DNA from: a bacterium
Lineage (GTDB): Bacteria; Patescibacteriota; Dojkabacteria; JAKAPS01; JAJZLI01
Reading direction: 5' to 3'
DNA: 33,016 bases
NCBI GenBank assembly: GCA_021816845.1
Contig: JAKAWT010000002.1
Span: 1-33,016, forward strand
Shown here: positions 1-33,016 of the stretch, piece by piece
Position numbering within the stretch: the stretch's first letter is position 1
Layout: the number at the start of each line of letters is the position of its first letter
Program-made: the position numbers and the translations under genes
Notes under the pieces: model-generated
The model's input: the letters and a program-made list of their open reading frames with translations, nothing else
What the model was told of the DNA's origin: nothing
The model's database searches: none

Positions 1-2
1 TA

Positions 3-566
3 AATTCAAATACACCTGGAGTTTCTACTTTTACATATAACAACAATGGTACTAGTACCACATATCTAAAAGGTGAGATACTAATGTTAGTTAAGAATGA
101 GTACTATAACCCAGTGATATCTCAAGCCTCTGGTTTATCATCTCAGGATTTACAGGATATAGGTGGAAATATAACAATTACAAATAATTTAACAATTACA
201 AATAATTTAACTGTTGGAGGCAATATAACATCAAATGGTGGTATGCCAACTATTATATTAAATCCAAATTCAGGGATTGGTGCAAGTTCTACATTAAATT
301 CGGGATCGACTGATATTGCAGGGGTGTTAAATTTTGCAACAGGGGTAAAACCATTAAGTAGTGGAATTCAAATTACAGTTCAGTTTAAAACTCCATATAC
401 AGCAATACCTAGAGTCTTAGTTACACCTTCAAACCCTTTTACCGGGATAAATATGAATTTTCTTGGTATTTACTTAGTGGATACTACTAAAGGATTCAGT
501 ATAGATTTCTCAAAAGTTCCTCCTCCTTCAAGCCTATTTTCTTGGAATTATTTTATAATACAATAA
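3..566 (+). CDS. Fibre-like surface protein, 3' part (5' end outside window)
   Basis: The ORF track starts this at the ATG at 84, but the same frame stays open to base 3 (reading NSNTPGVSTFTYNNN before LKGEILM), so the true start probably lies upstream of the window. The visible part is rich in Asn, Thr, Gly and Ile and contains a short repeat, TITNNL twice, then NLTVGGNIT. This resembles the beta-repeat stalk of trimeric fibres or adhesins. The last 95 residues or so (from about STLNSGSTDIAG to the C-terminal FIIQ) look like one compact beta domain, loosely like H-type-lectin or tail-fibre tip domains; that comparison is by eye only. No membrane segment is visible in this part. I infer a cell-surface or appendage protein and do not recognise a named family. 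Confidence 0.6.
   Translation, partial: NSNTPGVSTFTYNNNGTSTTYLKGEILMLVKNEYYNPVISQASGLSSQDLQDIGGNITITNNLTITNNLTVGGNITSNGGMPTIILNPNSGIGASSTLNSGSTDIAGVLNFATGVKPLSSGIQITVQFKTPYTAIPRVLVTPSNPFTGINMNFLGIYLVDTTKGFSIDFSKVPPPSSLFSWNYFIIQ
174..209 (+). repeat. Perfect 18-bp tandem duplication inside the fibre-like gene
   Basis: The 18-mer ACAATTACAAATAATTTA occurs twice back to back, in frame, and encodes TITNNL-TITNNL. Being a multiple of three it keeps the reading frame, so copy number could vary without breaking the gene. This looks like recent slippage in a stalk repeat. Confidence 0.9.
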
Positions 567-585
567 ATTTTCATATTAGTTTTTG

Positions 586-594
586 TGTTATAAT
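586..594 (+). promoter_or_regulatory. Extended -10 promoter of the yebC-ruvCAB operon
   Basis: TGTTATAAT is a perfect extended -10 (TGn plus TATAAT), 20 bases before the yebC ATG. The best -35 (TTTTCA at 568-573, 15-bp spacing) is poor, as is common with extended -10 promoters. The predicted leader is about 13 nt with no Shine-Dalgarno sequence. Confidence 0.55.
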
Positions 595-614
595 TAAATA
601 TCATTAATCTAGAT

Positions 615-1490
615 ATGTCGGGACATTCAAAATGGTCTACAATAAAGAGGAAAAAAGGCATAAATGACCTAACAAGGGCGAAGGTATTTACAAAACTCTT
701 ATTCCAAATATCAAATGCTGTTAAATCAGGGAATTCAGGTTCAAGAGGTGAAGATTTAAATAGCAATTATGCTTTAAAACTTGCAATAAATAAAGCAAGG
801 GAGGCTAATATACCTATAAGTACAATTGAGGGTGTTATAAAAAAAGCTAGTTTAGGGGGATCAGATAATGATACTGAAGATGTTGAATATGAAGTTTATA
901 TACCACTTAACCAGTATGATGGATCTCAGTTGAATGTTGAACTTCTTATTGATTGTCAGACTTCAAACAAGAATAGATTAGTCGCTGAAATACGTGAGGT
1001 AGTATCAAAGAATGGAGGAAAACTGCTTTCTCAAGGATCAATATCATGGAATTTTTTACCATTAGATCTTATAACTCTTAAGATTGAAAATCCTCATATA
1101 AGGAAAATATCTAAAAAGAATAAAATTAATATAGATGAAATAAAAGGTAAATATATCCAAAATATATCAAGCTTTGAAGAAGAACTTGTATCTATTGATG
1201 GTATATATGATTATGAATATGATGGTGTAGAGTTAGGTAGTGATCAATATAATGAATTCAGAGTATATACTACAAAGGATAATACTAATAAGGTTAAAGA
1301 TGCCTTACTAGATATGGGGTATTTAATAGACAATATAGAAAATGTAAAAGTAGCTAAAAATAAGTTGAAATTTAAAGATCTTGATCTTTTGGATCTTGAT
1401 TCTAAGGATATTTTTCTTAGTAAAATATCTACTTTTGTTGATGCTATAGAATCTGTTGATGGAGTTATAAGCACATATTTAAATATATAG
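615..1490 (+). CDS. yebC: YebC/PmpR (TACO1) family protein
   Basis: The N-terminus MSGHSKWSTIKRKKG is the family hallmark (consensus M-A-GHSKW-x-IK-x-KK), followed by the usual helical domain (AKVFTKLLFQISNAVKSG) and then the alpha/beta domains, with GGKLLSQGSISWNF near residues 135-148. Family members are cytosolic proteins long called transcriptional regulators; more recent work describes some as translation factors that relieve ribosome stalling. At 291 aa it is longer than the usual 240-250; the extra length is a Lys/Ile-rich segment after SWNF (about residues 155-190). It is the first gene of a yebC-ruvC-ruvA-ruvB run, the same order as in many bacteria. The start is fixed by the MSGHSKW motif. 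The family call is secure; the exact cellular role is not. Confidence 0.95.
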   Translation: MSGHSKWSTIKRKKGINDLTRAKVFTKLLFQISNAVKSGNSGSRGEDLNSNYALKLAINKAREANIPISTIEGVIKKASLGGSDNDTEDVEYEVYIPLNQYDGSQLNVELLIDCQTSNKNRLVAEIREVVSKNGGKLLSQGSISWNFLPLDLITLKIENPHIRKISKKNKINIDEIKGKYIQNISSFEEELVSIDGIYDYEYDGVELGSDQYNEFRVYTTKDNTNKVKDALLDMGYLIDNIENVKVAKNKLKFKDLDLLDLDSKDIFLSKISTFVDAIESVDGVISTYLNI

Positions 1491-1507
1491 AAATATTGAA
1501 GAGATTT

Positions 1508-2020
1508 ATGAATAATAATAAAAGTATTCAGGTCAAAAGAACTATAATTGGGGTAGATCCAGGTTTTGCAATTTTAGGATGGGGAATTATAACGGGTCAT
1601 GATATAAATAAAATTGATAATGTGGAGTGGGGGGCTATAACAACAAAATCTGTAGATAGTATAGAAGAAAGATTATTAAAGATTTATAATGAGTTGAATG
1701 AAATTATAGATTACTATAAACCTCAAGAAATATCTTTGGAAAAGGTATTTTTTAATAGCAATGCAAAAACTGTAATATCTGTAGGACAATCTCAGGGTAT
1801 AGTTCTTCTTATTGCTGCACAAAGAAATATTTCTATTTCCCAATATACTCCACTTCAAGTAAAAAGTGCTTTAACTGGTTATGGTAAGGCTCCAAAAAAA
1901 CAAATACAGAATATGTTAAAATTATTACTACATCTTGAAGACGTACCTAGACCAGATGATGCTGCTGATGGAGTTGCTCTTGCTCTATGCCATATGCAGA
2001 CACAAATGAGTTTATCTTAA
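1508..2020 (+). CDS. ruvC: Holliday junction resolvase RuvC
   Basis: Endonuclease that cleaves Holliday junctions with RuvAB during recombinational repair. The RNase H-like fold is shown by GVDPG (Asp17), SLEKVFF (Glu78) and DDAADGVALA (Asp151, Asp154), giving all four acidic metal-binding residues in the right order; Q94-S-Q-G and the YTPLQVKSALTGYGKA segment also match the family. From the ATG at 1508 the protein is 170 aa (E. coli about 173). The ORF track starts at a TTG at 1496, adding only MKRF; I prefer the ATG. It begins 17 bases after yebC stops and ends 11 bases before ruvA. Confidence 0.96.
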   Translation: MNNNKSIQVKRTIIGVDPGFAILGWGIITGHDINKIDNVEWGAITTKSVDSIEERLLKIYNELNEIIDYYKPQEISLEKVFFNSNAKTVISVGQSQGIVLLIAAQRNISISQYTPLQVKSALTGYGKAPKKQIQNMLKLLLHLEDVPRPDDAADGVALALCHMQTQMSLS

Positions 2021-2031
2021 AGCAAATTTTT

Positions 2032-2646
2032 ATGATTGGATATTTAAAAGGGAATATAAAATATAAAGGTACTGACTATCTAGTGATAGATGTTAATGGT
2101 GTTGGTTACAGAGTGGAAGCTACAAAATCTATGATGCTGAAAGAAGATTATTCTGAAATTGAAGTATTTATATATTCTGATGTAGGTGACAAATATTTTA
2201 GACTTTTTGGTTTTCCTAATAAAGAAGATCTTTTCCTTTTTGAAAAATTGATTTCTGTATCTGGAATAGGTCCCAAAGGTGCCTTAAATATACTATCCTA
2301 TCATCAATCACAGATTTTGGTAAAAGCAATTATTGAAGGAGATTCCAATTTTTTATCATCAATCCCAGGATTGGGTAAAAAGGTTGCAGAGAGAATCGTC
2401 CTAGAGCTTAGAGGTAAACTTGATAATTTTCAATATGAAGGAGTATCCTTGAATAGAGATGTTCAGGATGCTCTTATATCTTTAGGATTCTCATATGAGG
2501 AAATATCATCTATATCAAATGATTTGGCTGGGATTAGCGATACAAAAGATGCTGTAAAAAAAGGCTTGATATTACTAAAGAATTCTAGCACAAATAATGA
2601 CAGGTCCCATGAATCTGAGTCCAATAGGAATGATGATAATTTATAA
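2032..2646 (+). CDS. ruvA: Holliday junction branch migration protein RuvA
   Basis: RuvA tetramers bind four-way junctions and load the RuvB motor. The N-terminal OB-fold begins MIGYLKGNIKYKGTDYLVIDVNGVGY. Two helix-hairpin-helix motifs follow (SVSGIGPKGAL near 73-83 and SIPGLGKKVAERI near 107-119), then a flexible linker and a C-terminal domain (DAVKKGLILL) that contacts RuvB. At 204 aa it is standard size. The track ORF begins at 1987 inside ruvC, but MIGYLKG is the universal RuvA N-terminus, so I start at 2032. The tail after the last helix is Asn/Ser/Glu-rich and probably disordered. Confidence 0.96.
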   Translation: MIGYLKGNIKYKGTDYLVIDVNGVGYRVEATKSMMLKEDYSEIEVFIYSDVGDKYFRLFGFPNKEDLFLFEKLISVSGIGPKGALNILSYHQSQILVKAIIEGDSNFLSSIPGLGKKVAERIVLELRGKLDNFQYEGVSLNRDVQDALISLGFSYEEISSISNDLAGISDTKDAVKKGLILLKNSSTNNDRSHESESNRNDDNL

Positions 2647-2663
2647 CAATAATATGAAAGTAT

Positions 2664-3707
2664 ATGGATACTACTGAAAATAAATTCACAAATACTAAAA
2701 GATCTGGGTCTGATGGATCTAGAGGGTCAGATACTAATGATACGATTATCACTGTTAGACCTAGGCTATTTAAGGATATCATAGGGAGGGACAAAGAGAA
2801 AAAAAGTTTAAGTATCTTAATAGAATCTGCAAAGATGAGAGGAGATTCTGTTGATCACATACTTTTTTATGGTCCTCCTGGGCTAGGCAAGACTAGTCTT
2901 TCATATGTCATAGCTAATGAAATGGGGGTTAATATAAAGATAACATCTGGCCCTGCCATAGAGAGGACTGCTGATCTTGCAGCTATACTTACTAGTTTGA
3001 ATAAGCAAGATGTTTTATTTATTGATGAGATACATAGACTACCTAAGATAGTAGAGGAAATGTTATATCCTGCTATGGAGGATTTTGCTTTTGATATAAT
3101 ACTTGGTGCTGGACCTTCTGCTAGGACTATGAGGTTAGAACTTGAAAGATTTACTATAATAGGTGCGACAACAAGATTAGGTCTTTTGTCCTCACCTTTA
3201 CGTGATAGATTTGGTGTTACATTCAGGCTTGATTTTTATAATGATATAGAAATAGGAAAGATATTAAAGAGGAGTTCAGATATATTAAATATATCAATTA
3301 GTGATGATGCTATATCTGAAATTGCATCACGTTCAAGGGGAACTGCTAGGGTAGCCAATAAACTATTAAGGAGGGTAAGAGATTATAGTCAAGTTTATAA
3401 GATAAAAAAAATTGACAGTTCCACGGTGCTTAAGGCTATGTCTGCACATGATATAGACAAATTAGGATTGGATTCATTAGATATAAAACTATTAAAGGTT
3501 GTAATAGAAAAGTTTAATGGAGGACCAGTAGGAATTAATACTATTGCAGCGGCATTATCAGAGGAAATTAGCACTGTTTCAGATGTATGTGAACCTTATT
3601 TGATACAATCAGGTTTTCTAAAAAGAACTTCTAGAGGTAGGATTGCTACTAAATTGGCATATGATTATTTAAATCTAGATTATAATGAACAACTCTCCTT
3701 TTTATAA
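2664..3707 (+). CDS. ruvB: Holliday junction branch migration ATPase RuvB
   Basis: Hexameric AAA+ motor that drives branch migration on RuvA-bound junctions. Visible motifs: Walker A GPPGLGKT (about 70-77), Walker B with the RuvB-type FIDEIHRL (about 119-126), sensor 1 GATTR (about 167-171), and the arginine-finger segment PLRDRFG (about 178-184). A C-terminal winged-helix domain ends in SRGRIATKLAYDYL. The first 30 residues are a Ser/Gly/Asp-rich extension of low complexity before VRPRLFKDIIG, where most RuvBs begin. It completes a full RuvABC resolvasome. The start of the downstream membrane-protein gene lies inside its last 23 bases. Confidence 0.97.
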   Translation: MDTTENKFTNTKRSGSDGSRGSDTNDTIITVRPRLFKDIIGRDKEKKSLSILIESAKMRGDSVDHILFYGPPGLGKTSLSYVIANEMGVNIKITSGPAIERTADLAAILTSLNKQDVLFIDEIHRLPKIVEEMLYPAMEDFAFDIILGAGPSARTMRLELERFTIIGATTRLGLLSSPLRDRFGVTFRLDFYNDIEIGKILKRSSDILNISISDDAISEIASRSRGTARVANKLLRRVRDYSQVYKIKKIDSSTVLKAMSAHDIDKLGLDSLDIKLLKVVIEKFNGGPVGINTIAAALSEEISTVSDVCEPYLIQSGFLKRTSRGRIATKLAYDYLNLDYNEQLSFL

Positions 3708-4536
3708 TCCAAATGTAAAGATTAAATCTATAGTATCAGTATGTATAGTGTCTATGTTACTGTATATGGAATATATCTTTCATATAAATTTTTTTATACT
3801 TACAGTTATTCTAATCGGGGTTTCATATATATCTAGTTTATGGATAATAAATTTCAAGATATCACTACTTGGTATGTTAAGCTACATAAGTTTTATATTT
3901 ATATTTGTATTCTCCTTCAGTTTCTTCATGTTTAAGGTATTTTTATACATATTTCCAACTGAATGGTTTCAACCAGGGTTATTTAATCCCGGGTTGTTAT
4001 TCTACCTAATGGTTATACTGCTTTCTATAATTTTTGTGATTTTTTTATATTCCTCTTTTCTAAATTTATCTATTATAGATGCTTCATATATCGAAAATGT
4101 ACCTCTTGCACAATTTAGTTATACTTTAAATTATGTAATATCTCTTTTTGTAAGCTATCTATTCTTTCTTTTTATTCTATCAAATAGAGTAGGGATTATA
4201 TTTTCTCTATTAATTATGTTTTTAGGTGTATCTGTCTTATGTGCACAGTTCATGTGGAATTTAATATATGAATCGAGAGACATAATGAGATATTCTTTAA
4301 TAATAGCTTTTATAATTTCTACTTTTTATCTAATATCATTATTTATACCTCAAAGCTTTTTTATTACTGCATTATTTTTAGCAGTTATCATATTTATATA
4401 TGATGGAATTATTATCCACTATAAGAAAAGTCATCTTTCACAAGGTATTCTACTTGAATACACAGTAATATTTGCAATAGTATTTGTTTTATTTATACTT
4501 CTTCCAGAGTGGGGTATTGCAGGAGGAATATTATAA
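3685..4536 (+). CDS. Polytopic membrane protein of unknown function
   Basis: 283 residues, overwhelmingly hydrophobic, with about eight predicted membrane helices separated by very short loops; the only longer loops are around PTEWFQPGLFNPG and NLIYESRDIMRYS. No catalytic motif or transporter signature is visible and I do not recognise the family. The ATG at 3685 lies in another frame inside the end of ruvB, overlapping 23 bases, which suggests translational coupling to ruvB and membership of the same operon. Its link to recombination is probably transcriptional only. It is the last gene before the gene-poor island. Confidence 0.8.
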   Translation: MNNSPFYNPNVKIKSIVSVCIVSMLLYMEYIFHINFFILTVILIGVSYISSLWIINFKISLLGMLSYISFIFIFVFSFSFFMFKVFLYIFPTEWFQPGLFNPGLLFYLMVILLSIIFVIFLYSSFLNLSIIDASYIENVPLAQFSYTLNYVISLFVSYLFFLFILSNRVGIIFSLLIMFLGVSVLCAQFMWNLIYESRDIMRYSLIIAFIISTFYLISLFIPQSFFITALFLAVIIFIYDGIIIHYKKSHLSQGILLEYTVIFAIVFVLFILLPEWGIAGGIL

Positions 4537-4728
4537 GACTTGATTTTTTACATATCTAGCTATTTGTATATTGTATTGTACAAATGGGACATAATTTATA
4601 TATGGAAGATGTTTATTACAGTATTGTATAAATTACAACCCTAGGTATTGTATATGTAATAATTTGAACGAACATATAAAGGGTGTAGTTAATCATTAAA
4701 GTAGATAATCTTTGGTTCTTGCTATTAA

Positions 4729-4914
4729 TCTAATAGATATTATAATGAGGATATTGCTAAAAGAGCAGGTGAATTATTTAGAGATGTAAACAAAAATTTT
4801 GGAGTTGCTGACTATATTATTGCTGCATCTGCGTTAGTAACTGGAGGTACAGTTATTACTTTAAATAAAAAACATTTTGAACAAATTCCACGCCTTATTA
4901 TATATCCTTTATAA
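4729..4914 (+). pseudogene. C-terminal remnant of a VapC-like PIN-domain toxin
   Basis: An open frame ending in TAA at 4912-4914 reads NEDIAKRAGELFRDVNK, then NFGVADYIIAASALVTGG, then TVITLNKKHFEQIPRL. This matches the last third of VapC toxins: the IAxxAGEL helix, the third PIN acidic residue in the xADxxIAASAL helix, and the T-x-N-x-x-x-F-x-x-I-P-x-L end. A TAA at 4726 closes the frame and there is no in-frame ATG after it, so the N-terminal half with the first catalytic acids is missing. I could not find it in another frame. No VapB-like antitoxin is visible. VapC proteins are RNases; this copy should be inactive. Confidence 0.7.
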
Positions 4915-4974
4915 ATAACAGAGTGTACATATTTTATATTGTTATAGAGCCAAAAATTCATACCATAGGTACCA

Positions 4975-5022
4975 AGGGTAGGGGACCCTATAGTATTTTA
5001 TAGAATACCCTATAGTTTTTTT
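4975..5022 (+). terminator. Terminator-like hairpin pair followed by T7
   Basis: CTATAG at 4988-4993 plus TATT at 4994-4997 can pair with AATA at 5004-5007 plus CTATAG at 5010-5015 (10 bp with a 2-base bulge), immediately followed by seven T. Just upstream AGGGT (4975-4979) can pair with ACCCT (4985-4989). A competing pairing, GGGTA (4976-4980) with TACCC (5006-5010), would disrupt both. It lies about 60-75 bases after the vapC remnant and may be the terminator of that former locus. Confidence 0.45.
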
Positions 5023-5184
5023 AAAATAATTATTATCAGTGTGGATAAGTGAGTGTCTGTAGTTATTACATATGGTAAATATATTTTTGTATATCAAATG
5101 TTTGAGGTAATAAAATGAAAAATACGTAATTAATATATAGTATGTATATGAGTGAGCATATAGCTATATAAGGAGTACTTCTCC

Positions 5185-5325
5185 ATGAGAGTGTATCGAA
5201 CAGGTCTTAGAAGTAGTCAGAATATAAATGAGTATAATCACCCTTATACTCAGTTATATATATCATATAATCTTTACTCAATCCCCTCCTACTACTTCTC
5301 TATTCCGCTTAAAGATTATTCTTAG
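5185..5325 (+). CDS. Candidate 46-aa Tyr/Ser-rich smORF with a strong Shine-Dalgarno
   Basis: The ATG at 5185 is preceded at 9 bases by AAGGAG (5170-5175), the best Shine-Dalgarno I see at any start in this window. The frame runs to TAG at 5323-5325 and reads MRVYRTGLRSSQNINEYNHP onward to PLKDYS, with many Tyr and Ser residues, no membrane helix and no recognised motif. The GGAG of the SD could pair with CTCC at 5181-5184. The same DNA carries the nested inverted repeats listed separately, so it may instead be an RNA. Low confidence that it is translated. Confidence 0.25.
   Translation: MRVYRTGLRSSQNINEYNHPYTQLYISYNLYSIPSYYFSIPLKDYS
5209..5299 (+). ncRNA. Candidate structured RNA: two nested perfect helices
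   Basis: AGAAGTAGT (5209-5217) is perfectly complementary to ACTACTTCT (5291-5299), closing a 73-base interior. Inside, TGAGTATAA (5229-5237) and TTATACTCA (5244-5252) form a perfect 9-bp stem with loop TCACCC. No T-run follows, so it is not a simple terminator. It does not match RNase P, tmRNA or SRP cores by eye. It could be an orphan RNA, the footprint of a mobile element, or chance in AT-rich DNA. Confidence 0.35.
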
Positions 5326-5472
5326 ATATTTATAAAATTATTACCTTTTTTGATATTATATATATATTTTAGATATATATGCCATTTTTCTCTATTCTCC
5401 ATACCCATGATATCAAATTTGTATGTTATAGATAACTTCCTCTAGTTTTTATGAAAATGCATTTCAAATGAT

Positions 5473-5550
5473 TAATTAATGGCTCTGCTAAAACGAAACG
5501 TTCATATTGGGGCTATTTTTGGACACAATAACTTTGTGTAACTAATTAAT
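5473..5550. repeat. 62-bp block flanked by 8-bp direct repeats TAATTAAT
   Basis: TAATTAAT occurs at 5473-5480 and 5543-5550; because it contains the palindrome TTAATTAA, the flanks also form a 10-bp inverted repeat (TGATTAATTA at 5469 and TAATTAATCA at 5543). The block starts GGCTCTGCTAAAACG, ends TTTGTGTAAC, and is less AT-rich than its surroundings; it has an internal ACACAA-TAACT-TTGTGT hairpin. An 8-bp duplication with a GGCTCTG end is reminiscent of an insertion-sequence remnant, but no transposase or paired terminal repeat is visible. Confidence 0.3.
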
Positions 5551-5664
5551 CAACTATATGTTAAATTTAGTTTATTTTACTAGTATAAAATGCTAGGAGT
5601 AGTATATTATTGTATGGTATTTTAGATATCTATTTTAATAGGGTTGATTATATGTTCCAATCAC

Positions 5665-5727
5665 TATATAGTCCAATCAAAGAAGATATAATTATAGTAT
5701 TTTCTTTGACTATATACTATATATAGT
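5665..5727. repeat. Long bulged hairpin and adjacent 12-bp palindrome
   Basis: TATATAGT (5665-5672) and CAAAGAA (5678-5684) pair with ACTATATA (5709-5716) and TTCTTTG (5702-5708), a 15-bp stem interrupted only by a 5-base bulge CCAAT and extendable by about four more pairs toward the loop. The overlapping sequence ACTATATATAGT (5716-5727) is a perfect palindrome. TCCAATCA is directly repeated at 5656 and 5672. It could be a structured RNA, a protein-binding dyad, or the core of a small transposable element. Confidence 0.5.
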
Positions 5728-5772
5728 GCCCGTATGTCTCCACTAATATATGTGTAAATATACTTGTATAGA

Positions 5773-5781
5773 TGGTACAAT
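5773..5781 (+). promoter_or_regulatory. Extended -10 upstream of the 56-aa smORF
   Basis: TGGTACAAT (TGn plus TACAAT, five of six) lies 9 bases before the ATG at 5791, so the expected transcript start is within about three bases of the start codon. No good -35 is seen. Confidence 0.4.
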
Positions 5782-5790
5782 TTATAGAAT

Positions 5791-5961
5791 ATGAATCTTT
5801 ATATTTTTATAATAATACTTTTAATTATTTTTCTTATAATGACTTTTATAAAAGCTCAGGGCTTTATTATAAAATTAATATTTAAAATATTAAGATATGT
5901 ATTTTTACTTGTTATATTCTTTCTTATTGCATTACATTTCAATTTGATGCATTATATATAA
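5791..5961 (+). CDS. Small two-helix membrane protein (56 aa)
   Basis: Missed by the ORF track because of its length. It reads MNLYIFIIILLIIFLIMTFI, a short polar turn KAQG, then a second hydrophobic stretch around LRYVFLLVIFFLIALHF, ending HYI and TAA at 5959-5961. Two hydrophobic segments suggest a hairpin inner-membrane peptide. The extended -10 just upstream would drive it. It lies 43 bases before the CDGSH gene. AT-rich DNA can produce hydrophobic frames by chance (A/T-rich codons encode Ile, Leu, Phe), so I hold this at moderate confidence; no family is recognised. Confidence 0.45.
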   Translation: MNLYIFIIILLIIFLIMTFIKAQGFIIKLIFKILRYVFLLVIFFLIALHFNLMHYI

Positions 5962-5992
5962 TATTAATTTAGATTTAATGTTATTATTTTAG

Positions 5993-5998
5993 TATAAA
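5993..5998 (+). promoter_or_regulatory. -10 element of the CDGSH-reductase operon
   Basis: TATAAA ends 6 bases before the ATG at 6005, which would place transcription start at the start codon. The intervening GGGGAT looks like a Shine-Dalgarno but is only 2 bases from the ATG, too close to work normally, so leaderless initiation is the better reading. Confidence 0.4.
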
Positions 5999-6004
5999 GG
6001 GGAT

Positions 6005-6226
6005 ATGGCAAATATAAAATTTACAAACAATGGACCTATAAGCTTAAATGTTTCATCTGGAGATGTATTGGAGGATTCAGAAGGCAATAATATTACTCTG
6101 GATACTGAAGAAGTTTATCTTTGTAGATGTGGCCAGTCATCAAATAAACCTTTCTGTGATGGGACTCATGCAGTTTTAGGATTTGATTCCTCCAAGGGTA
6201 TCCAAGATTTTGTTAAGCAAGAATGA
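6005..6226 (+). CDS. CDGSH iron-sulfur domain protein
   Basis: 73 aa with the complete CDGSH signature CRCGQSSNKPFCDGTH: Cys40, Cys42, Cys51 and His55 would ligate a [2Fe-2S] cluster in the 3-Cys/1-His manner of mitoNEET-type proteins. The first 30 residues resemble the short beta strands seen before the motif in bacterial members. There is no membrane anchor or signal peptide, so it is probably cytosolic. Its stop overlaps the start of the flavoprotein reductase gene (ATGA, 4 bases), suggesting coupled translation and a functional pair in electron or cluster transfer. Family assignment is secure; substrate and partner are inferred. Confidence 0.92.
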   Translation: MANIKFTNNGPISLNVSSGDVLEDSEGNNITLDTEEVYLCRCGQSSNKPFCDGTHAVLGFDSSKGIQDFVKQE

Positions 6227-6888
6227 AATTGATATTAAGAGACAAGAAAAAGGATACATCAGATGTGTTTTCCTTTATTTTTGAGCCAGAAGTGTCTGTT
6301 AGTTGGAAAGCTGGTCAGTTTATGCAGTACACTTTAAAAGGAAGTACACCAGATGATAGGGGTACTGATAGATTTTTTACAATATCCTCAGCTCCATTTG
6401 AAAAATCTATTGTTATAACCACAAGGTTCAATAGAGATAAGTCTAGTACGTTTAAAGAGGACCTCCTAAATCTAAAATTGGGTTCCACTATTGATGCTAT
6501 GGGGCCTTGGGGGGATTTTGTTGTTGATTATACTAGTAAGATTAATGATTTAGTCTTTATAGCAGGAGGAATTGGAATCACACCTTTTAGATCTATTTTG
6601 ATGGATATATATCATAATAATTATCCTATTAAAGTTACATTACTCTACTTTAATAATAATGATGAATTTCCTTATAAAGATGAATTTAATGAGATCAAAG
6701 ATAAAGAATTATTGAGTATTCTCTACTCTACCAATAAATTTAGTGAAAACGATATAACTTCAATTAAATCTTATAAAGAGAAACAATACTATGTTTCAGG
6801 ACCTAAAGGTTTTGTCGATTTGGTAGTTGATACACTACACAGTTTAGGTGTTGATAACATAAAGAAAGATTTCTTCCCAGGTTACTAA
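6223..6888 (+). CDS. Ferredoxin-reductase-family FAD/NAD(P)-binding oxidoreductase
   Basis: 221 aa. The flavin-binding motif RFFTISSAP lies at residues 50-58 (RxYS-type, with Phe/Thr variants), a phosphate-binding stretch follows (DRGTDR and SSTFKEDLLNL), and the nicotinamide domain begins FIAGGIGITPFRSIL near 112-126. YYVSGPKGF and the C-terminal FFPGY give the expected end; a terminal Tyr is typical of plant-type FNR folds, where it stacks on the flavin. It has no fused ferredoxin domain, so it needs a separate electron carrier, and the upstream CDGSH protein is the obvious candidate. Probably cytosolic; the reaction is NAD(P)H-linked electron transfer, substrate unknown. Confidence 0.88.
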   Translation: MKLILRDKKKDTSDVFSFIFEPEVSVSWKAGQFMQYTLKGSTPDDRGTDRFFTISSAPFEKSIVITTRFNRDKSSTFKEDLLNLKLGSTIDAMGPWGDFVVDYTSKINDLVFIAGGIGITPFRSILMDIYHNNYPIKVTLLYFNNNDEFPYKDEFNEIKDKELLSILYSTNKFSENDITSIKSYKEKQYYVSGPKGFVDLVVDTLHSLGVDNIKKDFFPGY

Positions 6889-6895
6889 AACTTGT

Positions 6896-6926
6896 TGTTA
6901 TAATTTTGGTATTTTTACTCTATAAT
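6896..6926 (+). promoter_or_regulatory. Two -10 elements before the tyrosine recombinase gene
   Basis: TGTTATAAT at 6896-6904 is a perfect extended -10, identical to that of yebC. A second perfect TATAAT at 6921-6926 ends 6 bases before the ATG at 6933, which predicts a leaderless transcript. Both lie in the 44-base gap after the reductase gene, so the recombinase probably has its own promoter. Confidence 0.5.
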
Positions 6927-6932
6927 GATTTT

Positions 6933-7910
6933 ATGGAGAAGAAAGATTTGTTGAGTGAAAAAGATAATTTTATACTAAATCTTTTAAATAATAATTATTC
7001 TAAAGAAACAATATATAACTATACTAGAGATCTTTCTTTGTTTGAAACATTCTTATCATTCAATAATTTTAGATTTAAGGATATAGATAAAAAAACTATT
7101 GTTCTTTTTAAAGATTTTTTACGTAGTGGTAAATATTTTGAAATTCTAAAAGATGATAGAAGTAAACTTCACAATTTTGCCAAAGATGATGTTGGTAAAT
7201 TATCCAGTAGATCTATTAATAGAATATTATCTTCTTTAAGATCATATCTGAAATACCTAATAGAATTTGATATAAAAACTCCTATAACTCCAGAAATGGT
7301 GAAGCTTATAAAGACAGAAAGAAAAGAATCTCAAGTAGCGGAAATGTCAGAACTTATAAGATTAATTGAATTCCCAAGTCTATATGAGAAAGATAAAATA
7401 GTAGGAGCAAGGAATAGAGCTATATTAGAACTTCTATTTTCTACAGGTATGAGAATATCTGAACTTGTATCTCTAAATAGAGAGCATATTAATGATGAAG
7501 GTAAAATTTATGTCATGGGTAAAGGAAAGAAACAAAGATTCGTATATTTAACCTCTAGAGCAATCAAATATATATTTGAGTATTTAAGTCTGAGAAATGA
7601 TGAATACCCTTCTCTTTTTGCACCTCTTAGGGGTGGAAGAAACGGCCATACAAATCAAAGAATATCGACCAATTATATACAGGATAGAATATCATTCTAC
7701 AGGAAGAAAATAGGGATTGTAGTACCTACTAGTGCCCACAGTTTAAGGCATGGATTTGCCACTTATCTTGCAGAAGAAGGTGCTAATCCTGCTGCTATAC
7801 AAATTCTTTTAGGACACGAATCATTACAAACAACTAATAAATATGTCCATGCTTCAGATAAATATGCAGAGGAAACACATAGGAAATTTCATCCCTTACA
7901 GAGCGTTTAA
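6933..7910 (+). CDS. Tyrosine site-specific recombinase, XerC/XerD-like
   Basis: 325 aa from the ATG at 6933 (the track uses a TTG at 6906). The N-terminal SAM-like DNA-binding domain reads YSKETIYNYTRDLSLFETFL. The catalytic domain has all the expected residues: Arg in TGMRISELVSL, Lys in GKGKKQRFV, His and Arg in HSLRHGFAT, His in LLGHESLQTTNKY, and the nucleophilic Tyr in TNKYVHAS. It probably resolves chromosome dimers; it is the only Xer-type gene here, so whether it acts alone or with a partner cannot be told. The N-terminal domain has a longer linker than classical XerC (about residues 68-95, RSGKYFEILKDDRSKLH). An integrase of a mobile element is the alternative, but the length and motifs fit Xer. 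It overlaps the next, convergent gene by 4 bases. Confidence 0.88.
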   Translation: MEKKDLLSEKDNFILNLLNNNYSKETIYNYTRDLSLFETFLSFNNFRFKDIDKKTIVLFKDFLRSGKYFEILKDDRSKLHNFAKDDVGKLSSRSINRILSSLRSYLKYLIEFDIKTPITPEMVKLIKTERKESQVAEMSELIRLIEFPSLYEKDKIVGARNRAILELLFSTGMRISELVSLNREHINDEGKIYVMGKGKKQRFVYLTSRAIKYIFEYLSLRNDEYPSLFAPLRGGRNGHTNQRISTNYIQDRISFYRKKIGIVVPTSAHSLRHGFATYLAEEGANPAAIQILLGHESLQTTNKYVHASDKYAEETHRKFHPLQSV

Positions 7911-8251
7911 TTACAATTACCTGGATTACCACCAGAATAGTTAGGTGTGCTATTAGGTGTTGTTATCATTGATCCAGTACTGGTGGTATAAAAAGTACAC
8001 AAAGTACCTCCACTACCAATTGACCCATTATATACAGCATGTTGGAATATTAAGGAAGTCGCAGGTAGAGAGGACAGGTATAATATTATAGATTTTTGGG
8101 TATTAACAAAAGATCCTTGGGATTGTATTTCATATTGTTGTATTGGTCCTATACTTGGGCTTGCAGCATGCACTCTAGTAGATACATAATACAAACTTAT
8201 AATAACAACAACTAATAAAAATAACTTTGCAAATATCATGCTACCTTTCAT
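7907..8251 (-). CDS. Small exported protein of unknown function
   Basis: 114 aa from the ATG at 8251; the track adds five codons from a TTG. It begins MKGSMIFAK, then a hydrophobic stretch FLLVVVIISLYYVS, then TRVHA-AS, which fits a Sec signal peptide with cleavage after AHA-like VHA, or an N-terminal anchor. The mature part is Ser/Thr/Gly/Asn-rich with two cysteines (LCTFYTT and the GNCN C-terminus) that could form a disulfide. No type III prepilin motif is present. It is convergent with the recombinase gene, sharing the TTAA that supplies both stops, and divergent from the ligase gene. Not recognised; perhaps a minor surface or pilus-associated protein. Confidence 0.6.
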   Translation of the reverse strand: MKGSMIFAKLFLLVVVIISLYYVSTRVHAASPSIGPIQQYEIQSQGSFVNTQKSIILYLSSLPATSLIFQHAVYNGSIGSGGTLCTFYTTSTGSMITTPNSTPNYSGGNPGNCN

Positions 8252-8267
8252 ATATAAAATATACAAT

Positions 8268-8273
8268 ATTATA
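8268..8273 (-). promoter_or_regulatory. -10 element of the small exported protein gene
   Basis: On the minus strand TATAAT lies 16 bases before the ATG at 8251, giving a short leader. It sits back to back with the plus-strand promoter of the ligase gene. Confidence 0.4.
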
Positions 8274-8286
8274 TTTCTAATGTAAA

Positions 8287-8320
8287 TGGTATAATTTTTT
8301 TTATCACAAACTTGTATAAA
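8287..8320 (+). promoter_or_regulatory. Promoter region of the O-antigen-ligase-like gene
   Basis: TGGTATAAT at 8287-8295 is a perfect extended -10, 36 bases before the ATG at 8332. A second -10-like TATAAA at 8315-8320 ends 11 bases before the ATG. Either would give a leader under 35 nt without a Shine-Dalgarno sequence. Confidence 0.45.
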
Positions 8321-8331
8321 AGATTTGATAT

Positions 8332-10251
8332 ATGAATGTTATTAATAAAATATTCAACCCGCCAATTGAGCTTTTGATATTTAAGATATATGTATATTGG
8401 TTAGTTATCATATTTGTAGTATTCCTATTTTTTTCTCAAAATATGAGTAATACATCAGGAGTACTTGTTCTAAATATTTTTGCATCAGGATTATTCATAT
8501 TAAGGTATTTAAGGAAAGATATACAAATATCAAGATTAGCAACATATATTTTTTACTTATTCCTATTTTTCTCTATAATTACTACGATATTTAGTATAGA
8601 TCCTTATACTAGTTTCATTTCCCTACTCTCATATATTGCTTTGTTTGTTATATTTATAATATCTTTTGACTTATTTAAAGATATAAAGCTAACCAAATGG
8701 TTTTTAGCATGGATTTTGTTTATTAGTTTGATATTTTCTATATATGCTATAAGTCATTATATAACAGGATATGATACAAGATTAACCGGGACTCTGTTAG
8801 ATCCAGATACTGCGGCAGGCTTTTTGTTAATAATAATACCTATATCTTTATATTTCTTTTTTATATCAAAAAAAAACCTATTAATTTTTATTAATGTAAT
8901 ATTGTCTTCAATATTTATAGTCTCCTTTTATTTCACTTTATCTCGTGGTGCATATATTGCTTTTATAATCGAAATAATGTTTCTGACAATTGTTTTAGTA
9001 AGGTATTACAAAATATATTTTAAAAGATTATTTTCTTTAATACTATTATCTTTTATATTTATTTTGTTAATATCATATATAAGTCCTAATTCTCAAATAT
9101 CTAGAGTATCTTTGAATAGAGTTACCTCATCCGTAACATCTGGATCAAGTTTGTCTGTAGTTGATAGACTGGATGTGTACAAAAGGAGTTTATATATAGT
9201 AGAACAACATGCCTTATTTGGTACTGGGTTGGGAACATTTGGAGATATATTTGCTAAATACCAAGATATACCGTGGGTATATTTTACATATACTCACAAT
9301 CAGTATCTTCAGATATTTGTAGAAGAAGGAATTATTGGAGGATTAATATTTCTGTCCTTTTTTGTATATATATTATACTTAGGAATTAAGAATATCTATA
9401 ATAATAGGCTGCTCCAATACAAAAGTAAGTTTCCCTCAAAATTAATCTATGTATTTCTGTTTGTTGGAATTGTTGGTTCTATGGCTCACGTAGTTGTGGA
9501 TTATGATTGGGAATCAAAAGCTATATTTTTATTACTATTTATTTTAATAGGTATTTTTATCCATATTAGAAGGGATGATATAAAAGCTTTGGGAGAGAAA
9601 CTATCCTTACTTATGTTTATTGTATTATTGTTTTCGATCATTATATCTATAGATATATTTTACTCTAATACTCTATTTAACAATGGTGTAAAAGCATATA
9701 ATAATTTTGATATAAAGCAGGCTTCATCATATTTTAAATCCTCACTACAATACAATCCATATAATTATGACACATATATATGGCAATCTTCAACAAATTT
9801 GCTATTACAGAAGGATAATTTGGCAATCTCTGAACTTCTTAACTCTCAAAAATTATCTCCTTATAATCCAGAAATCCCGTATAAAATTGGACAATTATAT
9901 ATACAAGAAGGTAAGCATAATGAAGCTACAAAATATCTGATAAAGGCTTATAATTTTAATAAATATTCTGATCCTAAATACGTCCTACTTTTGGCAGAAA
10001 ATTATAGTTATCTAAAAGATACAAAAAAATCTATACAGTTATATAAAGAAGCTATAAATAAGTACTTTCCTCTAAATAATACCTATTATGATTACCAAGG
10101 ATTCTATAAATTAAATGGGGTTGATACATCTTTGAGTTATATATATCTCAATTTATATGTGCTTACTAAGAATAAGAGTTACTATAATATATCTAAAGAG
10201 CTGGCTGCTATTAGTACTGTTTCAAAGAAAGTAACTATTATTAAGAAATAA
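8332..10251 (+). CDS. O-antigen ligase/polymerase-like membrane protein with C-terminal TPRs
   Basis: 639 aa. About ten to twelve hydrophobic helices fill the first 440 residues, with family landmarks of the WaaL/Wzy_C superfamily: GTLLDPDTAAGFLLIIIP, FTLSRGAYIAF, and the periplasm-side loop GTGLGTFGDIF...YTHNQYLQIFVEEG with its conserved His-Asn. After the last helix come at least three TPR-like units (NNGVKAYNNFDIKQASSYF, NPEIPYKIGQLYIQEGK, LAENYSYLKDTKKSIQLY). Such enzymes transfer lipid-linked glycans to lipid or protein acceptors at the cell surface. In a single-membrane cell lacking lipid A, the acceptor may be a surface polysaccharide or a glycoprotein; pilin O-glycosylation is possible given the pilus locus nearby, but that is inference. 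Standalone gene with its own promoter. Confidence 0.85.
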   Translation: MNVINKIFNPPIELLIFKIYVYWLVIIFVVFLFFSQNMSNTSGVLVLNIFASGLFILRYLRKDIQISRLATYIFYLFLFFSIITTIFSIDPYTSFISLLSYIALFVIFIISFDLFKDIKLTKWFLAWILFISLIFSIYAISHYITGYDTRLTGTLLDPDTAAGFLLIIIPISLYFFFISKKNLLIFINVILSSIFIVSFYFTLSRGAYIAFIIEIMFLTIVLVRYYKIYFKRLFSLILLSFIFILLISYISPNSQISRVSLNRVTSSVTSGSSLSVVDRLDVYKRSLYIVEQHALFGTGLGTFGDIFAKYQDIPWVYFTYTHNQYLQIFVEEGIIGGLIFLSFFVYILYLGIKNIYNNRLLQYKSKFPSKLIYVFLFVGIVGSMAHVVVDYDWESKAIFLLLFILIGIFIHIRRDDIKALGEKLSLLMFIVLLFSIIISIDIFYSNTLFNNGVKAYNNFDIKQASSYFKSSLQYNPYNYDTYIWQSSTNLLLQKDNLAISELLNSQKLSPYNPEIPYKIGQLYIQEGKHNEATKYLIKAYNFNKYSDPKYVLLLAENYSYLKDTKKSIQLYKEAINKYFPLNNTYYDYQGFYKLNGVDTSLSYIYLNLYVLTKNKSYYNISKELAAISTVSKKVTIIKK

Positions 10252-10267
10252 CATTGCTATGTTTTTT
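10250..10267 (+). terminator. Weak terminator after the ligase gene
   Basis: AACAT at 10250-10254 can pair with ATGTT at 10259-10263 around loop TGCT, followed by more T (a run of six T from 10262). The stem is only 5 bp. The rest of the gap to the convergent gyrA stop has further T- and A-runs but no other clear stem. Confidence 0.3.
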
Positions 10268-10350
10268 GTTGATTTTTTCACCTTATAATTATAAAATGAT
10301 TTTTTGAGAGATTATTTATATTAATGATACAGATAATAATATAAAATATA

Positions 10351-12861
10351 TTATGCTATTTCTATTGCAGCAACCTCACTCTCTTTATCAAGATTAATAA
10401 GTTTTACTCCTGAAGTGTGTCTTTTGTGAGAAGGTATTGTAGAGATGCTAAGTTTTATTATTTGACCTTTTGTAGAAATTATTATCATTTCTTTACTGTT
10501 ATTGTTAACTATTTTCATGGAAACTAATTCACCTGTTTTTTCTGTAACTCTCGCACCGTAAACTCCTTTACCTCCCCTACCTTGTGTTGAGAATCCATTA
10601 ATTTTAGTTTTTTTACCAAATCCTTTTTTAGAAACTGTTATGACAAAACTATCATCTTTCACAATATCAAGTCCAATAGCTTCATCATCCTTTTTATTTA
10701 TTGAAATAGCCTTTACTCCTCTAGACGTCCTTCCAGTCTCTCTGACATCTGTTTCTTTGAACCTTATTGAATGAGCTTTTTTGGTAATTAGCAATATTTC
10801 ATTTTTACCTGTTACTGGTTTTACCCATCTAAGCTCATCATCACTATCTAAAGTAATAGCAAATAGACCATTTTTTCTTATATTTTTAAATGCTTCTATC
10901 TTTGTTTTTTTAACAATACCATTCTTTGTTCCCATTAGTAGGGATTGTATATTCTCTTGTATCTCTTTCTCATCTTCAACAATATCTTCTTTTATAGCAC
11001 CTTTTTTATCATCAGTTTGAGCTAATACACTAGTAATAAATTCGTTATTTTCGAGGTTAATGATATTAACTAATGGTTGTCCTTTTGCTGTCCTTGAATA
11101 TTCTGGAATCTCAAAAGCTTTAGTTTGAAAAACCCTACCTTTATTTGAAAAAAGCAATATATTGTCTAAGGTTGATGCAATTAATGCATGGGATATCACA
11201 TCTCGTTCTTTAGTTGTCATCCCTACTATACCTTTACCCCCTCTATGCTGTACCCTATATGTATCAGGAGATAATCTCTTGATATAGCCTTGTTTTGATA
11301 TTGTTATTAAGGTCTCTTTATCTTCAATAATATCTTCTAATTCAAACTCTCCTACCTTGGATGCCACAACCCTTGTTTTTCTATCATCTTTATATTTTTC
11401 TATAATTTGAAGGCTTTCATCTTTAATAACTTTGATAATATTAAATTTGTCTGATAATAGCCTTTCTAATTCTTTAATTTCAGCTAAAACTTCTTTTAAT
11501 TCATTTTCGATTTTTTCTCTTTCTAAGGCAGCTAATCTTCTAAGTTGCATATCCAAAATAGCTTGGGATTGTATATCTGATAATTTAAATCTTTCCATCA
11601 ACTCTTTTTTTGCTATTTCTACATCTTTAGAGCTTCGTATAATCTTTACAACTTCATCAATATTATCTATAGCTATTTTAAGTCCTTGTAGTATATGTTC
11701 TCGATCTTTTGCTTTTTTAAGTTCGTATTTAGTTCTTCTTTCTACTACATCTAACCTATGTTGTGCAAAGATCTCTAATATGTTTTTCAGGTTTAATTGT
11801 TTTGGTACTCCATCTACCAGAGCCAGAATATTTGCATTGAAAACTGATTGTAGTTCTGTATATTTAAATAATTTATTGATTAGAATGTTTGGCTTAGCAC
11901 TAGATTTTAGATCTATAACAACTCTTATTTCTCCCTTAGCACTTTCATCCCTTAAATCTTGTATACCATCGAGTTTATCTGTTTTAACTAAATCTGCTAT
12001 TTTTGTTATAAATCGAGCTTTATTAATTTGAAAAGGTAATTGTGTGATTATAATTTGCATTTTCTCATTTTTAGATTCTACAATTTCTGCTTTTCCTCTA
12101 ATGACAATCCTACCTCTCCCTGTTGTATACATATTAAGTATTTCGTCTTTATCATATATAGTTCCGTATGTGGGGAAATCTGGTCCCTTTATAAATTTTA
12201 CTAAATCCTCTATATGTACTTCTGTTTCTACACTATTATTTTCCCCAATAGTTTTTATATTATCTAATATGTGTATAAAACCACCCATAATCTCTTCGAG
12301 GTTATGAGGAGGTATCTTTGTTGCCATTCCAACTGCAATACCTTCAGTTCCATTCAAAAGTAAATTAGGGATTGCTGAAGGTAGAATAGCTGGTTGTTTT
12401 AAGGAACCGTCGTAATTATCTATAAAATCTACAGTATCCTTGTCTATATCATTAATGAATTCATCAGATATCTTTTCCAATTTTGCTTCGGTATATCGCA
12501 TTGCTGCAGGACTATCACCATCAATAGATCCAAAATTACCTTGTCCATGTATAAGTGGATATCTTAGAGAAAAATATTGGGCCATATGTACCAATGCATC
12601 ATAAATAGATAAATCCCCATGAGGATGATATTTACCCATTACAGCTCCTACTGTTCTTGCTGATTTTGCGAATTTATTATTTGCATGCAGATTATCTTCA
12701 TGCATTGTATAGATAATTCTTCTTTGTACTGGTTTCAAACCATCTTTTGCATCTGGGAGAGCACGTGCAGTAATAACACTCATGGAATAATTAATATAGC
12801 TTTCTTTCATCTCTTTCGAGATATCAATCAATTTCATTCTATCTATATTTATGTCATCCAT
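10351..12861 (-). CDS. gyrA: DNA gyrase subunit A
   Basis: 836 aa breakage-reunion subunit of the type II topoisomerase that introduces negative supercoils. It shows the N-terminal winged-helix region ([23 protein letters not shown]), the active-site Tyr123 in AAMRYTE, and a C-terminal beta-pinwheel with repeated GG/GxxG blade motifs. The GyrA-box is present as QHRGGKG (consensus QRRGGKG), which identifies gyrase rather than topoisomerase IV. In the quinolone-determining loop [12 protein letters not shown], Leu84 stands where E. coli has Ser83, while Asp88 matches Asp87. The gene follows gyrB by 18 bases, so the two are cotranscribed. Confidence 0.97.
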
Positions 12862-12879
12862 AGATTTGGTCTTTGTATA

Positions 12880-14802
12880 TTAAATATCTATTTTTGCACT
12901 TTTTGCATTCATCTGGATAAATTTTTTTCTAGGAGGCACTTCTGTTCCCATTAACATATCAAAAGTTTTATCAGAATCTTCTATATCTTCTATATTTATT
13001 TGTTTTAAAACTCTTGATTGAGGATTCATTGTTGTTTCCCAAAGCTGTTCTGGATTCATTTCCCCAAGACCTTTATATCTTTGCATAGATGTTATTTTTG
13101 TATCCTCATCCTTCAACTTTTGGAATAATACTTCTGCTTCATTATCATCAGTTATCCAATATGTTTTACCTAAAGCAACAACTTTATATAGTGGTGGTTG
13201 AGCTATATATACATATCCTTTTTCTATCAATGGTTTTAAATGTCTATACAAAAATGTCAAAAGTAAAGTCTCAATGTGTGAACCATCAACATCAGCATCA
13301 GTCATAATTATTATTTTATGATACCTTAACTTATCAATATTGAATGTATCCGAGATACCAGCTCCCAATGCTATCGTAAAATCTTTAAGTCTTTCATTTT
13401 CAAGTACCCTATCAATTCTATATTTTTCGCTATTTATAGGTTTTCCTGTTAATGGTAATATTGCCTGTATTTTTCTATCTCTTCCCTGCTTTGCACTTCC
13501 TCCTGCAGAATCTCCCTCAACTATAAATAACTCAGATTTTTGTGGGTCTTTCTCTGAACAATCTGCAAGCTTACCTGGTAAAGTTCCGCCTTCAAGGGCA
13601 CCTTTCCTAACAACTGCTTCTCTAGCTGCTTTAGCTGCTTTTCTTGCTTTTTGCGCAAGAAATACCTTATCAAGAATTGATCTTGCTTCTTTTGGGTATT
13701 CTTGTAAATACATTTCCAGCTCTTCTGAAACAACATTTCTAACAATTGTTTGTGTTTCAGAATTGTTTAACTTCATTTTTGTTTGACCTTCAAATTGAGG
13801 GTTCTGTAATTTTACTGATATTATAGCTGTTAATCCTTCTCTGACATCATCTCCAGTGAGACCTTCCTCATTTTCTTTTAATATACCTGTTTTCTTTGCA
13901 TAATCATTAATTGTTTTTGTTAAAGCAGTTTTAAATCCTGTTAAATGAGTTCCACCTTCTTGATTAAAAATATTATTGGCAAAGGATAACATATTGTCTG
14001 TAATTTCATCAGTATACTGCATTGCTACCTCAACCTCTGAATCTGAAACGTGTTTCTTGATATGTATTATATTTGTTAAATTTTTCTTGTCCTTATCGAG
14101 CATTCTAACATAAGATTTAGCTCCTCCTTCAAAATATATGAAATATGGGACTTGATACTTATCAGATCTCTCATCTTGGAAGGTGAACGTTATATCTCCA
14201 GTTAAATATGCTTGTTCCTTCACTCTTCTTAGTATTTGACGAGCTATTATATTGGTATCTTGAAATATAGATGCGTCTGGTTTAAAAGTTTGTATAGTAC
14301 CATTATTTTTATTAAGAGTATTATCTTCAAGTTGTTTCAAATCATATAAAGGTTTTCCTTCCTTATACTCTTGTATATAATGAATTTTATTAATAAAAGA
14401 TTCTGTAGACATGTACTCAGATAAAGCATTGGTACAAGAAACCCCTACTCCATGTAAACCTCCAGATATTTTATAACCACCTTTAGAGCCAAATTTCCCT
14501 CCTGCATGTAAAACAGTCATAACTGTCTCAAGAGAAGATTTTTTTGTTTGTGGGTGAATTCCAATTGGGATTCCTCTACCATTGTCCTCAACTTGCACAG
14601 TCCCATCTTTATAAATTCTTACATCTATTCTGGTACAGTATCCGGCCAAAGCTTCATCTATCGCATTATCTATGACTTCATAGATTATTTGATGTACTCC
14701 ACCTATACCTGTTGATCCAACATACATAGATGGTCGTTTCCTGACAGCTTCAAGTCCCTCAAGAACTACTATAGAATTTTCATCATAATTATCGTTATCC
14801 AT
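12880..14802 (-). CDS. gyrB: DNA gyrase subunit B
   Basis: 640 aa ATPase subunit. GHKL motifs are complete: EVIDNAIDEALAG (Bergerat motif I), VEDNGRGIPIG, and GGLHGVGVSCTNALS. The TOPRIM domain near residues 420-530 has EGDSAGGSAKQGRDR and DADVDGSHI with the metal-binding Glu and Asp residues, followed by the YKGLGEMNPEQLW C-terminal segment. It lacks the long insert of proteobacterial GyrB, as in most other phyla. PLTGKPINSEK replaces the common PLRGKILNVEK, a mild variant. It starts 3 bases after the stop of the holB-like gene, with no Shine-Dalgarno. Confidence 0.97.
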   Translation of the reverse strand: MDNDNYDENSIVVLEGLEAVRKRPSMYVGSTGIGGVHQIIYEVIDNAIDEALAGYCTRIDVRIYKDGTVQVEDNGRGIPIGIHPQTKKSSLETVMTVLHAGGKFGSKGGYKISGGLHGVGVSCTNALSEYMSTESFINKIHYIQEYKEGKPLYDLKQLEDNTLNKNNGTIQTFKPDASIFQDTNIIARQILRRVKEQAYLTGDITFTFQDERSDKYQVPYFIYFEGGAKSYVRMLDKDKKNLTNIIHIKKHVSDSEVEVAMQYTDEITDNMLSFANNIFNQEGGTHLTGFKTALTKTINDYAKKTGILKENEEGLTGDDVREGLTAIISVKLQNPQFEGQTKMKLNNSETQTIVRNVVSEELEMYLQEYPKEARSILDKVFLAQKARKAAKAAREAVVRKGALEGGTLPGKLADCSEKDPQKSELFIVEGDSAGGSAKQGRDRKIQAILPLTGKPINSEKYRIDRVLENERLKDFTIALGAGISDTFNIDKLRYHKIIIMTDADVDGSHIETLLLTFLYRHLKPLIEKGYVYIAQPPLYKVVALGKTYWITDDNEAEVLFQKLKDEDTKITSMQRYKGLGEMNPEQLWETTMNPQSRVLKQINIEDIEDSDKTFDMLMGTEVPPRKKFIQMNAKSAKIDI

Positions 14803-14805
14803 TTT

Positions 14806-15420
14806 TTATATTTGTATTGCAATATCTTCTAATATTAATTTTTCGGGGACATTATTTGCAATTGCCTGCTCCCAGTCTTTCATCATCTTTACAATATTAT
14901 TATTTTTACTATTAGATACTTTGTACGAAGCAATTATATACGAAATCAAATTTTGAATAAAGCCCTTAGTATTCTCTACAGAACTAACAAATAGTAATCT
15001 TTCTTGTAGATTTAATGATAAGAAATTTTTTATATCATAAAAATTTTCATATATGTGTTCTCCCTTTTTTATGATACACCTTGATAATATGGTTTTAAGT
15101 AAAGATTCTGAATTTGGTATTTGTAGAATTATTAATGTGTGTGATTGGTTCTCTTCTAGCATTTTCAACATAGCATTCTGTGCAGAATCAGATATTTTCC
15201 CAAGGATAGATATTAGAACAACCCTAACTTTTCCACTATATGGTTTATAGGATAGTGATTTTTGTAAATCTCTAATGTGATCTATTGATATAGCATATTC
15301 ATTTATATGTATAAATTCAGAAGTAGAATTATTTCCTGAATCTTTCTCTTCTAAGTAAGATTTTGCAAATATTATACTGCTTTCAATATCATTTGATTCT
15401 ATAATGATGCTTTGGGTCAT
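14806..15420 (-). CDS. holB: Short DNA polymerase III delta'-like clamp-loader protein
   Basis: 204 aa from the ATG at 15420. The segment SDSAQNAMLKMLEENQSHTLIIL, followed about 20 residues later by ILSRC, is the DnaX/HolB signature (A-x-NALLKxLEEP ... SRC sensor region). There is no Walker A motif, as expected for a non-hydrolysing delta' subunit, and the protein lacks the usual zinc module, so it is shorter than the typical 300+ aa. Delta' helps open and load the sliding clamp. The track begins at a TTG at 15492, but a -10 element at 15433-15428 overlaps that extension, which favours the ATG. It heads the holB-gyrB-gyrA operon. Confidence 0.75.
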   Translation of the reverse strand: MTQSIIIESNDIESSIIFAKSYLEEKDSGNNSTSEFIHINEYAISIDHIRDLQKSLSYKPYSGKVRVVLISILGKISDSAQNAMLKMLEENQSHTLIILQIPNSESLLKTILSRCIIKKGEHIYENFYDIKNFLSLNLQERLLFVSSVENTKGFIQNLISYIIASYKVSNSKNNNIVKMMKDWEQAIANNVPEKLILEDIAIQI

Positions 15421-15427
15421 AAGAACT

Positions 15428-15456
15428 ATTCTATCATAAAAAGAACATACTGTGTA
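15428..15456 (-). promoter_or_regulatory. Promoter of the holB-gyrB-gyrA operon
   Basis: On the minus strand TGATAGAAT (TGn plus TAGAAT, five of six) occupies 15436-15428, with a 17-bp spacer to TACACA (15456-15451, four of six). The -10 ends 7 bases before the ATG at 15420, so the transcript should be leaderless or nearly so. Confidence 0.5.
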
Positions 15457-15470
15457 TCCTTTCTTGGTGT

Positions 15471-15492
15471 TTGTACCAAGGTACCTGTACAA
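15471..15492. promoter_or_regulatory. Dyad between the divergent gyrase and pilus operons
   Basis: TTGTAC (15471-15476) and GTACAA (15487-15492) form a perfect inverted repeat with a 10-base spacer holding the palindrome AGGTACCT. It lies in the 130-base divergent region, so it could be an operator acting on both operons. No regulator gene is adjacent. Confidence 0.35.
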
Positions 15493-15526
15493 GGGTGTCT
15501 ATTAGGTACTTTAAAAATTATATATA

Positions 15527-15541
15527 GTATTGTATTGTATT
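15527..15541 (+). repeat. Triple GTATT pentamer upstream of pilB
   Basis: GTATT is repeated three times back to back and ends 9 bases before the pilB ATG, merging with a -10-like TATTAA at 15538-15543. Slippage here could change promoter geometry. The short copy number makes chance possible. Confidence 0.4.
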
Positions 15542-15550
15542 AAAAGAAGT

Positions 15551-17296
15551 ATGGACATATTAGATGTATTAGTAAGTCAATCTAAAATTGACCAAAAAAC
15601 TGCAAATAAGATAAGGATAGATTCTATTACACAGAATAAGGATGTGGATGAGTTGATCTTTAACATGAACATTGTAAATAAAAAAGATTTTTATATAGCA
15701 AAAGCTTCTGTTATTAATATACCCTTTAAAGATCTTACTGGAATAATCATACGCAGAGATATTTTCAACAAAATAAGTATTAATGATATTAAAGATCACA
15801 TGATATTACCATTTGAAGAGGGTAACGGAATATTGTCTGTGGCAATGGCAAATCCATTAGATACCCAATTGATACAATATCTTGAAAGTAAATATAATGC
15901 ACATATAACCCCATATCTTGCAATGCCAGAGGATATTCAAGAGATTGTAAGTACTAATATGTCAGAGCAAATAGAAAGTAAGGTTGTTGAAGACGTTGAA
16001 GCTGCAGGATTAGATTTTGATGTAGAAGATGTTACTGGTAGCATAAATGATTTAGGTAATATGACTGGGGATATAAAGAATGCCCCAATTGTTAAAATTG
16101 TTAATACTGTTTTAGAGTATGCAGTAAAATTTAGAGCATCAGATATACATGTAGAACCAGAGAGAAAAAGATTAAGATTTAGATATAGAATTGATGGTAT
16201 TCTACAAGAAAAATTGTCAATTCCTTTATCTCTAGCTCCTGCAGTAATATCAAGGATAAAAATTCTGTCAAAGTTGAAGATAGATGAGAAAAGAATGCCT
16301 CAAGATGGAAGGTTTTCAATAAAAGTAGAAAAAGAGTTAGTAGATTTAAGAATTTCAACACTACCTATTGTCTACGGTGAGAAAATTGTGATAAGACTTT
16401 TAAGAAAAGGTGGAGGTATACCAAAACTTGAAGAGGTAGGTATTACTGGTGTATCATTTGAAAAATACAAAAAAGGCCTATCTTTAACCAAAGGAATAAT
16501 TCTTATTACTGGTCCTACAGGTTCTGGAAAAACACAAACGTTAGCTGCTTCTCTTGCACAGATTAATAATGATTCAGTTAATATTGAAACACTTGAAGAT
16601 CCAGTTGAAATAGAAATTGATGGAGTGAATCAAGTACAGGTAAATGATGAGGTTGGGCTTACATTTCCTACAGGACTGAGGGCATTTTTAAGGCAAGATC
16701 CTAATATAATAATGGTTGGAGAGATTAGAGATGAAGAAACTGCACGTCTTGCAACACAAGCATCATTAACAGGACATTTAGTTTTATCAACGATCCATAC
16801 AACTTCTGCAGCGGGAGCATTACCAAGGTTACTTGATATGGGTATAGAACCATTCTTAATATCTTCAACAATTGAAATAGTAGTTGCTCAAAGACTAGTT
16901 CGTACAATATGCCAAACTTGCAAGGAAGATTATATTGTAGATAAAGCTGTTGTTGATGAGATTACTAAGGAACTTGAAGGAAGTAATATAGATATATCAA
17001 AGTATATTACTAATTCTTCACAAACAAATAACAGTGTGTTATATTTATCTAGAGGCAAAGGTTGTGATGCGTGTAATAATACTGGATATCTAGGAAGGAT
17101 TGGAATCTTCGAAGTACTTGTAGTGAATGATGCAATAAGAGATTTAATATTGAAAAAAGCATCTACTGATGAAATTGATAAAGTTGCTAGGTCAAATAAT
17201 ATGATGTCTCTAGTGCAGAATGGTTTCTTAAAAGTTCTTGATAAGATTACAACGCTAGAGGAAGTATATAGAGTAGCAAAAGAAGATATAGAATGA
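15551..17296 (+). CDS. pilB: Type IV pilus extension ATPase PilB (GspE family)
   Basis: 581 aa from the ATG at 15551 (the track TTG adds seven codons). A GspE/MshE-like N-terminal domain (about 1-135) precedes the ATPase core: FRASDIHVEPERKRLRFRYRIDG, Walker A GPTGSGKT at about 321-328, Asp-box region ETLEDPVEI, Walker B IIMVGEIRDEETA, and His-box GHLVLSTIHT. The zinc tetracysteine is present as CQTC and CDAC followed by TGYLGRIGIFE. PilB hexamers in the cytoplasm power pilin polymerisation through PilC. It overlaps pilT by 4 bases (ATGA) and heads the pilus locus. Confidence 0.96.
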   Translation: MDILDVLVSQSKIDQKTANKIRIDSITQNKDVDELIFNMNIVNKKDFYIAKASVINIPFKDLTGIIIRRDIFNKISINDIKDHMILPFEEGNGILSVAMANPLDTQLIQYLESKYNAHITPYLAMPEDIQEIVSTNMSEQIESKVVEDVEAAGLDFDVEDVTGSINDLGNMTGDIKNAPIVKIVNTVLEYAVKFRASDIHVEPERKRLRFRYRIDGILQEKLSIPLSLAPAVISRIKILSKLKIDEKRMPQDGRFSIKVEKELVDLRISTLPIVYGEKIVIRLLRKGGGIPKLEEVGITGVSFEKYKKGLSLTKGIILITGPTGSGKTQTLAASLAQINNDSVNIETLEDPVEIEIDGVNQVQVNDEVGLTFPTGLRAFLRQDPNIIMVGEIRDEETARLATQASLTGHLVLSTIHTTSAAGALPRLLDMGIEPFLISSTIEIVVAQRLVRTICQTCKEDYIVDKAVVDEITKELEGSNIDISKYITNSSQTNNSVLYLSRGKGCDACNNTGYLGRIGIFEVLVVNDAIRDLILKKASTDEIDKVARSNNMMSLVQNGFLKVLDKITTLEEVYRVAKEDIE

Positions 17297-18357
17297 AGAT
17301 AGAAGAATTATTAAAATATACTATACAAAGATCAGCTTCTGATCTTCATCTAGTTGTAGATTATCCCCCACTTTTGAGAGTAGATGGCATCCTTGTGCAG
17401 GCTGCTAATTTTACTATTGAAGATGAATATATGAAACAAGTGGTAGATGAGATATTATCTGACTCTCAAAAAGAATTTTTGGATGTTAACAAAGAGATTG
17501 ATCTATCATATGAATATGTTGATACACATGATAGATTTAGGATTAATGTATTCCATCAGAAGGGCCATTTATCAATAGCATTTAGACTAATACCTAGTAA
17601 AATAAGAACTATAGAAGAATTATTTATCCCTGATGTCATACATTCATTTACAAAAATACCTCAGGGTTTGGTTCTAGTGACAGGACCTACTGGACATGGT
17701 AAATCTACCACTTTAGCTGCTATGGTACAAGAGATTAATGTAAGAGACCCTAAGCATATTATTACTGTTGAAGATCCTATTGAATATGTCTATCCAAAAG
17801 GTAAATCATTAGTTGAACAAAGGGAGGTTGGTGAAGATACTCACTCTTGGGATATATCATTAAGAAGTGCACTGAGGGAGGATCCTGATGTTGTATTAAT
17901 TGGAGAAATGAGGGATTTTGAGACCATAGCTTCTGCTATAACTATTGCAGAAACAGGCCATCTGGTTTTTGCAACTTTACATACTAATTCTGCCGCACAA
18001 ACAATAGATAGGATTGTAGATGTATTTCCTGATGTGCAGCAAGCACAAATAAGAATACAACTTGCAGATATATTAGAGGGTATAGTCTCTCAAAGACTTA
18101 TTCCAACTATCGGAGGAGGAAGGAGAGTAGTTACTGAAATATTGATTGCCACCAGTGCAGTTAGAAATATGGTAAGGGAAGGTAAAACATATCAGCTTGA
18201 TAGTGTTATACAAACAAGTGGTGATGTAGGAATGGTATCATTAGATAAATCTTTAGTGGCACTTGTTCGAGAAGGTAAAATTACTATTGATGATGCTCAA
18301 GCTCATTCATCTCATCCAGATGAGCTTTTAAGATTATTTAGAGGGAGAAATGTTTAA
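17293..18357 (+). CDS. pilT: Type IV pilus retraction ATPase PilT
   Basis: 354 aa. ASDLHLVVDYPPLLRVDG is the typical PilT N-terminus; Walker A is GPTGHGKS at about 131-138, Walker B is VVLIGEMRDFETI, the His box is TGHLVFATLHTNSA, and the AIRNLIRE retraction motif appears as AVRNMVREGK. It lacks the zinc tetracysteine, separating it from PilB. Retraction allows twitching, host-cell approach or DNA uptake. Its start overlaps the pilB stop, and pilC follows 2 bases later, so extension and retraction motors are made together. Confidence 0.96.
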   Translation: MKIEELLKYTIQRSASDLHLVVDYPPLLRVDGILVQAANFTIEDEYMKQVVDEILSDSQKEFLDVNKEIDLSYEYVDTHDRFRINVFHQKGHLSIAFRLIPSKIRTIEELFIPDVIHSFTKIPQGLVLVTGPTGHGKSTTLAAMVQEINVRDPKHIITVEDPIEYVYPKGKSLVEQREVGEDTHSWDISLRSALREDPDVVLIGEMRDFETIASAITIAETGHLVFATLHTNSAAQTIDRIVDVFPDVQQAQIRIQLADILEGIVSQRLIPTIGGGRRVVTEILIATSAVRNMVREGKTYQLDSVIQTSGDVGMVSLDKSLVALVREGKITIDDAQAHSSHPDELLRLFRGRNV

Positions 18358-18359
18358 CT

Positions 18360-19571
18360 ATGTCAACTTTTAAATATACTGCAACAAATCCTAATGGTAA
18401 TATTGTTAGCGGAGAATTTGAGGCTACAGATCGTGATCAGGTAGCAAAAATGATAATAGATCAAGGGTTAAGCCCCTTAAAAATAACTGGTAAAACAAAT
18501 ATAAAATTTGGTAACCTTAATAATATAAACATTGGTAAGGTACCAATGAAAGATAGGGTTATTTTTTTAAGGCAATTGGCAGTTTTGATCTCTGCTGGTA
18601 TACCTATAGTTGAAGCAATTAATATATCTCAAGCTCAAGTAAGTAATCAAGGATTAAAAAAAGTATTAGGACAAGTAGGTGCAGCTATAGAATCAGGCAA
18701 AAACCTTGCAGACTCATTTAAAGAACATTCTACCCTCTTTGATGATATGCAAATACAGCTCTTAAAAACTGCAGAAGCTTCTGGGTCTTTGGATTTTATA
18801 CTGGAAAGGATAGCAACGGAAACAGAATCAAAGTCAGCATTAATATCCAAATTCAGAGGGGCTATGATATACCCTATTCTTGTAATTTGTGCAGCAATAG
18901 TTGTTGTCGCTCTTGTTTTAACCCAAATGATACCACCTATGAAACATCTGTATCAAAGTTTTAACGCTACTCTACCATGGCCTACATTGTTCCTCATAAA
19001 CTTAAGTAGTTTTGTTACAACTTACTATTTATTTATTATTATTGCAGTAATTATTGTTGTTTTAGCATTCATTATTTATAGAAGATCAACTCAAGGACGT
19101 AGGGTTACAGACGCCCTAACCTTAAAAATCCCTCTATTTGGAGGTTTAATCCAAAAAATAGAAATAATAAATTTTGGTAAAACTTTCCTTTTACTTATAA
19201 AAGCAGGTGTGCCAATCGTTACTGGATTAAATATGATTGCAGACTCAATGCCCAATGTAATATTCAGAACAAGTATTAAAGAGATAGCAGATGAAGTTGA
19301 AAAGGGTAAATCTATGGCTTTGGTAATGTCAAAGTACCCTGTATTCCCTAGTTTACTATGGAGAATGATTGCAATTGGTGAGGAGACTGGAAAAATGGAG
19401 GAAGTTGTCTCTAAAGTTATTCAGTATTATGAAACAGAGACCGAAGATATGATTGAGAATTTATCAAAATTGATTGAACCTATTATAACAATTATACTTG
19501 GTGTTGTTGTAGGATTCATAGGTATAGCAGTATATTTACCAATCTATACTCTTGGAAACGTTATTAAATAA
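18360..19571 (+). CDS. pilC: Type IV pilus inner-membrane platform protein PilC (GspF family)
   Basis: 403 aa. A short N-terminal domain (FKYTATNPNGNIVSGEFEA) precedes two repeated T2SSF domains: DRVIFLRQLAVLISAGIPIVEAI and INFGKTFLLLIKAGVPIVTGLNMI mark their beginnings, each followed by a GxxLADSF/GKSMALVM segment. Three membrane helices are visible, two flanking the middle (about 170-240) and one at the C-terminus (IITIILGVVVGFIGIAVY). PilC couples PilB/PilT rotation to the pilin pool. It is the last gene before the pilin promoter. Confidence 0.95.
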   Translation: MSTFKYTATNPNGNIVSGEFEATDRDQVAKMIIDQGLSPLKITGKTNIKFGNLNNINIGKVPMKDRVIFLRQLAVLISAGIPIVEAINISQAQVSNQGLKKVLGQVGAAIESGKNLADSFKEHSTLFDDMQIQLLKTAEASGSLDFILERIATETESKSALISKFRGAMIYPILVICAAIVVVALVLTQMIPPMKHLYQSFNATLPWPTLFLINLSSFVTTYYLFIIIAVIIVVLAFIIYRRSTQGRRVTDALTLKIPLFGGLIQKIEIINFGKTFLLLIKAGVPIVTGLNMIADSMPNVIFRTSIKEIADEVEKGKSMALVMSKYPVFPSLLWRMIAIGEETGKMEEVVSKVIQYYETETEDMIENLSKLIEPIITIILGVVVGFIGIAVYLPIYTLGNVIK

Positions 19572-19630
19572 GTATAATTCCACTATATATTGTATTTTTT
19601 GCTAATATTTGTATACTTAATATAAGTTTA

Positions 19631-19636
19631 TATAAT
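19631..19636 (+). promoter_or_regulatory. -10 of the major-type prepilin gene
   Basis: TATAAT lies 15 bases before the ATG at 19652 within an 80-base gap after pilC; TTGTAT at 19609-19614 is a possible weak -35 (16-bp spacing). A separate promoter plus the downstream hairpin would let the pilin be expressed independently of the motor genes. Confidence 0.4.
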
Positions 19637-19651
19637 TTTTATTAATTTATT

Positions 19652-20278
19652 ATGAATAGAATAAAACAATTAAATTCAAAAGGAATATGGAACCAAGGTT
19701 TTACTTTAGTTGAGCTTTTGATTGTTATGGCAATTATAGGTATATTAATTGCTATTGCAATTATAGGTCTTGGCGCAGCTCAGGCTGATGCAAGGAACTC
19801 TGCAAGACAGACAGCAGTTAAAGGGCTTTCTGGTTTACTAGAGACATATTATGGAACAGGGCAAACATATCCTTATTCTGTAGGTATGCAGACTAACGGG
19901 GATGTTGTCTTTGCTTCACCTTTCCCTGGTATTAATCCTTATGTTACAGACTCTAGCCTTTGTAGCCCAACAATAGTTCCTAACCAATCAACGTTAAGTA
20001 ATTCTGGTAGTGGATATTCTTGTACTGCAGTTAGTACAAATCCAGGATTTGGTTATACTAGTGGTACTTCAGGTAATAGTAATACTCATTATTTCTATAT
20101 ACCATTCCATAATGGATCAGTTGCCTTATCAAATGATCAAACTATTACTGGGTATGTAGTTGGAGCATGTTTAGAGAATGGAGGTATATTCCCTTACACT
20201 GCAAACGGTAGTAATTCTCCTTATTCTTTAAATAATAATACTTTAACATCAGGTACTGTAAGCCTTACATGCAACTAA
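19652..20278 (+). CDS. pilA: Type IV prepilin, probable major pilin
   Basis: 208 aa. A 16-residue leader ending in QG is followed by FTLVELLIVMAIIGILIAIAI, the class III signal: PilD should cut after the Gly and methylate the Phe, and Glu5 of the mature helix is present. The globular part is rich in Ser, Gly, Asn, Thr and Tyr and has four cysteines (LCSP, YSCTA, GACLEN, LTCN) that can make two disulfides. Of the four prepilins here it is the only one with its own promoter and terminator, which is why I call it the major pilin; the symbol is by role. Confidence 0.8.
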   Translation: MNRIKQLNSKGIWNQGFTLVELLIVMAIIGILIAIAIIGLGAAQADARNSARQTAVKGLSGLLETYYGTGQTYPYSVGMQTNGDVVFASPFPGINPYVTDSSLCSPTIVPNQSTLSNSGSGYSCTAVSTNPGFGYTSGTSGNSNTHYFYIPFHNGSVALSNDQTITGYVVGACLENGGIFPYTANGSNSPYSLNNNTLTSGTVSLTCN

Positions 20279-20308
20279 AAATCTGATAAAGTATTTACTA
20301 TAAATGAG

Positions 20309-20336
20309 GAACCTCTATAAAAAGAGGTTCTTTGTT
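20309..20336 (+). terminator. Terminator after the prepilin gene
   Basis: GAACCTCT (20309-20316) pairs perfectly with AGAGGTTC (20323-20330) around loop ATAAAA, followed by TTTGTTT. The 8-bp stem with GC pairs and the T-rich tail fit an intrinsic terminator ending pilA transcription before pilD. Confidence 0.75.
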
Positions 20337-20349
20337 TACTTATACTATT

Positions 20350-20358
20350 TGATATGAT
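20350..20358 (+). promoter_or_regulatory. Extended -10 upstream of pilD
   Basis: TGATATGAT (TGn plus TATGAT, five of six) lies 11 bases before the ATG at 20370, giving a predicted leader of about 5 nt. It restarts transcription after the pilA terminator for the minor-pilin operon. Confidence 0.4.
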
Positions 20359-20369
20359 ATCTTTTAAGT

Positions 20370-21188
20370 ATGTTGGTATTTATTATATACTTATTGATTT
20401 TTACATTCTTATTGGGAGCAGCTATAGGTAGTTTTATAAACGCATCTTGCTACAGGGTACATGAACATCTAAACATAAAAACAGGAAGATCTATGTGTCC
20501 TTTGTGTAAACATAAACTTTCTTTCTTCGATCTAATACCTATATTTAGTTTTATATTTCTTAAAGGTAAGTGTAGGTATTGTAAAGAAAAGATATCCTAT
20601 CAATACATAATTATTGAAGTTCTTACAGGTGTTATTTTTGTATTATATTTTTATTTTTTTGGTATCATACAGGTTTTATACCCTACTCCGCTTAATATAA
20701 TCCAATTGGTTTTCTATATATTTATAATAATATCATTTATATATATAGCTTTATATGATTTTTTATATCTAGAAATCTCAAATAAACTTATGGTTGTTAT
20801 CTCTGTGGTCACAGTTATTTACCTATTACTGTTATATTTTATGGGATTTACATCTATATCATATATTTTTATGCATATATATACTGCAGTTATTGTAGGA
20901 GCAGTATTTCTTCTTTTAATTATTATAACTCGTGGAAGTGGCATGGGAGGTGGTGACATGAAACTTGCTTTTGTTATGGGGTTAATATTAGGTTTCCCTT
21001 CAATACTATTTGTACTTTTCTTATCATTTGTTTTAGGAGCATTAGTTGGTATAACACTTATAATTACTAAAGCAAAGAGTTTAAAATCGACTATACCCTT
21101 TGCACCATTCTTAGCTTGTAGTATTATATTTTATATAATATTCAATCAGTATATATTACATTTTCTAAATTATTTTTATTTATTATAA
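20370..21188 (+). CDS. pilD: Prepilin peptidase/N-methyltransferase PilD
   Basis: 272 aa with about seven or eight membrane helices. The N-terminal methylase part has GSFINASCYRVHEH and the zinc tetracysteine CPLCKHKLSFFDLIPIFSF...CRYCKEKISYQY. The aspartyl peptidase part has the first catalytic Asp in ALYDFLYLEISNKL and the second in GMGGGDMKLAF (GxGD motif). It removes leaders from the four prepilins encoded here and methylates their first residue at the inner membrane. Its stop overlaps the next start by one base (TAATG). Confidence 0.95.
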   Translation: MLVFIIYLLIFTFLLGAAIGSFINASCYRVHEHLNIKTGRSMCPLCKHKLSFFDLIPIFSFIFLKGKCRYCKEKISYQYIIIEVLTGVIFVLYFYFFGIIQVLYPTPLNIIQLVFYIFIIISFIYIALYDFLYLEISNKLMVVISVVTVIYLLLLYFMGFTSISYIFMHIYTAVIVGAVFLLLIIITRGSGMGGGDMKLAFVMGLILGFPSILFVLFLSFVLGALVGITLIITKAKSLKSTIPFAPFLACSIIFYIIFNQYILHFLNYFYLL

Positions 21189-21961
21189 TGAATTTAGACA
21201 GTAAGAATAAAATAAACAGGATTAGGGGGTTTACTTTGATTGAGCTCCTAATTGTAATGGCTATTTCTGTTATATTAATAATGTTGGTATTATTTGGTAC
21301 AAAAGGACTCCAATCCCAGGCAGTATTATCAAGTTCTGTATCCAACTTTATCTCAAGACTAAGTTATATAAAAGAGGAAGCTGTATCCGGAGTTACATCT
21401 TTTTATCGTGAAAGTGTACCTATAGATCCTACAACAGGATTGAGTGAGAATTGGGTATATGGTTTTTATATAATACCGGCTACAAGTAGTACTAGTATAT
21501 GTACTACTAATTGTCCTGGATATGATGTTGTTATGGCAGTTAAAAATGTTCAACCACCATGTCAGGATCAAAATAGTAATAATTCTCCAACGTTTGATAA
21601 CTCAATTCCACCACAGAATAATTCGCTATATAATAATTACCCTTCAGGTGATACCTATAGTGGCTCTGTCACCCCCCTTAATAAGTGTCTAGGAGGAAGT
21701 ATTACTCCTTCAAATGCAACATATTATCATGCCTTGTCTCCAGGTGTTACAATGTCCTCTAATGGAAATTTTCCTTTATTTGAGGAAGTATCTGGTAATA
21801 TATATATATATTCTGAAAGTCATCCATATAGCATCATAAGTTCTCCTAGTACAGGTAGTAATGCCTCTTTTATAATGAAATATACTAATTCTTCTGATAC
21901 TGTTACTATATATGATACTTATAGTAGTAACGCAAATAGTGTAGTTCAGACAACACAGTAA
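21188..21961 (+). CDS. Minor prepilin 1 (GspH/FimT-like)
   Basis: 257 aa. Leader ends IRG, then FTLIELLIVMAISVILIMLVLFG, a full class III prepilin signal. The region SSSVSNFISRLSYIKEEAVSG resembles the helix after the membrane segment in GspH/FimT pseudopilins. The globular part is Ser/Asn/Pro-rich with four cysteines in the first two thirds (SICTTNCPG, PPCQD, NKCLGG). Minor pilins prime assembly or sit at the tip. It is coupled to pilD by a one-base overlap and followed 2 bases later by the next prepilin. Confidence 0.82.
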   Translation: MNLDSKNKINRIRGFTLIELLIVMAISVILIMLVLFGTKGLQSQAVLSSSVSNFISRLSYIKEEAVSGVTSFYRESVPIDPTTGLSENWVYGFYIIPATSSTSICTTNCPGYDVVMAVKNVQPPCQDQNSNNSPTFDNSIPPQNNSLYNNYPSGDTYSGSVTPLNKCLGGSITPSNATYYHALSPGVTMSSNGNFPLFEEVSGNIYIYSESHPYSIISSPSTGSNASFIMKYTNSSDTVTIYDTYSSNANSVVQTTQ

Positions 21962-21963
21962 AT

Positions 21964-22581
21964 ATGATTCAAAAGAGTCTTTTTAAATATATTAAATATT
22001 CAAATCCAGTTAATTTGGATTTATCAAATAATAAAAATCTGAATAAATCCAAGGGATTTACTCTAATAGAGACTCTGGTGGCTATGGTATTCATGTCTTT
22101 TATATTAATGGCGGTATTATATGCTGAATCACTTGCAATCCATCAGAGTTATCAAAATGAGGCTAGTATGGTTGCACAACAAGTATTGTCCTATGAAATG
22201 TCATATGCTCATGTGTGGGCTAATGAAGGAAATATATCATGGACTCAAAATGAAGGCATATCTTGTAGTGCCGCAAATTCTAACTCTCAGAATTGTCTAC
22301 ATATAGCAAATGCACTAAATGTTGTTGGTGCTACTGCAAATCAACTAGCTCTATTTAGTGAACCTCAAAATATGGAAATACTTTTATATTCTCAACCAAT
22401 AGGAGCCTCTTTGAGTTCATGTGATCAATCAACAATAATAGGATATGTGTTCTGGAATTTTAATAATGGGGGATCTTCACAGGCAATACCTGCATCCCTA
22501 CCTTGGATGGGAGGATATCCTAAGGGGAATTTTAATCAATATTTAAGTTCTACTAAGATTATTACTGGAAAGTCATGTTAA
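21964..22581 (+). CDS. Minor prepilin 2 (PilV/GspI-like)
   Basis: 205 aa. An unusually long leader (about 31 residues, Asn/Lys-rich) ends KSKG, followed by FTLIETLVAMVFMSFILMAVL; the Thr after Glu5 resembles PilV/GspI proteins. Cysteines at ISCSAAN, QNCLHI, SSCDQS and the C-terminal GKSC could form two disulfides. It ends inside the next gene (7-base overlap), consistent with coordinated expression of a tip complex. Confidence 0.82.
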   Translation: MIQKSLFKYIKYSNPVNLDLSNNKNLNKSKGFTLIETLVAMVFMSFILMAVLYAESLAIHQSYQNEASMVAQQVLSYEMSYAHVWANEGNISWTQNEGISCSAANSNSQNCLHIANALNVVGATANQLALFSEPQNMEILLYSQPIGASLSSCDQSTIIGYVFWNFNNGGSSQAIPASLPWMGGYPKGNFNQYLSSTKIITGKSC

Positions 22582-23234
22582 AGAATATAAAGCATAATAA
22601 GATAATTTGGTATATACGTAATATAAAAAGGGGTTTTACCTTAATAGAGCTATTAGTGGTGATGGCGATATTTTCTTTCCTAATTTTGGTATTAATGTCT
22701 TCTTTTACCAACACATATGCATACATAACAGATTTGAATACACAGTCTCATGTTGAGAATCAAATACAATATGCAATGAGTTATCTAAAAAAAATTATTA
22801 GGAATGGAGCTACTGTTAATCTTACTAATGTAAATTCAGGTATATGTAACCCTAATCCTCCCCAAGGATCTGTCATACTTTGTAGCTTATCAGGACCTCT
22901 TATAGTGAAGAACCAGCAAGGTCAGATTATTGCTACAATTGCTTTAAATACATCATCATCCTCTTTGGGACAGAAAATTGGAGGCTATATCACTTATAAC
23001 GGTAATAATGTAACAAATTCCAATAATATAGATATACAAGCTTTAAATTTTTACTACTATAACTATAACTATACTGGTACACCTCAAGGGTCAAATTCCA
23101 ATGTCTATATTGCCCCTTATGTAACTATTTTGATCAAAGGTTGTACTCTAAACACATTCCAATTCTATGGACAAAAAGTTTGCATGAATTTAATCTCTAG
23201 TGCAACTTTAGAAAATTACGTCTATTCCAATTAA
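22575..23234 (+). CDS. Minor prepilin 3 (PilW/GspJ-like)
   Basis: 219 aa. Leader ends IKRG, then FTLIELLVVMAIFSFLILVLMSSF. The following segment HVENQIQYAMSYLKKIIRNG resembles the post-helix region of PilW/GspJ proteins. Cysteines occur at GICNPN, ILCSLSG, KGCTLN and KVCMNL. Its start lies inside the preceding gene (7-base overlap). Together with the previous two it makes the usual H/I/J-like minor-pilin trio; a GspK/PilX partner is not obvious. Confidence 0.82.
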   Translation: MLKNIKHNKIIWYIRNIKRGFTLIELLVVMAIFSFLILVLMSSFTNTYAYITDLNTQSHVENQIQYAMSYLKKIIRNGATVNLTNVNSGICNPNPPQGSVILCSLSGPLIVKNQQGQIIATIALNTSSSSLGQKIGGYITYNGNNVTNSNNIDIQALNFYYYNYNYTGTPQGSNSNVYIAPYVTILIKGCTLNTFQFYGQKVCMNLISSATLENYVYSN

Positions 23235-23277
23235 ATCCTCTTGTTATATAAATATATTGCAATTTATAATAAATTTG

Positions 23278-23283
23278 TATAAT
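23278..23283 (+). promoter_or_regulatory. -10 upstream of the 631-aa surface protein gene
   Basis: TATAAT preceded by TTG ends 10 bases before the ATG at 23294, so the leader would be about 4 nt. The 59-base gap is the longest in the block from pilD to pilO, which supports a promoter here. Confidence 0.4.
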
Positions 23284-23293
23284 AATGATATAA

Positions 23294-25189
23294 ATGAAAG
23301 TTATTATTAAAGATAGTTTTAAAACTGTTCTGCTTGTGCTTGTGGTTTTACTTGGTATCTTTTTGTATGCCAAGTCTAGCGTAAAACCAGTATTAGCTTG
23401 GACAGGTCCATACGTGAATTGTTATTATACTAATGTTGTAGAAAATTCAACAATCTATAATGGTCAAATAAATGTCTCCTTGTCCCCAGTTGGATATGGT
23501 AATTCATACAATGTTTCTGTTTCTGGTTCTGGACCTTATCATAAAGACTATTATACTGATTATGAGTGTAATTATACTTATTATGCAAGTTGTATCCAAT
23601 ACAGTACAACATATCCATATGGTTGTATACAGTATGATACCCCTCCAGCGGACTACACAACAAATACATCAGTTTATGTTTTTGATAAAAATGTATACGA
23701 TGTCACTGGTAGTGCAAATCTATCAGAAACTTCTAATCAACCCACATATCTTAATGGTTTAATAGCGAACACTTCTGTATCCTGTTCAGGTTCTAGTTTT
23801 AATACACAAGTTAATACTGTATCTGTAAATAACACTAAAGTTTTCAATTATAATAATGTTTCTCCAGATCCAGGAAAGCAATTGTCACCTGTGACTTTAA
23901 CAGCAACTTTATCTTCTGGACAATATTGTAATACTGGTGGTCCTGCGACAGCTACTATGAATTTAAGAGAAGGACCTTTTATACTATCTTTGTCTCCAGA
24001 CTCGTCTCTTCCTTTTAATACAGAGCAATATGGTGGTAATCCAGATGGTACAATAATATATACTTTAAGTACAAGTTGTAATAATGGTAATCTACAGTGT
24101 TCTAATTCTAGTAGATATGTATCTTGGAATATTACTACGAATCAACCGTGGCTTTATTTATGGGATGGTAAAGTATCTAGTGGGCAGACATCTGTTACAG
24201 TATATTGTATAAATCCAACAGATAAAACGAGTACAAGTACTAGTTTGTATTTATATTGTGATAATTCCAGTCCAGATACACCTATAAATAATCATTTATG
24301 GACAAGAGCAGCTAATACTCAAAATATGCCTTCTGGCTCAGGATCTTCTGCTTATCATGCTCAAGTTGTAGTTACCCCATCTTCCTTCGCTCAGGCTAAT
24401 AATCCAGCTCCTGTGACACTTAACATTTATGCTTCTTGGTTATCAACTGCCAATGGAGGTAATGCTTATTCAAGAGGAGGTTTTAATATTACTACGCCAC
24501 CTAGTCCAGCTACTCCTGCAGATAAGATCTTTACGGACGCTTTATTAGAGACTTTAGGCGGTGGGCTAAATTTTGAAAATGGTACTCCAGTATCATATGC
24601 TTCTTTAGAATATGTAAACCAAAAGTTAGGTCTGACCAACAATGGTACCCCGATATATGATTTTAACTTTTATGCAACATTGTATTGTGAAATTACTGGA
24701 AAATGTCAAAATGCTTTTTCAAATGGTGTTATACAGATAAGTAAGATTCCTCAAAATCAGGCAAATTTGGGCAGCTTACAATCGATGACTCAATCAAATC
24801 CAAATTGGTATTTTTATCAAGGTGATTTAAATATTTCCCAAAATACCATATATACAGGTAGCGCAGTTTTGATTGTTAATGGTAATGTTACAATTAACCC
24901 TTCACTATATCCACAAACTGCAGCTTGTACTATAGCCGATTCATCTCCTCTAACTAATGTTCAATTATGTCCAGGGCTTGTAATCATTTCAAGTGGGAAT
25001 ATAGAGATAACCAGCAATACTCCATCACAAGCATTTTCTTATGATAGAGACCTTGATGCAAATACAAATGCTGATGTCGAAAACACAGGCAATGTTACAG
25101 AACCAGGTGGTGGGTTGACTACAGTTTCTCCATATGATGTAGTGGACGCATTCTTAATCTCAATGGGAAAAATAGTAATAGATAATTAA
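23294..25189 (+). CDS. Large exported cysteine-containing protein, candidate pilus tip or surface protein
   Basis: 631 aa. The N-terminus MKVIIKDSFKTVLLVLVVLLGIFLYA is a signal peptide or anchor, not a class III prepilin signal. The rest is Ser/Thr/Asn/Tyr/Gly-rich with 14 cysteines, several in close pairs (YECNY...YASC, SCNNGNLQC, YCEITGKC), suggesting disulfide-stabilised beta domains. A stretch near residues 275-315 (SWNITTNQPWLYLWDGKVSS) loosely resembles BACON-type Ig domains. The C-terminal 120 residues (SAVLIVNGNVTINPSLYP, then GLVIISSGNIEITSN and DAFLISMGKIVIDN) look like repeating beta strands. Position between the minor prepilins and pilMNO suggests a tip adhesin with a PilY1-like job, but no PilY1 homology is visible. 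Confidence 0.6.
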   Translation: MKVIIKDSFKTVLLVLVVLLGIFLYAKSSVKPVLAWTGPYVNCYYTNVVENSTIYNGQINVSLSPVGYGNSYNVSVSGSGPYHKDYYTDYECNYTYYASCIQYSTTYPYGCIQYDTPPADYTTNTSVYVFDKNVYDVTGSANLSETSNQPTYLNGLIANTSVSCSGSSFNTQVNTVSVNNTKVFNYNNVSPDPGKQLSPVTLTATLSSGQYCNTGGPATATMNLREGPFILSLSPDSSLPFNTEQYGGNPDGTIIYTLSTSCNNGNLQCSNSSRYVSWNITTNQPWLYLWDGKVSSGQTSVTVYCINPTDKTSTSTSLYLYCDNSSPDTPINNHLWTRAANTQNMPSGSGSSAYHAQVVVTPSSFAQANNPAPVTLNIYASWLSTANGGNAYSRGGFNITTPPSPATPADKIFTDALLETLGGGLNFENGTPVSYASLEYVNQKLGLTNNGTPIYDFNFYATLYCEITGKCQNAFSNGVIQISKIPQNQANLGSLQSMTQSNPNWYFYQGDLNISQNTIYTGSAVLIVNGNVTINPSLYPQTAACTIADSSPLTNVQLCPGLVIISSGNIEITSNTPSQAFSYDRDLDANTNADVENTGNVTEPGGGLTTVSPYDVVDAFLISMGKIVIDN

Positions 25190-25191
25190 TT

Positions 25192-25578
25192 ATGGATAAA
25201 AGAAAGATCCTTGTTGTAGAAGATGAGGTTTACTTAGTTGAGTTATATACAGAGATATTACAGAAAGCTGGATATCAAGTATCATCTGCTTATACAGGAG
25301 ATGAAGGTATTAAACTAGCAGAGCAAGAAAAATTTGATCTTATCTTGCTTGACCTTATGCTTCCTAGTGGTACCATTAATGGAACATATTTTTTGCATCT
25401 TGTAAAAACAGATACTGAGAAATATCATAATCCACTGGTTGTAGTATTGACCAATCTCACTAGTGAGGTTATAGTAAAAGATATATTCTCACAAAAAGCT
25501 GATGGATTTTTGATGAAAACTGAGCTTACACCAGAACAGATTGTTAAAGAGGTAGCAAATTATTTAAATAAATCATAA
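25192..25578 (+). CDS. Single-domain response regulator (REC)
   Basis: 128 aa, a stand-alone CheY/PilG-like receiver with no output domain. Acidic pocket VVEDE (Glu10, Asp11), phospho-acceptor Asp54 in ILLDLMLP, Thr in VVLTNLT, and Lys in FLMKTELTP are all present. It starts 2 bases after the surface-protein gene and ends 4 bases before pilM, so it belongs to the pilus operon. No histidine kinase is encoded in the window. It probably tunes pilus activity through protein contact, as PilG/PilH do elsewhere; that is inference. Confidence 0.92.
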   Translation: MDKRKILVVEDEVYLVELYTEILQKAGYQVSSAYTGDEGIKLAEQEKFDLILLDLMLPSGTINGTYFLHLVKTDTEKYHNPLVVVLTNLTSEVIVKDIFSQKADGFLMKTELTPEQIVKEVANYLNKS

Positions 25579-25582
25579 AATT

Positions 25583-26632
25583 ATGTTTGGTAAAAAGAAA
25601 GAAAATTTGAATTCATTTGCTGTAGATTTTGGAGCTCATACAATAAAGGTTGTGAGATTAAAGGATGTAGATAAAAATCCTGCTCTAGTTACTTTTGGAT
25701 CAATAGAAACTCCATATGGGGTCTTGGGGAGTGAAAATGAAGACCATAAAAGAACACTCGCTGAATCTTTGAAATCACTAGTGCATGATTTGGGTATACA
25801 AACTACTAATGCCTCAATATCTTTACCTGATAGTTCAATATTTTCAAAAGTAATAAGAATACCAGCACAAAAGGAAGCTGATTTGGAAGAAGCAGTATTT
25901 TGGGCTACCAAAAAAAACATACCAATATCGCCAGATGAAGTTCAAGTTGATTGGTCTATTGTTAATAAATTAGAAACATCAAGTGATGGTGTTACTCAGT
26001 ATGATGTTTTACTTGTTGCGGCACCTAAGCTTCTTATAAATAGATACGTTGATATTCTAAAACTTGCAGGGTTTACACCTGTTTTAATAGAGACTGAATC
26101 ACTATCTTTAGTTAGGAGTCTTTCATATAAGAATGATACTTCACCAAGTCTTATTATGGATTTTGGTTATAATGGTATAGAGACGGTTGTAGCATATAAG
26201 GAAACATTACTCTTTCCTCAGACAATAGCAATTGGATCTTCAGTGCTTACTAAAGCTATCGCTCAGGGGTTTAATCTAGAAGAGGTACAAGCTGAAGAAT
26301 ACAAAAAGAGCTACGGTCTTGATCCAGCACAATTAGAGGGAAAGATATATAGAACTTTGCTCCCTATAATGGAGTCTATCGTTAATGAGATAAGAAGAAC
26401 ATTTAACGCTTATAAAGCTACTAATATATCAGATACTCCTACTAAAATAATACTTGTCGGTAATGGCTCCATGCTTCCAGGACTTGTTTTGTATCTAGCA
26501 CAAAACTTAAATATGGAAGTTGAGGTTGGGAATCCTTATTCAAAAATATATATGGATCCTTCGTTAAAGAATAAACTCCCTGCCCCACTACCTGGATATG
26601 CAGTTGCTTTAGGATTAGCATTAAAAGTATAA
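25583..26632 (+). CDS. pilM: Type IV pilus assembly protein PilM
   Basis: 349 aa actin-like ATPase. The N-terminal FAVDFGAHTIKVVRL is the phosphate-1 motif of PilM, followed by SISLPDSSIFSKVIRIPAQ and VFWATKKNIPISPDEVQVDW. MDFGYNGIETVV is the second phosphate-binding motif, and ILVGNGSMLPGL is the adenosine motif. PilM forms a cytoplasmic ring bound to the N-terminus of PilN. A 3-base gap leads into pilN. Confidence 0.95.
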   Translation: MFGKKKENLNSFAVDFGAHTIKVVRLKDVDKNPALVTFGSIETPYGVLGSENEDHKRTLAESLKSLVHDLGIQTTNASISLPDSSIFSKVIRIPAQKEADLEEAVFWATKKNIPISPDEVQVDWSIVNKLETSSDGVTQYDVLLVAAPKLLINRYVDILKLAGFTPVLIETESLSLVRSLSYKNDTSPSLIMDFGYNGIETVVAYKETLLFPQTIAIGSSVLTKAIAQGFNLEEVQAEEYKKSYGLDPAQLEGKIYRTLLPIMESIVNEIRRTFNAYKATNISDTPTKIILVGNGSMLPGLVLYLAQNLNMEVEVGNPYSKIYMDPSLKNKLPAPLPGYAVALGLALKV

Positions 26633-26635
26633 AAT

Positions 26636-27220
26636 ATGAAAACAGGAATAAATTTAATTCCAAGAAAAACAAAGGAAGAATTAGTAAAGGAATCTAGAAT
26701 GTATACCCTAGAGATTGTTGCTGCTATAGTTATTATAATAGCAGAAGTAGCATCTGTGTTTATTGTGGGTATGGCCAAGACAGCAAAAAAAAATGAAATA
26801 TTTGCTCAAAATGTATACAATAAGGATAAAAAGAACTTACAATCCTTTTCTAATACTATTAATACTATTAATAATATTAATCAAAGATATAATAATATTA
26901 ATAGTATTATCAACACTTTTAACAATCCTGTTACTGTACTTAGTAGATTTGAAGCTTTAGTCCCAGGAAATATATCTTTGTCGAATTTTCTTTATGTATA
27001 TAACGGGAGTATCACATTTAACTGTTCAGGAGCAAATGTTCTAGATGTAGCCCACTTGATACATAATTTTTCTTCAAATAATAAAAATAATAAATATTTT
27101 GTAAATACTCAGATAAAATCAGTTCAAATTACCTATGATAGTAACAACCAAGTACAATCTGTGAAGTTTAATATAACAACGACCTATCATAATAATAATT
27201 CAATTAGTGGAGCAACATAA
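26636..27220 (+). CDS. pilN: Type IV pilus assembly protein PilN
   Basis: 194 aa. MKTGINLIPRKTKEE contains the INLIP motif that binds PilM, then one membrane helix (IVAAIVIIIAEVASVFIVGM), a coiled-coil-like Asn/Ile-rich stretch (NTINTINNINQRYNNINSII) and a small periplasm-side domain. The coiled-coil stretch is encoded by near-repeats of AATACTATT. It overlaps pilO by one base (TAATG). Confidence 0.9.
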   Translation: MKTGINLIPRKTKEELVKESRMYTLEIVAAIVIIIAEVASVFIVGMAKTAKKNEIFAQNVYNKDKKNLQSFSNTINTINNINQRYNNINSIINTFNNPVTVLSRFEALVPGNISLSNFLYVYNGSITFNCSGANVLDVAHLIHNFSSNNKNNKYFVNTQIKSVQITYDSNNQVQSVKFNITTTYHNNNSISGAT

Positions 27221-27918
27221 TGATGAATAATAATATAGATAGAACTAAATTGATAAGATTTGCCAAATTATATACTATACCTATTCTAGCAGTAATATTG
27301 GTTATAATAGCTGTATTCTTTGTTATTTGGCCTAGTTATAATTCTATAAAACAGTATAATAATGAAACACAATCATACAATTCACAAAATCAGAGCATGA
27401 ATACTGCGATCCAATCATTAAAGAATTACTCTTCTAAGTCACAAATTACTCAAATAGACAAGTATCTAGCCTCACTAAATCAAATAATACAATCTAATTT
27501 ACAGTTTTCGATAACTTCTGGTGAAGTACAGTCATTAGGGCTTGCCTCGGGTTTACAATTCAATACCTTATCTAGTGGACAACAACCAGCATCATTTAAT
27601 CAACAAATATCAATACCTGGTGTATCTCCAAGCCTGACTCCAAATAATGTGTTCGTATCATTTGTTGGCACCATATCTCAGATTGATAATTATATAAATA
27701 CTTTAGAAAAACAAAAAACTTTATTTGTTATATCAAGTATAGAATATTCTGGGTCTCTTATGGGATCTACTCAGTTACAAGGACAATCCGGTGGTAATGA
27801 TACCTTAAATATAGAAGTAGTCTTTTTTTCTATGCCTGATTCTAAGAATATTTTGTACCAGGGAGGACTTGTTAATAGTGCAGCTTTAGAAAAGTTAATC
27901 TCAAGTAGGAATGGTTAA
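27220..27918 (+). CDS. pilO: Type IV pilus assembly protein PilO
   Basis: 232 aa. A short cytoplasmic N-terminus, one membrane helix ([19 protein letters not shown]), a coiled coil rich in Gln/Asn/Ser (about 50-95), then a ferredoxin-like domain ([22 protein letters not shown]) fit PilO, the PilN partner. Two adjacent ATGs are possible starts. No pilP or pilQ follows, so the alignment complex ends at the membrane. The gene stops on the same TTAA as the convergent rpsP. Confidence 0.88.
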
Positions 27919-28136
27919 ATTTTTAATAATTTCTTAACAATATCTGTTGGTTGAGCACCTCTAGATAACCAGTTTTGTAGTTTCTCTTTATCAAATTCAA
28001 GTTTTTTAAGTATAGGTTCATAGTACCCTATTTTCTCTATATACTTGCCATCTCTTTTAGAGACAGAGTCAGCAACTATAATTCTATAGCTTGCATGATG
28101 TTTTTTACCTGTTCTTGTAAGTCTAATTTTTACCAT
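27915..28136 (-). CDS. rpsP: 30S ribosomal protein bS16
   Basis: 73 aa. [24 protein letters not shown] is diagnostic, followed by [14 protein letters not shown] and the C-terminal [19 protein letters not shown]. It assembles with the 5' domain of 16S rRNA. It overlaps the end of rnc by 14 bases, which suggests coupled translation, and is the last gene of the operon. Confidence 0.97.
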
Positions 28137-28800
28137 ATAATTTATCTATGACCTTTTTAGCTGCTTCATCTTCAGCTTCTTGTTTACTTTTACCAGTACC
28201 TATTTCCATAGGATCCTTATTTATATAAACTTGTACTGTAAACACCCTACTATGTGCAGGGCCTTCCTCTTTTATAATTTTATACCTAGGTATCGGCTTG
28301 TGTTCAGACTGTAACCTTTCTTGCAGATAAGACTTATTACTTATATAACTCTTATTCTCAATTATATCATTCAATACGAAGTATAAGTGAGTATACAGAA
28401 ATTGTTCTGTATATTCAAGTCCCTTATCTAAATAAATTGCACCTATTAAGGCTTCAAATGTATCTTCAAGAATCTTAGATCTTTCTCTTCCTCCAGAGTC
28501 TGCTTCACCCTTAGCTAATTGTAGATATTCTCCAATACCCATATCTGAGGCTATTTTTGATAGTGTTTTGGTCTGTACCATTGATGACCTATATGTCGTT
28601 AGAATACCTTCTTTTTCATTTTTAAACCTAAAAAATAAATATTTTGATACTAGAAGCTCAATGACAGCATCACCCAAGAATTCCAATCGTTCATTGTTGT
28701 CAGTTGTCATTGATCTATGTGTAAGAGCAATTTTTAATAACTCTTTGTTCTTCATGTTTAAGTTTAATTTTTTATCTAACTCCTCAATATTTTTGTTCAT
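28123..28800 (-). CDS. rnc: Ribonuclease III
   Basis: 225 aa double-strand RNA endonuclease that processes rRNA precursors. The signature [17 protein letters not shown] lies near residues 36-52, with the second acidic cluster in [17 protein letters not shown] near 115-131. A C-terminal dsRBD ends with the typical [21 protein letters not shown]. It sits 3 bases after nusB. Pairing with nusB, rpmF and rpsP in one operon couples rRNA transcription, processing and ribosomal proteins. Confidence 0.97.
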
Positions 28801-28803
28801 TTT

Positions 28804-29208
28804 TTATTTCATCAAATTACCTAATACTCCACTAACAAATTTATCACTAGATTTATCACCGAAATCTTTGGCTATCTCAATAGCTTCATCAATAGATACT
28901 TTTGGAGGGGTTATTTTTCCTACAAATCCCTCATATACAGCAATCCTTAATATTTGCATATCGAGTGTATTTATTTTTGAGAATGGTCTATCCAAGCTTG
29001 CCTTCTTAATTATCTCATATATTTTATCATTATTATCAGATACACCATTGATTAAAGTTTTAAATAGTTTTTTATTAAAACTACTATTTTTATCTATTTT
29101 GGATATATCGGAACTTGAAAAAACTGTAGACTTTGAAAATACACCATTAAAAAGTGTCTGAACTGCTATTATTCTTGATAAATGCCTAGGATCTTCTTTT
29201 GACTTCAT
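28804..29208 (-). CDS. nusB: Transcription antitermination factor NusB
   Basis: 134 aa all-helical protein. SRIIAVQTLFNGVFSK is the N-terminal RNA-binding region, NTLDMQILRIAVYEG the characteristic central motif, and KVSIDEAIEIAKDFGDKSSDKFVSGVLGNL the C-terminal signature. NusB with S10 binds boxA in rRNA leaders to prevent termination. It starts 2 bases after rpmF. Confidence 0.96.
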   Translation of the reverse strand: MKSKEDPRHLSRIIAVQTLFNGVFSKSTVFSSSDISKIDKNSSFNKKLFKTLINGVSDNNDKIYEIIKKASLDRPFSKINTLDMQILRIAVYEGFVGKITPPKVSIDEAIEIAKDFGDKSSDKFVSGVLGNLMK

Positions 29209-29210
29209 TA

Positions 29211-29387
29211 CTATATAGGGAGTACTGACTTCCCTTTGTACTTACCACAATTTGTACATGCATTATGCATCAATACAGGTGCCTTACAATCTGGGCATAC
29301 TCCCAAATTGGGCAATTTTAATGCATCATGTGATCTTCTGTTGTTCTTTCTTCTGTGAGAAATTCTTCTTTTTGGTACTGCAGACAT
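29211..29387 (-). CDS. rpmF: 50S ribosomal protein bL32
   Basis: 58 aa from the ATG at 29387: MSAVPKRRISHRRKNNRRSH is the usual bL32 start, and Cys31-x2-Cys34 with Cys44-x2-Cys47 form the zinc ribbon (the zinc-binding rather than the zinc-free type). The track ORF extends 12 codons upstream through the promoter, so I reject that start. A perfect -35/-10 pair places transcription start at the ATG. Confidence 0.97.
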   Translation of the reverse strand: MSAVPKRRISHRRKNNRRSHDALKLPNLGVCPDCKAPVLMHNACTNCGKYKGKSVLPI

Positions 29388-29393
29388 GAGGTT

Positions 29394-29423
29394 ATTATAT
29401 AATGTAGGGTCTTTTAATGTCAA
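29394..29423 (-). promoter_or_regulatory. Consensus sigma-70-type promoter for leaderless rpmF mRNA
   Basis: On the minus strand TTGACA (29423-29418) and TATAAT (29399-29394) are both perfect and separated by 18 bp. The -10 ends 6 bases before the rpmF ATG, so the usual start point (about 7 bases after the -10) is the A of the ATG. The -35 contains the TGA stop of rsmD. Confidence 0.8.
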
Positions 29424-29998
29424 TTTTTATTTTGTTTTTTATAAAAAACGAGACCTATATTACCATAGTGCCTTGTTTCTATAATTTCAAACCCCTTAAC
29501 CTTTTCAATATCTCTTTTAGCCTCTTTTTCAAAGATTACGATTCCATCATTACTAAGTACCCTACTCGCCTCTCTTATTATTTTTGTATCTGTTATTTCA
29601 TATGGTTGGAATATAAAGATAATATCAAATAATTTATAATTCCTTGGATTTTGATTATTGGAACCTTGATTCTTCATGTTTCTTAAATATATTTGAGCTG
29701 GCATGGTCAAAACTTCTGCCTTTTCTTCTAATTTAGTCTTTTTTAAGTTCTCTTTTATAACTGCAGTTACTGTCCTTTCTATATCAACGAATTCAGCGTA
29801 TAAAGCACCTCTGGATAATGCTTCTATTCCTAGTGCTCCAGATCCAGCATAAAGGTCAAGAACTATTGATCCTGGTATTATAGGTGTAATTATAGAGAAT
29901 AATGCCGACTTTGCTCTTGATGACAATGGCCTTGTATATTTCGTGACAAATTTTAAATTGGTTTTTTTTGCACTCCCTGCTATTACTTTTAAATTCAT
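29420..29998 (-). CDS. rsmD: RsmD-like 16S rRNA guanine-N2 methyltransferase with altered catalytic motif
   Basis: 192 aa. LKVIAGSAKKTNLKFV and RPLSSRAKSALFSII match the RsmD N-terminus, and IVLDLYAGSGALGIEALSRGA is the SAM-binding motif I with its family extension. Normal RsmD methylates G966 of 16S rRNA using a (D/N)PP(Y/F) motif after FDIxFx; here that position reads FDIIFIFQPYEI, so the catalytic Asp and first Pro are replaced by Phe and Gln. The rest of the fold looks intact. Start is 2 bases after the recG stop. The family is clear; activity is in doubt. Confidence 0.88.
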   Translation of the reverse strand: MNLKVIAGSAKKTNLKFVTKYTRPLSSRAKSALFSIITPIIPGSIVLDLYAGSGALGIEALSRGALYAEFVDIERTVTAVIKENLKKTKLEEKAEVLTMPAQIYLRNMKNQGSNNQNPRNYKLFDIIFIFQPYEITDTKIIREASRVLSNDGIVIFEKEAKRDIEKVKGFEIIETRHYGNIGLVFYKKQNKN

Positions 29999-30000
29999 AA

Positions 30001-31986
30001 TTAATTAATTTGTAATATTTTATCCTGTGCTTCTCTTAGTTTAGATTTTAACTTAGGATAATTATCTAAATTTGTAATGATATCTAAAACTGCATCTTTT
30101 GTCATCTTTATAAGGTCTACATCTATTAATGATGCCATTTTTAAATCTGGTTCCCCCGATTGATGTACACCATATATCTCTCCAGGCCCTCTTTTTTTAA
30201 GGTCAAATTCTGCAAGTTCTAAACCATTATTATTCTTTTTGAAAAACTCTAACCTTTCATTGTATCCCTTATTACTAAATAGTAAACAATATGATTTTTT
30301 AGTAGATCTACCTATTCTGCCTCTTAATTGATGGAGTTGTGCAAGACCATATCTGTCAGCATCTTCTATAAGGATTATTGTTGCACCTTTTATATCTATA
30401 CCTACCTCTATTACTGGAGTTGAGACTAATATATCGTAATCGCCATTTGAAAAATCTTTCAATACTCTATCCTTATTTTTCAGTTTTCCATGTAACAACG
30501 CTACTCTTAAATCTTTAAAAATCTCATTTTTCAACATTTTGTATTCTGCTTCTACATTTTTAAGTTGTAATTTTTCAGATTCAGTAATTAGAGGACATAA
30601 TATAAATGCTTGTTCCCCATTGGAGACTCTTTCTCTTATAAAATTGTATGCGTCATACCTTTTTTGATCACTGACTATGTATGTTTTAACATCAATTCTT
30701 CCTTTTGGCTTTTCATCAAGTATAGATATATCCAGATCACCATATATTCCTAAAGCTAGAGTTCTTGGAATTGGCGTTGCTGTCATTGTTAGTATGTGAG
30801 GATCAATACCTTTAGATATTAAATTTTCTCTTTGTCTTACACCAAAACGATGTTGTTCATCTATTATAATAAGGCCTAACTTTTTGAAGATAGCTTTATC
30901 TTGTAGTAATGCTTGTGTACCTATGAATACAGAGGCTGAAGTATCTATTTTGTTTGATTTGGATGTAACTATTTCTACTTTCACACCTTTATTTTCAAGA
31001 TAATTTTTAAAAGAGTGATAATGTTGTTCAGCTAAAATAGATGTAGGAACCATGATTGCAGTTTGAAGGTTATTCAAATACATAGTATATGTTGCAATTA
31101 CAGCAACAATTGTTTTTCCAGTTCCTACATCGCCTTCCAGTAACCTATTCATAGGAATTCCTCTTTTTATATCTGTATATATTTCATTAATACTCCTCCT
31201 TTGAGAGTTTGTTAATGTGAAATTGAGACTAGATATAAAATCTTGTATCTTTTCTTCATCAATCGATATTTTATATGCGGATCTCCTTTCTCTTTCTCGT
31301 TTTCTCATATATGAAATTATCTGTATATATAATATCTCTTCAAAACCTAACCTTTTTTTAGCTTCCTTTATATCATCATAACTATTTGGAAAATGTAATT
31401 TAAAAAGAGCGTCTTTAATTGTTATAAGATTGTATTTTTCTCTTATATTAAAAGGTAGATAATCATCTTCTATATTAAAATTTGATAATAAGGTTTTTAT
31501 TCTTGATCTTAACCATTTCGAGGTAATCCCTTTGGTCTGACTGTATATGGGAGTTATTCTACCAAAATGTACTGTTTCATTATTTTTCAATACCTCAAAT
31601 TTAGGAGATATAAATATGAATCTACCCTTTTTTATATCAGTTTTTCCTATAATAATAACCTCGTCTCCTATTTTAATATTATTGATTATATATTTTTGAT
31701 TAAACCATATAATATCAGCAGTTCCAGTTAAATCCTCTATTTCTGCAGTAGTAATATTTTTTCTTGATCTTGTATAAACACTCTTTATATTATTTATCTT
31801 ACCTTTAACAATATTTATGTTTTTTGTCTCTATATTCACTATATCTCTTATATCCCTTGAGTCTTCATATTTGATTGGATAGTAGTATAGAAGATCCCTA
31901 AGTGTGAATATACCTAATTTTTTCAGTAGTTCTGAATATTTCGTACCTATATAGTAGGCATGAGACACAGGATCATCTAATTGCAT
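30001..31986 (-). CDS. recG: ATP-dependent DNA helicase RecG
   Basis: 661 aa. An N-terminal wedge/OB region (LGIFTLRDLLYYYPIKYED, then EIEDLTGTADIIWFNQKYI) binds branched DNA. Helicase motifs follow: EGDVGTGKT (I), IIDEQHRFGVRQR (II), MTATPIPRTLAL (III), STPVIEVGIDI (V), and DADRYGLAQLHQLRGRIGRS (VI), with the RecG C-terminal segment FDLKKRGPGEIYGVHQSG. It regresses stalled forks and complements the RuvABC set at the left of the window. It starts 2 bases after a 37-aa smORF. Confidence 0.97.
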   Translation of the reverse strand: MQLDDPVSHAYYIGTKYSELLKKLGIFTLRDLLYYYPIKYEDSRDIRDIVNIETKNINIVKGKINNIKSVYTRSRKNITTAEIEDLTGTADIIWFNQKYIINNIKIGDEVIIIGKTDIKKGRFIFISPKFEVLKNNETVHFGRITPIYSQTKGITSKWLRSRIKTLLSNFNIEDDYLPFNIREKYNLITIKDALFKLHFPNSYDDIKEAKKRLGFEEILYIQIISYMRKRERERRSAYKISIDEEKIQDFISSLNFTLTNSQRRSINEIYTDIKRGIPMNRLLEGDVGTGKTIVAVIATYTMYLNNLQTAIMVPTSILAEQHYHSFKNYLENKGVKVEIVTSKSNKIDTSASVFIGTQALLQDKAIFKKLGLIIIDEQHRFGVRQRENLISKGIDPHILTMTATPIPRTLALGIYGDLDISILDEKPKGRIDVKTYIVSDQKRYDAYNFIRERVSNGEQAFILCPLITESEKLQLKNVEAEYKMLKNEIFKDLRVALLHGKLKNKDRVLKDFSNGDYDILVSTPVIEVGIDIKGATIILIEDADRYGLAQLHQLRGRIGRSTKKSYCLLFSNKGYNERLEFFKKNNNGLELAEFDLKKRGPGEIYGVHQSGEPDLKMASLIDVDLIKMTKDAVLDIITNLDNYPKLKSKLREAQDKILQIN

Positions 31987-31988
31987 AA

Positions 31989-32102
31989 TTATTGATTATA
32001 GATTGCAAGCAATGTTGATAGTAGTAGGGCTATTATAGTAAGTCCCATTATTACAACAAATATCTTTTTTTCATGTTTTTGAAAGAAGTTTCTTCTAGCC
32101 AT
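31989..32102 (-). CDS. Conserved-context small membrane protein (37 aa)
   Basis: Not in the ORF track because of length. It reads MARRNFFQKHEKK, then a single hydrophobic helix IFVVIMGLTIIALLLSTLLA, then IYNQ and TAA. The basic N-terminus and one helix fit a small inner-membrane protein with the N-terminus inside. Its ATG lies exactly 2 bases after the tyrS stop and its stop exactly 2 bases before the recG ATG, the spacing seen between other genes of this operon, which strongly supports translation. Function unknown. Confidence 0.75.
   Translation of the reverse strand: MARRNFFQKHEKKIFVVIMGLTIIALLLSTLLAIYNQ
31995..32000 (-). promoter_or_regulatory. Possible internal -10 before recG
   Basis: TATAAT on the minus strand ends 8 bases before the recG ATG. 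It lies inside the 37-aa smORF and may be chance in AT-rich DNA, but its distance matches the leaderless pattern of other genes here. Confidence 0.25.
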
Positions 32103-32104
32103 TC

Positions 32105-33016
32105 TTATTTAATCTTTACTAAATTTCTTTTACCTGTCTTTACAATCATACCAGATTTTATATTAATTTCTAAATTCATATCACTTATTTTTATATTATC
32201 TATATATACTCCTCCACTCTTTATCAACCTTTTAGCATCTGCTCTTGAAGGAATTTGTCCAGTTAATGATGTTATAAGATCAAGTATTCTTGCTTTCTTT
32301 ACATCTATTTCAACTAGTATTAGGTCATCAGATACAATCTGCCTATCTTGAACTGTTTTTTTAAAATACCTTTCCGCTCCAATTGCATCTTTTTTTGTTG
32401 AATACATTTTAGTTATTTCATATGCTAATATTTTTTTTATATCCATAATTCCCGAACTTGTAGAATTATTGAGATCTTTTTCTATTTCTTTGATATTATC
32501 ATTACTTATTCTTGTTGCTATATTAAAATATTCTATAATTACGCTGTCCCTTACACTCATAACTTGACCATATATATCATTTGCTTTATCCGTTATATTT
32601 ATCACATTTCCCCAAGATGAGGACATTTTTCTTCCATCAGTCCCTGGTAGAAGTTTTTTGGTTAAACATACCTGTTTCTTCATATTAAAATATCCTTGTA
32701 TTTCTCGACCTGCCAGTATATTAAATAGTTGATCAGAACCTCCTAATTCTACATCTGATTTTATAGCTACAGAGTCATAACCTTGCATGATTGGGTATAA
32801 GAACTCATGTAGTCCTATAGGTCTATGATTCTTATATCTATCTATAAAATTTTCTCTTTCAATAAGCTGAGCTACCGTAAAATGTTTAGATATATCAAGA
32901 ATATCAGAAAAATTAAATTTTTCTAACCATTCTGAATTATATCTATATTCAACTTTGGATAAATCTAAAATCTTTGCTAGCTGAGCTTTATAAGTTTTAA
33001 AATTTTCTTTTATCTC
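32105..33016 (-). CDS. tyrS: Tyrosyl-tRNA synthetase, C-terminal part (5' end outside window)
   Basis: The track shows only the part from an internal ATG at 32788, but the frame is open to the window edge at 33016, giving 303 codons visible. FTVAQLIERENFIDRY and GLHEFLYPIMQGYDSV precede the tyrosine-binding signature DVELGGSDQLFNILAGRE. The KMSKS loop is present as GRKMSSSWGN, and a C-terminal S4 domain (SRADAKRLIKSGGVYIDN) binds the tRNA. The HIGH motif should lie beyond the edge. It is upstream of the smORF and recG in one operon. Confidence 0.95.
   Translation of the reverse strand, partial: EIKENFKTYKAQLAKILDLSKVEYRYNSEWLEKFNFSDILDISKHFTVAQLIERENFIDRYKNHRPIGLHEFLYPIMQGYDSVAIKSDVELGGSDQLFNILAGREIQGYFNMKKQVCLTKKLLPGTDGRKMSSSWGNVINITDKANDIYGQVMSVRDSVIIEYFNIATRISNDNIKEIEKDLNNSTSSGIMDIKKILAYEITKMYSTKKDAIGAERYFKKTVQDRQIVSDDLILVEIDVKKARILDLITSLTGQIPSRADAKRLIKSGGVYIDNIKISDMNLEINIKSGMIVKTGKRNLVKIK

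Follow-up and report, generated by a model that had tools for sequence, protein, structure and literature searches.

The window (the whole stretch of DNA analysed, 33,016 nt) comes from a 769-kb genome of the Dojkabacteria (WS6, CPR/Patescibacteria) that is 95% complete, lies in two contigs and has 30% G+C. The class assignment follows from rpmF relatives in the same class, of which the named ones are Candidatus Dojkabacteria (WS6). The minus strand carries, in order, recG, rsmD, rpmF, nusB, rnc and rpsP. The rpmF product matches the ribosomal protein bL32 profile TIGR01031 with E=3.4e-21 (75.2 bits, cut-off 22.6). The features around its start are these, with the basis of each in brackets:

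29420..29998, minus strand: rsmD, upstream of the rpmF promoter, its stop inside the -35 hexamer (profile match)
29424..29446, minus strand: A-rich stretch directly upstream of the -35 hexamer (sequence reading only)
29418..29423, minus strand: -35 hexamer TTGACA (sequence and promoter scan)
18 nt between -35 and -10, minus strand: spacer TTAAAAGACCCTACATTA (sequence)
29394..29399, minus strand: -10 hexamer TATAAT (sequence and promoter scan)
29388..29393, minus strand: discriminator AACCTC, 6 nt, between the -10 and the ATG (sequence)
29387-29385, minus strand: rpmF start codon ATG (sequence and homologue alignment)
29387, minus strand: predicted transcription start, the A of the rpmF ATG, with C at -1 and A at +1 (inferred from the -10 position and the genome-wide edge at gap 6)
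29211..29387, minus strand: rpmF, ribosomal protein bL32, 58 aa (NCBIfam TIGR01031)
28804..29208, minus strand: nusB, following rpmF as second gene of its likely operon, no clear Shine–Dalgarno (SD) sequence (profile match)
28123..28800, minus strand: rnc (RNase III), third gene, no clear SD sequence (profile match)
27915..28136, minus strand: rpsP (bS16), fourth gene (profile match)

How far does the influence of this promoter extend? The gap between rpmF and nusB is 2 nt, that between nusB and rnc is 3 nt, and rnc and rpsP overlap by 14 nt. Since the four genes are so tightly packed, the promoter before rpmF most likely drives them all. Beyond them, the ends of rpsP and of a plus-strand type IV pilus pilO-like gene converge and overlap by 4 nt (27915-27918). 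At the other end of the array, a TATAAT with a weak -35 ends 8–9 nt before the ATG of recG (minus strand, window 31986), and the upstream operon with recG may also be near-leaderless. A similar arrangement occurs in an integrase-like ORF on the plus strand (6906-6933). It was listed with a TTG start at 6906, and a TATAAT lies 6 nt before the ATG at 6933; this leaderless signal suggests that the ATG is the true start.

The earlier note described an exact TTGACA–18–TATAAT promoter placed 6 nt from the bL32 ATG, and this description is correct (minus strand, 29423-29387). The site matches the consensus at 12/12 positions and is the only one to do so in the scan of 20000-33016, where the runner-up reached 10/12. 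Its -35 hexamer overlaps the TGA stop of rsmD (29422-29420), and the A-rich stretch beyond could be an UP element. With TTGACA, a spacer in the 16–18-nt range and TATAAT, the promoter is of the sigma-70 type, and sigma factor genes are present: sigma-70 region 2 (Sigma70_r2) has four matches in the genome. Three of these ORFs lie within about 2 kb of one another (contig C2, 186502-188620), a cluster that looks unusual for a 0.77-Mb genome; the fourth is at C2 239418-239621. No SD sequence precedes the rpmF ATG, where AACCTC stands instead, and no known RNA element from Rfam was matched in the window.

Is this ATG indeed the start of rpmF? Nearly all of 29 relatives have the ATG and the bL32 N-terminus (M-S/A/G-A-x-P-K-R/K; MSAVPKRR here) at the same place in the alignment, with no extension ahead of it, and we therefore place the start at 29387. 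An in-frame TTG at 29423 was rejected, the homologues having no extension to match it.

A perfect promoter is by itself only mildly unusual in this genome; there are six 12/12 sites with 16–18-nt spacers, where an order-1 model predicts 2.7. Chance would not be expected to place one exactly 6 nt before a start; with the threshold relaxed to 9/12, a promoter match at a given gap from a random ATG still has a probability of about 0.3%.

If the position before rpmF is not accidental, how are promoters placed elsewhere in the genome? After reassembling the genome sequence from 20-kb pieces, we ran a hexamer-based gene finder, which yielded 765 genes, and examined every distance from the ATG starts for promoter-like sites (a -10 matching at 5/6 positions or better, and 9/12 or better overall). 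Among 387 transcription-unit heads the counts at gaps 4, 5, 6, 7, 8, 9, 10 and 11 were 6, 3, 29, 19, 8, 14, 10 and 3, where a control on every ATG in the genome gave 1.3 expected per gap. Gaps 6–10 together held 80 matches versus 6.6 expected. The modal gap is 6 and the lower edge is sharp (3 at gap 5 versus 29 at gap 6), as expected if a start codon cannot precede the transcription start. No such peak at gaps 6–10 was seen before operon-internal genes (8 matches, 328 genes), and the same pipeline found a promoter at these gaps in 0/96 genes of 200 kb of E. coli. All 79 candidate leaderless genes, a few of which may be miscalled since their starts come from a simple finder, begin with ATG.

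The bases before these starts behave accordingly at two positions. Upstream of leadered starts the clearest feature is an A at -3. This A is found in 16/73 of the gap 6–10 genes versus 143/283 before other starts (p=1e-5), a loss to be expected if the base at -3 is not transcribed; in five relatives pooled, the difference runs in the same direction, short of significance (p=0.07). Transcription usually prefers to start at a pyrimidine followed by A, and a pyrimidine stands at -1 in 26/29 gap-6 genes (p=0.02).

A second, broad class of promoters (102 matches) lies 21–40 nt upstream of the ATG. Over the whole genome the promoter-to-ATG distances are thus bimodal, at 6–10 and 21–40 with few at 11–20, suggesting avoidance of very short leaders of roughly 5–14 nt.

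Is the leaderless class confined to this genome? Of six genomes studied in detail, five show the gap 6–10 excess clearly and the sixth (G009) weakly, if at all; two relatives with N-masked blocks were left out of the genome-wide analysis. Orthologues in this genome and in G005, from the same family, tend to have the same promoter class (8/11 vs 3/14, p=0.017). Against G028, from another family, the leaderless class has mostly turned over, with 2 genes kept and 6 leadered. Counts of the pattern TTGNNA-17/18-TATAAT-6..9-ATG are 10.4 per genome in the family (1.4 for the reversed control) and 2.8 per genome in 109 Patescibacteria from other classes (0.35 for the control). Enrichment of the leaderless position thus reaches outside the class, and the counts peak in this family, whose genomes are also AT-rich.

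For rpmF itself, all six same-family genomes that carry the gene retain an exact TATAAT and an 18-nt spacer. The gaps from -10 to ATG are 9, 9, 9, 9, 8 and 7 nt, compared with 6 in this genome, and the -35 is exact TTGACA in three of the six, while the remaining ones have TTGACT or TTTGCA. At 23 other loci of the class, the best promoter-like site is usually 26–37 nt upstream of the ATG; one of these loci (L008) has an additional, weaker close match at gap 8. The earlier note had proposed to judge the promoter by whether relatives conserve the distance of 6, and by whether their hexamers are lost or displaced. The position near the ATG is conserved throughout the family, and the exact gap of 6 is not; with a family range of 6–9, it is discarded as a conserved feature. 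The -10 hexamer is likewise kept in all six relatives and the exact -35 in three of them, and outside the family the best site is usually displaced. A predicted promoter before rpmF is general in the class. Because it mostly lies farther upstream outside the family, a leaderless or near-leaderless rpmF (0–3 nt) is, as read from these alignments, a lineage-specific family trait.

What role might be played by SD pairing in such a genome? The 3' end of the 16S rRNA keeps an intact anti-SD, GAATCACCTCCTTT, so that the weak use of SD pairing cannot be put down to a lost or altered anti-SD. Nor have bS1, bS21 or IF3 been lost: bS21 and IF3 are matched in the genome and an S1-domain protein is present, taken as bS1 from an ORF with four S1 domains. 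SD-like 4-mers nevertheless precede only 6.6% of transcription-unit heads and 12.7% of operon-internal genes, slightly more than in shuffled sequence (z of 3 and 5, respectively), and in five relatives of the class their frequency is at or near chance. In the same pipeline, SD motifs precede 48–55% of E. coli genes. The claim that the bL32 case would be informative about how this organism initiates translation is supported by the genome-wide peak at gap 6 and by the scarcity of SD motifs, which point to a general habit.

We consider it very likely that the rpmF operon is expressed without a leader from a near-ideal housekeeping-sigma promoter, as one of roughly 70–80 such genes. RpmF would head an rpmF-nusB-rnc-rpsP operon, with transcription predicted to begin on the A of rpmF's own AUG. 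A -10 element that ends about 6–7 nt ahead of a start codon puts the transcription start on that codon, and the one here ends 6 nt ahead. With the start point on that A, bL32 would be translated from a leaderless mRNA, presumably by direct recognition of the 5'-terminal AUG without SD pairing. The downstream genes nusB, rnc and rpsP would most likely be reached by translational coupling. In the genome as a whole, many transcription-unit heads would be translated from leaderless messages and the remaining genes mostly by non-SD initiation. The earlier proposal of a leaderless bL32 mRNA thus stands as a prediction, backed by the -10 position, family conservation and the genome-wide spacing class.

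Might the promoter be real and its start lie slightly elsewhere, leaving a near-leaderless mRNA with a leader of 1–4 nt? Polymerase can start 1–2 nt to either side of the predicted point. The gaps of 7–9 nt in the family relatives, allowing room for a leader of 1–3 nt, favour such an offset, as does the spread of the genome-wide class over gaps 6–10. Against it stand the modal gap of 6 with its sharp lower edge (29 vs 3), and the excess of pyrimidines at -1 in gap-6 genes, which fits the pyrimidine-then-A preference. We regard an offset as unlikely, and functionally it may amount to the same mechanism. It is considerably less probable that rpmF is expressed mainly by read-through from recG-rsmD, with reinitiation 33 nt past the rsmD stop and only a minor part for the promoter match. 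Although the end of the co-oriented rsmD lies some 33 nt before rpmF and no terminator was found in between, almost all of 30 class members have a promoter-like site ahead of rpmF, in several of them an exact one, and there is no SD sequence to serve an internal start at rpmF. Transcripts passing through rsmD may additionally contribute to rpmF.

Least credible, to the point of near-dismissal, is that the match is an accident of a 30% G+C genome in which TATAAT-like words often fall near starts. TATAAT does occur 2774 times, and the tally of perfect sites given above, six for an expected 2.7, leaves room for accident. That reading is already contradicted by the controls, the all-ATG figure comparing with 29 and 19 at gaps 6 and 7 (P <1e-50), and by retention of the site in six relatives. 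We conclude that leaderless expression of rpmF is the best explanation of the whole.

CPR bacteria make up a very large, almost uncultured share of bacterial diversity and have reduced ribosomes; to our knowledge, translation initiation in them has been little studied. We see an even chance that in the Dojkabacteria, and perhaps widely across the CPR/Patescibacteria, translation starts largely in leaderless and other non-SD fashion despite an intact anti-SD, bS1, bS21 and IF3, genes such as rpmF switching between leaderless and leadered (about 20–30 nt) as lineages diverge. If a leaderless class and a near-absence of SD sequences do characterize the Dojkabacteria, then start-codon annotation, promoter prediction and attempts at expressing genes in them would all be affected. 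The occurrence of rpmF in leadered and leaderless form within one class offers a clean case for the gene-by-gene evolution of initiation mode.

How does this compare with known systems? Leaderless genes are established in a wide range of bacteria (PMC3160421, PMC9581028); Actinobacteria, Deinococcus and archaea are familiar examples of groups that have them. For Dojkabacteria or CPR we found no description of them in the literature searched, which was mostly without subscription papers and so is weak evidence of absence; searches pairing leaderless with CPR, Patescibacteria, Parcubacteria or Saccharibacteria gave incidental mentions only. Zheng et al. (2011, PMC3160421) surveyed 953 bacterial genomes, and CPR/Dojkabacteria are not named among the groups for which they list leaderless genes. 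There, such genes are marked by a TA-like (-10) signal some 10 bp upstream of the start, which in low-G+C genomes takes the form of TATAAT with informative middle positions. The rpmF gene resembles these, with TATAAT just before its start codon. In that survey translation genes (COG J) are leaderless less often; here, in contrast, bL32 belongs to the leaderless class, as do bS20 and bL25 by short N-terminal matches. GeneMarkS-2 predicts leaderless transcription in genomes such as that of Mycobacterium tuberculosis (PMC9581028). The present genome shares with these a mixture of leaderless and leadered genes, and a promoter signal that replaces the ribosome-binding site before the former. The example clade there, Actinobacteria, is mostly high in G+C, whereas this genome has 30% G+C and barely uses SD sequences. 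A study of 14 bacterial phyla, with no mention of candidate phyla in its text, described non-SD initiation in Bacteroidetes and similar phyla (Nakagawa et al. 2017, PMC5397173). The few SD motifs and the biased bases around the start are alike in the two cases; unlike those phyla, this genome has a distinct gap-6 promoter class beside the class 21–40 nt upstream. Leaderless genes are a known kind, and what makes the present case worthwhile is the host lineage together with the combination of low G+C, scarce SD sequences and a leaderless ribosomal protein operon.
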